Below, one piece after another: positions 1-64,000 of a stretch of 64,000 bases of DNA (its first letter is position 1; each line of letters begins with the position of its first letter). Below the pieces are notes generated by a model. The model had not been told where the DNA came from, searched no databases, and saw only the letters and a program-made list of their open reading frames with translations. The translations under genes were made by a program, and so were the position numbers. This DNA is from Bacteroides sp. (GTDB taxonomy: Bacteria; Bacteroidota; Bacteroidia; Bacteroidales; Muribaculaceae), in NCBI GenBank assembly GCA_014801785.1, contig JAAVDN010000009.1, positions 1 through 64,000 on the forward strand, in the 5' to 3' direction.

Positions 1-105
1 ACCATCGGAATAATCCCGCCATCCGTCGTAACACACGATGCTTCCAGTTGAAGGAGATTCAAACCCGTTGAGCCAATCCTCGCTTTTATAGTAGGTTTCG
101 TTCAT
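1..105 (-). CDS. hypothetical protein, truncated by window edge (MNETYYKSEDWLNGFESPSTG...)
   Basis: open minus frame with ATG at 105, overlaps next ORF. Confidence 0.4.
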   Translation of the reverse strand, partial: MNETYYKSEDWLNGFESPSTGSIVCYDGWRDYSDG

Positions 106-359
106 CTTCCACCTCCTTTTCCGCATTTGCAGTCAGGGTCGTGGACGATGGATGCTCCGCCGTAGCCGTAACTATGCCTATCCCAAGATGATTTCTTGTA
201 GAATCGATAGCAAATATAGGAGTGGCCATGGAAATAGAGAATCTCCATCTGTTGACCGTCGGAAGGTATCTCGTTACCTTCTCGGTTGCTATACTTGAAG
301 CCGCAGAATATTATCACTGCGGCGAATGCCATTAGGGCGAGTTTTATCTTATTTTTCAT
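102..359 (-). CDS. small exported or membrane protein
   Basis: N-terminal hydrophobic segment MKNKIKLALMAFAAVIIFCGF; ORF track. Confidence 0.6.
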   Translation of the reverse strand: MKNKIKLALMAFAAVIIFCGFKYSNREGNEIPSDGQQMEILYFHGHSYICYRFYKKSSWDRHSYGYGGASIVHDPDCKCGKGGGR

Positions 360-362
360 TCT

Positions 363-728
363 TCAATCGGTGTTATGGTTATTCTTAAATGTCAGCTTCA
401 TCAGACAGCCGAGGCATCCAAACTCTACTTCGTCATACCCCCTGCGTCTATACCATTCAAGCACCCAACGCGGAGTGTCGCGAGAATCCCATTCGAGATA
501 GACTGCATCAACTCCCGCTCTTCGGGCAAGTTCCTCAGCGGTGTTCATCAGTGCAGTGGCTGCTCCGCTCTTACGGCACTCTTCTTCCACCCACAGATTA
601 TGAATGCAGGCTTTCACTCCACCGTCCACATGTCCATCGGGATAGATGTCAAGCTGACAGTTTCCACACTCTGTTGTGAGGAGATATAGGGTGCGTGTGT
701 ACCACGTCTGTTTTTGTATCTGTATCAT
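363..728 (-). CDS. GNAT-family acetyltransferase-like protein
   Basis: ACIHNLWVEEECRKSGAATALMNTAEELARRAGVDAVYLEW...RRRGYDEV resembles the GNAT acetyl-CoA motif. Confidence 0.72.
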   Translation of the reverse strand: MIQIQKQTWYTRTLYLLTTECGNCQLDIYPDGHVDGGVKACIHNLWVEEECRKSGAATALMNTAEELARRAGVDAVYLEWDSRDTPRWVLEWYRRRGYDEVEFGCLGCLMKLTFKNNHNTD

Positions 729-733
729 ATCTC

Positions 734-934
734 TCAGTCTTTAAGTTCTACGGCCTCGTCCTTCCATGACAACTCCCTGCCTATAAGTTTGGCTATTGAA
801 CCGGGAGGAAGTCCAATCGCGAAATGATTTCTTGATGCATAGTAACTGGAAGACCAATATCGGTCATCGCGTCTATAAGGTTTATATCTAAAAATCAACT
901 CTTGACCATCGGGGTCAACTGCTAAAAATGCCAT
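734..934 (-). CDS. hypothetical protein
   Basis: ORF in compact operon. Confidence 0.5.
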   Translation of the reverse strand: MAFLAVDPDGQELIFRYKPYRRDDRYWSSSYYASRNHFAIGLPPGSIAKLIGRELSWKDEAVELKD

Positions 935-935
935 A

Positions 936-1313
936 TCACTTATCTTTAAGGTTAATGTCTCCGTTGTCTATCACCCAGCATAGGAGCTGGTAGAGCGCGT
1001 CTATGAGTTCAGGAGAGGAATTTTTACCGCAATCATCATTAGGAATGAATGTTTGTTTCCAAGAATGTATGTACTCCTTATCCCATTTGCCATATTGTGC
1101 AAAATACAGTTTATCTGTTGATATGATTGTCAGACATTGATGGTTTATCTCTTTCGGCAGGATTAAGAGGAGATCGGTAAGAGAGAATATTAACTTCTCT
1201 ACATAATGATTACCACTCTCATCAGCCACAACATCTATGTAGCTTGCCATCTTCGGGTCAACGCCCAATTCAATCAGGCATTGACTCTCTTCGGGGGTTA
1301 GTGTTGTCTTCAT
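936..1313 (-). CDS. hypothetical protein
   Basis: ORF track; start moved to internal Met MKTTLTPEE. Confidence 0.6.
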   Translation of the reverse strand: MKTTLTPEESQCLIELGVDPKMASYIDVVADESGNHYVEKLIFSLTDLLLILPKEINHQCLTIISTDKLYFAQYGKWDKEYIHSWKQTFIPNDDCGKNSSPELIDALYQLLCWVIDNGDINLKDK

Positions 1314-1314
1314 A

Positions 1315-1746
1315 TCAGTAGTTTGATGAATATTTGACTTCTGTCCCACTATCACCACCTATCGGGTTGGGGAATCCGTATTTCTCGGCGGTCGCCTTAA
1401 ACAAAGGAAGACCATATTGTGCATAGTCATCTTCATCCCAGTCTTCAAGACCTTCTTCAAGTATCTTATTCCATCTCAGCACCACTTCAAACATAAGGCT
1501 TGAGGATATACCTCGTTGGTCAAGGGCTTTCTCGAATCCGAACGCAACGTCTGATTCGAGTTGTATGAGGATATTTTCCCGCGTCCATTCTTTAGGTGCG
1601 GGCCATGAATGACCTTCGGACGGCTTCCACCCTATTTGCGAGGCTTGCTCTTCTGTAAGAAAATCAGAAAATCTCCTTCCGAATCTATCGTCAAGAAACA
1701 TTCTCCATTCCTCATAGTTGTTTAAAATTTCTTTTATTGTCTTCAT
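1315..1746 (-). CDS. hypothetical protein
   Basis: ORF track; start moved to MKTIKEILNN. Confidence 0.6.
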   Translation of the reverse strand: MKTIKEILNNYEEWRMFLDDRFGRRFSDFLTEEQASQIGWKPSEGHSWPAPKEWTRENILIQLESDVAFGFEKALDQRGISSSLMFEVVLRWNKILEEGLEDWDEDDYAQYGLPLFKATAEKYGFPNPIGGDSGTEVKYSSNY

Positions 1747-2009
1747 ATCTCTTCTTTTATGAATTGTTCTACTGGGATTTTTGCAGACACTCTCGATGGA
1801 TAATACGCTGTCTTTTCCCATTGGATTACACCTTTGGTACTTGTGTGAAGTTTTGAGTTTGCACGAGCACTTACGGGAATATAGCCATCGGTGAAATAAC
1901 TGAAAGCGTTACCTCCCGTAGTGTAGACCTTACCGTGCTTGCTCAGATTGACTTCTCCGGGCTTATAGTAAAGTCCTGTCGGGACGTGTTTGATTCTGTA
2001 TGGTTTCAT
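1743..2009 (-). CDS. hypothetical protein
   Basis: ORF track, overlapping start/stop with neighbours. Confidence 0.6.
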   Translation of the reverse strand: MKPYRIKHVPTGLYYKPGEVNLSKHGKVYTTGGNAFSYFTDGYIPVSARANSKLHTSTKGVIQWEKTAYYPSRVSAKIPVEQFIKEEI

Positions 2010-2281
2010 TTCTTTTCCTCCTCAAAAAGACGTTCCCACATAAGTCGAAACGCTGGTTCATTTATAACGTGGTCTGCTTTAAGTGCATCATCCACAATTC
2101 CTTTCCATTCCTTTATTTTGCTTTTCGGAACGATGCAGTAGCCCTTCAAAAGAAAGGTCACAACTGATTCAAAATCTCCCTCAGCATTGCACATATCATC
2201 TTCTTTAAAAGGATAGTCCTCATCACCGAAAATATCTTCGGCATACTGCTCAGCGAGTTTCTTTATGTCTTCTACTTTCAT
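2006..2281 (-). CDS. hypothetical protein
   Basis: ORF track, overlapping start/stop. Confidence 0.6.
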   Translation of the reverse strand: MKVEDIKKLAEQYAEDIFGDEDYPFKEDDMCNAEGDFESVVTFLLKGYCIVPKSKIKEWKGIVDDALKADHVINEPAFRLMWERLFEEEKK

Positions 2282-2293
2282 TGTTTTTCGGTT

Positions 2294-2743
2294 TTAGGGG
2301 TGAAGTCGGGGTATTTCACCAGTTATATCTCTCCAGATTTCCTCATCCGTTGGTCGGTCAGGATTGCACAAAATCCTTTCCTGAAACTCAGTCTGTTCTT
2401 TAAGAAGGTCGGAGGCCTTGATATTTGGGGTTGGCGTGAGTTTGATTTCAACGCAAAGTGGCTCAGAACCATATTGCACATCCGGGAATAAGTCCGGAGG
2501 CAATAAGTTAAAATTATCGGCCATACTGGGATAGCTATGAGTCAGCTTTAATTCGCCGGACAAACCTCGTGATACATATCCAAGCATAACGAAAGATGTT
2601 GGCTCATCTTTGGCCGGGAAAAGTGGACCACAATGTTTTTGAAAGTCCTGTTTCATAGCCTCAAACTCTTCTTTAGTATATGGATGGTTTTGTCTGAAAA
2701 GAAGCATACCATCATAGGGTTTGGGTTGAGTATTTTTAGCCAT
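2294..2743 (-). CDS. hypothetical protein
   Basis: ORF track; start moved to MAKNTQPKPYDG. Confidence 0.6.
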   Translation of the reverse strand: MAKNTQPKPYDGMLLFRQNHPYTKEEFEAMKQDFQKHCGPLFPAKDEPTSFVMLGYVSRGLSGELKLTHSYPSMADNFNLLPPDLFPDVQYGSEPLCVEIKLTPTPNIKASDLLKEQTEFQERILCNPDRPTDEEIWRDITGEIPRLHP

Positions 2744-3248
2744 TGTTTGATACAATTTTGATAGGTGAAAACTGACAATGCGTTGGATTATATTTTTGCT
2801 CCAACACCTCTCCAATTTTACAAGGTATTGTACCATCAATTACCCCATCAAAAAACCTATAAAGTGCATGACATCCCTGGCTTGTTTCATCAGCTATCTC
2901 AATATATTGTATATTTTCACATACATCTGAATGATTATTTTGGGCTGCTCTATACATTCTTCGGAAGCGTTGTTCTTTGTCGCAGATGGTTTTACACTCA
3001 TCAAGAAGTATCAAACCATCTTTCAGGTCTTTGATAGCTTTATCTGATTTTATTGTTAAGTCATGTAAAACAGCATCATCCCCTTTTTCAATAATGAATT
3101 TTGTTAAGCAATTTGATGTCTTACGAAGTTCATATTGGGGTTGGCGTATAATAGCTCTATATGGAGCATTGTAAGAAGGATCCTCTGCCGGAGGCGTAAT
3201 GGTTAACTCTGTTTCAAAAACGCCGGTGGAATATATGATTTGTTTCAT
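2736..3248 (-). CDS. hypothetical protein
   Basis: ORF track. Confidence 0.6.
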   Translation of the reverse strand: MKQIIYSTGVFETELTITPPAEDPSYNAPYRAIIRQPQYELRKTSNCLTKFIIEKGDDAVLHDLTIKSDKAIKDLKDGLILLDECKTICDKEQRFRRMYRAAQNNHSDVCENIQYIEIADETSQGCHALYRFFDGVIDGTIPCKIGEVLEQKYNPTHCQFSPIKIVSNNG

Positions 3249-3257
3249 GTCAGTACC

Positions 3258-3743
3258 TCATTTTTTAGTCCAGTTGAATATTCTTTTCACGATATTTCTA
3301 AAGAACTTAAATCTCTTTAGGCGTTTTTCAGATGCTTGGAGTTTTGGATTTGAAACATTTCCTTGCGCATCCAATATTTCATCAGACAAAACATAGTGGT
3401 ATCTAACACAATACGAGGTAATTTCCACCATATAATCTATATAAGCGAACACCCCTCCATCACCTGCATTTCCGAGAAAAATCTTATCACCACTTTTAAG
3501 GTCTCGATTTTCCCAATAATAGCCATGAACTCTATCGTCTGGATGAAAGGTAACAATATTATGTTCCCTATTTACCCAGCCGTCATTACACCAATATGCT
3601 TTTACGCCCAATTCCATCATTTTAGCGTGAAACGCATCACATTCAGCATAAAATTTCCTATCAGCTCTTATAATATCGTCGAGAACTGAGAGATCATGCA
3701 CAATAGTTGTTTGTCCGTATCGACCTCGTATTGTTACACTCAT
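3258..3743 (-). CDS. hypothetical protein
   Basis: ORF track. Confidence 0.6.
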   Translation of the reverse strand: MSVTIRGRYGQTTIVHDLSVLDDIIRADRKFYAECDAFHAKMMELGVKAYWCNDGWVNREHNIVTFHPDDRVHGYYWENRDLKSGDKIFLGNAGDGGVFAYIDYMVEITSYCVRYHYVLSDEILDAQGNVSNPKLQASEKRLKRFKFFRNIVKRIFNWTKK

Positions 3744-4000
3744 ATCTTTTTCTGATGTTTGAGTCTGGTAATGGCATCCTTCTTAGAGAATGCCATTACC
3801 TTATGACCTTTGATTGAAAACTCGCGTAGTTGCCGGCTGTCAGTTACTTTTATTGGGGTCTTAGAAAACCCATTGCCGGAATCAGGAACAGGAATGGGAT
3901 AACGCTTACGCTGGCCGTACCGATAGTAATTATCGGCACTTTGAGCTTGTACCATAGCCGTCCCCATCATCGCTAAGAATAATTTGCTTCGACTATTCAT
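3740..4000 (-). CDS. hypothetical protein
   Basis: ORF track. Confidence 0.55.
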   Translation of the reverse strand: MNSRSKLFLAMMGTAMVQAQSADNYYRYGQRKRYPIPVPDSGNGFSKTPIKVTDSRQLREFSIKGHKVMAFSKKDAITRLKHQKKI

Positions 4001-4011
4001 TCGATATAGAG

Positions 4012-4260
4012 TTAAGCCGTAGCATAATATGCTTTCACAAATTTATCCATCTGCCGACGAGCCTCCGCCTTAGCTTCTTCCACAGAAGTGAAATAGTCCA
4101 TCGGCACTTCAACCTTATGGATGACTTTACGCACAAGACGCTTCAGAAAGCGTGTCCGACGCATATAAAATACCTCGCCCAGTACGACGAGTTCCATATA
4201 GTCGCCGGTGTTATGACAAACATAAGTTACATCTACGGAGGTTACAAGTTGTTTCTTCAT
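4012..4260 (-). CDS. hypothetical protein
   Basis: ORF track. Confidence 0.6.
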   Translation of the reverse strand: MKKQLVTSVDVTYVCHNTGDYMELVVLGEVFYMRRTRFLKRLVRKVIHKVEVPMDYFTSVEEAKAEARRQMDKFVKAYYATA

Positions 4261-4523
4261 TGTTCAGAGTAGTATTTACATGGCTTCTTACGAGCCGTTA
4301 TACGTTTATGAGTTTTGAAGCAATACATTGTCTTATCTTTCAGCACATCATAGTGCTTACAATGAGAGCAATGAGGTGTGAGGACAAGAGGAAGGGCCTT
4401 ATCATCTTCTGGAGTGGCATCTCTGATTTCAGTCCAGCCAATACCTACCCATTGAAGAACCTTGCCTCCCATCACGATACAATAATCTGCATCGACAATA
4501 CACTGAGGTGGATTTGCTGACAT
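4257..4523 (-). CDS. hypothetical Cys-containing protein
   Basis: ORF with CSHCKHYD...CFKTHKRITARKKPCKYY. Confidence 0.6.
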   Translation of the reverse strand: MSANPPQCIVDADYCIVMGGKVLQWVGIGWTEIRDATPEDDKALPLVLTPHCSHCKHYDVLKDKTMYCFKTHKRITARKKPCKYYSEQ

Positions 4524-4567
4524 TTTGATTTGCCCTCTCAGTCAAAAGATGTCAAAATACTTAACTT

Positions 4568-5383
4568 TCATTCTGATAGCCCTTCCACTCCCAATAAGTT
4601 TCGTGCAACTTGAATCTTGATGTTCTCGGAGGTGAGAAATTTCTTTCCCAGGGCACACTTACAACAGGGTTTTGCGTCTCTGAGATTATTGAAAATTTCA
4701 AGCATATAGTCATCATTGACATTGCCGAATGAAGGACAAAGATGAGACTCTGAGAGGTGTACGTTACCCTTATAATCCACACAAGGCTTGCACATCACTC
4801 CAGGTTGGCGATCCAAGCCAGCAAGCTTTCTGGTAGGGCTGGTTTGTTTGAACAGTAGATGACCACTCAGACAGGACATGTGGTAACGATTGCTGGCGAT
4901 CTCGGCCTGAGCCTCCTCATTGGTTTTAGCTCTCCCTAAGTCCTGCATACTCAGAATATCATGAGTATCAACCTTTACTTTGGGAATGGAACCTATTTCA
5001 TCTTTATACTTAATAATGAATGGAGCGTCCCTATACCATTTAGGATTGGTATAGACCTGCATAGCGACATAATGGTCAAGTTTTGCCAGCTTCTCCATTT
5101 CTTCTTTGCGCTCAGGAAACCATGTGCCGTTGGAAGCTACAGCAAAGCCTCCTATAGTTTTGCCGCTTTTGATGAAACGGTTTAGAGTCTCACAAAACTC
5201 ATAGAACTGGGGATGCTCACTCGGTTCTCCACCGGTTATGACGTAGGAGCTCACGCCCAAAAATCGGGCAAATCTTAGAGCGTTTTTGAAAGTGGCCATA
5301 TCCATGTGCTCACCCTGGGGATGTGAGCATTGCATACAATGGGAACAGCCCTCGTAGCATTTATTTGTTATCTGTATCAGCAT
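4568..5383 (-). CDS. radical SAM domain protein with extra C-terminal Cys clusters
   Basis: CYEGCSHC (CxxxCxxC) followed by VITGGEPSEHPQF; C-terminal CKPC and CCKC. Confidence 0.85.
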   Translation of the reverse strand: MLIQITNKCYEGCSHCMQCSHPQGEHMDMATFKNALRFARFLGVSSYVITGGEPSEHPQFYEFCETLNRFIKSGKTIGGFAVASNGTWFPERKEEMEKLAKLDHYVAMQVYTNPKWYRDAPFIIKYKDEIGSIPKVKVDTHDILSMQDLGRAKTNEEAQAEIASNRYHMSCLSGHLLFKQTSPTRKLAGLDRQPGVMCKPCVDYKGNVHLSESHLCPSFGNVNDDYMLEIFNNLRDAKPCCKCALGKKFLTSENIKIQVARNLLGVEGLSE

Positions 5384-5576
5384 AGTCCTTTGCTATTAAA
5401 ACTGGTTGAACTTCAGGAATTGGTTTATCTGTGAGTTGAGGATTACTTTCAATTTGATCTGAGAGATCTTCATACTCCACATCAATTATTTCGCGTTCAG
5501 GCTGTCTTGGAAAACCAAATAATTGTTGGGTTGACAAGGCTCCTAAACCGTATAAGTCAATTATAGTTCTGCGCAT
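5361..5576 (-). CDS. small protein overlapping the radical SAM gene
   Basis: MRRTIIDLYGLGALSTQQLFGFPRQPEREIIDVEYEDL...; start chosen at internal Met after the RNase H stop. Confidence 0.5.
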   Translation of the reverse strand: MRRTIIDLYGLGALSTQQLFGFPRQPEREIIDVEYEDLSDQIESNPQLTDKPIPEVQPVLIAKDYADTDNK

Positions 5577-5577
5577 A

Positions 5578-5973
5578 TCATTTATTACCGAAGTCAGCAG
5601 GAATCTCGCCCCATTGACGATTGTCCCATTTAACAATCTTGATTTCATCCACCCAGTAAGCCATTGCTCTCAGATATATCTCAGCTTTCATCAGTTTGGC
5701 ATTTCGCTTGCCGGAAGCAGTACGTTTGTTTCTGAACCAACTTATAGCGGTCGTACTGTCTGAGAAGATGACTTTCGGCTGGAAGTCATTGTCGATGATA
5801 TATTTGACAGCCTCAACTATTGCAAGGAACTCTCCGATATTTATGGTTTGATTGCCAAGGTCGGTATAGAAGAGTGTTTTACCAGTTTTCAGGTCCACAC
5901 CCTGAAACTCTGTTTTGCGATTCTTCATTGAGTGGGCTGCATCTACGGCAACACCCTCATTGAGACTAATCAT
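5578..5973 (-). CDS. RNase HI-like protein
   Basis: VDAAHSMKNRKTEFQGVD...INIGEFLAIVEAVKYI...VIFSDSTTAISWFRNKRT matches the RNase HI fold order. Confidence 0.8.
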   Translation of the reverse strand: MISLNEGVAVDAAHSMKNRKTEFQGVDLKTGKTLFYTDLGNQTINIGEFLAIVEAVKYIIDNDFQPKVIFSDSTTAISWFRNKRTASGKRNAKLMKAEIYLRAMAYWVDEIKIVKWDNRQWGEIPADFGNK

Positions 5974-5998
5974 ATCAAGATAGTTATGTTACACTGCT

Positions 5999-6751
5999 TT
6001 AATCATTTAAGATGAAATCCGGGAAACGGAATTTCTTTCTTTGTGCTTTGGAGAGAGAAATATATATCTTTGCGTATTTCACCATTTCGGCTTGCTTCTC
6101 ATCCAGCATATCCATCGTGACAAAGGTGTTTGCCTGAAGGGTTCTGTGTCGTTTGCTCCATTGAAGCAATGCCACTCCGTCATTGACCGGGCCAAAGATG
6201 TGAACTTTGTCTCTAAATACCGATTTGGTTTCGATCCAAGTCATTGTCAGGTTACGCTTCATATAGATACCTATGACATCAATGATGTTCTTAGCCATAG
6301 TAAGTTGGCTCCTGGTTTGCCAGTCACACACCTTAAGAAAGCGTTCTTGGTAGCGTTGGAAAAAATGAGGATTGTATTTTATGGCTTGCTTACTTTCAGT
6401 ATAGAAAGCGATTGCTGCGACACCATTGCAGGTATTCATCAGTCCGATATGGAAAGATGACCAATCCCATTTTTTCGTTTTTCCGACACCGGTTTGAAAA
6501 TAAACCAATATCCCCAGATAGGAATTGCCACGAAATGAGTTAAATAATTTAGTCATTATGACTTGTGGCTGCTTGTGATGTTTCCATAGATACCGTGCCA
6601 CATAATCCGACTTATCAAAGCGCAGAGTCTTGACTTGAATGTCTGGAAGATCTAAACGATATTCATCCAGCAATTCATCACTTGACATTGTTTCTTCAAA
6701 CATTGGATTGGGATTGTTCGTATAGCCTCTTGACCATACAAGCGTTATCAA
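5999..6751 (-). CDS. hypothetical protein
   Basis: ORF track. Confidence 0.65.
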   Translation of the reverse strand: MITLVWSRGYTNNPNPMFEETMSSDELLDEYRLDLPDIQVKTLRFDKSDYVARYLWKHHKQPQVIMTKLFNSFRGNSYLGILVYFQTGVGKTKKWDWSSFHIGLMNTCNGVAAIAFYTESKQAIKYNPHFFQRYQERFLKVCDWQTRSQLTMAKNIIDVIGIYMKRNLTMTWIETKSVFRDKVHIFGPVNDGVALLQWSKRHRTLQANTFVTMDMLDEKQAEMVKYAKIYISLSKAQRKKFRFPDFILND

Positions 6752-7223
6752 TAAAATCTTCTGCCACGCTCATCGCATTTTCAAGGTCATGCCGGCTACG
6801 GAGAATGTCTGCGATGGATTTAATATCATTTTTACGCTTCTCCTTGCTGGAGGGGTCATAAATATATTCCTTGTTACCGAATGTGACTCGTATTAGGAAT
6901 ATATTGTTGCGACAGATTGTCGCTATAGTTCCAGGGAACTTGATGATTGTTGCGGATTTGGCTATAAACCCTCCCTCGTTACGCATCGGTACCAGCGAAC
7001 AACTGTAAAGCGTATTAGGGATAATGTCTTTGAATATAGCTGTATCAACAAACACAATTTTCTTTTTACTCTCAGTTTCTCTACATCCTCTCCAACTTCC
7101 ATTGGATTTGACGACGAAACCATAGAGTTTATCTGCTACGTTATCAAGCCCTTTGTAGAACTTGATATTGGTTTTTATTCTTTGTGCCATATTATATTGC
7201 TGTTTATCAATTAGGGCATACAA
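6696..7223 (-). CDS. hypothetical protein
   Basis: ORF track. Confidence 0.6.
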   Translation of the reverse strand: MYALIDKQQYNMAQRIKTNIKFYKGLDNVADKLYGFVVKSNGSWRGCRETESKKKIVFVDTAIFKDIIPNTLYSCSLVPMRNEGGFIAKSATIIKFPGTIATICRNNIFLIRVTFGNKEYIYDPSSKEKRKNDIKSIADILRSRHDLENAMSVAEDFIDNACMVKRLYEQSQSNV

Positions 7224-7224
7224 A

Positions 7225-7257
7225 AAGGCCCTGCACCGAGTAATAGTGCAGAGCCTT
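7225..7257 (-). terminator. intrinsic terminator
   Basis: AAGGCTCTGCAC-TATTACTCG-GTGCAGGGCCTT followed by T tract on minus strand. Confidence 0.75.
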
Positions 7258-7301
7258 CAGGAAGATTTATTAATAAACCTTAAATTTGTTGTCTATTTTG
7301 G

Positions 7302-7577
7302 TTAATAATCACTAACCTTGTCTTGAATTAGTTGAGCTACTGATGGGATGATGAATCTTCCAGAGGAGTCACGCTGTTGAATCAGTTGAAATGATTTACC
7401 AATCCCTAACTCCGGCATAGAGTCGGTTGTGGTAACATTTAGACCATCTGGATTAGATTCAACGATCAGGAACTCATCTTTTTTATCCGAGTCGTTATAG
7501 TGTCGGATGATGAGAATTTCATCATCCTGAACCCCTAAATATTGCCATACTTGCTGGATTTTGAATGTTATGTTCAT
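7302..7577 (-). CDS. hypothetical protein
   Basis: ORF track. Confidence 0.6.
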   Translation of the reverse strand: MNITFKIQQVWQYLGVQDDEILIIRHYNDSDKKDEFLIVESNPDGLNVTTTDSMPELGIGKSFQLIQQRDSSGRFIIPSVAQLIQDKVSDY

Positions 7578-7597
7578 ATCAAACTGCTTTTAATCAA

Positions 7598-7999
7598 TTA
7601 TAGTTCCAATGTATCTGCAAAACAGTTGGAACAAAAACCTTTTGTTCTGTTATACTGAGACTTGCCAATGCGTTTGCCGCACCTATTACAGAACAAGAGA
7701 GATTCATTCCTTCCATGAAGAATGTCTTTGAGATTTTGCTGACTGATATTGTATTCTCGTGACAACGCTCTCAGCACTTCAGGGAAGTTATAATTCTTGT
7801 CCTGATGTTCCAGCCAATGCAATCCGCTTGTCAGTCTTTCATAATCGGCCCTGATTAAGAGATTGCGAATGTATGTGGCATTGAGAAGCCTCTGAGCGTT
7901 AAGGCGATCCAATAATGCAATCTCAATGCCAAACATATCACTCGCTTTTTCAAGATCTTTTGGGCGAAGGGTAAATTGAACGGTATCGGCCAACCCCAT
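7598..7999 (-). CDS. hypothetical protein with C-terminal zinc ribbon
   Basis: CNRCGKRIGKSQYNRTKGFCSNCF. Confidence 0.65.
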   Translation of the reverse strand: MGLADTVQFTLRPKDLEKASDMFGIEIALLDRLNAQRLLNATYIRNLLIRADYERLTSGLHWLEHQDKNYNFPEVLRALSREYNISQQNLKDILHGRNESLLFCNRCGKRIGKSQYNRTKGFCSNCFADTLEL

Positions 8000-8000
8000 G

Positions 8001-8297
8001 TCAAACCTTCTTGAAAGAGATGGTCAGAACCACGTCATAATGCTCATCCTGCTTAATGGCGTCAAAAGCGTCTGCAAGCATATTGAGCATAACTCGGTTG
8101 CTGTCATCGTGCGACATATTCTTCCAGTCCAGCCCCATTTCATCAGAAATGGCCTTTGCGCTCTCATAATGAGGGCTATCTTCGGGAATTTCATTTACAT
8201 CGTAAGGAGCTTCTTCTCCGAATAAGAATTTAGATAACTGAAAGAAGTTTCCAATAGCTTTCTGGGATTGTTCAAGAACCTCTTTTTTAGTTGCCAT
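8001..8297 (-). CDS. hypothetical protein
   Basis: ORF track. Confidence 0.6.
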   Translation of the reverse strand: MATKKEVLEQSQKAIGNFFQLSKFLFGEEAPYDVNEIPEDSPHYESAKAISDEMGLDWKNMSHDDSNRVMLNMLADAFDAIKQDEHYDVVLTISFKKV

Positions 8298-8328
8298 AAT
8301 TGTATTTAATATTATGACACTGCTTTCA

Positions 8329-8772
8329 TCACTTTAGATCAAACGTCAACTCGCAATAGATAACCTCGCACACTGCCAGGAGGGTTTTGATTGAAAGAGG
8401 AATGACATATTTACGACCATCTGCTTCTTCTTTCAGGCGTTCAAGATCTTCGGGTACCAAAGATTTGGGCGGTGTATAATGGACTCCAGTCTTTCGATAG
8501 ACCAACTTATGATCAACTTTATATCGTTTCATAAGAAGATCCAATACCTTGTGAACGTCCAGCACAGATTCAGGATAGAAGCGATCCTCCGTGGCCATAT
8601 CCGTCATCACGAACTTCAAGTTCATATCCTGACAGAATAAAATTAAATTTTGGACTGGATAGTTGCTTCTTGCTAACTCTATGGATTGTACGGCATAAGG
8701 TGTCAAACTCCCTGTATAGGCAGCTCCGTTGGTAGCGGTTTTAATTCTATTTGCAAGTTGTTCCTGATTCAT
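8329..8772 (-). CDS. hypothetical protein
   Basis: ORF track. Confidence 0.6.
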   Translation of the reverse strand: MNQEQLANRIKTATNGAAYTGSLTPYAVQSIELARSNYPVQNLILFCQDMNLKFVMTDMATEDRFYPESVLDVHKVLDLLMKRYKVDHKLVYRKTGVHYTPPKSLVPEDLERLKEEADGRKYVIPLSIKTLLAVCEVIYCELTFDLK

Positions 8773-9116
8773 CTATGAATAGTCTGTTTGATCGTGTTCA
8801 CTATCTTAATAACGTCGTCTTTGACCGATTTGTATGAAAACTTATCGGTCGATTGGCATTTGTCGATAAGAACTTCCAATTCTCCGCTGGCGTCATTCAG
8901 GTCAGACACATTATCTGTCATCGCATCATTGACCGCAGACCACTGTAGTGATTCTGGCCGGTTGTCAAGAGCTTCTTCCTCTTCATCGGCACATCTCTGA
9001 ACATCAGATTGAGCTTTCTGAAGAATTGTCAGGGCCTCTGCTTTTTCAACCGGGTCTCTCAGTCTTGCCAAGCCGTCAAGAACGGCATGAAGAACATTTC
9101 GCCTTTGTCTATTCAT
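8769..9116 (-). CDS. hypothetical protein
   Basis: ORF track. Confidence 0.6.
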   Translation of the reverse strand: MNRQRRNVLHAVLDGLARLRDPVEKAEALTILQKAQSDVQRCADEEEEALDNRPESLQWSAVNDAMTDNVSDLNDASGELEVLIDKCQSTDKFSYKSVKDDVIKIVNTIKQTIHR

Positions 9117-9205
9117 ATTGGTTGGTAGTTACTGAAAGACACTGCAAAATTACAAAAATTCTACAGTGTCTCCCAGAGTTATTTAACTTAGATGTTAATA
9201 GATAT

Positions 9206-9784
9206 TCATTCACAGATTATTAACTCTTTGGCATAGGGGAGCGTTGAAATCCATTCACAGAACAATCTCCATTCCGGGAGTTTGTGATTTTTGCGCTGAA
9301 GGTATATTGTGCGAAGCTGCTCATAGTTGGTGGAAACTCGCATAAAGAGCATAATACCTTGCGGACAGTTTGAGAGGACTGTCATAAAGTTTTCTTCAGT
9401 CTTATTCTCATTGTATGCTTGGATAAGCCGCTTCATTTGGTTAATGGTTGTCTGAGTAACATACTGGTTACAGCATTTGTCGAAATCCATCTGCATCAGA
9501 CGGTGCATCTTGGATGATGAGGTCACAATATCAAACCAATGATAACGCTGCATCTCCGGCGAGATATAGTTAGGATATTCAATATCGAAGCTGACGCGAA
9601 TACCAGTGCGGAAATTAGCATGACACCTTACTTCACCTTTGGAGGCCTGACAGAGCTTTTTAGCACGTCCAAGACTGGCTTCAAACTCTTCTTTGGTGTA
9701 CTGAGGGAGTTCCAGTCTCATTGCATTACGGCAGGCTATTATCGACTCTTCCAAGTCATACACTTTTACATTTGTTACTTTCAT
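9206..9784 (-). CDS. hypothetical protein
   Basis: ORF track. Confidence 0.6.
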   Translation of the reverse strand: MKVTNVKVYDLEESIIACRNAMRLELPQYTKEEFEASLGRAKKLCQASKGEVRCHANFRTGIRVSFDIEYPNYISPEMQRYHWFDIVTSSSKMHRLMQMDFDKCCNQYVTQTTINQMKRLIQAYNENKTEENFMTVLSNCPQGIMLFMRVSTNYEQLRTIYLQRKNHKLPEWRLFCEWISTLPYAKELIICE

Positions 9785-9832
9785 ATTTATTAGTTGCTAT
9801 TTTCAGTTGCGTTTATCAGGTATAACATAATA

Positions 9833-9876
9833 GAGGGATTAACCTCTCATCATTTGTAAAAAAAAGTTAATCCCTC
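9833..9876 (-). terminator. 11-bp inverted repeat, likely terminator
   Basis: GAGGGATTAAC ... GTTAATCCCTC just after the stop of 9881-10216. Confidence 0.45.
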
Positions 9877-9880
9877 ATTT

Positions 9881-10216
9881 TTATCGCCGGTTGTCCGGAT
9901 CCCAGCCGAAGCAGACCATAACAAAGCCGAAAAGAAATCCAAGAAAAACCAAGGACATCAGACCACTTACCACCTTATCCCAAAAAGGTTGATCCTCAAA
10001 AACGAGGAAACCACCACAAAAGAAGTACCATATCCATCCGATAGCATACAGTACCAAAACCAGGACGCCGAGACCGATAAGGCCCATGATGCAATACATC
10101 ACTATCTTGGAAATCTTCTTTTCAGTGCTTCCTTCCGGCGCCGATTCCTCTACCTGGTTAAAGATGTGATATAGAATACCGCAAACAAGATATGCGGCCA
10201 ATATTATCCAGCCCAT
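9881..10216 (-). CDS. membrane protein with several TM segments
   Basis: hydrophobic stretches MGWIILAAYLVCGIL, YCIMGLIGLGVLVLVLYAIGWIWYFF, LMSLVFLGFLFGFVMVCF. Confidence 0.7.
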   Translation of the reverse strand: MGWIILAAYLVCGILYHIFNQVEESAPEGSTEKKISKIVMYCIMGLIGLGVLVLVLYAIGWIWYFFCGGFLVFEDQPFWDKVVSGLMSLVFLGFLFGFVMVCFGWDPDNRR

Positions 10217-10217
10217 A

Positions 10218-10607
10218 TTATTCGATTAAGTTTTCGTAAATACATCTCATGCAACAGTCACCAATGGCTTCTGACTCCAGACGAGCGATTACTTCAGGAT
10301 CCTCATGGCTACCCCATTCACGGAACAGTCTCATGGATTTTCTCTTTTTGAGATAGGTGCCGAAACACTCCAGTTGATTATGTTTCAGTTTGAAAGAAAT
10401 TGTGACGCGGTTCCCATTATTGTCAAGCCAAAAGACACGTTGATTCTGAAGAAATACAGCCACACTGAATGGCACTGTATCCGGGGATAACCCCATCTTC
10501 CGCAACATAATCTTTCCTTCATTGTGGTCTCCGAAGAATCCTCTTATAAGTTCATTGATGTAAAAACCCTTTACTCTGGTTGAATCATTGGTTTGTTTCT
10601 TTTTCAT
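10218..10607 (-). CDS. hypothetical protein
   Basis: ORF track. Confidence 0.6.
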   Translation of the reverse strand: MKKKQTNDSTRVKGFYINELIRGFFGDHNEGKIMLRKMGLSPDTVPFSVAVFLQNQRVFWLDNNGNRVTISFKLKHNQLECFGTYLKKRKSMRLFREWGSHEDPEVIARLESEAIGDCCMRCIYENLIE

Positions 10608-10626
10608 TATTATTTATTGACGATAC

Positions 10627-11046
10627 TCACTGTTGGTCATCAATATTGTCATAGACCCACTCTGCAATTTCACAGGTTTCAGGATGTATGCAACAAAGGA
10701 GGTCTGCAAGGTAATCACCTGATGTCTCTGAAGTATAGAGTTCCACTTTGTCTATCATGCCGGAATCAGTATCATCGTACCATTTGATGAAGAAGCAGAC
10801 TCCGACATAATCTCCTTCAGTTTCCATGTGGCTTCTGTCAAGTTCGACCTCACACGATATAATAGTGCAGTCATCCTCATATTCCACATCACGGTCATAT
10901 TTCTGAAGTTGGCCCCATAACTCATCAAAAGATTTGGAGCATGAGGTGGCTTCCTGAATGGGCTTTTTAGCCTCTTCATAAGCTTCTCGATTAAAGTTGG
11001 CATTGAACAGTTTTTGCTGTTCTGGCGTGAGCTTAATCTCTTTCAT
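10627..11046 (-). CDS. hypothetical protein
   Basis: ORF track; start moved to MKEIKLTPEQQ. Confidence 0.6.
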   Translation of the reverse strand: MKEIKLTPEQQKLFNANFNREAYEEAKKPIQEATSCSKSFDELWGQLQKYDRDVEYEDDCTIISCEVELDRSHMETEGDYVGVCFFIKWYDDTDSGMIDKVELYTSETSGDYLADLLCCIHPETCEIAEWVYDNIDDQQ

Positions 11047-11404
11047 ATATTCCTCTACTGTATTCATTAGATAAATCAAATATACGATCAAGTGCAAAAC
11101 GCATTTGTTCCGCATATTCGTATAATTCTTCCTTAGATAATTCTTTACGCTGCCAAGGCAACATGTCCTGATACCAACACACATCGGTCTCTTCCGTAAT
11201 AAGGCCCAACCTCTCCCAATCTGTTGGCTTATCTTCTGGTAGAACATCCCTCCAAAAATTAATTTTATCGCCAGGGAGATATTCTTTACCGAGACTTGTT
11301 TTCCGAGCCTGTTCTTTGGCAAGCATTAAGGCTTTATCTTCAGACCGAGCATTGACCTCTATCTCTTTCCAGTATGTTTCAACTATCTTAAATGTCCGTT
11401 TCAT
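11033..11404 (-). CDS. hypothetical protein
   Basis: ORF track. Confidence 0.6.
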   Translation of the reverse strand: MKRTFKIVETYWKEIEVNARSEDKALMLAKEQARKTSLGKEYLPGDKINFWRDVLPEDKPTDWERLGLITEETDVCWYQDMLPWQRKELSKEELYEYAEQMRFALDRIFDLSNEYSRGIYERD

Positions 11405-11673
11405 ATATTTATCTCTGTCGTTTGTCTTACTTCCCCTGAGTACCGATGGGCACGGAGTCCGCGAACAAAACTTTCAGCTGGGATCTGTTTAAGCACCTTC
11501 TCAGAATATGTTGTTACCACATATTCCGCTATTGTTATATTGTAGAAGCAACAGTTGGTCTTGGCCTTTTTACAAGGACGATTGCTTGTGGTAAAAGGGC
11601 ACTCCTTACAACATTCTTTCAGTCGGATTGTGAGATTCTCGTGATACGCTTCCCCAGCACTACTCTGATTCAT
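11401..11673 (-). CDS. hypothetical Cys-rich protein
   Basis: CCKECPFTTSNRPCKKAKTNCCF. Confidence 0.6.
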   Translation of the reverse strand: MNQSSAGEAYHENLTIRLKECCKECPFTTSNRPCKKAKTNCCFYNITIAEYVVTTYSEKVLKQIPAESFVRGLRAHRYSGEVRQTTEINI

Positions 11674-11852
11674 ACGTTTATGACTTTAGAGTATCGTAGA
11701 GTGCCGTTATAACCGCGCCGTCTCAATTCGGCAAAGAGGTTATCATCTGTGAAGTCGGCGAGAGTGAGAGTGGCTTTGTTGCCTTGCTGGGGAATGTAAT
11801 CTTCCGGACGGGTTTCAGATGTTGATTTGGTAGTGCCCTTTTTAGCTGCCAT
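11670..11852 (-). CDS. hypothetical protein
   Basis: ORF track. Confidence 0.5.
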   Translation of the reverse strand: MAAKKGTTKSTSETRPEDYIPQQGNKATLTLADFTDDNLFAELRRRGYNGTLRYSKVINV

Positions 11853-11864
11853 GTTATTTAGATA

Positions 11865-12803
11865 TTAGAGGGTTGAACGATAGTTTTCCAGATACTCCAG
11901 AATGTCGATCAGAGTTTCTGTATAGATATTTTCTCCGGCATTAGAAACTGGAGCGTCACAGTAGGTGGCGAATGTGATATAGAACTCCCGATCATTGTCT
12001 GCGATACCGATTGTGTCCGGCAATACTGATGTCGGGCCGGAGTCCTTTTCATAACAGATGTCGGGGTTTTCGTGACCAGTAATGTCATCCCAGAGGATTG
12101 TACGAGTCTTGGTTTGTTCACAGATGTCTTTGACAGTATAGAAAATGCTCTCGATGACCTCAGTGCGAATATTATACACACGCTCTGAATACTGGGAGTG
12201 GTAGGTCTGCTTAACGATTTTTATCCCCTTCAGCTCTTGTCTCAGGAGGTCAATTAGGCCCTTCACATTGTCCTTACATTCCTCCATATCGGCTATGAGG
12301 TCTTTCAGGTCATCAGGAGCGCCGTTTTTACCATGACCGTCCGGGCCTATCCACAGAGCTGTCTCTTCGTAGGGGTCATAACTGTTATAATACCCCTCAA
12401 CTGCATTAATAAACTCATCTGCATCTCCAGTCTCACACTCGACATAGAAACCGAAGTCCTGGCCGGCATTAGAATACTTGGAAAGATAGAGATCTACCTT
12501 ATCGTAGTTCTCACTGTGATTATGAACGCCCCAATCATCATCTTCGGCTATTGCTGTGACGCGATTGACAAATTCCTCAATGCGCTTTCTACGGAGTCCG
12601 AGGTCTTGAAGCTCCCAGGCTTCAACCTCTACTTCGGAAACGCCATTGCTGATTAGAATGATGGTGTCATCATAGAGACCTTTATCCGGGTCATCGGGAT
12701 TTCTCTTGATTTCAAGCACTTTGTAAGCACCTGAAGTTTTGTTTTCGGGATCTGACCACCAGACCTCTTTCCCATTAAAAAGGGTATTTGTGTTGTCGCT
12801 CAT
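11865..12803 (-). CDS. acidic hypothetical protein
   Basis: ORF track, D/E rich. Confidence 0.65.
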   Translation of the reverse strand: MSDNTNTLFNGKEVWWSDPENKTSGAYKVLEIKRNPDDPDKGLYDDTIILISNGVSEVEVEAWELQDLGLRRKRIEEFVNRVTAIAEDDDWGVHNHSENYDKVDLYLSKYSNAGQDFGFYVECETGDADEFINAVEGYYNSYDPYEETALWIGPDGHGKNGAPDDLKDLIADMEECKDNVKGLIDLLRQELKGIKIVKQTYHSQYSERVYNIRTEVIESIFYTVKDICEQTKTRTILWDDITGHENPDICYEKDSGPTSVLPDTIGIADNDREFYITFATYCDAPVSNAGENIYTETLIDILEYLENYRSTL

Positions 12804-12818
12804 TGTTTTTGTATGATT

Positions 12819-13133
12819 TTAGTTTACTAAACTTACTGCTTGAAAGAGTAATGAAAAATTGGGTTTTTCATTTTCAAAAACCTCAGAAATGCAGTATATA
12901 TCTGTACCGATAGTAACATAGGCTCTTTCTCTGATATTGAGATTCATCGGTATCATTATTCCTTCCCGATACTTTAATCTGAGTTGATGATCCAGAATGT
13001 TTGATACGTTATGTGCCAGCATATTAAAGGTCACTGCATTTTCCAACACTCCATAAGAGTTATGGAAAAATTGAGGAATCATCGTATGAGTGCCGTCCTC
13101 AGATATTCTGATGATTTTTAAAATCTTATCCAT
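12819..13133 (-). CDS. hypothetical protein
   Basis: ORF track. Confidence 0.6.
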   Translation of the reverse strand: MDKILKIIRISEDGTHTMIPQFFHNSYGVLENAVTFNMLAHNVSNILDHQLRLKYREGIMIPMNLNIRERAYVTIGTDIYCISEVFENEKPNFSLLFQAVSLVN

Positions 13134-13377
13134 TATTTTTCAATTTTTAAGGTAGTTGGAATATCACCTATTTTGAGACGCATACCGGCTATAGCCTCCA
13201 TCGCATCTTCTATACTAAGTGATGAGGACATTAGGCATGGCATACCATGATCACCAACTGGGTCAGTGTAAATAAACTCTGCACCAGACCCATCACTAAA
13301 TAAAGTGATGGACTGGATTTTGCAGACGTTATAGGCTTCGCGGATTTTACGGATTATACGTTTTCAGGTATATTCAT
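13133..13377 (-). pseudogene. hypothetical protein interrupted by an apparent 1-nt frameshift near its start
   Basis: ATGAATATACCTGAAAACGTATAA stops in frame; adding one A to the A4 run gives MNIPEKRIIRKIREAYNVCKIQSITLFSDGSGAEFIYTDPVGDHGMPCLMSSSLSIEDAMEAIAGMRLKIGDIPTTLKIEK. Confidence 0.5.
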
Positions 13378-13622
13378 CCATTGGGTTGTGATTTTAGAAT
13401 ATTCATTAACTTTGCGAAAGAATAAGTGCCTTTAAGCTCTCCGATATCTTCTCGATGACGGAGTTTAACTTCCCATTTATGGACGATAGTGCTATTATAA
13501 TCAATTTCTGGATATAATTCTTTATCGCCCATAAATGACATCAATTTGACAGTGGCGAGTTGGCTGTCAAATAAGGTTTGAGCTTCCTTATCAGTAGCCT
13601 TTAATATAAAATCGCTTTCCAT
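13374..13622 (-). CDS. hypothetical protein
   Basis: ORF track. Confidence 0.6.
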   Translation of the reverse strand: MESDFILKATDKEAQTLFDSQLATVKLMSFMGDKELYPEIDYNSTIVHKWEVKLRHREDIGELKGTYSFAKLMNILKSQPNG

Positions 13623-13640
13623 CTTTTTGTATTTGAAGTT

Positions 13641-14672
13641 TTACTTGCACCATTCTCTCTGCTTGGCTTCGATGTCGATATGGTTGGCGATCAAAAAGTC
13701 TTTCAGGACTCCGAAGAGCTTGTAGCCCTCAAAATCCTTGTCACTTACCAGATAGTTAAGATAAGCGATTGAAGCCTCCTGATTCATCTTCGGGAACACA
13801 CAGTCATGGAAGAGGATGAGGTTCTTCAATGTGAAGAAAGCACCGGCACCCTTATAGGCATCTTTGAAAGCCTTGGACTGCTCCATATCAAAGAACAGAC
13901 AGGTGGTTTTGACAGCCTGATAGAAGTTTGCGGCTGCCTTATGAAGTGCGCCGGGATTGCGGGTATTCTTGATTGATTTTACCAGTTTTTCAAGCGGAGC
14001 ATACACCTTTGTCTGAAGATCATCAACAAAGATGTCAGTGCCATCCAGACGGACGTAAGGAACACCTTTGCAACGGCGAATACGGAGCTTTCCGACAATC
14101 TCTTTAACGAGCTTGATATAGTCGGTTGCCATCTGGATTACCACGCCTCTGTTAAACCAGCGGTTACGTTCCGCATAGTTCTCTGGGTCATTGTTGAAGA
14201 GCTTGACCTGAACGCGCAGTTCTTCAACCACCATTTCCCACTGGTATTTGTAACCCTTACGGCGAAGAGCGGCAGTAAAACTGATAGGCTTGCCGGTCTT
14301 ATAGTCTTTTTCAGTCAGCATGTGAAAGACCTGAGCCATGATCCAGCGACGGAACAAACGGCGGTCAGGAATAGTACGGCTGGCTTTGATTGCTGCGAAT
14401 ATCGGGTCATCATCAGGAACTACTGAGAATTGACCATCATTGAGACGGCCGACCTCATAAGCACCGTTTGTGCCGCGAATAGAGAAGAGGTTGGCTACGT
14501 TGACACCGGCACTGCGGAGGGCTTCGATTTTGGCCTCTGCATCATTGAGTTTCTTGGCCGGGAATGTGGCGACGGGGATTGCAGCGACAGGGGCTATTAC
14601 TGCTACGACTTCAGGTGCGTTGATCTTGATGTTAGTGCCACACTTAGGGCATTTTACACTCAGTTTCTTCAT
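13641..14672 (-). CDS. hypothetical protein with N-terminal CPKC motif
   Basis: MKKLSVKCPKCGTNIKINAPE; 343 aa. Confidence 0.65.
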   Translation of the reverse strand: MKKLSVKCPKCGTNIKINAPEVVAVIAPVAAIPVATFPAKKLNDAEAKIEALRSAGVNVANLFSIRGTNGAYEVGRLNDGQFSVVPDDDPIFAAIKASRTIPDRRLFRRWIMAQVFHMLTEKDYKTGKPISFTAALRRKGYKYQWEMVVEELRVQVKLFNNDPENYAERNRWFNRGVVIQMATDYIKLVKEIVGKLRIRRCKGVPYVRLDGTDIFVDDLQTKVYAPLEKLVKSIKNTRNPGALHKAAANFYQAVKTTCLFFDMEQSKAFKDAYKGAGAFFTLKNLILFHDCVFPKMNQEASIAYLNYLVSDKDFEGYKLFGVLKDFLIANHIDIEAKQREWCK

Positions 14673-14690
14673 TTTGATATTATTTTAATG

Positions 14691-15152
14691 TTATTTATTT
14701 TCAGTTTTAGGTTCGACCCATTCTTTAAGAATAATGAGGTCTTTCACGTTAGGGCTTTGCCAGAACCATTTGTCCTTGGCAAATTCATCCCATTTCAGAG
14801 AGCCGTTCAAAATCATTATCAGAACATAAAGTTCCAACTTAATCTGAGCTGTTTCCCTTGGCTCTCCATAAAGCATATCATCATCTGTCAGTTCGTGTTC
14901 TGGAAGAGCGTTAAAGTATCTGTACCTTTTGTTATCGCTTCTTTCAGAGGGCAAGCTGTGCTGATAGCGGAGAAACAGTTGAGTGATGGTTAACAGAGGG
15001 TCAAGGGAGGCTTCAAGTCCCAATTCACCTTCATATTCACCATTCTTGATGACATATTTGCCATCAATTTTTAGACTCCTTTGCTGAAAGTCAATATGGA
15101 ACTTTGCTCCATTTTGAACTTTTGCTATTGCTTCATAATAGATGGTTTGCAT
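14691..15152 (-). CDS. hypothetical protein
   Basis: ORF track. Confidence 0.6.
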   Translation of the reverse strand: MQTIYYEAIAKVQNGAKFHIDFQQRSLKIDGKYVIKNGEYEGELGLEASLDPLLTITQLFLRYQHSLPSERSDNKRYRYFNALPEHELTDDDMLYGEPRETAQIKLELYVLIMILNGSLKWDEFAKDKWFWQSPNVKDLIILKEWVEPKTENK

Positions 15153-15189
15153 TTGATTTGTTAGTTAAAAAATTATAATCTCATTGGCT

Positions 15190-15318
15190 TGGCACATTTC
15201 TTTACTGAGTCGATTGTAGAGCTTGGATAGACTGGTACCGAATCGACAAAGCCAGGTGGTTAACCTGGCTTTGTCGCTTTTGGATCCAGTATTACATCCA
15301 GCTCTTTATAAATTGCCA
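15190..15318 (-). ncRNA. array unit A (most RT-distal)
   Basis: 13-bp apical stem CGACAAAGCCAGG/CCTGGCTTTGTCG (15244-15276); core 15190-15214; outer TGGCA/TGCCA; middle GAGCTtGGAT/ATCCAGCTC. Confidence 0.75.
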
Positions 15319-15352
15319 GTCTTGATTATGTTCCTTTGTGCTGAGGTTGTAT

Positions 15353-15508
15353 AGTTCTCAAAAACAATGATGCGTTTCTTTATTGTACTGATGGAATCCA
15401 GACGGATGACTCAGGTAGAACCGGCGTGAGAGCCTGATAAGGATTGAAACGCCGGTTCTACCTGAGTCATATTGACAATCTGGATGACTGAATTTTGCTT
15501 TCTTGAAC
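15353..15508 (-). ncRNA. array unit B
   Basis: 22-bp perfect stem ATGACTCAGGTAGAACCGGCGT (15406-15427) / 15449-15470; core 15368-15392; weaker outer GTTC/GAAC. Confidence 0.7.
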
Positions 15509-15536
15509 CATAATGTCGCATTACTAAGCTACTGAA

Positions 15537-15649
15537 GATGATGTGGTATATTTCTTTAGCTGTCTGATGTCGGGGCTTTATGGCTGCCGCTGGAGGGTAG
15601 GTATGGCCTACAGCGGCAGCTTAATGAAGCCCAAACTAAATTTATCATC
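15537..15649 (-). ncRNA. array unit C
   Basis: GCTGCCGCTG/CAGCGGCAGC and GGGCTT/GAAGCCC stems; core 15544-15568; TTTAG/CTAAA and GATGAT/ATCATC outer stems. Confidence 0.75.
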
Positions 15650-15691
15650 TCTCAGGTTGCCGCCATATACTTGGCTTATAATATCTGTCAT

Positions 15692-15822
15692 GTCAGTGAT
15701 ATGTCGCTTTATTAGTTTGATATTCTACAGAATATCTCAGATGGGCCAGTGAAAGTCATCTCTGACAAGAGATGATGGAACTTGGCCCATCTTGGCATCT
15801 TCTGTATAATTAAATGATTGAC
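15692..15822 (-). ncRNA. array unit D
   Basis: AGATGGGCCA/TGGCCCATCT and TCATCTCT-GACA-AGAGATGA; core 15697-15721; TTTATTA/TAATtAAA and GTCA/TGAC outer stems. Confidence 0.72.
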
Positions 15823-15860
15823 CCTTCAGATAAGACCGCATATTCGGTAATTGATAGTCA

Positions 15861-15982
15861 GACAATATCGTGTGTTACTTTAGATGTTCGATGTCAGAAG
15901 GATCCTGCCATACTGTTGGCCACGGAAAGCGATAGCTCCTGGCCCACAGTAGGGTTGTTGATCCTTCACTGAAAAGATTGTC
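15861..15982 (-). ncRNA. array unit E (RT-proximal)
   Basis: GAAGGATC/GATCCTTC plus inner ACTGTTGGCC/GGCCCACAGT; core 15868-15892; CTTT/AAAG and GACAAT/ATTGTC outer stems. Confidence 0.75.
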
Positions 15983-16020
15983 GTTCTATCAGTCATTGCA
16001 CACTCAATCTATACTTTATA

Positions 16021-17292
16021 TCATTTTCGATTAAGATTGGCCACCAGAGTCTTATAGACTTCTTTACTGGTGTGGAGAGCATTTTGCATACATCCCAGAG
16101 TATAGTAGCCTGGAAGCGTTTTGTCGGTTTTAATACGATTTGCCTTTACATTCCGACCAAGGCCACGCTGAATACAGCAATCAGGATTATTTGCTACATA
16201 ACCCAGACCACCAACTTTTGTTTTGCCGGTCATCACTGCTCGCAAGCAGTCCGCAACAAACACAGAGAGTATCTGAATGTCTTTATTTACATTGATGACC
16301 GGGAGAACCTGAGTGGCCCAGCTATATTCGCCATTGCCGATATACAGATAATTATTCACCTGATTGATGGCTCTATTGTAGCTTTTACTCTCAGCACGAA
16401 TTGTCCGTGCCTCAATTTCCTTTTGAAAGGCTTTGATTCTTGTGGAACTGAGTGAAATGGAAGCTCCTTTGATAGAAAATCCGAGAAACTTGAACCAACG
16501 AGTGTGTGTCAAATACTCAATCTTTTTAGGATTAAGCGTCATTTCTCGCATTGCAACTTCTTCAGACATAATTTCCATTGCTCTTATATAATCTGGTCCT
16601 ACAAACAGGGCGTCATCAGAATAGCGGACATATTCACCATCCAGCTTGCTCAGTCGCTCATCCAGACTAAACATTACCACGTTGGCTAACCAAGAGGCTA
16701 CTGAGCAACCTTGTTTGAGGGACTGGTAGGATTTCTGGAGATTGCCGTCTGCATCAAAATACCAGTCGGAATGATAATATTTGCGAAGTACATCTATGAT
16801 AGCTGAATGACCATATTTGGCTTCAACTTTATCAAAGGCTTCATCAATAAACCGAATGGGTACCGAGTCGAAATATTTGCTGAAGTCAGATTTCCATCCG
16901 ATAATCTCACCCTTTGTCTCACAAATTTTCCGAGATATTTCTTTCACGATCTTGCCACATCCAATACCTTTTTGGTAGGACTGGCAAGCCGGATGAATCA
17001 TCTCTGGCATAAGTTCAAACAAGAGGTCATTGGCAATGCTGAGAAATACGCGGTCAACCGGCTCATTGATATAGACGGTTCGGAAATCTCCGTTATCTTT
17101 TGGAATCTGTGCTGTATGGGGCGGAGCAATTTCATACTTACCATCCCGAATAACAGCATACATGGCGGCCCTGGTCTCAGGTTTGGTAAGCTGGTAGAGA
17201 TGGGCTTTATTGATATGTTTCCCGACACCCTTGTCAATGGCATACGTCCAGCGTTTGATGTCGAAGAACATCTCTAATATTTTATCATTCAT
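16021..17292 (-). CDS. reverse transcriptase (RVT_1-like), class uncertain
   Basis: 423 aa; IPKDNGDFRTVYI, GWKSDFSKYFDSVP, SLKQGCSVASWLANVV, EYVRYSDDALFVG (catalytic YSDD), FKFLGFSIKG; no retron VTG motif and no DGR-type GxxxSQ motif seen. Confidence 0.9.
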   Translation of the reverse strand: MNDKILEMFFDIKRWTYAIDKGVGKHINKAHLYQLTKPETRAAMYAVIRDGKYEIAPPHTAQIPKDNGDFRTVYINEPVDRVFLSIANDLLFELMPEMIHPACQSYQKGIGCGKIVKEISRKICETKGEIIGWKSDFSKYFDSVPIRFIDEAFDKVEAKYGHSAIIDVLRKYYHSDWYFDADGNLQKSYQSLKQGCSVASWLANVVMFSLDERLSKLDGEYVRYSDDALFVGPDYIRAMEIMSEEVAMREMTLNPKKIEYLTHTRWFKFLGFSIKGASISLSSTRIKAFQKEIEARTIRAESKSYNRAINQVNNYLYIGNGEYSWATQVLPVINVNKDIQILSVFVADCLRAVMTGKTKVGGLGYVANNPDCCIQRGLGRNVKANRIKTDKTLPGYYTLGCMQNALHTSKEVYKTLVANLNRK

Positions 17293-17539
17293 AGACTGTT
17301 TCTTTTGTTATGGTGATTTCATAGGATTCATAAAAATCTCCATTTTCATAAGCAAAGAAATGATCTTCCTCATCAGTCTCAATACTGTCAAGAGACCATC
17401 CGGGTTTATTGAGAATGTCATCTCGTTCAGATTTCAATGCTGCTTTCGCACCTTCCATTGTTGCCCACAGAGTATGTGAAGAATAGTTGTCAGAAGGTCG
17501 GTTCCCTTCATATTCAACTTGCACACTATACACTTCCAT
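17285..17539 (-). CDS. hypothetical protein, stop overlaps RT start
   Basis: ORF track; start moved to MEVYSVQVEYEGN. Confidence 0.55.
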   Translation of the reverse strand: MEVYSVQVEYEGNRPSDNYSSHTLWATMEGAKAALKSERDDILNKPGWSLDSIETDEEDHFFAYENGDFYESYEITITKETVYE

Positions 17540-17543
17540 AGCT

Positions 17544-17858
17544 TTAGAATAAAGATTTTTCACCATTGTAGTTCTGGACAACCCATTCCAGCAAAAGCCG
17601 ACGGTTATTATTGTCAAGCTCCGCATAGAACTTTGTCATATATGTATCAGGATCCTGAGAACGGGTGGCGTGGTTCCATTTCTCCAACATGTGACTGATA
17701 TGGCACGTCCATTTTACTTCTTTTAGAAACTCAGGTACATAAGGAGTAACCGACACACCACCGGGAGTAGTAAAAGTCATTGGAACTACCTTATAGTTCC
17801 AGCCATGAAACATCCACTTGTTGATGGCGATCATAGCAATTTTTAATTCTTCAGTCAT
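17544..17858 (-). CDS. hypothetical protein
   Basis: ORF track. Confidence 0.6.
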   Translation of the reverse strand: MTEELKIAMIAINKWMFHGWNYKVVPMTFTTPGGVSVTPYVPEFLKEVKWTCHISHMLEKWNHATRSQDPDTYMTKFYAELDNNNRRLLLEWVVQNYNGEKSLF

Positions 17859-17863
17859 AACTG

Positions 17864-19159
17864 TTATGCGGTTTTGGAAATGATTTTTGATATGTTGGAA
17901 TTTACCAGCGATGTTATTCTTTCATAATCCACCGGGGTTTTGTTGTACTTGCCTCGACATTGTAGGATTGTAAAGTTTTCTAAAGACAACTCGATTGTTG
18001 CGATTGACACACCCTCAACCAAAGCGTGAAGTATCAGTACGTTATCTTTGGAGTAGTATTTATTAGTGAATACGCAATGGTGCATATATTGTTCCTCATC
18101 CAAAAATTCTCGCACAGATTGAAGCGGTCTGATGACAATTTCCTGATCAATAAATTCCAGATTCAAGAATTTTGATTTTGCTTTTTGATACTGAGCCTCC
18201 TCTTGTTTGGCATTTTTCTGGTAGCGTTGTTCGATAGTCATCTGTCGTTCACGCTCTCTCCGTCTATCTGCCTCATCCCTCTTAGCTTGCTTTTTAGCAA
18301 TCCAGAAATCATGAGCTTTTCTAAGATTATCTGGGCAAATGAATTTCGGATTTCGCAAATCTTTTCCACAATAATCCAACGCATCAAGTAGATCATACCA
18401 CAATGAAGCGTCCGATATGTGATATTTATGACGGAAAGCTACTTTTGCGGATGGCCAATATTTCTCAAACTCATAATATTTTGCCATTGAGTAAGCTACC
18501 ATATTATATTGACCAAGTTTCCAAGCTGTTTCAGTCTTATTGTCAGTCAAAAGTCTCTTAAACAGAGTGTATGGTGAACATTGATGAAAATCGCCATTAT
18601 ATCCATTGCGTCTGATTTCAGGAATTACGGATGATTGACCAACCACTTTCCAAGGCGCCACTGAATGCCCCACATTCTCATCTCGTATCTCCATAGCGCT
18701 ATCCCAATTCCAGCAATCACTATAATGAGAGAGCCAGTGCCGAGCACGGCCAATTATCGTGAGCTTTCCTTCTGGAGTGAGCCAGCGTTGAAATGCCTCG
18801 CAAATCCAATAAGTCGGCTCGCTCCCTTTTCTTAAATTGGTCTGCATAAAGAACATCCGAACAACTTGAAAGCCCTGACATTTTGTAACCACTGCAAAAT
18901 AGTCTTTCTCACAGAAGTTTTTCTTTCGTGTAGTATCAACATTAAGTTTTGCACCACAATGAGGACAAACTACTCGCTTTGCTTCAGTTCCAGTCCAAGT
19001 ACGACCGCAATCCAAACACTCATACCCTTTCTTGGGACTGTATTTAGCAATGTGCAAACCAACTTTCCTTACAGCCTCCTTGTACTGAAATTTAGTTAGT
19101 GGAGAAAGACCCTGAGATAGTTTCAGAATCTTTCTCTGAAGTTTAGTTCTTGGTTTCAT
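17864..19159 (-). CDS. PcfJ-like protein
   Basis: zinc ribbon YECLDCGRTW...CPHCGAKL and C-terminal MHHCVFTNKYYSKDNVLILHALVEGVSIATIELSLENFTILQCRGKYNK. Confidence 0.8.
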   Translation of the reverse strand: MKPRTKLQRKILKLSQGLSPLTKFQYKEAVRKVGLHIAKYSPKKGYECLDCGRTWTGTEAKRVVCPHCGAKLNVDTTRKKNFCEKDYFAVVTKCQGFQVVRMFFMQTNLRKGSEPTYWICEAFQRWLTPEGKLTIIGRARHWLSHYSDCWNWDSAMEIRDENVGHSVAPWKVVGQSSVIPEIRRNGYNGDFHQCSPYTLFKRLLTDNKTETAWKLGQYNMVAYSMAKYYEFEKYWPSAKVAFRHKYHISDASLWYDLLDALDYCGKDLRNPKFICPDNLRKAHDFWIAKKQAKRDEADRRRERERQMTIEQRYQKNAKQEEAQYQKAKSKFLNLEFIDQEIVIRPLQSVREFLDEEQYMHHCVFTNKYYSKDNVLILHALVEGVSIATIELSLENFTILQCRGKYNKTPVDYERITSLVNSNISKIISKTA

Positions 19160-19177
19160 GTGATGTCGGTGTGATGA

Positions 19178-20143
19178 TTAGAAAATCGGAATATCCAGAG
19201 GCTCCGGAATGTTGGGGTCAACCTCTGCTTTGGGCTTTCGGGGTTTGCGAGTTTTGGGGTTGGGAGTCGATGTTGTAGCCACTACTTCTACCTCTCCGGA
19301 CTTGACAAGTTCTTCACCCTCTTCACCGGCGACTGCTTTAATTTTTGCTTTTGGAGCTTCTACCACAATGTCATCTTCATCGTAGTAGTGTACGGCCAGA
19401 CCAAAAATCTCATCGTCGGAACAGGCTAAACACTTCTCTCCGCTCTTACGTTGTTTTTCAACAACACTGAAAATATAAGTGCAGCACTCTTTGATTGATT
19501 TGTTGGGCTTTGCGTAGGTCTTTGCAAATTCCTGATCTGTTTCTGCTCGCTTGTCGAGATAGTTCTTGATAACCACCTCAAAACTGGTAAAGTTCGGTTC
19601 CATATTATCAAAATAATCAAATTCGTCGTTAAAAATTCGGGTTGGATATATTAGAAAGACTTTGAGTTGATTTACATCTCTGGAAATTCCAAATGCAAAG
19701 TCTTTTGGGTTAATTTGCTTTTCTCGTTCCTGACCTTGCGATAAATAATGGTGGGTATAGGAAAGCATAAAACTATCATCTATTACTTTGATTATATCAA
19801 AAAGATTGAAATATATTTTTCCTTTATGTTTCCACTTTTCAGCAATTTTATCGCCAGGCCGTATGCTTTTGAAATCTCTATATATAGTGAGTGAATGTTG
19901 ATTGCAGAATTGTTCGGTCAAAGCCTTATGAAACTTTGCCAGAATATCGTTTTTATTCTTCAGCAATCTCAGCTCTACACTCGCCATTGTATTAAAAGCC
20001 ACATCAAAATAGGTTAATCCTTGTATTACATAACCCAAGGCTTTACTTTCCATTAACCCCAATATCTCAGTCTTAAATTTTGAAATACTGGTAGTGTCGT
20101 TTGATTCTAATGCGGTTTTTACTTTTTCCCAATCATATCTCAT
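19178..20143 (-). CDS. PcfK-like domain with extra N-terminal region
   Basis: FEVVIKNYLDKRAETDQEFAKTYAKPNKSIKECCTYIFSVVEKQ...DDEIFGLAVHYYDEDDI. Confidence 0.75.
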   Translation of the reverse strand: MRYDWEKVKTALESNDTTSISKFKTEILGLMESKALGYVIQGLTYFDVAFNTMASVELRLLKNKNDILAKFHKALTEQFCNQHSLTIYRDFKSIRPGDKIAEKWKHKGKIYFNLFDIIKVIDDSFMLSYTHHYLSQGQEREKQINPKDFAFGISRDVNQLKVFLIYPTRIFNDEFDYFDNMEPNFTSFEVVIKNYLDKRAETDQEFAKTYAKPNKSIKECCTYIFSVVEKQRKSGEKCLACSDDEIFGLAVHYYDEDDIVVEAPKAKIKAVAGEEGEELVKSGEVEVVATTSTPNPKTRKPRKPKAEVDPNIPEPLDIPIF

Positions 20144-20154
20144 AGTAGGAATGG

Positions 20155-20206
20155 TTAAACCCCTTTATCCCTACCTCGCTTCGCTCCAAGGGATAAAGGG
20201 GTTTAA
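20155..20206. repeat. 17-bp perfect inverted repeat just after the 20210-20920 stop codon
   Basis: TTAAACCCCTTTATCCC (20155-20171) / GGGATAAAGGGGTTTAA (20190-20206). Confidence 0.85.
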
Positions 20207-20209
20207 TGA

Positions 20210-20920
20210 TTAATGAAATGCTGCCACAGCCCGGATGTAGCCGCTGTTCGACATCTTAGCATGCCAGCCGAGGAAGCCAGAGGAGAGGCCCAAGTACCAA
20301 GCGTACGCCGCCGAGACCTCAGTGCTGGTCCAGTACCAAACATCTTTTATGCGGCTACCGCCGCATAGTTCGATGGCGGCATTGATTGACCGCTTATTGA
20401 GATAGATGAGGTAGAGTTCAGCGACTGACGGAATCCACTCGTCATCCTTCAGTTCTATGCCGGTTCCGATAGACTTGATGTGCTCAATGTTGACCTTACC
20501 ATTCCAGTCAGCAACTGCATCCTCACATTCTGAAATGTAGCCGGCATAATTGGTTTTGTCTTTCTGATTGATAAGGGGCCGCTCCGGGTAGTCCTCCAGA
20601 TTAACTGCGAGAGCATGGCTGCCCATCACTACGCCGATACGCTGGACGGTCTTTGTTGGAGCGTTGCGCTTCTGATAGTCAAACATTTCCGATGTGCCGT
20701 CCTCATAGAGATAATACACTCCATCAGTGGTGAGAACTTCACCAGGAATGTGGACGGGCTGGACGGTTACATTGACTTCCTCGCTTTCTTTGACGGGAGA
20801 TTTGATGAAGTCATACACTGTCTGTGCTTCTTCACCAAAGTCATTGTAGAGAGCGAGTTTCAGCTTCTCATCTGTCGGGAGAGAATCATAGATTGCTTTT
20901 GCGATTTCGTCTGAGATCAT
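20210..20920 (-). CDS. protein with DUF1566/C-type lectin-like C-terminus resembling a DGR variable protein
   Basis: C-terminus DVWYWTSTEVSAAYAWYLGLSSGFLGWHAKMSNSGYIRAVAAFH; many NNC codons at candidate variable positions. Confidence 0.75.
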   Translation of the reverse strand: MISDEIAKAIYDSLPTDEKLKLALYNDFGEEAQTVYDFIKSPVKESEEVNVTVQPVHIPGEVLTTDGVYYLYEDGTSEMFDYQKRNAPTKTVQRIGVVMGSHALAVNLEDYPERPLINQKDKTNYAGYISECEDAVADWNGKVNIEHIKSIGTGIELKDDEWIPSVAELYLIYLNKRSINAAIELCGGSRIKDVWYWTSTEVSAAYAWYLGLSSGFLGWHAKMSNSGYIRAVAAFH

Positions 20921-20943
20921 ATTGTTATGTTTTTTGTGATGTA

Positions 20944-21111
20944 TTATTTACCTTTGCTGAGACACACAGCCAACTTGTCGAGATCGTTGGTGCCGAAGTG
21001 ATTTTTCAGTTCCGCAACCACAGAAGGTTTCTGGTGTTGAAGTAATTGCTTGATAGTAGAGGGGTTGCCGCCTCGATATAATTCAAGGCAGTTCATCGCT
21101 TGTGAAGTCAT
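20944..21111 (-). CDS. small hypothetical protein
   Basis: hand translation MTSQAMNCLELYRGGNPSTIKQLLQHQKPSVVAELKNHFGTNDLDKLAVCLSKGK. Confidence 0.55.
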   Translation of the reverse strand: MTSQAMNCLELYRGGNPSTIKQLLQHQKPSVVAELKNHFGTNDLDKLAVCLSKGK

Positions 21112-21192
21112 ATTTTAGAAGTTAATTTGGTTTTATCTGAATAGTCTCGTGATGTTGAAAAATTAGAATGGAAACGAGATTTTTAATAGTTT

Positions 21193-21576
21193 TTAAGACT
21201 CCGAAGCCGTTATTGTTACGTCTTGAACGGTATCAGTTTCAGGAATCTGGTCAATTATGTATTCAAGATGACCATGAGCAAAGCCATCAAGTTCAAGTTC
21301 GTCAGTCCAACCCTCCTTGGGCCATCCATAAATATTTAGATACTGGTCATCTTCAAGTTCTACACGAGAGATATAGAAATCCTCGTAGGTATCCATGCCA
21401 TGAGTGCTTGCCATAATGATGGGAGCGTTATTGCGCTCTTCCTCATCATAATCACCATCCTCATCGAAGTGAACGAAAATGTATTCTCCACCATGAGCGC
21501 GGACGGCAGCTTTCAGTTCCTCCTTTGCTTGTGCATCAAGTTTCTTGTGGAGGCTATAAAAATCGGTATGTTTCAT
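21193..21576 (-). CDS. hypothetical protein
   Basis: ORF track. Confidence 0.6.
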   Translation of the reverse strand: MKHTDFYSLHKKLDAQAKEELKAAVRAHGGEYIFVHFDEDGDYDEEERNNAPIIMASTHGMDTYEDFYISRVELEDDQYLNIYGWPKEGWTDELELDGFAHGHLEYIIDQIPETDTVQDVTITASES

Positions 21577-22070
21577 TTCTGGAAATCTTTAATTGTTAAC
21601 CGTTTGAATTGAGTATCGGCCGGTACGCATTGCCAGTGCAAATCGTTTGGACTATAATCACAATACACGAAAAGAAAATGCTCAAGCAACTCTTCCTTAT
21701 CGTCTGGAATTTCATGGAAGTAGTCGTAATGACCATTATCAATCAGCCATTGTGGAAACTCTTTTAGGAGCCACCCATATTTGACTTTGATAATGCCTAC
21801 TTCCGGAGAAATAGTGTCAGCGTTGATGATTGCAATATGTATTTCGGCTTCTAACATTTTCTGAAAATGCTCTCCCCATTCAGTCATCACACGTTGATTG
21901 ATTGGGCACTGAATGGGGGAATATGGATGAAATTCGAGATCAACAGTTTCCTGAAATGCCTGGTCAATCGCTTCTGCGGCAGAAACTCCAGACTTTATGT
22001 AATGCTCATAACGCTCTTTATGAAATTTATCATAAGTCCAGAGCCATTCTCTATCAGATATCTGCATCAT
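21573..22070 (-). CDS. hypothetical protein
   Basis: ORF track. Confidence 0.6.
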   Translation of the reverse strand: MMQISDREWLWTYDKFHKERYEHYIKSGVSAAEAIDQAFQETVDLEFHPYSPIQCPINQRVMTEWGEHFQKMLEAEIHIAIINADTISPEVGIIKVKYGWLLKEFPQWLIDNGHYDYFHEIPDDKEELLEHFLFVYCDYSPNDLHWQCVPADTQFKRLTIKDFQK

Positions 22071-22669
22071 TGTTTCTCAGTTTTAGGAGTTTCGCCCATC
22101 AAGTCCACTGCAAGACCATTTGGGCATAGATTATCGAACCAGTGCCATATCTCAAACCGGGAGGTGCCAGCATCCCAGAAATAGAATGGCTTTTCTATCT
22201 CATCATCATTGTTAATGGAGATATCACTGAAGGCGCCCCACATTTTCCGAAGTTCCCATAAGTAAGGATGTTGTTCGATACTGGCTTTTATTTTAGCAAG
22301 TATGTAAGGACTGCGTGGTGCATCGGGATCGAAAAAACCACCCTCTTCGGGGAAAGTGCAAAGACGTTTATCGTTTTCTGCCTCAAAATATCTTGTCAAC
22401 CACCAAGGCTCCATATCAAATCTGGATTCTTGATATTCCAAGACAACCATAAATTGACGGATAGGACAGTCAGCATCCTCCATACGGTAATAGTGACCAC
22501 CAGGACCATCACAGTCTCTACTATAATGACCGGGAATCTTACAGTCAACAATCCATTCGCCCCATTGATTCTGGCGTACAGCAATCCCTTTGCCACCCCA
22601 GGGAAAACCGCTAAGAGTGCCATTCATTTGCTTTTCAACCAGCTCTTTTGTAATTTCTTTTGTAACCAT
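22067..22669 (-). CDS. hypothetical protein
   Basis: ORF track. Confidence 0.6.
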   Translation of the reverse strand: MVTKEITKELVEKQMNGTLSGFPWGGKGIAVRQNQWGEWIVDCKIPGHYSRDCDGPGGHYYRMEDADCPIRQFMVVLEYQESRFDMEPWWLTRYFEAENDKRLCTFPEEGGFFDPDAPRSPYILAKIKASIEQHPYLWELRKMWGAFSDISINNDDEIEKPFYFWDAGTSRFEIWHWFDNLCPNGLAVDLMGETPKTEKQ

Positions 22670-22674
22670 AGCAT

Positions 22675-22971
22675 TTATTTTATTCCAAAGAATTGATAAG
22701 CAGCCATTCTAACCTTCACCTCATCATCAAAGGTGGCACAACCACACTGGTCATAGATGCATTGCTCGCCAAACACATGATATAATCTACCGAAAGTATA
22801 GTAGGGATCGCCTTTATAGTCTGTTCGTTCTTGAACTGAAACAGCAACCAATTCATGTGAATAAGATTCTCTGATGAAAATGAGGAGAAATATTTTATTA
22901 GCTTTTGCATAAGCTCGCATAGCCTTTTGTTTGAATATTTCCAATTCCTCTTTTGATTGTTTTATGCCCAT
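22675..22971 (-). CDS. hypothetical protein
   Basis: ORF track. Confidence 0.55.
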   Translation of the reverse strand: MGIKQSKEELEIFKQKAMRAYAKANKIFLLIFIRESYSHELVAVSVQERTDYKGDPYYTFGRLYHVFGEQCIYDQCGCATFDDEVKVRMAAYQFFGIK

Positions 22972-23213
22972 TTGAGTTTTGCTTTTTGACGCACTTGAAG
23001 GTCTTTATAACCAATGCTTTTTAACTCATTAAAAAGAGGGAGATACTGGGGTTCTGTAGCCGGTTTTGTCTGCTGAATCACACCATGATAATCTGCATCT
23101 CCATCTTGACCGATGTGCATATAAGACATCGTACCACCTGTTCGCTTATCGCTCTCTTCAGGGAAGAGGGCAATAACTTAACCGTCAGGATAAATTCTAA
23201 AAACTACTTTCAC
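22962..23213 (-). pseudogene. hypothetical protein interrupted by in-frame TAA
   Basis: GTG start: VKVVFRIYPDG*VIALFPEESDKRTGGTMSYMHIGQDGDADYHGVIQQTKPATEPQYLPLFNELKSIGYKDLQVRQKAKLKWA; TAA at 23178-23180. Confidence 0.65.
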
Positions 23214-23737
23214 GACGCTATTGGAGTTAAGGCTTCCACTATTTTTTCACGATTTTGACGTAATTCATCCAGTTCCTTTTTGATTTTTTCAGCACGCTCT
23301 AAAACTTTATCACAATCGGTATAAGAAGTATCAGGAATATGGTTGGCATAAGCATGTATTAAATCTGCCCTAGCCTTAGAATATTCTCCATCCTTCTCCT
23401 TAATTTTTGCATCTAAATATTCCATCGCATGATTAAGAATAAAGAAACAAACCTGTGGAATTAACTCTTGCTCTATTTGCTCGACACTAAGAGAACCGTC
23501 TTCAGGATATATGACATACCCACGATCTTCAAGAAACCAGCCATAACCAAATTTCTTTTCACATTCAGAAATGAAATCTACATCACATTCCAAGATATAC
23601 CATATTTGTCCGGCAGTTCTCCATTTGTCATAAAACTTACTACCAACATACCAGCCATTGTAATAAATTTCTGTAATGTCAGCGAAGTGCATATTGCGAT
23701 ACTCACAGAAACGATCTGTTTTTCTATACTCAATCAT
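23210..23737 (-). CDS. hypothetical protein
   Basis: ORF track. Confidence 0.6.
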   Translation of the reverse strand: MIEYRKTDRFCEYRNMHFADITEIYYNGWYVGSKFYDKWRTAGQIWYILECDVDFISECEKKFGYGWFLEDRGYVIYPEDGSLSVEQIEQELIPQVCFFILNHAMEYLDAKIKEKDGEYSKARADLIHAYANHIPDTSYTDCDKVLERAEKIKKELDELRQNREKIVEALTPIAS

Positions 23738-23748
23738 GGTTTTATTTT

Positions 23749-24093
23749 TTAAGACGCATCTTTTTTATGGTCATTATGCCAATCTATCTCATCTTCAGTC
23801 GCCTCTCTATAAAGCAAGAAGCAACCACCGATTGAAGAGTTGTAAAGAAGAGTGTAAACGCCATTTTCATCGGAATAAGATGTATCACCCATTTTGGCAA
23901 TCATCGGTATCTCCTCCGTCAGCTCGTTTTCTTCATCATCCCAGTCACTGAGATAGTCGATGACTGGCTGGGAATTGCCTTCACAATACCCAGCCCTAAG
24001 ACCACTAAATACCGCTTCTATTCGATTGTAGTCCTCATCAGCGTCTTGAACGAACCTAATCTTGGAATAAATTTTCTTTTCCATAACGCTCAT
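23749..24093 (-). CDS. hypothetical protein
   Basis: ORF track. Confidence 0.55.
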   Translation of the reverse strand: MSVMEKKIYSKIRFVQDADEDYNRIEAVFSGLRAGYCEGNSQPVIDYLSDWDDEENELTEEIPMIAKMGDTSYSDENGVYTLLYNSSIGGCFLLYREATEDEIDWHNDHKKDAS

Positions 24094-24551
24094 TTTTTCT
24101 CACCACATTCACGTTTTGCATTGGGATTGGTGGTGTACCAGTCCACATAATCCCAGCCGGTACCGAAATGAGTGACACAAAGAATGAAACAGTCAAGTAA
24201 GTCGCTGTAAGTGAAGAGTAAGCCGAAAGTCTTAGTAAGATATTCCACATCCCATTTGGAGCAGTCAGTGATGTACCACTGGAATATTTCGACAGGGTTC
24301 TCACATTCGCCACATTCCGAACAAACCATATTGGGCCCAGACTGCTCCATTTCTCCGCCACATTCCGGACACTTGGGCTTAATCTCTTCACTTTCTTCAT
24401 CGTATTCAGGTTCATAGTCCAAATCGACGATAGGCTCAAAATTATCCCAGACGGAATCATCTATCTCAGGAATATTGTTACAAAGAACCAGTGCATTGTT
24501 GCACCATTTCACAGCCACTGCGTAGTTGGTGTGATACAACTCTTGTTTCAT
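24090..24551 (-). CDS. zinc-ribbon hypothetical protein
   Basis: CPECGGEMEQSGPNMVCSECGE. Confidence 0.65.
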   Translation of the reverse strand: MKQELYHTNYAVAVKWCNNALVLCNNIPEIDDSVWDNFEPIVDLDYEPEYDEESEEIKPKCPECGGEMEQSGPNMVCSECGECENPVEIFQWYITDCSKWDVEYLTKTFGLLFTYSDLLDCFILCVTHFGTGWDYVDWYTTNPNAKRECGEKK

Positions 24552-25150
24552 TGCTGTTCTGATTTTTTATGTTTGCACATCATTTCTTTTCGGAACTGCT
24601 CTTTTGTAGGGAAATTCTCTAAATTTTCGTGACCATTGTCATCCTCAAAGAGCGCTTCCATAAGGTCGGCAGCCTCAACTGTGAGAAGGTGATTGTAAAT
24701 ACGTTCACCTATCCAATCTGGATAATCAAAGACATCTTCTGCCTCTTCTTTTTCTTCATCAGTCAAGGCGAAATCCATATAATCACCGGAGAAACAGTTT
24801 TCATATAGACTGACCATTCCGTCAGTTCCCTCCCTTTCTTTGATACCTTGAAGGAAGTTGACAAACCATTCTTCGATAAATTCCTCCAAGTCATCATCAT
24901 TGAGATAATTGGGGTCATGCTGAAGATCGAAATCCTCTTCGTTCTTGTAGCCGAGGTGCTGGGCGAGAGTATCGAAATCGAACCAAAACACATCATTAAT
25001 GGCTGTATCAGTCCAACCATCGACAGGCTCGATCTCTTCCAGAAATTCCTCAATGCTGTCAAGTTCGGAGGCGGAACAATTATCAGCACGGTCTTTGCCT
25101 CCACTCCAAAATTTGAAGTTTTGGAGACTATCTTCTACTATATATTTCAT
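24548..25150 (-). CDS. acidic hypothetical protein
   Basis: ORF track. Confidence 0.6.
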   Translation of the reverse strand: MKYIVEDSLQNFKFWSGGKDRADNCSASELDSIEEFLEEIEPVDGWTDTAINDVFWFDFDTLAQHLGYKNEEDFDLQHDPNYLNDDDLEEFIEEWFVNFLQGIKEREGTDGMVSLYENCFSGDYMDFALTDEEKEEAEDVFDYPDWIGERIYNHLLTVEAADLMEALFEDDNGHENLENFPTKEQFRKEMMCKHKKSEQQ

Positions 25151-25165
25151 ATCTTAGTCGGTTTT

Positions 25166-25456
25166 TTATGTTTGTGATTCATCATATCCATACATTTTAC
25201 CTTTCGAGAATTTACGCTGGAAATAATAATGCGCTTCTTTGTGCTTAGGGGAATTACGGATAACGATATGGTCGCCATATTGGGAAACTTCCACTTCCAT
25301 ATTGGCAGGTAGCTTGGTACATTCAGGCCCCCAAGCTCCGTCATACCATATTTCATTTTTCTCAGTGTCTATGGTTGCACAGCCAAGATTGCACGGATCA
25401 CAATTAAGCTCCTCTGCAATAGCAAAAGCTAAAAATTGAGTGATTCCTAATCGCAT
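25166..25456 (-). CDS. hypothetical protein
   Basis: ORF track. Confidence 0.55.
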   Translation of the reverse strand: MRLGITQFLAFAIAEELNCDPCNLGCATIDTEKNEIWYDGAWGPECTKLPANMEVEVSQYGDHIVIRNSPKHKEAHYYFQRKFSKGKMYGYDESQT

Positions 25457-25458
25457 AA

Positions 25459-25746
25459 CTAATAGAGTGTTGCAAAGTAGAACTTATTGTTAATACAGAA
25501 CAACCATTGTGGTTCGCACCCTTCTTTTGATACCATGATACGTTTCATACCATTTACATCATGCCAAGTGTCAAGTGGATGACTGTCTAAAATCAGCTCC
25601 CATCCAGGATAATTATGGTCTGACACTATCAAGAAGGGCTGGTTGTTATGATAGAAAATCTCTCCACACAAATGCGGAGCGCCATTATCGGCTATCCATT
25701 GCATTACTGCAACAGTACCTCTTTCTTTAAGATTTACGTTTGCCAC
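25459..25746 (-). CDS. hypothetical protein
   Basis: ORF track. Confidence 0.55.
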   Translation of the reverse strand: MANVNLKERGTVAVMQWIADNGAPHLCGEIFYHNNQPFLIVSDHNYPGWELILDSHPLDTWHDVNGMKRIMVSKEGCEPQWLFCINNKFYFATLY

Positions 25747-25764
25747 TTTATGTTAAGTTATAAG

Positions 25765-26241
25765 TTAGATTTCCATTTGGCGAATTTGTAGGATATGATG
25801 ATAATATCCATCATAATACTTGCCGATACCTTCATCTTCGTTGACTTTTGGGTAACAGATCTCATGATCCAAATCCTTGTAATCCCATTCTTTTATGGAC
25901 TGTAAGGCTTCATCCCATGTGGGAAAAGCGCCGATTATGTCATCTGTTCCTGAGGGTCCTTCATATTCATCGTAAGTATGATGCTGGATATAGAAAACCC
26001 GGGGTGGAATAGCGTGACTAACATTCAGTGGTTCGCCAACATATTTAATTTTGTCGGGCGATACAATAGACCATTGTACGTTGTGGATGCTAAAACCAAG
26101 CTCTTCGCTCAGAACATCGGCCAGATACCACGCTTCATCACCCTCATACTGATGGATGATTATGTCGGCACGTTCAGTGGTTATCTCTACGAATATCGTC
26201 TGTTCGCCATTCAGGATAGCGAAATACTTATTATTTGCCAT
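25765..26241 (-). CDS. hypothetical protein
   Basis: ORF track. Confidence 0.6.
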   Translation of the reverse strand: MANNKYFAILNGEQTIFVEITTERADIIIHQYEGDEAWYLADVLSEELGFSIHNVQWSIVSPDKIKYVGEPLNVSHAIPPRVFYIQHHTYDEYEGPSGTDDIIGAFPTWDEALQSIKEWDYKDLDHEICYPKVNEDEGIGKYYDGYYHHILQIRQMEI

Positions 26242-26519
26242 TATACTTCTTTGAAAAAGATTGGATATTTACCCAGTTCGGAGCAGCAGTTATAATTGGT
26301 GAAACTGAGAACATCACTCTCAAACGAATCGCCCCACCATACGGCATGTTCCTTATCAATGGGATATGGTGTAACCCACACACCGTCCACACTGCAAAGG
26401 CAGGGAAGCAGATAAACTGTTTTCCCAGCCTCATACAGTTTGCGAGCCTGAGTCTTGTTGATTTGCTTGATTTTCTTTTTCAAGCTGTTTGAGTATATCG
26501 GATTTGGGTATCGTAACAT
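26241..26519 (-). CDS. hypothetical protein
   Basis: ORF track. Confidence 0.55.
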   Translation of the reverse strand: MLRYPNPIYSNSLKKKIKQINKTQARKLYEAGKTVYLLPCLCSVDGVWVTPYPIDKEHAVWWGDSFESDVLSFTNYNCCSELGKYPIFFKEV

Positions 26520-27374
26520 TTATGCAGCCGTTTCTTTAAGTCCGTGTTCAGAAATTACTTCATCTATAAGCTCTTCGGTATCCATATAGTAACCCCAACA
26601 AGAGTCGATTTCTTCCCATTCAAATGTCTCAACTTCTCGTCCATCGGAGTAAACTTTCGTATATGACTCTTTCTTTTCCAAAACATAGCCTTTGACATCG
26701 CCCCACGCCCATTTGCCAATGCAATCGACCTCACCGTCGATAACGGTACGAGCTTGCTCTTGCCAAGTCTTATAATAATTAGGACTAAAACCGCAGCGCT
26801 TATCAAACATCTCTTTTGTCATATATGAGAAACCTCTCATATGATCATCCTGAGAATAGCCACAAGAACTCCATTCTTTTATCACAAAGTCCTTTGCACA
26901 CTCTTCGACAAGAGTCATTAAGTCCTCCTCATCCAGAGGCTCCAATAACTCCATTCGGTAATCATCACTTTTCAGAGCAGAAGGCTCAATTTCTATTTGA
27001 TTGACCCATTCTCCTTTATAAAAACCAGAGTTACATTTTGCTTGAAGTTCCCATTGACGCTCTGACCGATTATAAACAAGTCGTACATCGTTCACCTTAC
27101 CAGCTTTGATATACTTTACAATCGCTTTCTGTGTCACCACCTCAGCTACAACACGCTGGAGTATTTCGGTAGCGGAGTATTCACGAGGATTGGAAACATG
27201 CTCTTTCCAATCACAATTTTGACTTAGCCAATAACGTCCGCGTTCCAAATGTTCAAAAATATGAATTGCACCCATATCCCAATCTGTTACAGGACAAGAC
27301 GGACATTCGTCATAATATATCTTGATACGATAGTCACCAATCTCTTTGGTTTCTATTAATAAATTATCACTCAT
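26520..27374 (-). CDS. hypothetical protein
   Basis: ORF track; start moved to MSDNLLIETKEIGDYR. Confidence 0.6.
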   Translation of the reverse strand: MSDNLLIETKEIGDYRIKIYYDECPSCPVTDWDMGAIHIFEHLERGRYWLSQNCDWKEHVSNPREYSATEILQRVVAEVVTQKAIVKYIKAGKVNDVRLVYNRSERQWELQAKCNSGFYKGEWVNQIEIEPSALKSDDYRMELLEPLDEEDLMTLVEECAKDFVIKEWSSCGYSQDDHMRGFSYMTKEMFDKRCGFSPNYYKTWQEQARTVIDGEVDCIGKWAWGDVKGYVLEKKESYTKVYSDGREVETFEWEEIDSCWGYYMDTEELIDEVISEHGLKETAA

Positions 27375-27385
27375 AGTAGTAATGT

Positions 27386-28108
27386 TTATGTATGGCTTGA
27401 CCAACCGTATGTTGGCTCCATTTGATAGGAGCCGTTCACCATATAGCCTGTTTCGGGCCACCCATGAAAGATGATGCCACCTACCAGACCTTTCTTTCCA
27501 TTGGTGTACTCGCAAAAAGTAAACTCGTTGTATCCGGGATTGTAGGAAATCTGGATGTATTGGTCTTTTGCGACACGGCGATAATTATGAAAGCGCCGGA
27601 AAATCTCGATAAGGGATTTGTCATTGTGCGCCTCACATTCGCGGAGCAGTTCTTTGACTTTGGATAGCGTGATGTTGAAAAACTTGACCGGCACCTGAAC
27701 TTTCGTCGGAAGCGGGCCATTTTCCTTTATCCACTTCTCAGCAACTGGAGTCACTATATCGCGGCACACTTCACGCGCTTGCTTTTCTGTTATCTCCCTC
27801 ATGCCATCTGGCTCTATCAAGAAAATATGATCGCCACCCACAGCGGCAAGATAAGAGAGAAATGGGTTGCCGCCCTGAACGTAAGCGAATCGTGCCACCT
27901 CATTTTCACTGAAGTGTTTGTCGTACTCGCCCAAATACAAAAGATGAGTGTGACATTCCCCGACAATCCAAATCATCGAGAACTTAGAACTGTCAGCATT
28001 TTCGATATATGGACGGTCGTAATTTTCAAAGTCCGATTGAAAACGCTTCATTACATCAGCCACGATATTGCTCATGGTCTGAATTATTTTGGAGATATTC
28101 GGTGTCAT
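27386..28108 (-). CDS. hypothetical protein
   Basis: ORF track. Confidence 0.6.
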   Translation of the reverse strand: MTPNISKIIQTMSNIVADVMKRFQSDFENYDRPYIENADSSKFSMIWIVGECHTHLLYLGEYDKHFSENEVARFAYVQGGNPFLSYLAAVGGDHIFLIEPDGMREITEKQAREVCRDIVTPVAEKWIKENGPLPTKVQVPVKFFNITLSKVKELLRECEAHNDKSLIEIFRRFHNYRRVAKDQYIQISYNPGYNEFTFCEYTNGKKGLVGGIIFHGWPETGYMVNGSYQMEPTYGWSSHT

Positions 28109-28344
28109 ACGAATGAGATTATGTTGGTATTGTCTTTGTGTTCCTTGTCAAGTAGCTTCTGGATGCGGGCAGAGCGTTTGTCATGCCACTTCCGATAAGC
28201 CTTGGTCTCAATGCCGAAATGAGGTCTGAGGATGTTGCGGCTCACCTTTAGCCATACTATGCGTCTTGCACAGAGGATGAGCGTAACAATGCCGACAAGA
28301 ATGGTCAGCACGGCATTGAGAATTTTGATTGATGTTTTTTTCAT
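28105..28344 (-). CDS. small membrane protein
   Basis: ILNAVLTILVGIVTLILCA. Confidence 0.6.
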   Translation of the reverse strand: MKKTSIKILNAVLTILVGIVTLILCARRIVWLKVSRNILRPHFGIETKAYRKWHDKRSARIQKLLDKEHKDNTNIISFV

Positions 28345-28411
28345 TGTGAACCCGTTTTTGTTTATTAGAAAATTTATTGCTCATATTTTTCTTAATAGAC
28401 GTTAATAATTG

Positions 28412-28448
28412 ATAAAGGGCAATGCTCTGGGTAAACGCTGCCCTTTAT
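28412..28448 (-). terminator. terminator-like hairpin after 28464-28985
   Basis: ATAAAGGGCA ... TGCCCTTTAT. Confidence 0.6.
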
Positions 28449-28463
28449 GCTCCTCCAATTGAT

Positions 28464-28985
28464 TCATGAAGCCTTGGGAAGTTTTAAGCCAAGAGCCTTG
28501 GCACATTCCTCCACGTTCGCGGTCTTGATAACCCAGCCCTCGCCGCCAGACAAATGGCTGTTGAAAACGCCTTTGAACTGTTCTTTGAGGATTTTGCGGA
28601 GTGGCTTGGTGTCGCCGCGAAGCACCCAGCAACGGTCGTTGTATTTCTCGAAAGTTAGTCCAAGTTTCTTGATGGCTTTGAGGTCAGTGATAGCGACCAA
28701 TGTGTCGGTGTCGCCGGCAGGCTTGGCTTCTGCCTTAGGAGCCTCAACAGGCTTGGTCTTGGCGGTCTTATCCTTTTTGGGCTTCGCGTCAGGCTTTGCA
28801 GGAGCAGCCGGAGCGGTCGCAGGTTTTGATGCAGTTTTTGCGTTGGGAGTGAGTTCTTTGAAACGAGCCTCATACGCTTCCTTAATCTGAACGCACATTG
28901 CATTAGCGGCAGATTTCAGTTCATCGGCAGTAGTGTACTGAGAAAATACGTCGGCAAGCATACTTGAAAAGCTGATTCTCATCAT
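28464..28985 (-). CDS. hypothetical protein with Ala/Pro/Lys-rich linker
   Basis: KTASKPATAPAAPAKPDAKPKKDKTAKTKPVEAPKAEAKPAG; conserved-looking C-terminal domain. Confidence 0.65.
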   Translation of the reverse strand: MMRISFSSMLADVFSQYTTADELKSAANAMCVQIKEAYEARFKELTPNAKTASKPATAPAAPAKPDAKPKKDKTAKTKPVEAPKAEAKPAGDTDTLVAITDLKAIKKLGLTFEKYNDRCWVLRGDTKPLRKILKEQFKGVFNSHLSGGEGWVIKTANVEECAKALGLKLPKAS

Positions 28986-29015
28986 TTTGATTTTGTTTTG
29001 GGAGTTAAAGAAAAA

Positions 29016-29043
29016 GGTCGGCACCTCAGATGAAGTACCGACC
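29016..29043 (-). terminator. intrinsic terminator
   Basis: GGTCGG...CCGACC followed by TTTTT on minus strand. Confidence 0.6.
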
Positions 29044-29063
29044 ATAGTTTTGGTTTTGGCAGT

Positions 29064-29231
29064 TTAATCCTCTGCCATAGGATCGCGCTCATTGAGAATA
29101 TCCTCGATACCCTCAAAATCCTGACTGAGCAGTTCGATTTCGGCGGTGTCGTTGGACGCCATCATTTTTTCTGCAAGTCGGTCACGCTCTGCCTCCAGTT
29201 CGGAGACAGACATTTCATAATAATTTGCCAT
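29064..29231 (-). CDS. small hypothetical protein
   Basis: hand translation MANYYEMSVSELEAERDRLAEKMMASNDTAEIELLSQDFEGIEDILNERDPMAED. Confidence 0.6.
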   Translation of the reverse strand: MANYYEMSVSELEAERDRLAEKMMASNDTAEIELLSQDFEGIEDILNERDPMAED

Positions 29232-29238
29232 AGCCTTG

Positions 29239-29544
29239 TTAGTTTAGAATTATACGTTTACGGTTGGTTTTCTTGTTTATGACCACAGCGAGACGACATT
29301 TTGCCTCGTGTTTCTTACAGAGATTGTAAGACTCCACAACGCGTCGGGAGGTTTGTATCAGTTCACCGGCATACAGGAAATAGAACTTGGTCACTTTGTT
29401 GCCTTTGGAATTGACACTCTCATCTTCCACGATTTTGACTATCTCCGAATTATTGACGGGGATTGTGTCGTTCTTTACTTCATCAGCGGCATAGGCAGAT
29501 ATGGCGGCCAGCGCGAGAACCAGTGTGAGAATGATTTTCTTCAT
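29239..29544 (-). CDS. exported protein
   Basis: signal peptide MKKIILTLVLALAAISAYAADE. Confidence 0.65.
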   Translation of the reverse strand: MKKIILTLVLALAAISAYAADEVKNDTIPVNNSEIVKIVEDESVNSKGNKVTKFYFLYAGELIQTSRRVVESYNLCKKHEAKCRLAVVINKKTNRKRIILN

Positions 29545-29556
29545 CGTTAGGAGTTT

Positions 29557-29976
29557 TTAGAGGTTTGCACTCGTGTTAGTCATCTCAAATTCAGAATCGG
29601 GCATAAAGGTGAACACTTCCAGGCCGTCATAACTGTAATCGTCATTCAGCACCAGGCAGCCAACGAGTTTACGGTCATTTTCGATATGATACTGCACGAG
29701 CTGATAAGTTTCAAGGTCAACTATGATTTCACACTCGAACATATTTGCGTCGGCATCGTCATAGAGTAGACAATAGGCATCGTCATACTCGTATTCCTCC
29801 ACAACATATGCAGAGGAGAAAAACATTCCACTCACAGGATGATTCTCAGCCGGATAATCGGCAAGAGATTCAATGATTTCGTCTTGATATTTAACGAATG
29901 AGGCAGCGACGGCGCAGCCGATACCGAGAAGAGCGGCGAGACAGCCGACCGCAACAAGTTTGAAAAGCGAGTTCAT
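29557..29976 (-). CDS. membrane-anchored hypothetical protein
   Basis: N-terminal LVAVGCLAALLGIGCAVAASF. Confidence 0.6.
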   Translation of the reverse strand: MNSLFKLVAVGCLAALLGIGCAVAASFVKYQDEIIESLADYPAENHPVSGMFFSSAYVVEEYEYDDAYCLLYDDADANMFECEIIVDLETYQLVQYHIENDRKLVGCLVLNDDYSYDGLEVFTFMPDSEFEMTNTSANL

Positions 29977-30089
29977 TTTTCGTTGGATTTTGAAGGGTTA
30001 GCGTAATTGATGTAGTTGCCACCAGAGCAGGAAGCAACTCTCACAGCCACACGAGGGCGACCGCAGATGTAATAAACTGTTGTAATCAT
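29973..30089 (-). CDS. 38-aa small ORF, ATGA-coupled to next gene
   Basis: hand translation MITTVYYICGRPRVAVRVASCSGGNYINYANPSKSNEK. Confidence 0.4.
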   Translation of the reverse strand: MITTVYYICGRPRVAVRVASCSGGNYINYANPSKSNEK

Positions 30090-30111
30090 TTTGTTGGAAT
30101 TTATTGAGTTG

Positions 30112-30606
30112 TTAAAGTTTCTCCATACGGGCAGCATTGGCAATGCGAGTTGAAAGACTCATTTTAGGGGCGTGTTTGCGTGAAGGTCTTGAACCCTTTG
30201 CGGCATTAAATATCTCTTTTGCCGACATATCCCAAATAGGTTTGGAAGTGTCACGACACTCAAAATCAGAAAGAGCCTTTTCTACACTTACATTACGAGT
30301 GGCATGAAGCACCGTCACACGCTTTCCCTCGATGACATAGTGTGCCCGGAACCGCAAATTTGCTTGGGATTGAGCGGTTACTTGACGACGTTGTTCCGCC
30401 ATACGTCCACTAATTCCCCACAAGTTTCCGATACGACCCAGTACTACCTTATGCCGGCGGATGCTACATTTTCCGATATACTCTATCTCTTCACGCTTGA
30501 AGTTTTCGGCATTGATATGTGCCTCACTCAAACGCAAAAGCCCAACACCATAGGCGTTGAGCTCAGATTTGGGCATAGATACCCCTTTGAAGGTTTTTGT
30601 TGCCAT
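30112..30606 (-). CDS. hypothetical protein
   Basis: ORF track; start moved to MATKTFKGVSM. Confidence 0.55.
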   Translation of the reverse strand: MATKTFKGVSMPKSELNAYGVGLLRLSEAHINAENFKREEIEYIGKCSIRRHKVVLGRIGNLWGISGRMAEQRRQVTAQSQANLRFRAHYVIEGKRVTVLHATRNVSVEKALSDFECRDTSKPIWDMSAKEIFNAAKGSRPSRKHAPKMSLSTRIANAARMEKL

Positions 30607-30849
30607 TGCATTGAATTTTATTGGTTGACGCTTAGGGGACTCGAACACCATTGCACACCTATGGCTTGTACTTCGCCACGAATGTTGCGTCATAAATACG
30701 GTTCTTCATAACAATGCCACCGATTTTTGACATTGCCCCATCAGATAGTCTAAACCCATCATCCGGCACACAGGCGCCACATACCCCGATAGTGGCAAAA
30801 GTATTCATTTACGAGGACACCAATTCACACCCGGTGCTTTGGGTGGGCA

Positions 30850-30879
30850 GTGACCCCACACGAGAGCGGTCACAACTGC
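30850..30879. repeat. direct repeat copy 1 (GTGACCCCACACGAGAGCGGTCACAACTGC)
   Basis: 29/30 identity to 31577-31606; internal GTGACC/GGTCAC dyad. Confidence 0.85.
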
Positions 30880-30952
30880 TTTATGTTAATATTTGGTGGG
30901 TGTGGGGGACTTACATCCCCAATGTCGCTAAAGTTCATCCAATAGTTGAGGC

Positions 30953-31567
30953 TCAGAAATACACCTCATCCTTTTCGATTTCCACGATTTCGCGGCTCTG
31001 TTTGCCGTTTTCATCCTCCACCACGCGGATGATGCACAGATTTTCCATCTCTTCCCATGCCATTTCAGACTCCACAGAACGGTCATTGTACTTCTTGAAG
31101 TCACGCCCCTGTTTCAGACCGCGCAGAATGATTGCGACAGTCCACTTGTCGTCGGCGATTTCCGACAGCATGAAGCGTGAAACGCACTTGCCGTCAATCT
31201 TTGCAGCCTCTTCAGGGGTATAGACACGATAGACCGTACCCTCTTCGTCCTTGTACTTCGCCGGCACGTTCTTGAACACGCACATTTTGCTCTCTTCGGT
31301 CTGCATAGAGTCATTCCACCCTTTACGAATAGTGCCGGGGGTGTAGCCTTTTTTCGTCACTTTTCCCTTTTTGTTGGTAGTCGTGAAACGCTCCACGCCC
31401 ATTGCGCTCATGAAGCCCTCCACAGTCATGCCGTCGCACGAGGGCAGTTTTTGGGTGTAGAGGGTCTCAAAGGTACGGAGTACCTGCGTGAGTTGCGAGG
31501 TTTTCGCGATGATTTCGCGTGTTCCACCGTTGATTTGCTTTGCGTTGAGGGCTATATTTGTAGCCAT
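30953..31567 (-). CDS. hypothetical protein
   Basis: ORF track; start moved to MATNIALNAKQINGG. Confidence 0.6.
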   Translation of the reverse strand: MATNIALNAKQINGGTREIIAKTSQLTQVLRTFETLYTQKLPSCDGMTVEGFMSAMGVERFTTTNKKGKVTKKGYTPGTIRKGWNDSMQTEESKMCVFKNVPAKYKDEEGTVYRVYTPEEAAKIDGKCVSRFMLSEIADDKWTVAIILRGLKQGRDFKKYNDRSVESEMAWEEMENLCIIRVVEDENGKQSREIVEIEKDEVYF

Positions 31568-31576
31568 GATGATATA

Positions 31577-31606
31577 GTGACCCCACACAAGAGCGGTCAC
31601 AACTGC
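31577..31606. repeat. direct repeat copy 2 (GTGACCCCACACAAGAGCGGTCACAACTGC)
   Basis: 29/30 identity to 30850-30879. Confidence 0.85.
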
Positions 31607-32210
31607 ATTGAGGTTGATATGTAGTGGGTGGGGAGTACTTGCAAGGGCATAATATGCCACACTCCCTGTGCCGCTTTGACGGACTCACCCTATAAAGTGT
31701 TGATTGGATACATTATTCTCCAGAACGATACGGCTTGTGCTCCGCGTATAGTCTGAACACGCCCACCAGGGGAAACACAGGGTGCTTTTTCACCCACTTT
31801 TTGTGCGCTTTCGCTTGGGCTGCCTTACCCTTACTCGCGCCAGTGTATTTGCACATTTCAGACTTTTTTGCGCTCTATGCTATCCGATTGGGTCGTTTCA
31901 CCCCACAAGTCGGACAAAGGTTTCCCCCGAATGGTCACATTACTCCACTCTTCCCCCATGCGCAGGGGCCCCACTGCTTTATGCGTGCGCACTTTACGCA
32001 CCGCGCACAATGGTATTTTTACGACTTAATCATTGAAATGGTTTGCTACTTCACTACTTCACACACTTTTCACCTATATACGCAAATCATGGACTTACAA
32101 AGGATAAAGCGAAAATTTGCTAAATTTTCCTCACTCATGGAGTCAAGGGGTTTCACTTTTCGCACCTATTACCAAAGGTCGTCAAGCATCAGACTTGTCA
32201 ATGTTCTCTT

Positions 32211-32258
32211 GTAAGATGTTTGAGAGGTTCGGGAGCTAATCCGGTTCTCAAATCTTAC
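32211..32258. repeat. stem-loop in non-coding region
   Basis: GTAAGATgTTTGAGA ... TCTCAAATCTTAC. Confidence 0.6.
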
Positions 32259-32525
32259 ACCACAAAATTGTAATGGTCTGTGGACGGTTGCAACATTGAC
32301 TGAAAAAATTTTTTGAAACAGTCAATCTTTTATATCTATAAAGGTATAAGGTTGTTTTAAAGAACACAAAACACTGAAAATCAAATAGTTATAAATCTTT
32401 ATTTTTCCGTAAATTTTTTTGAGTGAGGGGAGATTTTTATGTTTGAAATAGTGACAAAATGGATAAGGGGTCATTAGAGTGTTAAATAAATGTTAAAATA
32501 TGGAGTTACACCTATATATAAAAGA

Positions 32526-32552
32526 GTTTCACTTTTCAAAATAAGTGAAACC
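32526..32552. promoter_or_regulatory. operator-like palindrome
   Basis: GTTTCACTT-N8-AAGTGAAAC. Confidence 0.5.
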
Positions 32553-32660
32553 AAATCGCTAAATTGACCTAAATGATTGAAAAACAGGTAGTTTTCTAAT
32601 ACAACTATCAATTAAACACTTTTTAACATTTAAGGTCCAATTTTTGAGTAAAAAATATAT

Positions 32661-32686
32661 GTTTCACTTATTGTAAAAGTGAAACC
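32661..32686. promoter_or_regulatory. operator-like palindrome
   Basis: GTTTCACTT-N7-AAGTGAAAC. Confidence 0.5.
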
Positions 32687-32732
32687 AAAATAAGCCTAAA
32701 ATGTAGCTAACTATCTGAAAATAAATAAAAAA

Positions 32733-32845
32733 CCGGAGTGGGTGCCTCCCTTGCTCTTCAAGGCAGATGTAAATTTTTCCCAAATTTCAAATCTCGTTTT
32801 GGGAAGGTGTTATACTGGGAGGCTCGGCACCATCCCAACCCCACA
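32733..32845 (-). ncRNA. candidate structured small RNA with terminal T tract
   Basis: closing stem GGTGCC..TCCC/GGGA..GGCACC, two internal hairpins, T6-rich tract after closing stem on minus strand. Confidence 0.45.
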
Positions 32846-33543
32846 AAACAATCCAGTATTATCCAATTTTTAGCCTCATCCTTACCTGAGAACTGACATC
32901 TTAACTCATTTTACCCCTAATATGCTGATATTTCATCACTTATCATCTCGACCTGATTTTTCTCAGACCTCAACCATATCAGGCCACTTTCAAGCCAAAT
33001 CTCAAAACCGCCAGAAATGCTCCAAATTTCGCGTTTCTCACCCTCGGATGAAGAACTACACATCTTCACACCGCAATTCGATTGTGGCACATCCTACGCC
33101 CCAAATTTGGCATATTTCATCAAATCCTCCAAGCAGACTTTTTGGCAACCTCAATTTTTCTTCTTCTGGCACACCAGAAATCTCTCAAAACACTTGTCCC
33201 AATTTTTCCGGGGCCATTTTTCAAATTGGTTTTTCGGTGGCCGGAGCGAGGAGGCCGCGATCGGCGGCCGGGCGTGGTCTTATTTGTGAGAAGGCTTTTG
33301 AAAAAATAAAAACACACCCTTAAAAATTCTTCCACACCCAAAACCTTCAAAACACCACCTCCCCAAAATCACAAAACAGTTTTTGTTTAATTACTGGGAG
33401 TGGAACTAAGCTCTAATCTAAACTTTCCTAAACAGTCTTTTCAAGTTTGCTGGAATGTGGGGAAACAGACTTTGTTCAGTTTACTGGAATAGGGGACTAT
33501 ACTATGAAGTTCTATGCCTTGGGTACGCGCTCGCGTGTGCGCA

Positions 33544-33603
33544 GGCTCCCCGACCGAATTTCCTTTTCGACTTTAGGAGAAAAGGAATGAGGGAGAGGGA
33601 GCC
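33544..33603 (+). ncRNA. candidate structured RNA or terminator
   Basis: GGCTCCC...TTCCTTTTC-N10-GAAAAGGAA...GGGAGCC followed by long T-rich tract. Confidence 0.35.
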
Positions 33604-33836
33604 TTTCTTTCTTACTTTTTTCTTTTTATTTATTTTTCTTTTTTCTTTTAAGGGTTCCAAGGGATTTTTTCTTTTTTCTGTTTTTTCTTTTTCTTGTTTC
33701 GTTCTTTCTTTACTCCTCCCGAAAGCACAATGCGCCGAGCTTCCCAGCCCAGCGCATGTAAAACCAAATTCATATATGAGACAAAAAAGTTTCGTTTGCT
33801 ATATAATAGTCTTGTTTGAAAGAAATACTGCTTTCA

Positions 33837-34004
33837 TCAGGATTTGCGGCGCATACTTGCTCTGCGCTCTCTTCTGGAAGTTGGCTTACGTTCTTCCTCA
33901 CCGGTAGTCAGGATGCCATACGCTTTAGGTATATCAGGTACCGGGGCCTTTGGATGAAATGGCGAAACAGCCATCATTGTACTAATCAGAAATTGAGTTA
34001 TCAT
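33837..34004 (-). CDS. small hypothetical protein
   Basis: MITQFLISTMMAVSPFHPKAPVPDIPKAYGILTTGEEERKPTSRRERRASMRRKS. Confidence 0.4.
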   Translation of the reverse strand: MITQFLISTMMAVSPFHPKAPVPDIPKAYGILTTGEEERKPTSRRERRASMRRKS

Positions 34005-34239
34005 AATCTTCTTCAGTTTTAGCTGCTGGCAGCCACGCAAACTGCCATTGATGATTTTTTGAATATTTACTTACGATTCCCTGGAAGTCAAAGCAAACAG
34101 CATTAAACTGTTTTACTTTGACGAACTTGTGAGTGCTATTATCATCAGTGAAACAGTGGATGTAAACGTCCGATCCTTGTGCTGGATATTTTGCAAACGT
34201 GTTCCAACGGAGTGATAGTAAATAATCTTTGAAACTCAT
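33982..34239 (-). CDS. hypothetical protein
   Basis: ORF track. Confidence 0.6.
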   Translation of the reverse strand: MSFKDYLLSLRWNTFAKYPAQGSDVYIHCFTDDNSTHKFVKVKQFNAVCFDFQGIVSKYSKNHQWQFAWLPAAKTEEDYDNSISD

Positions 34240-34240
34240 A

Positions 34241-34543
34241 TCAGAGCTTGAATTTGTTGTCAGGGATTACCACTCCCCTACCAGGTTTCCATCCATTTTC
34301 CATTTTCAACTTCTGGAATTTCTCAATAAGATCAACCATAACACTGTCACTCACTCTTCCGAGATGAAAATAAATACAGCCATCTATGTTACGGCAGTCT
34401 TTTACCGTTTTCTCAGGAAGTTGAACCATCATTTTTCCACCGATGTTGACCGGCTTGAAATCGTAATCCTTCAGTTTTGAATCCAGAGCCACAACAGTCA
34501 TGTTTCCGAACTGCTGATACTCAAAATGAATCGGTCTGCTCAT
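34241..34543 (-). CDS. hypothetical protein
   Basis: ORF track. Confidence 0.6.
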   Translation of the reverse strand: MSRPIHFEYQQFGNMTVVALDSKLKDYDFKPVNIGGKMMVQLPEKTVKDCRNIDGCIYFHLGRVSDSVMVDLIEKFQKLKMENGWKPGRGVVIPDNKFKL

Positions 34544-34580
34544 TGTTTTTCAGTTTTTGAGAAACACTGCTTTTCCTCAC

Positions 34581-35162
34581 TTAGTTATATTCTTCCTCTT
34601 CTGCCGGATCATGCCCAGGTTCCAATACATTGGTATCGTAAGCATCCTTCACATCTTCTTTGGTCAGATTAAGAATGTTAATCTTGCGTGTAGCTTTCCT
34701 GATCCGAGCATATATGCCAGGATCCTCTTCTTCCACAAGGTCATTCAAATGTTGGATTGCTGGGTAATTGAGTTGTCGGATTCTGCCACCACCTCTTTTG
34801 CCATTGGGCGTTTCAAGCAATAATCCAATTTTTCGTAGGGAATAAAGACAGTTGCTGAGAGTGGGAACGGAAAGCCTCATTTTTATAGCCAATTCCTGCA
34901 CTGACAATGCGCACTCCCCATTTTCATTCGCCTCTTCCATAATCGTCGAGACAACCATAAGCTCATTCTTGCTCAGGAAATATATCAAGACTTTGGGCAT
35001 GGGTATAATCATTCCGTCAAAAACTTCTTCAGTTTCGACAGTAGCCAGTATCTCGTACTTGACTTTAGGAAGGACAATTCCACCTCTGAGAAGTTTCGGA
35101 TCCAGCTTAATCACTACTGGCTCCGGCGGTGGGAGTTTGGCCCTATTCGGTATTTTCTTCAT
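34581..35162 (-). CDS. winged-helix DNA-binding regulator-like protein
   Basis: LSVQELAIKMRLSVPTLSNCLYSLRKIGLLLETPNGKRGGGRIRQLNY. Confidence 0.65.
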   Translation of the reverse strand: MKKIPNRAKLPPPEPVVIKLDPKLLRGGIVLPKVKYEILATVETEEVFDGMIIPMPKVLIYFLSKNELMVVSTIMEEANENGECALSVQELAIKMRLSVPTLSNCLYSLRKIGLLLETPNGKRGGGRIRQLNYPAIQHLNDLVEEEDPGIYARIRKATRKINILNLTKEDVKDAYDTNVLEPGHDPAEEEEYN

Positions 35163-35333
35163 GTTATGAACTCTTCATAACACTGCTTTTATCACGTCAG
35201 GATGGGGTAACATCCTCATTTGCAGATTGCAAAATTATTAAAAAATTTCAGTTTCGACAAAATAATAGGAGATTATTTCGACTGGTTTTAATTTTTAATA
35301 GTAACTTTACAAGTTAAAACAAGACGTTACCAG

Positions 35334-36197
35334 ATGAAAACTCTGAATCAGATATACCGTTACACTTCCGATTGCCGCTTTCCGGATGAGGATTGGCAAG
35401 AGGTTCTTGCATATTGCCGTAAGCATTTTAAGGGTGGAAAGATCCATAAAGCACTTTACCCTAAAGCCGCATCATCATATCAGCAATTCCAAAATTGGAT
35501 TTCAGCTGGATATGGTGTCGGAGATATGGTTAGCTATGGCAAAACTATGGGCGTAGTCGGAACCAGCACGCCTGCCAGCATTATTCTGGCAGCATACTGT
35601 GACTATGAGGGCAACCTTATTGTGAATGATATGGAGGTGTTAGAACCTCAAAGATTACGACCTCTTGAAGAGTCTCGTGTGATCGAATTGAAACGTCTTA
35701 TTTTTGAAAAGGGGTTGGATTTTTCTGTTCGTACTGGCAAATTTGATAAGATATACACCCCTAAAAAATATGTTTATGCTACTATTGAAAATCCCAACGA
35801 TGATAAATCTGGAGTGGGAATGTATTTAGAATCAGATAATTCCAGCCATCATTTTTTGGCATATTTATCTAATGGTAAACTAAAAATGGATTGTTGGATT
35901 GATTCTGACTATACACCCCTAAAATCAGCGTCTGAATCCGATATTAAAAGACTTCATGCTGCCACATCTAAAGCAGGATGGTCATACAATGAGCGTGGCC
36001 ATAAGTTCATCAAGATACCACAGAAAGGAAAAGATAATGTGTATTGGTATCTAAACGATCGGTTTGAATTAGTTATGGATCGGGATAACGGTGCCAAGAA
36101 ACATTTAGAGAGATGGGAGGCCGGTAATTACATTCTGGATTATACTGAGGGCTTGCTCTTTATGAAAGATGTAAAAGCAATGAGGGGAAAAGCATAA
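35334..36197 (+). CDS. hypothetical protein, divergent from the wHTH gene
   Basis: 287-aa plus-strand ORF among minus-strand genes. Confidence 0.7.
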   Translation: MKTLNQIYRYTSDCRFPDEDWQEVLAYCRKHFKGGKIHKALYPKAASSYQQFQNWISAGYGVGDMVSYGKTMGVVGTSTPASIILAAYCDYEGNLIVNDMEVLEPQRLRPLEESRVIELKRLIFEKGLDFSVRTGKFDKIYTPKKYVYATIENPNDDKSGVGMYLESDNSSHHFLAYLSNGKLKMDCWIDSDYTPLKSASESDIKRLHAATSKAGWSYNERGHKFIKIPQKGKDNVYWYLNDRFELVMDRDNGAKKHLERWEAGNYILDYTEGLLFMKDVKAMRGKA

Positions 36198-36223
36198 TGC
36201 AATCCCCCTCATCTTATATTGCT

Positions 36224-37087
36224 TTATCGCTGATCTAATGGTTTGAACGTTTTTTTGAGAGCAACATCATACCAGTAATCTTCTGCATCGGAGGCCGGAA
36301 TTTTGTCGGCCACCGATATTTGCCCATGATTTTTGTTCCATTCCTGAATCTTATCATAAGAAAACGCATACATCCCTACAGGCTTTTGTCTGAGGGTTGA
36401 CTTTTCATTCAGGCAGTCGAAAATCTCTCTTTCAGTAACGTAGAGATAATCCTTATACTCTTTTTTGAACTGAATGAAGTTATCAAACTGGTATTTGGTA
36501 TAGAACAGCGCCCAACAGTAAACGATAATCTCCATATCGGTAAGCTGATCCCAGCCATTGTTCTCGTCATCTTCAGCAAGCATGATGATTTGTCTGAGAT
36601 AGGTCCTATTGATTTGGGCCTGTTCTTTGGAAACCTCATAAGGTTTTAGAAGAAGGTCTGTAACACCGGCCAGATTCAGTACGCCTTCTTTCGTGATAGT
36701 GTATTCACCATTCTCAATAGGGAAATTGAAAATCAGATGAAGGCGAGAATGGTCGTAGGCATTGACTTTTCTGATAGTGTAGCCTCTATCCCATATTCGT
36801 ACTGGCTTACGATTAGTAGCCGCATCGTTAAAATCGTCCTGGATATCCAATACTAATCGGTCAAGGATCTTTTTCTCTATCTTGTTACCCCAAATATCAT
36901 CTGGAGTAAATTCTTCATCATCTTCCGGAGCCACTATATCATAGAGACAGTTCAAGGCATAGGCCGCATGAAGCATGAATGGCTGGTCACTGACTTCCCA
37001 AGGTTCATTCAGCAACGTGTCAATATCTGACACATCGTATGGCAGATATTTTTTACTGTTTTTCATAGTTGACGAAATTGATGTCAA
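36224..37087 (-). CDS. hypothetical protein
   Basis: ORF track. Confidence 0.65.
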   Translation of the reverse strand: MTSISSTMKNSKKYLPYDVSDIDTLLNEPWEVSDQPFMLHAAYALNCLYDIVAPEDDEEFTPDDIWGNKIEKKILDRLVLDIQDDFNDAATNRKPVRIWDRGYTIRKVNAYDHSRLHLIFNFPIENGEYTITKEGVLNLAGVTDLLLKPYEVSKEQAQINRTYLRQIIMLAEDDENNGWDQLTDMEIIVYCWALFYTKYQFDNFIQFKKEYKDYLYVTEREIFDCLNEKSTLRQKPVGMYAFSYDKIQEWNKNHGQISVADKIPASDAEDYWYDVALKKTFKPLDQR

Positions 37088-37343
37088 ATCTTAGGCCGTT
37101 TGCATAAGGAGACGGGTTGGCCAAAATATTGGTCACATTGAGTTGAATGATACGATACAGAGTCTGGCCGATAGGATTATCCGGCTGGCGCATACATGAG
37201 AATATTGCCTGAGCAATAGTGTCAGTATCTCCATGTGCTACGGCGCCACATTGTCCATCCTTATGGGCTATGATGAGGAAATCCGACCCCTCGCCCATAA
37301 TTTCCTGTGCTTTTTTAAGCAACTCTTCAGTTTTTTGTTTCAT
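37053..37343 (-). CDS. hypothetical protein
   Basis: ORF track; start moved to MKQKTEELLKKAQEIMGEG. Confidence 0.6.
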   Translation of the reverse strand: MKQKTEELLKKAQEIMGEGSDFLIIAHKDGQCGAVAHGDTDTIAQAIFSCMRQPDNPIGQTLYRIIQLNVTNILANPSPYANGLRFDINFVNYEKQ

Positions 37344-37353
37344 TTGAATCTGG

Positions 37354-37950
37354 TTAACTGAATACACTGCTTTCATCACTTTTTATATCCTGGAGATTGA
37401 TAAAGAAACCACAATGCTCATCACCAACATTCCATTTTGGTGGGATAACATTAAATGGTCCTCTTTCATCATTCTCTAAAGCTCGATCATATCTGAAACA
37501 GTTGTACCGATCCATACAGGCACGAGCTTGACATTTTTTCTGACTTTTCTTTAATTGACGGTATGCTTTAAAGGTAATCTCAATAGCGGTTGTGGGTAAT
37601 TGAGATTTAAAACGCTCTGGGATGGTTCCTATACTCCATATATCATTAGACTGGATGAGTGAGCCATCAAGACGCATAAAATATCTCATCTTACCCTTGC
37701 CTCCCAGAATTAGAGTCTTGTCTTTTTTATTGGCTACTGGATGAAGGCGCAAGCATTGATGGTTGACTACCTCCATATATTCTGGAGGATAAGCAATCAA
37801 CTCTTCCCAGAAGGCACACTCATAGCACACATTATTTTTCATCATAATGTGAGTAACGTGATTCTGGATATTGTAGCCCTGCATCCATATCTTATTTCCG
37901 CAAAGGTTGCAATATGTGAGTTTGCACATAATCCGGCGCCCAGTATTCAT
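37354..37950 (-). CDS. hypothetical Cys-rich protein
   Basis: CKLTYCNLCGNKIWM...CYEC. Confidence 0.6.
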   Translation of the reverse strand: MNTGRRIMCKLTYCNLCGNKIWMQGYNIQNHVTHIMMKNNVCYECAFWEELIAYPPEYMEVVNHQCLRLHPVANKKDKTLILGGKGKMRYFMRLDGSLIQSNDIWSIGTIPERFKSQLPTTAIEITFKAYRQLKKSQKKCQARACMDRYNCFRYDRALENDERGPFNVIPPKWNVGDEHCGFFINLQDIKSDESSVFS

Positions 37951-37953
37951 ACC

Positions 37954-38547
37954 TTATATTTGTATAGAATCAAAAATATTTGATATTTCCTCATCTCTAA
38001 TTCCGAGATATATCATAGTGGTATCTAAACTGGAGTGTTTGAAAATCCTATTCAGATACATCAGCGTTTTTTCATCCCTACCACCTTTATCATATACATA
38101 TCTTCCAAATGTTTTCCGAAATGTATGTGTGCTGAAGTTATCAATGTCTAATTCGTACTTAACTGCCCACTTCTTTAATGCGCGATTTATATACTGAATT
38201 GAAACCGGCCTTCCCCCTTCTCCTTTTTGACCGACAAGTATCAAATCTCGTTTTGATGGTTTGCCCATCAATTTATGTAAGGAAGAGAAATGCTCAGAAG
38301 CATTTTGTCCTATAGGAATGACATGGGTCTTATTGGTTTTCTTGGCTGTGATGATAATTTTTCTTTGATCGAGCACATCAGACCATTTTAATTTGCACAC
38401 ATCAGAAAACCGCAATCCAGTACAAAAAGACAGGATGCAGTAGCAGGCCCACCAATACTTCTTTTCATCAATTAGGGCCTGGACAAGTTTTTGATAATCC
38501 GCATACGGCAGATAGTCAGCCGTAGTTACGCTTCCTTTTTTACTCAT
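37954..38547 (-). CDS. short tyrosine recombinase/integrase (catalytic domain only)
   Basis: TGLRFSDVCKLKWSDV...THTFRKTFGRYVYD...LMYLNRIFKHSSLDTTMIYLGI. Confidence 0.85.
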   Translation of the reverse strand: MSKKGSVTTADYLPYADYQKLVQALIDEKKYWWACYCILSFCTGLRFSDVCKLKWSDVLDQRKIIITAKKTNKTHVIPIGQNASEHFSSLHKLMGKPSKRDLILVGQKGEGGRPVSIQYINRALKKWAVKYELDIDNFSTHTFRKTFGRYVYDKGGRDEKTLMYLNRIFKHSSLDTTMIYLGIRDEEISNIFDSIQI

Positions 38548-38586
38548 ACAATTCTGGAATTTGGTTTCGCAAAATTAATTCTAAAA

Positions 38587-38691
38587 AGTGAAACCACCAA
38601 ATATTTTTTAGTTTCACTTTCTAAAAAATGTTAAACTTAACTTATATAGCTGGTTTATAGATTGTTAAATTTTCAACATGTTTCACTTTTT
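38587..38691. promoter_or_regulatory. cluster of three GTTTCACTT/AAGTGAAAC half-sites upstream of integrase
   Basis: AAGTGAAACC near 38586-38595, GTTTCACTTT 38611-38620, GTTTCACTTTTT 38680-38691. Confidence 0.5.
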
Positions 38692-38731
38692 CAAACAGGC
38701 GCACCTTAATTATATAGAAAAGGATATTAAA

Positions 38732-38763
38732 AAGGAGCGTGAATCTGGCATATCACGCTCCTT
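38732..38763. terminator. terminator-like hairpin
   Basis: AAGGAGCGTGA-N10-TCACGCTCCTT. Confidence 0.65.
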
Positions 38764-38801
38764 GGGCTACTGCCCTATTGAGTAGTTAAGAGTGGGGTTG
38801 C

Positions 38802-39128
38802 CTATCTATTATCACCTTCTCCACAAATCTTGCCTCGCATTTGACGCGATTTAAGTTTGGTATAGTTGATTTCGGCAATCTCTTCAAGAGAATAGCCAAG
38901 GTCATGTGCCAGCGTTGCACAATACCAGAGAACGTCGCCTATTTCTTTGGCAATCTCTCCTTTCTTTTCCTGGTTAAACTCCTGATTGTTGTCACGGATG
39001 ACTTTCTTAACCTTATCCGCAACCTCTCCAGCCTCGCCGCACATACCAAGGGCCGGATAGATGATTTTGTACTCATCAGAGTAAATCGCAGTTTCAAGTG
39101 CTTTCTGCTGATATTCGTTTAGTGTCAT
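38802..39128 (-). CDS. MazG-like nucleotide pyrophosphohydrolase
   Basis: LGMCGEAGEVADKVKKVIRDN...GEIAKEIGDVLWYCATLAHDLG. Confidence 0.88.
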   Translation of the reverse strand: MTLNEYQQKALETAIYSDEYKIIYPALGMCGEAGEVADKVKKVIRDNNQEFNQEKKGEIAKEIGDVLWYCATLAHDLGYSLEEIAEINYTKLKSRQMRGKICGEGDNR

Positions 39129-39714
39129 TTTTTATGAATTGTCCTGTTTTTGTATCTCTATTTTGGCTTCGATACAGATTATGTAATCTTACATGTTCGC
39201 TTTTTGTAAGAGGTAATAAGTTTGAAATATCGTTATTGTTATGATTAAAATCAATATGATGAACCTCAATTTTTGATTTTAGATAATGCCATCCATCAAT
39301 CAAATCAAAATATGTTTCTTCATACAGATCATGGTGTTTCTCCACTAAATACCGATAAATCTTTACTCGTCCGTGAATACTTCCACGATACCATTCTCCT
39401 ACATATATCCAATCATCAAGTAGTCTATTGTTGTGTTTCTTGACATTATGGTTCTTGAATGAACTGTTAAGTGGCCCTCGTAAACCATATTGATGATTGT
39501 TTTCTCCTCTAAAAGTAATCCTTTTATGGTCAGCATGGCATTCTATAGAGCAATAATGATGTTTTGCTCTAAGGTAGCTATATCTTTTCATGCTTATAGT
39601 TTTGCCACACCAATCACATTGACAAACTACTTGTCGAGAAGATTTGCCTCTAACATTGGTTAAGGTGATCTGATCATTGAAATAAAATATATAAAACATA
39701 CTATTTACTTGCAT
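39094..39714 (-). CDS. HNH endonuclease
   Basis: zinc-binding CDWCGK...CSIECH and IEVHHIDFNHNNNDISNLLPLTKSEHVRLH. Confidence 0.85.
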   Translation of the reverse strand: MQVNSMFYIFYFNDQITLTNVRGKSSRQVVCQCDWCGKTISMKRYSYLRAKHHYCSIECHADHKRITFRGENNHQYGLRGPLNSSFKNHNVKKHNNRLLDDWIYVGEWYRGSIHGRVKIYRYLVEKHHDLYEETYFDLIDGWHYLKSKIEVHHIDFNHNNNDISNLLPLTKSEHVRLHNLYRSQNRDTKTGQFIKNDTKRISAEST

Positions 39715-40048
39715 TTAGAGCAATGTACTCGCTCTCCAGCATTACTGAATTTTTGAGCATTTTACGAGTTGAATAAATCTTTCGATCCTCTCCAACTACC
39801 GCATCAAACTCAAACAATGTCAATTTACCTACATCGTCAGGTTCTATTTGGATGTCAGGTGGCACAGCTCTCCAGTATCTTTTATTAACTGAGATTATAT
39901 CTCCATAGGCTGCTTTAATCAATGATTGTCGGACAGTATTGGTTAAAGCAGCAGCCTCACTTATGGATTTGAAGATCGCCACCAAAACGTATGACGAATC
40001 AAATGCCACAATAGTGGTCGGTTTATTATTCACTTCCGGCTGGGTCAT
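39701..40048 (-). CDS. hypothetical protein
   Basis: ORF track. Confidence 0.55.
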   Translation of the reverse strand: MTQPEVNNKPTTIVAFDSSYVLVAIFKSISEAAALTNTVRQSLIKAAYGDIISVNKRYWRAVPPDIQIEPDDVGKLTLFEFDAVVGEDRKIYSTRKMLKNSVMLESEYIALNASK

Positions 40049-40514
40049 TCTCTCTTTCTCTGATTATTTCACTTAGAACATCTGAGGGTAATCTGTTCGC
40101 GGCCATACTGAATATGAAGCCATGACTATACGCAACTCCATCTGTGATAACATCGGTCAAAAGACCATTGAAATACAGAAACATCTCTGGATTTACAAAG
40201 GCTAAGAAAACAAAAGCTAATTCTGCCGCTACCAGTATATGACCATTAGCATTTTGATAGAATAGTTCTGATGTTTTCTTTTTATAGGATTTTGCAAGTG
40301 TTTCGATAAAGTGCCTATTGGCTCTCATAAACACTTTGTAATCAATGGCTGGCAGCTTATTGGTTTCGATATAGGCCGTATAATCAAATACAGCCTTGCC
40401 TTCTCCTAAAAAGCCAAAATTCAGATCCGATATTTCCGGTAACAGAATCTCGTCAGTTTTAACTTCTTCTTTGAGAATTGTGGTTTTGTAGTCCATAGTC
40501 TTACTCAAACACAT
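40026..40514 (-). CDS. hypothetical protein
   Basis: ORF track. Confidence 0.6.
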   Translation of the reverse strand: MCLSKTMDYKTTILKEEVKTDEILLPEISDLNFGFLGEGKAVFDYTAYIETNKLPAIDYKVFMRANRHFIETLAKSYKKKTSELFYQNANGHILVAAELAFVFLAFVNPEMFLYFNGLLTDVITDGVAYSHGFIFSMAANRLPSDVLSEIIRERENDPAGSE

Positions 40515-40920
40515 CCATTATTTTGGTTTCTGTGATACTGGCGATTGTATAATCTGCCATCGTATCCTTCATTCCTTTCTGGAAATTGTCATACGCGCTA
40601 CGGAAATCGCGTGCCTGAACCAGATAATAAGAAGATGTCAGCTTCTCAGTGTTGGTCTTTTCATTAAGGCTTATGAAGTTTGCCTTCACCTTGTACCAGA
40701 AATCACCTTCCGGGTTGTAAAAGACCTCAACGATATTGGATTTAGTCACAGCCGATACTGAAAAATCTCCCGAAATAAAGGGGCGCACTTCTTCAGTAAC
40801 GCGGGCTTCAGCTTCTGTAAAAGATAAGGCTTTCACAAGATAAGGTTCGTTGATTTCCTTAATCTTCCCATTCTGCAACTGCTTTTTGAATTTCACTTTT
40901 GCTTCAATAAAAGCTCTCAT
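40501..40920 (-). CDS. DUF4494-like protein
   Basis: EPYLVKALSFTEAEARVTEEVRPFISGDFSVSAV...KGMKDTMADYTIASITETKIMDVF. Confidence 0.75.
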   Translation of the reverse strand: MRAFIEAKVKFKKQLQNGKIKEINEPYLVKALSFTEAEARVTEEVRPFISGDFSVSAVTKSNIVEVFYNPEGDFWYKVKANFISLNEKTNTEKLTSSYYLVQARDFRSAYDNFQKGMKDTMADYTIASITETKIMDVFE

Positions 40921-40953
40921 GTAAGTTGGTTTTGAAGTTTTAACTGCGTATCA

Positions 40954-41154
40954 TCATTTAATTTCATCAAGATTGATGTAAAGAGCATGGTCAGGGATCT
41001 TTTCTGGACCGATTGCCCTGGGGTATTTGTATAACTCCCAACTGTGATCGGTATATCTCTTAAAGATATAGGTATCATAAGATGTGCCTATCTTTAAGCA
41101 GATATTACAACTTTCAATAGGGGGAGTCTTTTTTAAGTTCTTCCAGTTTGTCAT
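40954..41154 (-). CDS. small hypothetical protein
   Basis: ORF track. Confidence 0.5.
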   Translation of the reverse strand: MTNWKNLKKTPPIESCNICLKIGTSYDTYIFKRYTDHSWELYKYPRAIGPEKIPDHALYINLDEIK

Positions 41155-41380
41155 TTGACTGTAGTTTTTAGAGTGGAGTTTGATGTACTCCTATATATAA
41201 TAGTATTGGGTGTATAGTGAGATTGAGCAAAGTGAAACCAAAAATGTTATAAGTATTTGATAATCTGTAATAAAAAAAATTGAAAAATTTTTATTACAAC
41301 TGTGTATTGAGAGAATTTATGGTATTCAGGTGTTCTTGACGGGGCTATACAGTAAGACTATTACCAATAAAATCAAGATT

Positions 41381-42712
41381 ATGCGCAAACGCACAGAAAA
41401 TAATTCAAATGGTAATTTCTTTACTGATGAGGCTCTGATAGCCCATTTCAACATAGTAAAAAAGACCATTACCGAATATACCGATGAGCTGACACGTCGA
41501 TGCAGATATAAGAGCGTAGTCAGTCAGGTTGAGGACGGCACCATTATGGATGACCGTTCCAGACTCATAGACCTATATGAAGGCTGCTATATTCAAAATG
41601 CCCATCTCCAGGGTACGATTCTCACACTATTTTCTCAGTTAGTGGGAAAACGGTATATGTTTGCTCGTGAGGACAAAGATGGTAAATGGATTAGGGATCC
41701 TAAACAATCAAAGATTTGCCAAGGATCTCAGTTTGAAAAAATCATTAAGGGCATTATCGAAGCGGAGCTGTATGGCTACACACTTCTTGAAATTATGCCG
41801 GAACTTGACCCCAATACTGGATTACTTAAAGAGGTGAACAGTATTGAGCGCCGTAATATCCTTCCAGATCAACGTCGCGTAATCCAACGCTGGGGCCAAT
41901 GGAGTCCGGGCTGGGATTTGGATGCAGAGCAATATAAGCACAACTATATCCTCGTCAATACCGGTGGGTTCGGTATTTTTGCTGCTACCACGCCAAATAT
42001 CCTTGCTCAGAAATATACCATAAGTAACTGGGTAAACTTCAGCCATACTTATGGGCAGCCAATCATTCACGGCAAAACCGAAGCTGAAGATAATGAGTCT
42101 CGACAAAGATTGGCACGAAAAATCGGTTCTGCCGCTCAAAACAAAGTGCTTGTCACCGGTAAGGGCGATGAAATTGACATCAAAGCATTTGCCGCATCCA
42201 ATTCTGAAAAAATTTACCATACTCTCGCAGAGTTTACCAATAAGGAAAATGACAGCCTGATACTTGGTTCTGAATCTATGGCCGGTGCTACTCAGGCTTA
42301 TGTGGGATCCACCAAAGCTCACGAGAACATTTATCGTGCTCGTGTAAATTCATATCGTACTCGCATTGAGAACGTAATGAATGAGCAAGTTGTGCCTGTT
42401 CTGAGATATTGGGGTATAATCACAAATGATGTGTACTTTAAGTACATGAATAAAGTCGAAATGTCAGATGAGAACAAAATCAAACTCTATGATATGCTCA
42501 CTGACAAATACGAGGTTGACCCAGAAGAAATTGACAAAGAATGGGGTGTTGTGGTTGGAACCCAACGTAACTTTGAAGCTGGAACTGGTGGAGGTGGTGT
42601 TGGCGATTGGGATGATGGTGATGGCGACGGCCACCGTATGAGTGATGAAGAATATTACAAACGCTATGGTCATCACAGAAATCGGGTAAATTTTCTGTCA
42701 GGGGTGCATTAA
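41381..42712 (+). CDS. portal protein (DUF935/Mu gp29-like)
   Basis: GYTLLEIMPELDPNTGLL...QPIIHGKTEAEDNESRQRLARKIGSAAQNKVLVTGKGDEIDI; start moved to MRKRTENN. Confidence 0.8.
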   Translation: MRKRTENNSNGNFFTDEALIAHFNIVKKTITEYTDELTRRCRYKSVVSQVEDGTIMDDRSRLIDLYEGCYIQNAHLQGTILTLFSQLVGKRYMFAREDKDGKWIRDPKQSKICQGSQFEKIIKGIIEAELYGYTLLEIMPELDPNTGLLKEVNSIERRNILPDQRRVIQRWGQWSPGWDLDAEQYKHNYILVNTGGFGIFAATTPNILAQKYTISNWVNFSHTYGQPIIHGKTEAEDNESRQRLARKIGSAAQNKVLVTGKGDEIDIKAFAASNSEKIYHTLAEFTNKENDSLILGSESMAGATQAYVGSTKAHENIYRARVNSYRTRIENVMNEQVVPVLRYWGIITNDVYFKYMNKVEMSDENKIKLYDMLTDKYEVDPEEIDKEWGVVVGTQRNFEAGTGGGGVGDWDDGDGDGHRMSDEEYYKRYGHHRNRVNFLSGVH

Positions 42713-42756
42713 AAGGCGGATGCACCTCTGACCTTGCCAAGCAGGTAAAAGCTGCC

Positions 42757-43611
42757 ATGACAGAAGAACAACAAACCGAACATGACAGTGATTATCAATC
42801 TTTGGTAGCCTTATTCATACAGTTATTAAAGTCCTTGCACAACGATGATAAGGAGGAGGCTCTTTATGCTCTTTCAGAGTTAAGAACAGCTATTGCTTTC
42901 AAACACGTTGTCAAGGGATTGGGAATAGAAGTCGATAATGCTCTTCAGCTTCTAAAAAATTCTGAGGATAAAAATCTTACCCAATATGAAAAAGATCTTA
43001 TAGACCGTCTTACTGCCGGCATTCTCAATCTGATTGATTTCTCCGTCTGTGAAGAATATCAACTCTACGAGGAGGTATCAGATGTTGTAGGCGATACTGA
43101 AATAGACTTCAATTCTGATGACTATGATGATTTACATGCTTTGTGCAAAAAGTATAATGATCAGTATTCTGCCATTGAAAACTCTGATATTGAATATGCC
43201 GGAATGGTTGCTGCGTTGTGGATGAAAATGTCCGCGACTGATTATGCTGTTTATTGGACTCAAAATGATGCAAAAGTTAGACCTTGGCACATGGCTTTAC
43301 AAGGTTATGCCGCTCCCAGAGATGAGTTTCCATCGTGGATGATTCCACCCATTGAATATAACTGTCGTTGTTTCTTGGAAATACTGGAAACACCTCGCGC
43401 TGATGCAAAATTAAGTCAAATCAAAGGCTCTGCTAAAGACTTTATAAAACCGAAGCAACTTAACAGTGTGTATAGTGAATCTTTGGCAAAATGTGGTAGA
43501 ATTTTTGGTCCAACTCATAGCTACTTTTCAATAAAAGATTCTGATAAGGATATGCTAATGGGTTTTGTTTCAAGATTAAGAGAAAAATATTATGTCTCGG
43601 CAGAAGTTTGA
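42757..43611 (+). CDS. Mu gpF-like minor head protein
   Basis: TQNDAKVRPWHMALQGYAAPRDEFPSWMIPPIEYNCRC. Confidence 0.78.
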   Translation: MTEEQQTEHDSDYQSLVALFIQLLKSLHNDDKEEALYALSELRTAIAFKHVVKGLGIEVDNALQLLKNSEDKNLTQYEKDLIDRLTAGILNLIDFSVCEEYQLYEEVSDVVGDTEIDFNSDDYDDLHALCKKYNDQYSAIENSDIEYAGMVAALWMKMSATDYAVYWTQNDAKVRPWHMALQGYAAPRDEFPSWMIPPIEYNCRCFLEILETPRADAKLSQIKGSAKDFIKPKQLNSVYSESLAKCGRIFGPTHSYFSIKDSDKDMLMGFVSRLREKYYVSAEV

Positions 43612-44515
43612 CCCCAGTAAAGTCCAAACCCAATTTGGCAAACATTTCTATGAGGGTCAACAACTGGGTTCGCATAGGGAGCGATTGTATAATCAATGGC
43701 TCCGTAATCAGAATGGTGGTACGGTAAAAGGCCGTGCCACTTTTCCTAAACAATATGGCAAATATTTCAGTTCCGGAACAAAATTCACCAACCGACAAGG
43801 ACATTTGGCATCTTGGGCCAAACCAATGTCATTGAGAGGTGGCTCCAATCCTAATTATAACTGGAGTCGCCCAAGCTATCTTGACTCAAAAGGAGTTGTT
43901 CACAAAGGCTCATCAAGTGGACGTTGGGGTTCTGATATAAATCAGGGGAAAAGAGGTGCTGGAGGGTCTGTCACAATTCTTCATGGCACAAAGCAATGGA
44001 TTCGTCAGATCCAAATCAGCTTGTATGCTTTACGAGTACAATCTGAGAATTTTCGTGTTGTCGTTGGTCGCAGAGCGATGAAGGTGTTTCAAAACTCTTT
44101 CAAGTATCAACAATTTTACAGTAGTCGTTCTCGAAGATGGACCTCCCTCTCAGCATATACCCTTAAAAAACGCGCCAGCAGAGGTACTGGTAATCGAATT
44201 TTGAAGGAGTATGGTGATTTATATAAATCGATTAAAATTGATGAAAATGCTGGAGCAGCAAGGACACGAGTTTATACAGACATCGTACCAGCCAATTCTG
44301 CTCATCACAAGAAACACAGTATTTGTTATGCCGGATATCACAATGAAGGTAAAGGCACATACGGAAGCGCATGGAACGGCCATAAGCCAAAACCATACAT
44401 AAAACGACAGTTTATGGGCCACTCATCTTACTTGAATCCATTTACTGATAGTTTTATGAGAAAGATGATGAAGTTGTACCTCTTTGATAGCGTTTTCCTT
44501 GTAAAGAAATCCTGA
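43592..44515 (+). CDS. virion morphogenesis-like protein
   Basis: position after gpF-like gene; basic protein. Confidence 0.5.
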   Translation: MSRQKFDPSKVQTQFGKHFYEGQQLGSHRERLYNQWLRNQNGGTVKGRATFPKQYGKYFSSGTKFTNRQGHLASWAKPMSLRGGSNPNYNWSRPSYLDSKGVVHKGSSSGRWGSDINQGKRGAGGSVTILHGTKQWIRQIQISLYALRVQSENFRVVVGRRAMKVFQNSFKYQQFYSSRSRRWTSLSAYTLKKRASRGTGNRILKEYGDLYKSIKIDENAGAARTRVYTDIVPANSAHHKKHSICYAGYHNEGKGTYGSAWNGHKPKPYIKRQFMGHSSYLNPFTDSFMRKMMKLYLFDSVFLVKKS

Positions 44516-44539
44516 GCTATTATCAATAAAGATTGAACA

Positions 44540-45292
44540 ATGATTGTAGATAAGAAAAATAATAAAGTCATAAGTGGCAATAAAAACAGTGCCGTCGCAC
44601 CGCCTACGGAAAAGCCCAAGGAGCAACCTGAAAAACCTCTTCAGGTTGAATCTAATGGGCCAATGGATGTATTGAAAGCGATGAAAGAGATTCTTCGCTC
44701 AGTAACTTGGGAATATGGTGTGCCTGGTAGTCCAAAAATCTTTGCTACTGTGCAAATTGATGATGGCCAATATGAGCGTATTATCTCCCCCAGTGGCAAT
44801 AAAGAAGAAACTTTAGGATTTCCGGCAGCCTTTGTTCACTTCATAAACTGGAGATACTTAGTTCAACAATCTCGCATTAATGAAGGCCGGGCCGAATTAA
44901 GAATCCGTTTTATCCTCAATAGTCTAAACGTACATGAAGACGGACATGATATGGATGTGTATTACGTTGCAGAACGCATCCATCAAACTATTCAGGAAAA
45001 CATCAGCAAATATGCGTGTTTGCAGGAACGCTGTCAGCTTGAATATGTTGATCCGATGGAAAGTTTCGATCATGGCTTGCAACCTTGTTGGATGACTTAT
45101 GAAATTTGGTTTAAGCAACGGAATATCTGGGTGACTCGCAATAAGATTTACAAGAAATTTGTTTGTCCTCCATTTACCAACCATGCCGACCAAGACCCCT
45201 CTATCGAAGGGGTTAATCCTGATGAACATAACAATCTGGATCATCCCAGAACTTACAATGAAGCTACTGATTTCATCACAAAGCCAAATTAA
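44540..45292 (+). CDS. structural or tail completion protein, putative
   Basis: position in virion operon. Confidence 0.5.
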   Translation: MIVDKKNNKVISGNKNSAVAPPTEKPKEQPEKPLQVESNGPMDVLKAMKEILRSVTWEYGVPGSPKIFATVQIDDGQYERIISPSGNKEETLGFPAAFVHFINWRYLVQQSRINEGRAELRIRFILNSLNVHEDGHDMDVYYVAERIHQTIQENISKYACLQERCQLEYVDPMESFDHGLQPCWMTYEIWFKQRNIWVTRNKIYKKFVCPPFTNHADQDPSIEGVNPDEHNNLDHPRTYNEATDFITKPN

Positions 45293-45319
45293 ACATAAAT
45301 AATTGAATAGTTGAAACTT

Positions 45320-45342
45320 AGCCCCTGTTGACCGCAGGGGCT
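45320..45342 (+). terminator. intrinsic terminator
   Basis: AGCCCCTG-N7-CAGGGGCT + T6. Confidence 0.8.
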
Positions 45343-45380
45343 TTTTTGTTGCTCACTATTACTAAGAAAATTGAGCAACA

Positions 45381-46628
45381 ATGGCAAAAAATAAGGAATT
45401 TAAGTTTATCAAAGGTGCTTATTGCGCTGGTGCTCCAGCCGATATTTGCTACTATACTGATGTAGATTACTGGAGTGTTCAAGAATTTCTCTGGGAATTT
45501 GATTACCTCGTCAATTATGTCAATCCCAGTGTAATACGCATCCATATTAACTCTGTCGGTGGCAGTGTCATCGAAGGTATGAGCGTGTTCTCAAAAATCA
45601 TGGATTGTAAAATCCGCACAGAATGCATCAACGACGCTTTGGCCGCTTCAATGGGTTCAATTATCTGGGCCGCCGGTGACGAGCTTTTTATGAAAGATTA
45701 CGCTCTTCTGATGATTCACAATCCATTCTGTAATGCAAACGGAGAGAAGCAATACAATCAAGCAACTGAAGCCTTCACTCAGCAACTTAAAACTATTTAC
45801 GTCAAGCGTTTCGGTCTCTCTGAAGAAGAGGTCGAAAACATAATGAACGGCAAAGAAGGTGAAGATGGAACTTTCCTCACAGCTACTCAGGCGGTTGAAA
45901 AAGGCTTTGTCGATTCAGAGCACATCATCGAAACTCCCAAGGCGGTCAAAGACCAGATTCAGGCAGCTCTTAAAGACACCAAAGACATCGGCCAAATCAA
46001 GGCGATTTACGGATTGGTGGCACCTACACTTCCCTCAACAACTATTAACCAACAGAATGTTACATCAAATTCACAAACAATGGATAAAATCGAAATTTCA
46101 GTTTTTGCCGCCCTTTTCGGACTGACTGGAAAGGAAGCCACCGCCGATAATATCACGGCGAAGTTCAATGAGATTAAAGCTAAAGCTGACAAGGCCGACG
46201 CTCTTCAGACAGCTCTTGACGAAAAAACGACACAGCTGGCTACTGCCAATGCAGAACTTACCGGTGCCAAGAGTTCAATCAGCAATCTGACCGCCGATCT
46301 CGAAAAAGCCAGGGGTGCTCTGAAAGTCTATCAGGAAGCGGAGGCCAAGGCCAAGGAGGATAAGATCAATACTCTCGTTGACAAGGCTATCAAGGATTGC
46401 AAAATCAGCAAGGATGACCGCGAGGACTATATCAAAATGGCCCAGAGCGATTTTGAACTTGCTGAGCGCATACTCGCCAAAATCCCCGCTCGTGACAATC
46501 TCGGACAGATCATCTCTCAGGCCAATCAGGACACCGCTAAAGACGGCATCCGGACTGAGGAACAGAAAGTTCAGGCCAAGGTCGAAGATATTGTGGGTAA
46601 GGACTTCCAGTTCAAGACTCTCGACTAA
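45381..46628 (+). CDS. ClpP-like head maturation protease fused to scaffold domain
   Basis: AASMGSIIWAAGDELFMKDYALLMIHNP; coiled-coil C-terminus. Confidence 0.85.
   Translation: MAKNKEFKFIKGAYCAGAPADICYYTDVDYWSVQEFLWEFDYLVNYVNPSVIRIHINSVGGSVIEGMSVFSKIMDCKIRTECINDALAASMGSIIWAAGDELFMKDYALLMIHNPFCNANGEKQYNQATEAFTQQLKTIYVKRFGLSEEEVENIMNGKEGEDGTFLTATQAVEKGFVDSEHIIETPKAVKDQIQAALKDTKDIGQIKAIYGLVAPTLPSTTINQQNVTSNSQTMDKIEISVFAALFGLTGKEATADNITAKFNEIKAKADKADALQTALDEKTTQLATANAELTGAKSSISNLTADLEKARGALKVYQEAEAKAKEDKINTLVDKAIKDCKISKDDREDYIKMAQSDFELAERILAKIPARDNLGQIISQANQDTAKDGIRTEEQKVQAKVEDIVGKDFQFKTLD
46080..46628 (+). CDS. nested in-frame scaffold protein (predicted internal start)
   Basis: in-frame ATG preceded by ATTCACAAACA, the same leader as the MCP gene (ATTCACAAACAACAATG). 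Confidence 0.55.
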   Translation: MDKIEISVFAALFGLTGKEATADNITAKFNEIKAKADKADALQTALDEKTTQLATANAELTGAKSSISNLTADLEKARGALKVYQEAEAKAKEDKINTLVDKAIKDCKISKDDREDYIKMAQSDFELAERILAKIPARDNLGQIISQANQDTAKDGIRTEEQKVQAKVEDIVGKDFQFKTLD

Positions 46629-46671
46629 TCGCCAGCAAATCAATCATTAATATTTTAATTCACAAACAACA

Positions 46672-47727
46672 ATGGCAGCATTTACTTTTAACGCGGGTCA
46701 GAGTAACTATACTGGTGAAGTCCTTGGTGATCTTCTGACTCTTGCCGCACAGGAGAATGAGACCTACAAGGAGGGTCTTATTCACATCAAGTCGGGTATT
46801 CAGAAGAAATATGCTCTTCCGCAGGTTCGCCTCGGTAAAATCATACAGGACCACAAGGCCACTCCTGATTCAAGCGTCGGCGAATATACATTTACAGAGC
46901 GCTATCTGGAGCCGGAGGATTTTATGATCTATCTGGAGTTCAACCCCCGCGACTTCGAGCAGTATTACAAGCCGTTCCAGCCGAAGGGCAATCTGGTATT
47001 CCGCGAACTCGACCCCAAGGTTCAGGCGACTATGATCCGTCTGCTTATGGAACGGGAACAGGAGTACATCAATCAGGCAATCTGGTGTTCGGCTACCGCA
47101 GCAGAACGAGCCAAGATTTCAAGCAGCGATGGCTCTGTTGCCGCCGGTGCAACTGAAATCGGTGGTGAAGCAGATGCAGGCCCCATGAAGTATTTTAACG
47201 GTGCTATCGCCCGTGTGCTCATGAACGCCGCCGCTGCTGCAACATCGGAAGATGCAAAATGTGGTCAGGTCAATATTGCCGGCACCGGCACATTTACCGA
47301 TGGTGAGGCTGTCGAGAAAGAGCTTTACGCAATGTGGGAAGCAACTGCTCCCAAGATCCGCAAGAAAGCCGGTCTCGTCATCCTTATGGACTACAAGTCT
47401 TGGGATGCTTATAACAGGTATCTCTCGGCCAAGACCGTCAAGTACAGTGACAACCGCAAGGAGAACGAACACCGCTTCCAGGGCAAACGCATCATTCCTA
47501 TGGTCGCTCTTCCCAACGACACCATCTTCATGGGTGTGTTCACTACCGGCGTTGACTCGAACCTTTGGATGGGAGTTGACTACGCCAATGATGAGAACGT
47601 CCTTCAGGTTGAAAAGCTCCAGAACAACTCTGAGCTCTACTTCTTCAAGGTTCTTCTCAAAATGGATGTCAACATCGTTCGCCCGTCGGAAATCACAGCT
47701 CACATTCCGTTCAAATACGCTGCGTAA
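46672..47727 (+). CDS. major capsid protein
   Basis: position after protease/scaffold; 351 aa; GLVILMDYKSWDAYNRYL...IIPMVALPNDTIFMG. Confidence 0.82.
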   Translation: MAAFTFNAGQSNYTGEVLGDLLTLAAQENETYKEGLIHIKSGIQKKYALPQVRLGKIIQDHKATPDSSVGEYTFTERYLEPEDFMIYLEFNPRDFEQYYKPFQPKGNLVFRELDPKVQATMIRLLMEREQEYINQAIWCSATAAERAKISSSDGSVAAGATEIGGEADAGPMKYFNGAIARVLMNAAAAATSEDAKCGQVNIAGTGTFTDGEAVEKELYAMWEATAPKIRKKAGLVILMDYKSWDAYNRYLSAKTVKYSDNRKENEHRFQGKRIIPMVALPNDTIFMGVFTTGVDSNLWMGVDYANDENVLQVEKLQNNSELYFFKVLLKMDVNIVRPSEITAHIPFKYAA

Positions 47728-47742
47728 TCAAACACAACTCTG

Positions 47743-47766
47743 TAAGGCGGTGTAAAAGCCGCCTTA
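47743..47766 (+). terminator. terminator-like hairpin
   Basis: TAAGGCGG-N8-CCGCCTTA. Confidence 0.6.
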
Positions 47767-47784
47767 CTTAAATCTTTCACAACT

Positions 47785-48150
47785 ATGGCTAAAGGCAAAA
47801 AAACCGAAACAGCGAAAGCAGAAGAAACAGTTGTGGTTGATGCTCAGGTCGGAGAAGAGGCAGCAGCTTCAGAACCTACTACAGAGCAGGAAGCACAGCC
47901 GTCAAATGAAATCGAAGAGAGCGAAGAAGCTCCTGAAATCAAGAAGCCCGCCAAAACCAAAAAGGCTTCAACAGAGAGTGAACCGGTTGAAGAGATTTCT
48001 TCTCGTGATGCAGAGCTAATGCGTCTCTATCCCCAGTATGAGAAAATCTGGATCTCCCCGAAGGGATTTGTGCATCCCGAAGGCGCACCCCAGTATCTGC
48101 TGAAAGGCGCAAAACTTCTCAAAAACAAATTTTTCAACAATAAAAGATAA
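47785..48150 (+). CDS. acidic head-tail region protein
   Basis: E/K/A-rich N-terminus, ordered C-terminus. Confidence 0.55.
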   Translation: MAKGKKTETAKAEETVVVDAQVGEEAAASEPTTEQEAQPSNEIEESEEAPEIKKPAKTKKASTESEPVEEISSRDAELMRLYPQYEKIWISPKGFVHPEGAPQYLLKGAKLLKNKFFNNKR

Positions 48151-48156
48151 TTCATA

Positions 48157-49527
48157 ATGGCTACGAATACAAATTTAGGTGGAGTTTTTACCACTGACAT
48201 TGACGGCAAGCGCAATAGCAACGTGTTTCTTAGCACTGAGAATGTTGTCGGCCTTATCTTCGATACCAGTATCGTAGGTGGTCTTGAAAAGGCTCTGGGC
48301 AAGGACACACTCGCTGCTCAGACCTTTGCCAACGGCAATGTTGTGGAGCTCAACACCACTAAGGATGTAGCTGACGCCGGTATCGACGATACTGTTCTTG
48401 CTGGTATTGCAAAATATCATCTTGACAGTTTCTTCAGTCTGGCCGGCGGTACTCAGCGCATTTTTGTCTCATTCATGAACAGCGATGAGGACCCCGATTT
48501 TGAGGCCGTTGAACTGATGCAACTTGCATCCGGCGGCATTATCTATCAGATCGGTGTCTGGACTGGCAAGCCTATTGCCAAGAAGAATATGGATGGATCC
48601 TACTCTGTGGAGGCCGGAAATGTCTGTGCAAAGCTCGAAGCTGTTGCAGAAGTTCTGGGTGGTAAGGTTGGTATTACCAACTATGAGGGCAACGCACCTC
48701 TCAATATGCTGATTTCAGCTCCTGTTCTCAATGAAGCTGTAATCGACATCAAGAAACTTCCTGATCTGAGCGGTCTGGATATGCCCAAAGTAACGGTCCT
48801 TCTGGGGCAGGCTCCCACCGATACCGTCCATGAGCTTATGTATGCTGTCAACCACGTTGCCGATACTGCATCTTATGTTCCCGTAGGATGTGTAGGTGCG
48901 GCCCTCGGTTGTCTTGCAGTCGCTCCGGCCAATGAAAGTATCGCTCATGTCGCCAGCTTCAACCTCGCTGCTGTGATGCAGGATGCAGAGCTCGGTTTTG
49001 GCAATCTCGTCGAGGACGCAGAGAACAAGACCTATGCTGCTGAATCTTCCTTCACCAATATCAAGACACTTGGTTACACCAAGCGTAACACTTATCTTCA
49101 CAAGAATGGCTATGTGTTCCTGGTGAACTACGACGGTCTTGAAAATAGTATCTTCTTCAGCAGCGACCAGACCCTCAGCACCGGCGACTATCGCACTCTC
49201 GCTCGTTGTCGAGTGATGCACAAGAGCCGTCGCGTAGTTCGTAGGGCGCTTCTTCCCCGCGTCAACTCCAATGTTGAAGTTGACATCACTTCCGGTAAAC
49301 TTTCGGCTTCTGTCGTAGCAGAGTTCCAGAACATCGTTATCGAAGCTTTGGATAAGAATATGGTCGAACCCGGCACCTCAAAACCCCAGGTAAGCGGACG
49401 CACTTGCACGATTGATCCTGATCAGAACGTGCTTGACACCGACGCTATAGACATCCACTATAGTCTTGCTCCGCTGGGTGTCACAGGTGAGATCAAGGTT
49501 ACTGAAGGCTTCTCCAACTCCATCTAA
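48157..49527 (+). CDS. tail sheath protein 1 (DUF2586-like)
   Basis: VNYDGLENSIFFSSDQTLSTGDYRTLARCRVMHKSRRVVRRALLPRVNSN. Confidence 0.75.
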   Translation: MATNTNLGGVFTTDIDGKRNSNVFLSTENVVGLIFDTSIVGGLEKALGKDTLAAQTFANGNVVELNTTKDVADAGIDDTVLAGIAKYHLDSFFSLAGGTQRIFVSFMNSDEDPDFEAVELMQLASGGIIYQIGVWTGKPIAKKNMDGSYSVEAGNVCAKLEAVAEVLGGKVGITNYEGNAPLNMLISAPVLNEAVIDIKKLPDLSGLDMPKVTVLLGQAPTDTVHELMYAVNHVADTASYVPVGCVGAALGCLAVAPANESIAHVASFNLAAVMQDAELGFGNLVEDAENKTYAAESSFTNIKTLGYTKRNTYLHKNGYVFLVNYDGLENSIFFSSDQTLSTGDYRTLARCRVMHKSRRVVRRALLPRVNSNVEVDITSGKLSASVVAEFQNIVIEALDKNMVEPGTSKPQVSGRTCTIDPDQNVLDTDAIDIHYSLAPLGVTGEIKVTEGFSNSI

Positions 49528-49560
49528 AGCCAATGTTTAACTAACTAATATATTACAACA

Positions 49561-50061
49561 ATGGCAGCAACAATCAATAACGTAGCATACAGTTGGTCGA
49601 TGATTCAGCTTCAGACCAACCTCGATGGTGAGAGTGCTCAGAACCCGATTTTCGTTGATTGTACCGCTATCAAGTGGGACACCAAACGTAAGATCGAGTC
49701 TATCTACGGACTCGGTGGTCAGCCTCGTAAGCGTGGTTTCGGCAACGTAACCTATGAGGCAAGTATCACACTGCCTTATGGCACTCAGGTTGACCTCCGC
49801 GACCGTTCTACTGACGGCACACTCCTTGGCCTTGGTGAGTTTAACCTCATCATCTCTTGGGTCAATGACGTGGCCGCAAATGTCACCACAGAAACAGTCA
49901 CACTTTCAGGCTGTATTCTGGCAGAAGGTGGTATGGATGCAAGCCAGGACGACACCTCTATCACACGAGAGTTCGACCTCCATCCGCATCGTATCTACAC
50001 CGGCAAGGTCCAGAGCAATGCCAACATGAGCTGGTCACACGAGCTCTACGGTGGAGCGTAA
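49561..50061 (+). CDS. tail tube protein
   Basis: 166 aa directly after sheath; beta-rich tube-like sequence. Confidence 0.7.
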   Translation: MAATINNVAYSWSMIQLQTNLDGESAQNPIFVDCTAIKWDTKRKIESIYGLGGQPRKRGFGNVTYEASITLPYGTQVDLRDRSTDGTLLGLGEFNLIISWVNDVAANVTTETVTLSGCILAEGGMDASQDDTSITREFDLHPHRIYTGKVQSNANMSWSHELYGGA

Positions 50062-50088
50062 TCGGTTTTCTTGTTATACTATCAGTTG

Positions 50089-50118
50089 GAGAGAGCAGTC
50101 AAAAACGGTTGCTCTCTC
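50089..50118 (+). terminator. intrinsic terminator
   Basis: GAGAGAGCA-N12-TGCTCTCTC then AT7-rich run. Confidence 0.75.
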
Positions 50119-50207
50119 ATATTTTTTTCAAGGTTGACTATTATATATTGACGACACCCAAAACGTCAAACTGATTACTTTAACATTAAAACCAAATAAA
50201 CTACACA

Positions 50208-50627
50208 ATGGCAAAAGAAAAGAAAAATGCAGAAGCTGTAGCTGAGACTCAGGCTGCTCCCGCAATCGAACTTGTCGGTAACGTGAATATTCCCCTCGAA
50301 ATCCGTGAAGAAATCGTCAAGAAGGCCGAGGCTCTGAAAGCCGAGCATAAGCTCCGCAAGATCTTCATCATCATCGTCGAAGGTGAAGAGGGTGATGACA
50401 AGCCTCTGTATATCGCCTACATGCGCCGCCCCGGTCTCATGCACTTCAGCCAGTATATGAACTTCGCTCAGAAAGACGTCGTGCAGGCCAACAAAATGCT
50501 CGCAGCCAACATCTTCCTCGCTGGCGACCGGGAAATGGTTGACGATGAAGATCTCTTCCTTTACGGAACTATGGGTCAGCTTTCCCAGATCATAGACTCC
50601 CGCAATGCCGATATGGTAAAAAAATAG
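50208..50627 (+). CDS. tail assembly chaperone, 0-frame product
   Basis: 139 aa upstream of tape measure; ends at slippery A7 then TAG. Confidence 0.75.
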   Translation: MAKEKKNAEAVAETQAAPAIELVGNVNIPLEIREEIVKKAEALKAEHKLRKIFIIIVEGEEGDDKPLYIAYMRRPGLMHFSQYMNFAQKDVVQANKMLAANIFLAGDREMVDDEDLFLYGTMGQLSQIIDSRNADMVKK

Positions 50628-50827
50628 AACGTTGTCGAATAGGCAAAGAGGATGTTTATAGACAACGCCTCGCACTGATGACATACTACTATCCTCATTT
50701 GGACCTCAATGAAATGACAGATGATGATTTTGCCTTTTGGTCAGAAAACGCCTATTGGGTACATTCTCAAATGCTCATGGTTCAACAGGCCAATACGGTA
50801 GGTATGCTAACAGGAGGTGCAAAATGA
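50208..50827 (+). CDS. tail assembly chaperone, -1 frameshift product (206 aa)
   Basis: A_AAA_AAA at 50618-50624; -1 frame continues IERCRIGKEDVYRQRLALMTYYYPHLDLNEMTDDDFAFWSENAYWVHSQMLMVQQANTVGMLTGGAK. Confidence 0.8.
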
Positions 50828-50833
50828 TTCAAG

Positions 50834-50855
50834 ATAGGAGCTTCACGGCTCCTAT
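50834..50855 (+). terminator. terminator-like hairpin
   Basis: ATAGGAGC-N6-GCTCCTAT. Confidence 0.6.
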
Positions 50856-50889
50856 TCTTGTTTTTGGACTATTATTATAAAAAGTCAAT

Positions 50890-52173
50890 ATGGCACAACT
50901 CAGTTATATAGATACTGGACCAAAACAGACTCCAGACTTAACCTTCAATATCCCTACTGATGAAAGTGTGGGAGCTTTTCTATTTGATACAAGTGGCTTT
51001 GAAAAGCCATTTGACGGTTTTCCCCTACTCTATCATAACTTCAAAGACGGGCAAATTCAGTGTATCAAAAATATGGATGATGCACTTCTATTAGGCATTA
51101 AAAATGATGGATTCTTAAACAGCCTCATCTATTACCATCTTGTTCAGTTTTTTGATTTTGTAGGCGATAATCAAGCCGTATATGTGGCAATAGCCGATTG
51201 CTCAAAAGACTGGGATGTTATTCAATATATGCAGCAACAAGCCAGTGGCCGGATATTCCATATCGGAGTGTGGACTTCTCAACCTATATGGAATAAGAAG
51301 TCTGATAGGTCAATGGGATTTACACCACTGATAACTGATCTCCAAGCTCAGGCCGATGAAATTAATGGCAAGATAGGTGTTTCTACACACACTATGGTAC
51401 CTCTTCACATAATGCTTTGCGGAAATACCAATTATATAGGTGGGGATCAGATTCATTATAAGCAACTGCCTAATGCGATTGAATTAAATTGTCCGAAGGT
51501 TGCTGTGGTATTAGTTCAAAATGGGTCTCAGGAAGTACGTCAAATGCAGGCTGGCAATCCTCTTCAGGCTCCAGTAAGTTCTTTGGGCCTTATAATGGCT
51601 TGTTTGGCTCTTTGTGGGGCTGAAGAAAGCATTGCATCACTTGAAAAGTGCGACCTCAATAAAAACGAGGGGTTCAATTATCCTGAATGGGGTGTGGGCA
51701 GTACCGGCACTCCAATGGAAAGCGTACATCGAGTTTGGGCCAACACCATATCATCAAGAGGTTATATCATTCCAGTTGATTATGAAGGTCTGGAAGCATC
51801 ATATTTTCTCAGCACCGATCAGACTCTATGTGAAGGAGATTTCAGTACGATTGCTAACAATAGAGTGATGCACAAATGCCGTCGTGCATTATGCACCGCC
51901 CTTCTTCCGTATGTAAACAGTAATCACATTTACATTCCAGGTACTCACAATATCAGCGCCACCTCCATCACAATCATCACAGACTCTATCAATACTATTC
52001 TGGACTCAGTGATGAGAAATAAACAAGGTAAAAATCAAATCAATGGTCGGGTCGTAACATTCTTAGAGAACGATGAGCTGCTTGAAAACGATTCTATTTC
52101 ATTAAAACTGGAGATTGGCCCGGTCAACTATAGTGGATTCCTATCAGAAGAGGTCTCACACGATATAGATTAA
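50890..52173 (+). CDS. tail sheath paralog 2 (DUF2586-like)
   Basis: VDYEGLEASYFLSTDQTLCEGDFSTIANNRVMHKCRRALCTALLPYVNSN, clearly similar to 48157-49527. Confidence 0.75.
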   Translation: MAQLSYIDTGPKQTPDLTFNIPTDESVGAFLFDTSGFEKPFDGFPLLYHNFKDGQIQCIKNMDDALLLGIKNDGFLNSLIYYHLVQFFDFVGDNQAVYVAIADCSKDWDVIQYMQQQASGRIFHIGVWTSQPIWNKKSDRSMGFTPLITDLQAQADEINGKIGVSTHTMVPLHIMLCGNTNYIGGDQIHYKQLPNAIELNCPKVAVVLVQNGSQEVRQMQAGNPLQAPVSSLGLIMACLALCGAEESIASLEKCDLNKNEGFNYPEWGVGSTGTPMESVHRVWANTISSRGYIIPVDYEGLEASYFLSTDQTLCEGDFSTIANNRVMHKCRRALCTALLPYVNSNHIYIPGTHNISATSITIITDSINTILDSVMRNKQGKNQINGRVVTFLENDELLENDSISLKLEIGPVNYSGFLSEEVSHDID

Positions 52174-52209
52174 GATTTTATAGGTTTAAGCGTATCAAAG
52201 AATCATTCG

Positions 52210-52235
52210 CCCCAAGTCTGAAAAACGGCTTGGGG
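52210..52235 (+). terminator. intrinsic terminator
   Basis: CCCCAAG-N12-CTTGGGG then TTTCTCTTT. Confidence 0.65.
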
Positions 52236-52283
52236 TTTCTCTTTGACTATTAATAGGTAGCAAATCATTTATCATTACTACCA

Positions 52284-55200
52284 ATGGCAGATTATAAAGA
52301 TTACATCGTCAGATATGACATTATTGCTGATGTAACCAAGGCGGCCGAGGGGCTTCAATCTATTGCGAATATCGCGAAAGAATTTGAGGGCCCAATGAAT
52401 ACGCTTAAAACAGCGATCACCCAGGTCAGCCAGTCGGTATATCAGCTCAAACAAAACTCGCAAATGACATTTGCACCTAAAATTGACGTAGGTGCTTTCA
52501 ATAATCAGTTGCGAGCAATGGTTACGCAAGTCCGGAGTGCCGCCGCCGAAATACACACGGCAATATTCCAGGCTCTTTCAGGAAATCCCGCTGGCACAAA
52601 AGCAGCTCAAAAAGGTATTGGTTCTGCTCTTAGTGGAACCAGATCAGTTGCAGCCATAAAGAAGGATATTGAAGACTATAACAAAGAGTTAGATAAGCTC
52701 TTAGGAACACCTAAAAAAAATAAAAAGGGAGAAACCATACGAAGTAGAGACGGCCTAATCCAAATGAATAAAAATGGATTAGCAAAGGCGACTGCTCAGG
52801 AACAGGCGAAATATCAAGGAAAGCTCTTGCAGCTGGAATCTCAAAAACGCACCCTACAAGCAATGATTCAACAGCGCAAAGCTGAACTTGCTGTTGCGGA
52901 AAAACTTGAAAAGGAAACAGCTGCTCAACAAGCGAAGGCTGCAAAGGCACAATCAAAAATTGTATCTGCCCCTACTTCAAAATCAACCGCCACATCCCAG
53001 CCGGCCAAACTCACCAACGTTACTCCAGCCGTTATCAGAGAATGGAAGAAAGCATTTGGTGATGCAAAAAGTAAGGCTCTTACAGTTAACATCAGAGGCA
53101 ATGCTACTGGTGCTGGTGGTGCATTGACTGTTATAGAGCAAATCCAGTCTTCATTAAAGGCTTTACAATCACAAGGCACATTCAATATTAATCCAATATT
53201 GAATACTGAGGGCTTTGCTGCTGCTGAGGCTCAGCTCAAACGTCTTGCGGGCCTGAGTGCAGCCGTTGTTGCTCCGTTCACGCCAAAAGATACTAAAGCT
53301 CAAACTGGCAAACCATCTAATCTTGTTTCTGCTCTTACCAAAGATGAGAAAACAAAGCTCACTAACGCTCAGAAACAGATTAAAGCATGGAATGAGAAGA
53401 TCGCCCCTATCCAGTCGCGTCTTGATGCAAATCGAGCTATTTCGGAAGACCAGCGGACTCCAGCAATAAAAGGACAAATAACTCGTGACACTAAAACATT
53501 GGCAGCTTACCAAGCTAACCGAGCAGAGCAAGAGAATATTGTCCGAACTCTTCAGGGAAAGTCCACTGCCGCTACCCAACCTGCTTCTAAGACTGCAAAG
53601 CCTTTGGCCCTCGACATTGTAGGAAATCTATCAAAAATCAATGTTACGGCCAAGGCTCCTGTCGTATCAGTTATCGGAGAAATCACTAAACTTCAAGGTA
53701 AGGTATCAGAGGCTATCCCGGTTAATGTTAGAATAATAGCCGATCAGGTAGCTGCATCTGTAAAATCAATTCCGACACCGACCCTGGATGTAAGAGTAAA
53801 TCTGCTTACCGATAAAGCTCAACAGCAGTTACAGACACTTGCTGCACAATCTAAACCAGTTGCCAAACCCGTAAAGAGCACTGGAACTACTACCAGTGTA
53901 ACAAAAGGTAAGCAATCCGGTGCTAAAGCCCCTATTACTGGAACTGTTGATACTAAAGATATTCTCAGTCAAATCAAAAACATCCCACGTCAAACTATAC
54001 CGCTTGCCGTAAAATTGATGTGGGAAAGGGGCGCTATTGGCCGACAAGAACAGATAAAAAAACTGGCTGGCAATATTCCTCCAATTACATTGAATTTTGA
54101 AACAACTGCGGCATTAGTAAAACTGAAAGAGTTCATCGCCAAGGTAAGAGCTTCCAGCCCTCAAAATATTAAACTGACTACTACTGGAGTTGTCGCAAAT
54201 GCAACTCCAGCAACAACTACATCCCCTACTCAAAAGGCTCCAACAACCGTCGCTGCCGCAACAAAAGGTAAAAAGACAGTTACTGCTGGTCAAAAGAAGC
54301 CGACTGTTGGTGATTCGACCAAGGGTTCAGTGCAAACTAAACCTCAATCAGTTGCATTAAAACTTGACACCTCAGCTGCTGTGGCCGCTTTGGAAGAGTT
54401 CATCGCCAAGGTAAGAGCTTCCAGCCCTCAAAATATTAAACTGACTGCGACTGGAATGCCGCCTGTTGGAACACAACAAAATGCAACGGCACCAGCCACA
54501 AATACAGTGCCGCCAGTCGCTCCGATTATGCCCCCTGCAACCGGTGGAACTACTCAAAAAGGTCAAAAGCAAAGTGGGCATACAGGCCATCAACCTCTTA
54601 CTGCCCAGGAACGATATAATAAGCAGAGACAACAGTCTGAGGATCGAGCAAGAAAACAGATTGCAGATAATCGTTTTAGGGCTGCAAAACGTCAAGAATA
54701 TACCTCACAACATCAAGCATGGTATAATCAGCAGCAGGCACTTTATAATAAGTTGTTTGACCCAGTAAAAAAGCCCGACCTTAATTGGGCCTATAGGGAA
54801 GAGCAAAAGAGGGCAGCCGAACTTGCCAAGATGCGTGAGGATGCCAAAACCGCTTTCGCTAAGCCAACACCATTTGAGCAGCAGGAAATTAATAGACACA
54901 ATCAGTTTTTAGCAAGGCAAGAAGAGGCAAAGAAAATCTCTTCAACAACCAGCATATCCAGTCATAGGAACAAACTGGGTAAGATGCGGAGCGCCATTCG
55001 CAACAGTATTCTTCCGTTTGTGAGCAATCAAGGTGATCTTGAGAGCATTTTTAAAAACTACAAATCCTTTGCCAAAGTCAATCAAGCTTGGGGAACCATA
55101 GGGTCAGATGGTAAGAATATACCGTTTGTTCCCACCCCTGGTATGCCCAACGGCCAGATGCTAAGGTATCTAACAGATGTAAAAACCCAGATGCAGGCAG

Positions 55201-58200
55201 ACGGTGCTGCCATCCCTGTAAAACTGAATAACTATATCGGCAATCTTGAAGAACAGATTCGACAATCCAATACGGCACCGACTGTCCCACAAAACACACT
55301 TGCTCCTTCCGGATTTATGGGAAGTGGCAAAAACCGTGTGTCTTTCGGAACCGCTAAGCCTTCTAAGGTTCTTGCACCCAAAGGGTATCATTGGGAAAAG
55401 ACAAAAAATCTCGCAAGCCGTCTATCCAATCCTCAGATGGAAGGATTCCAGCGTGCTCTTGCTGAAAAAGAGGCTGCCTGGCAAAATCTGAGAAACGTTC
55501 AATCGGCAACCCAAGGAACTATTGATGCCGCTAAAAATCCAAGGACCCCGTATATTGATAGGATGACCTCCATATCGAATACGTTGAGTACCCGGGCAAA
55601 TACAGCGCTCTTTACGTTGGGGCATGCCCTGAATGCGGTTGATCGGCACAATAATACAATCAGCTCATTACAGGCTGAATTACAGAATGTTGAAAGTCAG
55701 ATGCAGCCGTTTATGGCCGCCAAATCTCTTAAGCCGGCCCAGGCATCCCAACTGACCAACCTTGCTGTCAGATCCAACGAGCTGAAGCAGCAGATTGCCG
55801 AAAACAAGAATTTGCTTAATCAGCACAAGGAGATAGCACGAAAAGCTGATAGATCCCACCAAATCCTAACTCAGCGTAAAAATGCCATAGATGCGGCCCG
55901 CGCTATGGAAGAAAATTCTGTAAGGTCAGCCATGCTTGCACAGCCTATGGCTGAACGCCGGAATGCAAGGGCGGCTTATACACAGGCTCGTAGGAATGCA
56001 AATGCCTATACTCATGGCTATCAGCTCACTGCGGATGAGTCAGCAAAACCTTCAAAAGCTCCAAAATTGGCAAAGATACCCCATCGTGTCAGAACACAGA
56101 GCGGAGAACTTTTAAGTGTTGAGCAACTGAGGGCTCAGGCTCAAAATGCAATGTTGCCTTTTGCTCAAAGCAAAGAGCAACTGAATATGCTGACAAAACA
56201 TCGTCGGTATTTCCGTCAGGCCGTAGCAACGACTGGCATTATGCCTACTCCGAGTATGGAAGCACCTCAAATGCTGAAATACTTGCAGGGTGTATCGACT
56301 CAGATGCAGAAAGCAAGTGTTGCTGTACCCTGGACTTTGCAGAGTCAGATTAATAAACTTGAAGGCGAGGTTGCTAAGGCCAATGGCGTAGGCCAGCCCA
56401 CCCAATCTCGTGGGACTGGTATGGCACCTCTGCGCACCGGGCAGCCAAAACCTTTCTTCGATCGTTCCCGTAAATGGGCTTATCCATTTACGGGCCAGAC
56501 CTCTTTTGGTGCTCGCACTCCAATGGCTGTAGATATGGCCAAGGGTATGGGTGTGATGTTTGCGATTGGTGGCGCAATGTCGGCCATTGGAAGCTCCTTC
56601 AGTCAGGCGATGGAATATCAGAACACCATGCGCACTACTCAGGCCATTCTTCAGAATGGAACAGACTCATATAGTCAAAATTCGTTCAAGAATATGGAGG
56701 CCACTGTGCGTAATGTTGGTGTTAAGACAAAATTCTCTGCTCCTGAAGTCGCCAGTGCTGCCAAGTTTCTTGCAATGGCAGGATATGATATAGACGCTAT
56801 CAATGCTGCCATACGACCTATCGCAGACCTTGCACTTATTGGAGATTCTGATTTAGGAGAGACTGCTGATAAGATGACCAACATTATGACCACCTTCCAG
56901 ATCGCTCCTGAGCGTATGCGTGAGGCGGCAAATATAATGGCCACTACTGCTACTCGATCTAACACAGACCTTATGATGTTGGCCGAGTCTGCTAAGTATG
57001 GTGGTGCAGTTGCAAATATGTATGGGCGCAATGATCCTTATTTGTTTGCTGATACAATGGCGATATTCGGTGTTATGGGTAATGCTGGTATTCAGGCTTC
57101 TTCTGCTGGTACTGCATTGCGAATGATGTACCAAAACATCTTTAATCCAAATAAAAAGCAGGCTGCTATATTGCAACATTTGGATGACAAATACGGGATT
57201 TCAACGGTTGATGCTAATGGTAATAAAAGATCTATGGCAGACATCATTATTGACATGGCTAATCAGATTCCGGATGATGTAATGCCAGATATTGTAGGTA
57301 AATTATTTAGGATAACAGCTCAATCAGGAGCAAACTCAACAATAGTTTCCGCCAAAGATATTGCATTAGAGGCAGCTGGAGGTGATGCTAATGTTGCATC
57401 TCAACTTATTAATGAAACAAATGAGTTAGTAGATAGACTTAGTGAGAAGAAAAATAGTAAAAAACAACTAAGTTCTTTAGCCGCTCTTATTCAGGCCAAC
57501 CGTAATTCTGTCAGTGGCAACATCTCAGGAGCCATTGCCGAAGAGAAACAGAACCCCATCTCTGGTCTTTGGGCCCAGGTTACTTCAACATTTACTGAAG
57601 GCATTGTTCAGGCATTTGAAAATCGTCAAGGTGACTTTGAGGAAATGCTGAAAAAACTCAGAGATTATCTTGCCAAGCCTGAAACAATTCAGATGATGCA
57701 GAACCTTTTCGATATGATTATTGAAATCGGTAAGGTAATGGCATGGTTTGTGAAAATATGGGCTTCCATTTACAATACTGCTCCTGGGTTAATCAAGACT
57801 TGGGTAACTGCTCAGATGATGTTCACCCAGTTTGGTTCTCTCGTTGCTCCAATAATATCTTTGATTGGCGTATTTGACCGTCTCAAAGGATCTATTATGA
57901 CATTGGCCGGCATATCGTCTGTTGGTGGCGCAACAATGACGGGGAATATAACCAGAAATGCTATCGCAGGAACAGCTACAAACGCAGCCCTTCTTGTTCC
58001 TACACCTGGTGCCAGTCAAAAATTTGCTGGCAAAATAGGATCTAAGGTTAATTCTGCTATGGCTACAAATGCGATTCTTGCAGGAGAATTAGCATTAAGT
58101 GGTGCCTCTAAATCCAGCACACTAAATACGCTTAATCAAGAAACAGCACTACATTATAAGGCGGTTCAAGAAAGATACTATAGGAGATATGGTTGGGCAA

Positions 58201-60101
58201 GAGCAGGAGCAGCTTTTAGAACTGCTGCAACCTCTGTACCAACTATGGCTTCATTTGCCCCGATGTTTGGTGGACTGAAGAGTATGGTAATGAATTTGTT
58301 TGTCGGATTTAGCAGAGCGATAGGGTTTCTTGTAAATCCCATATCTTTGGCCACTATAGCTATTGGTAGTTTAGGGTATGGCCTGTATAAGCTCAAACAG
58401 CGAATGGATGGCACTACTGAAGTTCAACAAATTGCGGCTCAAAAAGCTAAAGTTGCGGCTCAATCAACTGCACGAGAGTTAGCCATTCAAGGTAAATGGC
58501 ACAATGAATTAGGGGCTAACAGAGTGATTGAAGGTTCTGTAATCCACGCACCGCAATCAGAGAAAGTACAAGATTACCTGAAAGATCAAGAAAGATTCCA
58601 GCAGACTTATAATATTTTATGGAATAATCTTGCACAAGATGCGTCTAAGAAATCTATAAACGACACAGTAAATGAGTGGCGCAGCATTATCAAGAATAAT
58701 TCTGCCTATAAACTTGCTTTAGGTGACAAATATTCTGAATACGCTGGAGCTGATTTAACGAAATGGACGAACAGTAATAAGATGTGGAATCGTGGTCCCA
58801 ATGATTTGATTGCTACTATCCATGATATTTGGGTAGAACAAGATGATCATGCCATTGATCTCCAAAAAAGAATAGTTCAGGGCGCATTAATGGTCGAGGG
58901 TGCAAATAGCAGCATTACTCAAAAATATGTAAATGACATTATTGCACTTCGAGAGAGGGTGATCAATAAAGAAATTGATGAGCATGCTTATCAAGAGGAA
59001 ACTCAGAAAATTCTCAATATGGTAAAAGGTCTATTACCTTCTAACCCTCTGGATGCTTCAAATATGACACCAGAAGAGTTAAAAAACACCAGTAACAGAA
59101 GTGTTTTTGCTCCTTATCAGGATGCTATCTTTAATGTATTGAATGCTTACATTAGAGGTGACTATGGTACGGAAACGGGGGCCATAAACGCATGGCAAGA
59201 TCTAACGCTCAGAAATGAAAATGGTGGTCTTGCCAGTGGGTTGATTGTGTGGTCTCAACAGTGGTATGATAAGTTGGCAAATATCGCTAAAGATATGCAA
59301 CTTACAGATACTTTCTTTTCGCCAGATGGTACTCATCAAGAAAATATGAAAATCATATTATCTATGATGCCTGATACCAGTAAGTTTGATGCCTCATCTA
59401 TTGTGGAGCAGGTTCGTCAAAAAATTAATAATTTCCAGCTTACATTACAGCAATTCTCTGATATGCTGTCAACAGTATATGATATGCTCAAACAAGCTGG
59501 TATTCTTGACGAAAATGACAATAATAGATATCAATTCATTAGAGGACAGCTGACTGGGCAGAAATTCACGTCTCATACAGTTCGCAAATATTGGCAAGAT
59601 AATATCGGAATTAATCATAATTCAGAATGGGTTAAAGCTGGTATTTCTGAAAATGACTATGTGAATTGGATGATGGGTGTAAAAGGAGCCATGAGTGATC
59701 TTGACATAAGTAAAAAACTTGGTAGGGCAATTACTCGTAGTCAAGAAAATTCTCAAATGGCAACTAATATAGCCAGAAAAGCTGCAAACTTAGGTAACAA
59801 AAATGCAGCTTTGAAAACGCCTACTGTCTCAACAGCAACTCCTACCCCCACAAACCATCAAACAACTCCAACTGTAAAAGATCAACAAGCATACGCTTCA
59901 CACTATGACAGAAGCGCAGCCAGACCCACTCAGGTTGTGTTTAATATAAACAATCTGGCGAACTTTGACAGAACAACAGTAGCTTCCAGTGCTGAAGAGC
60001 GTGACTTGATGGCTGCAATGGAAGATAGAATTGCCGGAGCAGTATATCAAATGTTTGCAGAAGCCTCTAATCAGGCGCAGCGAGTAATGGATCTTACATA
60101 A
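52284..60101 (+). CDS. tail tape measure protein (TP901-like core)
   Basis: 2605 aa; AMEYQNTMRTTQAIL...FSAPEVASAAKFLAMAGYDIDAINAAIRPIADLALIGDSDLGETADKMTNIMTTF. Confidence 0.92.
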   Translation: MADYKDYIVRYDIIADVTKAAEGLQSIANIAKEFEGPMNTLKTAITQVSQSVYQLKQNSQMTFAPKIDVGAFNNQLRAMVTQVRSAAAEIHTAIFQALSGNPAGTKAAQKGIGSALSGTRSVAAIKKDIEDYNKELDKLLGTPKKNKKGETIRSRDGLIQMNKNGLAKATAQEQAKYQGKLLQLESQKRTLQAMIQQRKAELAVAEKLEKETAAQQAKAAKAQSKIVSAPTSKSTATSQPAKLTNVTPAVIREWKKAFGDAKSKALTVNIRGNATGAGGALTVIEQIQSSLKALQSQGTFNINPILNTEGFAAAEAQLKRLAGLSAAVVAPFTPKDTKAQTGKPSNLVSALTKDEKTKLTNAQKQIKAWNEKIAPIQSRLDANRAISEDQRTPAIKGQITRDTKTLAAYQANRAEQENIVRTLQGKSTAATQPASKTAKPLALDIVGNLSKINVTAKAPVVSVIGEITKLQGKVSEAIPVNVRIIADQVAASVKSIPTPTLDVRVNLLTDKAQQQLQTLAAQSKPVAKPVKSTGTTTSVTKGKQSGAKAPITGTVDTKDILSQIKNIPRQTIPLAVKLMWERGAIGRQEQIKKLAGNIPPITLNFETTAALVKLKEFIAKVRASSPQNIKLTTTGVVANATPATTTSPTQKAPTTVAAATKGKKTVTAGQKKPTVGDSTKGSVQTKPQSVALKLDTSAAVAALEEFIAKVRASSPQNIKLTATGMPPVGTQQNATAPATNTVPPVAPIMPPATGGTTQKGQKQSGHTGHQPLTAQERYNKQRQQSEDRARKQIADNRFRAAKRQEYTSQHQAWYNQQQALYNKLFDPVKKPDLNWAYREEQKRAAELAKMREDAKTAFAKPTPFEQQEINRHNQFLARQEEAKKISSTTSISSHRNKLGKMRSAIRNSILPFVSNQGDLESIFKNYKSFAKVNQAWGTIGSDGKNIPFVPTPGMPNGQMLRYLTDVKTQMQADGAAIPVKLNNYIGNLEEQIRQSNTAPTVPQNTLAPSGFMGSGKNRVSFGTAKPSKVLAPKGYHWEKTKNLASRLSNPQMEGFQRALAEKEAAWQNLRNVQSATQGTIDAAKNPRTPYIDRMTSISNTLSTRANTALFTLGHALNAVDRHNNTISSLQAELQNVESQMQPFMAAKSLKPAQASQLTNLAVRSNELKQQIAENKNLLNQHKEIARKADRSHQILTQRKNAIDAARAMEENSVRSAMLAQPMAERRNARAAYTQARRNANAYTHGYQLTADESAKPSKAPKLAKIPHRVRTQSGELLSVEQLRAQAQNAMLPFAQSKEQLNMLTKHRRYFRQAVATTGIMPTPSMEAPQMLKYLQGVSTQMQKASVAVPWTLQSQINKLEGEVAKANGVGQPTQSRGTGMAPLRTGQPKPFFDRSRKWAYPFTGQTSFGARTPMAVDMAKGMGVMFAIGGAMSAIGSSFSQAMEYQNTMRTTQAILQNGTDSYSQNSFKNMEATVRNVGVKTKFSAPEVASAAKFLAMAGYDIDAINAAIRPIADLALIGDSDLGETADKMTNIMTTFQIAPERMREAANIMATTATRSNTDLMMLAESAKYGGAVANMYGRNDPYLFADTMAIFGVMGNAGIQASSAGTALRMMYQNIFNPNKKQAAILQHLDDKYGISTVDANGNKRSMADIIIDMANQIPDDVMPDIVGKLFRITAQSGANSTIVSAKDIALEAAGGDANVASQLINETNELVDRLSEKKNSKKQLSSLAALIQANRNSVSGNISGAIAEEKQNPISGLWAQVTSTFTEGIVQAFENRQGDFEEMLKKLRDYLAKPETIQMMQNLFDMIIEIGKVMAWFVKIWASIYNTAPGLIKTWVTAQMMFTQFGSLVAPIISLIGVFDRLKGSIMTLAGISSVGGATMTGNITRNAIAGTATNAALLVPTPGASQKFAGKIGSKVNSAMATNAILAGELALSGASKSSTLNTLNQETALHYKAVQERYYRRYGWARAGAAFRTAATSVPTMASFAPMFGGLKSMVMNLFVGFSRAIGFLVNPISLATIAIGSLGYGLYKLKQRMDGTTEVQQIAAQKAKVAAQSTARELAIQGKWHNELGANRVIEGSVIHAPQSEKVQDYLKDQERFQQTYNILWNNLAQDASKKSINDTVNEWRSIIKNNSAYKLALGDKYSEYAGADLTKWTNSNKMWNRGPNDLIATIHDIWVEQDDHAIDLQKRIVQGALMVEGANSSITQKYVNDIIALRERVINKEIDEHAYQEETQKILNMVKGLLPSNPLDASNMTPEELKNTSNRSVFAPYQDAIFNVLNAYIRGDYGTETGAINAWQDLTLRNENGGLASGLIVWSQQWYDKLANIAKDMQLTDTFFSPDGTHQENMKIILSMMPDTSKFDASSIVEQVRQKINNFQLTLQQFSDMLSTVYDMLKQAGILDENDNNRYQFIRGQLTGQKFTSHTVRKYWQDNIGINHNSEWVKAGISENDYVNWMMGVKGAMSDLDISKKLGRAITRSQENSQMATNIARKAANLGNKNAALKTPTVSTATPTPTNHQTTPTVKDQQAYASHYDRSAARPTQVVFNINNLANFDRTTVASSAEERDLMAAMEDRIAGAVYQMFAEASNQAQRVMDLT
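54127..54179 (+). repeat. 53-bp direct repeat copy 1 inside tape measure gene
   Basis: identical to 54394-54446. Confidence 0.85.
54394..54446 (+). repeat. 53-bp direct repeat copy 2 inside tape measure gene
   Basis: identical to 54127-54179, offset 267 bp (89 codons). Confidence 0.85.
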
Positions 60102-60104
60102 AGC

Positions 60105-60140
60105 AAAATTGCACCGGGGATTTTTCCCGGTGCAATTTTT
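60105..60140. terminator. terminator hairpin shared by converging genes
   Basis: AAAATTGCACCGGG ... CCCGGTGCAATTTTT. Confidence 0.8.
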
Positions 60141-60708
60141 ATAATTCATTATACGATTCTTGATTATATTTATCATCCAATTTAACATCATCATAAGTTA
60201 GGGTCATTGCTGGCTGCTCTCCGATAATGTCTAACTGTAAGTTTAGTGATGTTAAGTTATCAATAAATGATATACTGCTTTTTACAGAAGCTGTATCTTC
60301 GTAAGCGATCAATGGATGATATTTTGATTTCAAAACGGACGACAACATATCGTAATCATTATAGAATGACTCCATATCATTTACGATTTTGACGAACTGG
60401 ATTTTTCTTACCTTGTTTTGATAAGTGATTAAACTCATAAAATCCCACATTTGTTCCCCGAAACGTATTGGATTATTGTAAACAAATATATCACGATCTA
60501 TTTGATCCATATTATATCCGAGCTGCTTCATTTGTAGTAGAGCTGAATCTTTGGAAGTTTCCCCCAATGTAACCCCCAATACTTCTCGTTTAAGAACAAT
60601 GTCTTGCTCTGCTTTTATTTGGCTATCATTAGAAACAGTCTTCTCTTTTTGTCTATTGCACGCTCCCAGCAAGAAAAAGAATAAAAATAAAATTATTAAT
60701 TGTCTCAT
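60139..60708 (-). CDS. lipoprotein (moron-like)
   Basis: lipobox MRQLIILFLFFFLLGAC. Confidence 0.75.
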   Translation of the reverse strand: MRQLIILFLFFFLLGACNRQKEKTVSNDSQIKAEQDIVLKREVLGVTLGETSKDSALLQMKQLGYNMDQIDRDIFVYNNPIRFGEQMWDFMSLITYQNKVRKIQFVKIVNDMESFYNDYDMLSSVLKSKYHPLIAYEDTASVKSSISFIDNLTSLNLQLDIIGEQPAMTLTYDDVKLDDKYNQESYNEL

Positions 60709-60747
60709 AGTCTTTGAATTTGAAATGGTAGTACCCAAGATGAATTA

Positions 60748-60978
60748 TCAATTTTTATATTTTTCTAATTCATCTTGATACCATTGGGAATTTTCATTCA
60801 TGGTATTCTCAGCTTCTTCTGAATATTTTTGCATCTCATTTTGAGCTTCTATCTGAGTTTTTGTATTCCCATTGATATGGTCTATAAAATAAGACACGCC
60901 CCAACAAACGCCAATACATACGATGGCAGCAAACAATATGCCTATGAGGGTACTCTTTTTGATTTTTTTCATAGCCAT
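60748..60978 (-). CDS. small TM protein (moron-like)
   Basis: MKKIKKSTLIGILFAAIVCIGVCWGVSYFI then charged coil. Confidence 0.65.
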   Translation of the reverse strand: MAMKKIKKSTLIGILFAAIVCIGVCWGVSYFIDHINGNTKTQIEAQNEMQKYSEEAENTMNENSQWYQDELEKYKN

Positions 60979-61153
60979 TTTGAATTTGGTATTATAGTTC
61001 ACAAAACGACATATACCCTTTTCTTATCCGAGATGGTGATTTCGACGCGAAACAGGGATTATGCCACTTTCCAAAAATTTTCTGAAAAGTAATGCAAAAT
61101 TACTAAAAAATAACCAATCTACCAAATTCATTGCTCCAGAACTATTATAGAGT

Positions 61154-62233
61154 ATGAGTACAAGTCTAAATAACCTCGCAATAACAACCACTGGCAGTGC
61201 AATGGCTTCTACTATGGGAGCCTTGTTCAATACTTTGCAGAGCATGGTTGCCAATGGTGGTAGAGATAGTAACTGCAAATTTTACTATAAAGACGGCGCC
61301 GGTGGCTCCCTACTTCAAGTAGCAGTCAAAGGCGTTGTCCGGGGAGCTGTGTCTGAATTAAAAAACGAGGCAGTCAATGCCTTTAATTCACTCCTGAATG
61401 GTAAGAGAACCAAAGATACTGTTGGTGCCGCATGGGTAGAATCCGAGCTGAAGAAACAAGAAGTTGAAGCTAAGGAGTACGGCATGATGCAGGTGGATGG
61501 TGGAACGATATACGCTTTGGATGACTGGGGTGGCATAGCTCCGGAGGCACTGATGTTAGGGATTGAGCTTGACCAAAGTATCACTGTCGCTCAAAAGTTC
61601 CCAGTATATCGGACAAAAGTAGTTGATGCAAAAAAGGGTATCTATAAAGAACAGGCTCCGGAGTCAAAAACCAATATGGTCACAACAAAGACTTTGGTTT
61701 GGTTTGATACCACTGCTCTGATAACAATCAATTCTGATAAAAATCTTATTGCCACTCGCGTAACTGGCCGAGATTACAGTCGAAAAGAACTTGTATCCAA
61801 TGGCGATATAAAGTTCACTGTTTCAGGTCAAATCACCAGTGGTAAGCCTGACATCTATCCGGCAGAAGAGATGCAGAAATTTTACAAAATCATGCAATAT
61901 AAGGGCATTGTCAAAATCAATAATATGGTTCTTGACCAGCTTGGCATTACCCATATTGTCATTGAAAACTTCAATGTTTCTCCACGCCAAGGATATAAGG
62001 CACTCCAGCAATACACATTCTCAGCTATTGGTCTCCAGCCTGAGAACGAGATTGAAATTTCTGAAGATACTATCTCGATCATTCCTCAGAAGAACGTCTC
62101 CGCTAATGATGATGACGGAAGTGAGTGGATGAAGATGTTGAACAACCAACTTGAAGGACTGAAGTCTATGGCCTCTGATGTATTCAAACAAGGAGTGGGC
62201 CTCGCCGCCGGTCTGTTGGAAGATACCTTATAA
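61154..62233 (+). CDS. tail or baseplate protein
   Basis: position after tape measure; 359 aa. Confidence 0.55.
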   Translation: MSTSLNNLAITTTGSAMASTMGALFNTLQSMVANGGRDSNCKFYYKDGAGGSLLQVAVKGVVRGAVSELKNEAVNAFNSLLNGKRTKDTVGAAWVESELKKQEVEAKEYGMMQVDGGTIYALDDWGGIAPEALMLGIELDQSITVAQKFPVYRTKVVDAKKGIYKEQAPESKTNMVTTKTLVWFDTTALITINSDKNLIATRVTGRDYSRKELVSNGDIKFTVSGQITSGKPDIYPAEEMQKFYKIMQYKGIVKINNMVLDQLGITHIVIENFNVSPRQGYKALQQYTFSAIGLQPENEIEISEDTISIIPQKNVSANDDDGSEWMKMLNNQLEGLKSMASDVFKQGVGLAAGLLEDTL

Positions 62234-62236
62234 TTT

Positions 62237-63880
62237 ATGGCTTCAGATTTAACAGCACTCCGAACTCAACGTCCTGATCTGGTTCAGCAGGTCGAATACA
62301 CCCTCACACCCAAATATTATCAGCATAAGGCGTATGAGGATAAACTTGCCATACTTGTATGTCAGATAAAGATATGGAAAGCTAATGGTAATGATTGGTT
62401 TTCCATACCATCTGTCAATCAATGTCTTACAATCCGAGAATGTGAAAGTATTGAGGTATCAGACTCTGCAAAAAATCTTATCAATAAAGCTGTGATAAGA
62501 TTCCCTCGTGGTACTGTCATCAATCTTTCCAGCCGAAAAGAAAAGGATGTTACCAGTGGCGATAAAGCAGATTCTACCGATAAAGAAAATACTCTTATCA
62601 CAGCTAATAATGATGGCGATGTCACAACTTCTCCAACCGCCTTATTTAGTGAAGATGGGATTTCCACCACATCCATGGCCGCCAATTATGATGATAAGGG
62701 ATTGATCGACTTCAACAGAACTAAGACCGAACCGGCATTATTAAGCCCTAATGATGTTGCGGTTGGCAATCGCATTGAAATTCGTTTAGGATATGCCTAT
62801 TCTGAATCGGAGTTTAAGAAAATGAATACCGCCGACAGTGACCCAAATATGGATGTAGTCTTTACAGGCTTCATCACTGCCATCTCAGTAGATACTCCCT
62901 TGGAATTGGAATGTACTAATATGGCCCACATTCTTGCATCTGTCAGCACTCCAAATATTTCTGCCAAAGCCACATTGATGGTTAAGGATTTTCTTGACGA
63001 TGACGGCACTTATCACCTTTTGAAAGATACTGGAATACCCCTTGCTCCGGCAAGTAACGGCTCCACCATATCTGTTAGTGGCGGTTCAATCAGTAATAAT
63101 CTGACAATAGCTGACGTGCTTACTGAATGGAGTAAAAGTGGTGTTCTCTGCATTATGGAAACCAAATCTGATGGCACTGTTCAGTTGCGTGTAGGGTTGA
63201 CTTATTATGCCGGGAAAAGTGGAGGTCTGCCGAATAATGATAAAAAGTACATTACCTATAATGGTGGTAATAACTCAGTCAAACTTATTCAATTTGACTG
63301 GGATGTGGCTCAGGATAAACTGAATCTCAAACGTAATGATAAAAAATATCTTGCGGTCGAAGCACAGGGGCGAACTAAAGACAACCAGTTTTTCAAACTA
63401 ACTCTTCGTAAAAATCCTAATCCTGATGATGAGGGTTGGGTAATTGATAGCGACAGCCAATTTCAGGTTGTGAATCGTCGTAAAGTGAAAGACCGAAAGA
63501 AGATGAAGTTTGTCAATGGTACTTTCAGTACCAAACGTATTGAAGGACACTTGACTGATCCAGCAAAACTTGATAAATATAATGTCATTCAGTATATCTC
63601 GACTAAGGTGGGGATTACTGAAGAGGAATTGATTGAGGAAGCAAAGCAGTATTGGGCCAACTATAATCCTAATGGTATATCCGGCTCAATCGAAATATTT
63701 GGTGATCTTCTTATCCGGCCCACTGATATTGTAGGATTGATAGATGTCCGACAGCCAGAAAAGAATGGGTATTACTATGTTGAAGCAGTTAATACCACTT
63801 TTGGAATGAATGGATATCGGCGTGAACTTCATATCCCATATAAAATCGCAACCTTTTCAAAACCCGTTCAAATCATTTAA
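62237..63880 (+). CDS. tail hub/baseplate protein (Mu gp44/gpD-like)
   Basis: VGNRIEIRLGYAYSE...DVVFTGFITAISVDTPLELECTNMAHIL; 547 aa. Confidence 0.6.
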   Translation: MASDLTALRTQRPDLVQQVEYTLTPKYYQHKAYEDKLAILVCQIKIWKANGNDWFSIPSVNQCLTIRECESIEVSDSAKNLINKAVIRFPRGTVINLSSRKEKDVTSGDKADSTDKENTLITANNDGDVTTSPTALFSEDGISTTSMAANYDDKGLIDFNRTKTEPALLSPNDVAVGNRIEIRLGYAYSESEFKKMNTADSDPNMDVVFTGFITAISVDTPLELECTNMAHILASVSTPNISAKATLMVKDFLDDDGTYHLLKDTGIPLAPASNGSTISVSGGSISNNLTIADVLTEWSKSGVLCIMETKSDGTVQLRVGLTYYAGKSGGLPNNDKKYITYNGGNNSVKLIQFDWDVAQDKLNLKRNDKKYLAVEAQGRTKDNQFFKLTLRKNPNPDDEGWVIDSDSQFQVVNRRKVKDRKKMKFVNGTFSTKRIEGHLTDPAKLDKYNVIQYISTKVGITEEELIEEAKQYWANYNPNGISGSIEIFGDLLIRPTDIVGLIDVRQPEKNGYYYVEAVNTTFGMNGYRRELHIPYKIATFSKPVQII

Positions 63881-63885
63881 TCGTC

Positions 63886-64000
63886 ATGTCACTTAAAGGA
63901 GAAATCAACAAATATTCAGGAGATGTGCGCCGGTCAATCGGTCAGATGGCTCGTCAAGGCATGACCGGGCCAGATGGGGCTGTGCGTGGTACAAAGAAAA
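63886..64000 (+). CDS. virion protein, truncated by window edge
   Basis: MSLKGEINKYSGDVRRSIGQMARQGMTGPDGAVRGTKK. Confidence 0.5.
   Translation, partial: MSLKGEINKYSGDVRRSIGQMARQGMTGPDGAVRGTKK

What the first reader, a model, noticed from the sequence alone, without database searches (positions are those of the whole stretch)
15190..15892. Conserved 25-nt core motif in all five array units
Minus-strand alignment: ATCGAACATCTAAAGTAACACACGA (15868-15892), ATCAAACTAATAAAGCGACATATCA (15697-15721), ATCAGACAGCTAAAGAAATATACCA (15544-15568), ATCAGTACAATAAAGAAACGCATCA (15368-15392), ATCGACTCAGTAAAGAAATGTGCCA (15190-15214). ATC, exactly 7 nt, TAAAG, then alternating Y/R is invariant. Flanking linkers are not alignable, so the conservation is selective and suggests a protein or RT recognition site.
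Basis: seen in the sequence. Interest (0 to 1): 0.85.

Follow-up and report, generated by a model that had tools for sequence, protein, structure and literature searches.

The report
Five-unit pseudoknot RNA array beside UG27 RT
The repeated motif is one strand of a knotted RNA fold that is copied five times in a row, each copy with its own matching pair of strands, beside a virus-carried reverse transcriptase of an unstudied suspected anti-virus family; related systems carry one to about ten copies, which I found described for no system of this kind.

Summary
In detail: ATC-N7-TAAAG-NNA-YRYRY occurs exactly five times in 64 kb, all at the stated places (0.01 expected). The alternating Y/R stretch is not a recognition sequence. 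It is the 3' strand of a pseudoknot: in each unit it pairs with the loop of a small hairpin about 100-140 nt upstream, with a different sequence in each unit. The 'unalignable' linkers are structured too (P1, P2, UUYA, variable hairpin P3).

The array lies between a UG27 reverse transcriptase and two proteins that PADLOC lists as RT partners (RTas346, RTas337), inside a myovirus-like phage or prophage. The order RT - units - RTas346 - RTas337 holds wherever contigs reach. Unit number varies: one or two in a divergent clade, five here, about eight to ten elsewhere. Motif clusters occur only at UG27 loci among 398 genomes.

Best reading: a tandem array of Class-2-DRT-like ncRNAs, bound and probably used as template by the RT, in a presumed anti-phage system. 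Pseudoknot and array are shown by covariation; RNA binding, templating and defence are inferred. N7 evolves near the fourfold-site rate at almost fixed length; no DRT10-type repeat was found.

The parts
16021..17292 (-). UG27 reverse transcriptase, 423 aa, YSDD active site
   Evidence: PADLOC RT_UG27 E 6.2e-229, Pfam RVT_1 E 1e-19; next-best models UG26, Drt9, UG17 = DRT10
15168..16008 (-). tandem array of five structured ncRNA units
15849..16008 (-). unit 1: P1 15995-16008 ATTG[AGTGTG]CAAT; P3 about 15894-15972; core 15868-15892; PK GUGUG:CACAC
15682..15848 (-). unit 2: P1 15835-15848 ACCG[AATATG]CGGT; P3 about 15726-15806; core 15697-15721; PK AUAUG:CAUAU
15530..15675 (-). unit 3: P1 15662-15675 GCCA[AGTATA]TGGC; P3 about 15569-15636; core 15544-15568; PK GUAUA:UAUAC
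15350..15526 (-). unit 4: P1 15511-15526 TAGT[AATGCGAC]ATTA; P3 about 15396-15485 (22-bp perfect inner arms 15406-15427 / 15449-15470); core 15368-15392; PK AUGCG:CGCAU
15168..15346 (-). unit 5: P1 15333-15346 CCT[CAGCACAA]AGG; P3 about 15218-15305; core 15190-15214; PK GCACA:UGUGC; P2a' followed by a T-run, terminator-like
14691..15152 (-). RTas346, 153 aa partner protein, no solved relative found
   Evidence: PADLOC RTas346 E 1.5e-68; AlphaFold2 pLDDT 90; no PDB match with E <= 0.001
13641..14672 (-). RTas337, 343 aa partner protein with N-terminal CxxC zinc-ribbon-like segment
   Evidence: PADLOC RTas337 E 1.2e-138; AlphaFold2 pLDDT 76.5; no PDB match with E <= 0.001

Best explanation
The motif is the 3' core of a roughly 150-180-nt structured RNA that is tandemly repeated five times downstream of a UG27 reverse transcriptase. 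Each unit folds as: P1 hairpin with a 6-8-nt loop; P2a; a short AA; P2b; UUYA; a long variable hairpin P3; AUCR-N6-UAAAG-NN-A; then YRYRY, which pairs back with the P1 loop as a pseudoknot, followed by the 3' strands of P2b and P2a. The units use different loop:core pairs, so each folds on itself. The last unit's P2a plus a T-run looks like a transcription terminator. (Shown: array, fold by covariation, synteny, restriction to UG27 loci.) Most likely the RT binds each unit through the invariant unpaired letters and uses the stretch between P3 (boundary stem) and the pseudoknot as a template, as Class 2 DRTs do with their single ncRNA. RTas346 and RTas337 would be partner or effector proteins, and the phage-borne system would act against competing phages. 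(Inferred from family membership and anatomy.) My estimate for the fold and array alone is 0.95; for an RT-bound ncRNA 0.85; for templating by this stretch about 0.45; for anti-phage function about 0.7.
For: Gene set: RT_UG27, RTas346, RTas337 by PADLOC profiles; nearest other profiles UG26, Drt9, UG17/DRT10, and by sequence the solved DRT9, DRT2 and Drt3a. Synteny in the sampled systems as far as contigs reach. Pseudoknot: a hairpin chosen blind to the core is complementary to its own core in 43/48 units, against a mean of 8.1 (maximum 16) in 2000 permutations and 8/172 for differing cores of other units of the same array. The count of structure pairs with blind P1: pseudoknot cells 87% paired, P1 95%, covariation 0.975 vs 0.324, slid controls 0.24 or less. 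P2a and P2b complementarity exceeds all 1000 permutations. UUYA next to P3 in 45/50 vs 10.9 shuffled. A structure descriptor hits only UG27 units, 0 in shuffles. Motif clusters only at UG27 loci in 398 genomes. T-run after the last unit in most loci, 5/50 of non-last units. Layout with the template 3' of a stem and 5' of a pseudoknot is that of DRT2 and telomerase RNA (PMC12039810); template 3' of a stable stem-loop is that of DRT10 (PMC12632851).
Against: No expression, binding, cDNA or defence data. The DRT10-type A-B-A' repeat that allows repeat addition is not enriched (26/42 units vs 25.8 expected), and there is no DRT9-type conserved poly-U, so templating by this stretch is unproven. UG26, the nearest sister profile, showed no such unit within the roughly 1.5 kb flanks held. 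No promoter consensus was found upstream of unit 1 except in L032.
Confidence: 0.7

Rival explanations
1. The core is a double-stranded DNA binding site (operator, iteron or recombination site) repeated five times; hairpins are incidental.
For: Regular spacing of 153-178 bp; direct repeats in a mobile element.
Against: The most regular part (YRYRY) differs in sequence from unit to unit but is complementary to a hairpin loop upstream in the same unit; P2 strands covary as well; single-unit relatives keep the whole fold. DNA sites do not need this.
Confidence: 0.04
2. Each unit is a retron-like msr-msd: P3 is the reverse-transcribed hairpin, and the array makes several different hairpin DNAs.
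For: P3 is a long hairpin, up to 22 bp perfect, and the most length-variable part; RT adjacent.
Against: RT profile is UG27, with retron models far behind; single-unit systems have only an 8-10-bp P3; P3 is under clear sequence constraint (10% vs 48% at fourfold sites against L002). The retron branching guanosine and a1/a2 repeats were not tested.
Confidence: 0.12
3. The units do not template DNA. They are RNA scaffolds that gather several RT-RTas complexes, as ncRNA does in the DRT9 hexamer; N7 is only a spacer.
For: N7 evolves at about the fourfold-site rate (0.37 vs 0.48 for L002, 0.63 vs 0.60 for L004) with almost fixed length; no A-B-A' pattern; arrays of up to about ten units; P3 and RTas337 are both longer in the multi-unit clade.
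Against: One- and two-unit systems exist, so multiplicity is not needed for the basic function; Class 2 relatives studied so far copy their ncRNA (PMC13174585).
Confidence: 0.2
4. The array is a leader or attenuator that controls translation or transcription of RTas346/RTas337.
For: It lies directly upstream of RTas346; the last P2 plus T-run looks like a terminator.
Against: Five to eight complete copies are not expected of an attenuator; in L005 about six more units lie downstream of RTas337, and in L034 one.
Confidence: 0.06

Closest known systems
UG27 reverse transcriptase system (PADLOC RT_UG27 + RTas337 + RTas346)
   Same: RT and both partner proteins match the models over full length.
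   Different: No description of its ncRNA, the tandem array or any mechanism was found in the held literature. The UG/Abi survey that defined these groups could not be found in the library, so a prior mention of a ncRNA cannot be excluded.
DRT10 (UG17) ncRNA
   Same: Class 2 RT; short variable unpaired stretch directly 3' of a stable stem-loop (PMC12632851).
   Different: No SLATT partner among the neighbours; no A-B-A' enrichment; several units per locus; partner pair RTas346/337.
DRT2 ncRNA and telomerase RNA
   Same: Template region 3' of a stem and 5' of a pseudoknot (PMC12039810) matches P3 - core - pseudoknot.
   Different: Conserved unpaired letters are UUYA/AUC/UANAG rather than flanking ACA; the pseudoknot pairs an upstream hairpin loop; tandem units.
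DRT9 (UG28) ncRNA
   Same: Second-closest other RT profile; structured ncRNA that acts as scaffold and template (PMC12483538).
   Different: No conserved poly-U template; multiple concatenated units instead of separate ncRNAs in a hexamer.

Membership tests
UG27 (PADLOC candidate DRT) | RT matches RT_UG27 profile | tested here: met
   E 6.2e-229, 420/420 positions; 17/17 homologs
UG27 (PADLOC candidate DRT) | partner genes RTas346 and RTas337 | tested here: met
   E 1.5e-68 and 1.2e-138; 15/15 RTas337 homologs match
Class 2 DRT | RT groups with DRT2, DRT9, DRT10 and DRT3a | tested here: inconclusive
   Best other profiles UG26, Drt9, UG17 and solved DRT9/DRT2/Drt3a; no tree with those families was built
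Class 2 DRT | adjacent structured ncRNA | tested here: met
   Covarying units between RT and RTas346; that they are transcribed is not shown
Class 2 DRT | ncRNA-templated cDNA and phage defence | not testable with these tools
   needs cDNA sequencing and plaque assays
DRT10 (UG17) | A-B-A' repeat in the template loop | tested here: not met
   26/42 units vs 25.8 +/- 2.7 expected for 3-mers; 7 vs 6.6 for 4-mers
DRT9 (UG28) | conserved poly-uridine template | tested here: not met
   core consensus AUCRA-N5-UANAG has none
retron | RT of retron type | tested here: not met
   retron models far below UG27
retron | branching G and a1/a2 inverted repeats | not tested
   -
DGR | template repeat matching a variable repeat with A-specific changes, next to the RT | tested here: not met
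   VR of the DUF1566 gene shows no match to the array; its TR lies beside a different RT, near 72.6 kb of the contig

The most novel reading that the evidence does not exclude
A single reverse transcriptase is served by an array of five to about ten different, self-insulated pseudoknot RNAs, each offering its own short template of free sequence, so that one operon writes a set of different short DNA products (or a mixed concatemer) rather than one repeat. That would be a multi-template antiviral reverse transcription system.
Probability: 0.25. Interest if true: 0.9.

Novelty: new variant of a known kind. Interest (0 to 1): 0.7.

Why it matters
The ncRNA-using DRTs described in the papers read here pair the RT with one ncRNA. 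Here one RT goes with one to about ten concatenated units, each insulated by its own pseudoknot code. The system gives a ready comparison (one-unit and multi-unit relatives) for asking what the RNA does: template, scaffold or both. It supplies the RNA component and an exact fold model for the uncharacterised UG27 family, so its mechanism becomes directly testable, and it adds a further stem - template - pseudoknot RNA to the comparison with telomerase RNA.

Tried and rejected
Rfam: no family in the window. DGR idea: the DUF1566 gene upstream of the RT operon is a variable-repeat target, but its template repeat lies beside another RT outside the window; the array has no match to it. DRT10-type A-B-A' repeats: not enriched; column-identity scan also negative. 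The pseudoknot signal is circular (P1 chosen by complementarity); the blind tests replace it. Folds of RTas346 and RTas337: no PDB relatives with E <= 0.001. Array DNA has no blastn match in phage or plasmid records. Viral-contig searches gave no answer five times. UG26 loci: no unit found, but flanks were short. Bacteroides -7 box TANNTTTG upstream of unit 1 found only in L032.

Full report
OBSERVATION. The five 25-mers are at the stated coordinates on the minus strand. ATCN7TAAAGNNAYRYRY occurs five times in the window and nowhere else in it; 100 shuffles of the window gave a mean of 0.01 and never five. A PWM scan of both strands gives only these five strong sites.

CONTEXT. The gene just upstream, 16021-17292(-), is a reverse transcriptase that matches PADLOC RT_UG27 over its full length (E 6e-229). 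The two genes just downstream match RTas346 and RTas337, which PADLOC lists among RT-associated proteins. The next-best specific RT models are UG26, Drt9 and UG17, the family now named DRT10 (PMC12632851). By profile the RT also finds solved DRT9, DRT2 and Drt3a. The window is a phage or prophage: portal, head protease, tail sheath, baseplate hub and integrase were found. Close relatives are in Bacteroidales, many in the window's own family (Muribaculaceae among the named ones), and in Bacteroides phage BS-TP1, where the RT is labelled 'tail protein'.

HOMOLOGOUS ARRAYS. RTs of 48-97% identity were taken from relatives (L013/L034 and L002/L026 are near-duplicate systems). The order RT - gap - RTas346 - RTas337 is kept wherever the contig reaches. 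The gap is 143 to 1394 nt and holds one unit (L029, L030, L032), two (L031, L033), four (L005), five (window, L001-L004, L034/L013) or about eight (L012, L027, L028). L006 is divergent, with at least two. L005 has about six further units downstream of RTas337, and L034 one. On the RT tree the multi-unit systems form one clade (98/97) and L029-L032 another (100/99); L033 sits on a long branch.

FOLD. In each unit the YRYRY after TANAG-NN-A is complementary to the loop of a small hairpin (P1) about 20-30 nt after the previous core. In the window: GTGTG:CACAC, ATATG:CATAT, GTATA:TATAC, ATGCG:CGCAT and GCACA:TGTGC, one pair type per unit. When P1 is looked for with the core in hand, 64/66 units have it with a stem of three or more pairs, but that choice is circular. 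When P1 is chosen by stem strength alone, 43/48 units are complementary to their own core, against a mean of 8.1 and a maximum of 16 in 2000 permutations, and 8/172 for differing cores of other units of the same array. That set includes the near relatives L001 and L002. On the alignment of 48 units with blind P1 and without L001/L002, pseudoknot cells are 87% paired and P1 cells 95%; the covariation score is 0.975 against 0.324 +/- 0.023 shuffled, and partner slides drop it to 0.24 or less. All nine pairs show changes on both sides. P1 pairing itself is favoured by how P1 was chosen; the pseudoknot pairing is not.

Two further helices close the unit. P2a starts right after P1 and pairs 9-10 nt after the core; P2b lies inside it. 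Own-strand mean scores of 15.5 and 13.2 exceed every one of 1000 permutations (maxima 10.5 and 10.4). UUYA sits at the 5' base of P3 in 45/50 units, 10.9 expected. P3 is short (region of 28-41 nt) in one- and two-unit systems and mostly 70-110 nt or more in the others. A descriptor made of P1, pseudoknot, P3 and TANAG finds only UG27 units on both strands of the loci, and nothing in shuffles or in nine UG26 loci (UG26 flanks about 1.5 kb). In 398 genomes of the host family the core pattern clusters only at UG27 loci; elsewhere matches are isolated.

SELECTION. Between the window and L002 the pseudoknot strands differ at 2%, P2 at 3%, TAAAG and ATC at 0, P3 with its flank at 10%, but N7 at 37%, near the fourfold-site rate of the RT gene (48%). 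Against L004 N7 is 63% and fourfold sites 60%. N7 therefore has almost fixed length and nearly free sequence.

ENDS. A T-run follows P2a' of the last unit in most loci, including the window, but only 5/50 of the other units have one. This fits a terminator at the array end. L032 has a TATCTTTG box 26 nt before P1.

MECHANISM. Shown: the tandem array, the fold, its co-occurrence with UG27. Inferred: the RT binds the units; the stretch between P3 and the pseudoknot is the template, by the layout shared by DRT2 and telomerase RNA (PMC12039810) and, for the boundary stem, DRT10 (PMC12632851); the system is antiviral. Against a direct copy of DRT10: A-B-A' repeats are not enriched. Against DRT9: no conserved poly-U. 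RTas337 of the multi-unit clade has an N-terminal CxxC segment and a central insertion that are missing in the one- and two-unit clade, in step with the longer P3; a link is possible but untested.

LITERATURE. UG27 is not named in any relevant held paper. The UG/Abi survey could not be found in the library, so earlier notice of a ncRNA near UG27 cannot be ruled out. One narrow search found no held paper on concatenated DRT ncRNAs.

Noticed in passing
window 20210-20920(-) and G000:C9 near 72.6-74 kb (L009, L035): Ordinary diversity-generating retroelement: the DUF1566/Lcl_C gene in the window carries a variable repeat; an adenine-rich template repeat and its own RT lie about 52 kb away on the same contig, and differences fall mostly at template adenines.
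   Followed up: partly
window 41330-63880: Myovirus-like structural genes (portal, head protease, two sheath-like proteins, 2605-aa probable tape measure, baseplate hub): the UG27 system is carried by a phage or prophage.
   Followed up: partly
L005:8640-9580 and L034 near 7170-7210: Further units downstream of RTas337, so the array can continue on the far side of the partner genes; in these two loci the last unit before RTas346 lacks the T-run.
   Followed up: partly
window 13641-14672(-) versus L029, L031, L032: RTas337 has an N-terminal CxxC zinc-ribbon-like segment and a central insertion only in multi-unit systems, which also have the longer P3.
   Followed up: no
window 15406-15470: P3 of unit 4 is a perfect 22-bp hairpin here but imperfect in L001 and L002, as if recently made perfect.
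   Followed up: no
PQ571274.1 79351-80613: UG27 RT of Bacteroides phage BS-TP1 is annotated as 'tail protein', probably a misannotation.
   Followed up: no
L027 gap, last unit: Run of about 28 T after the last unit; could be an assembly feature or an exaggerated terminator.
   Followed up: no
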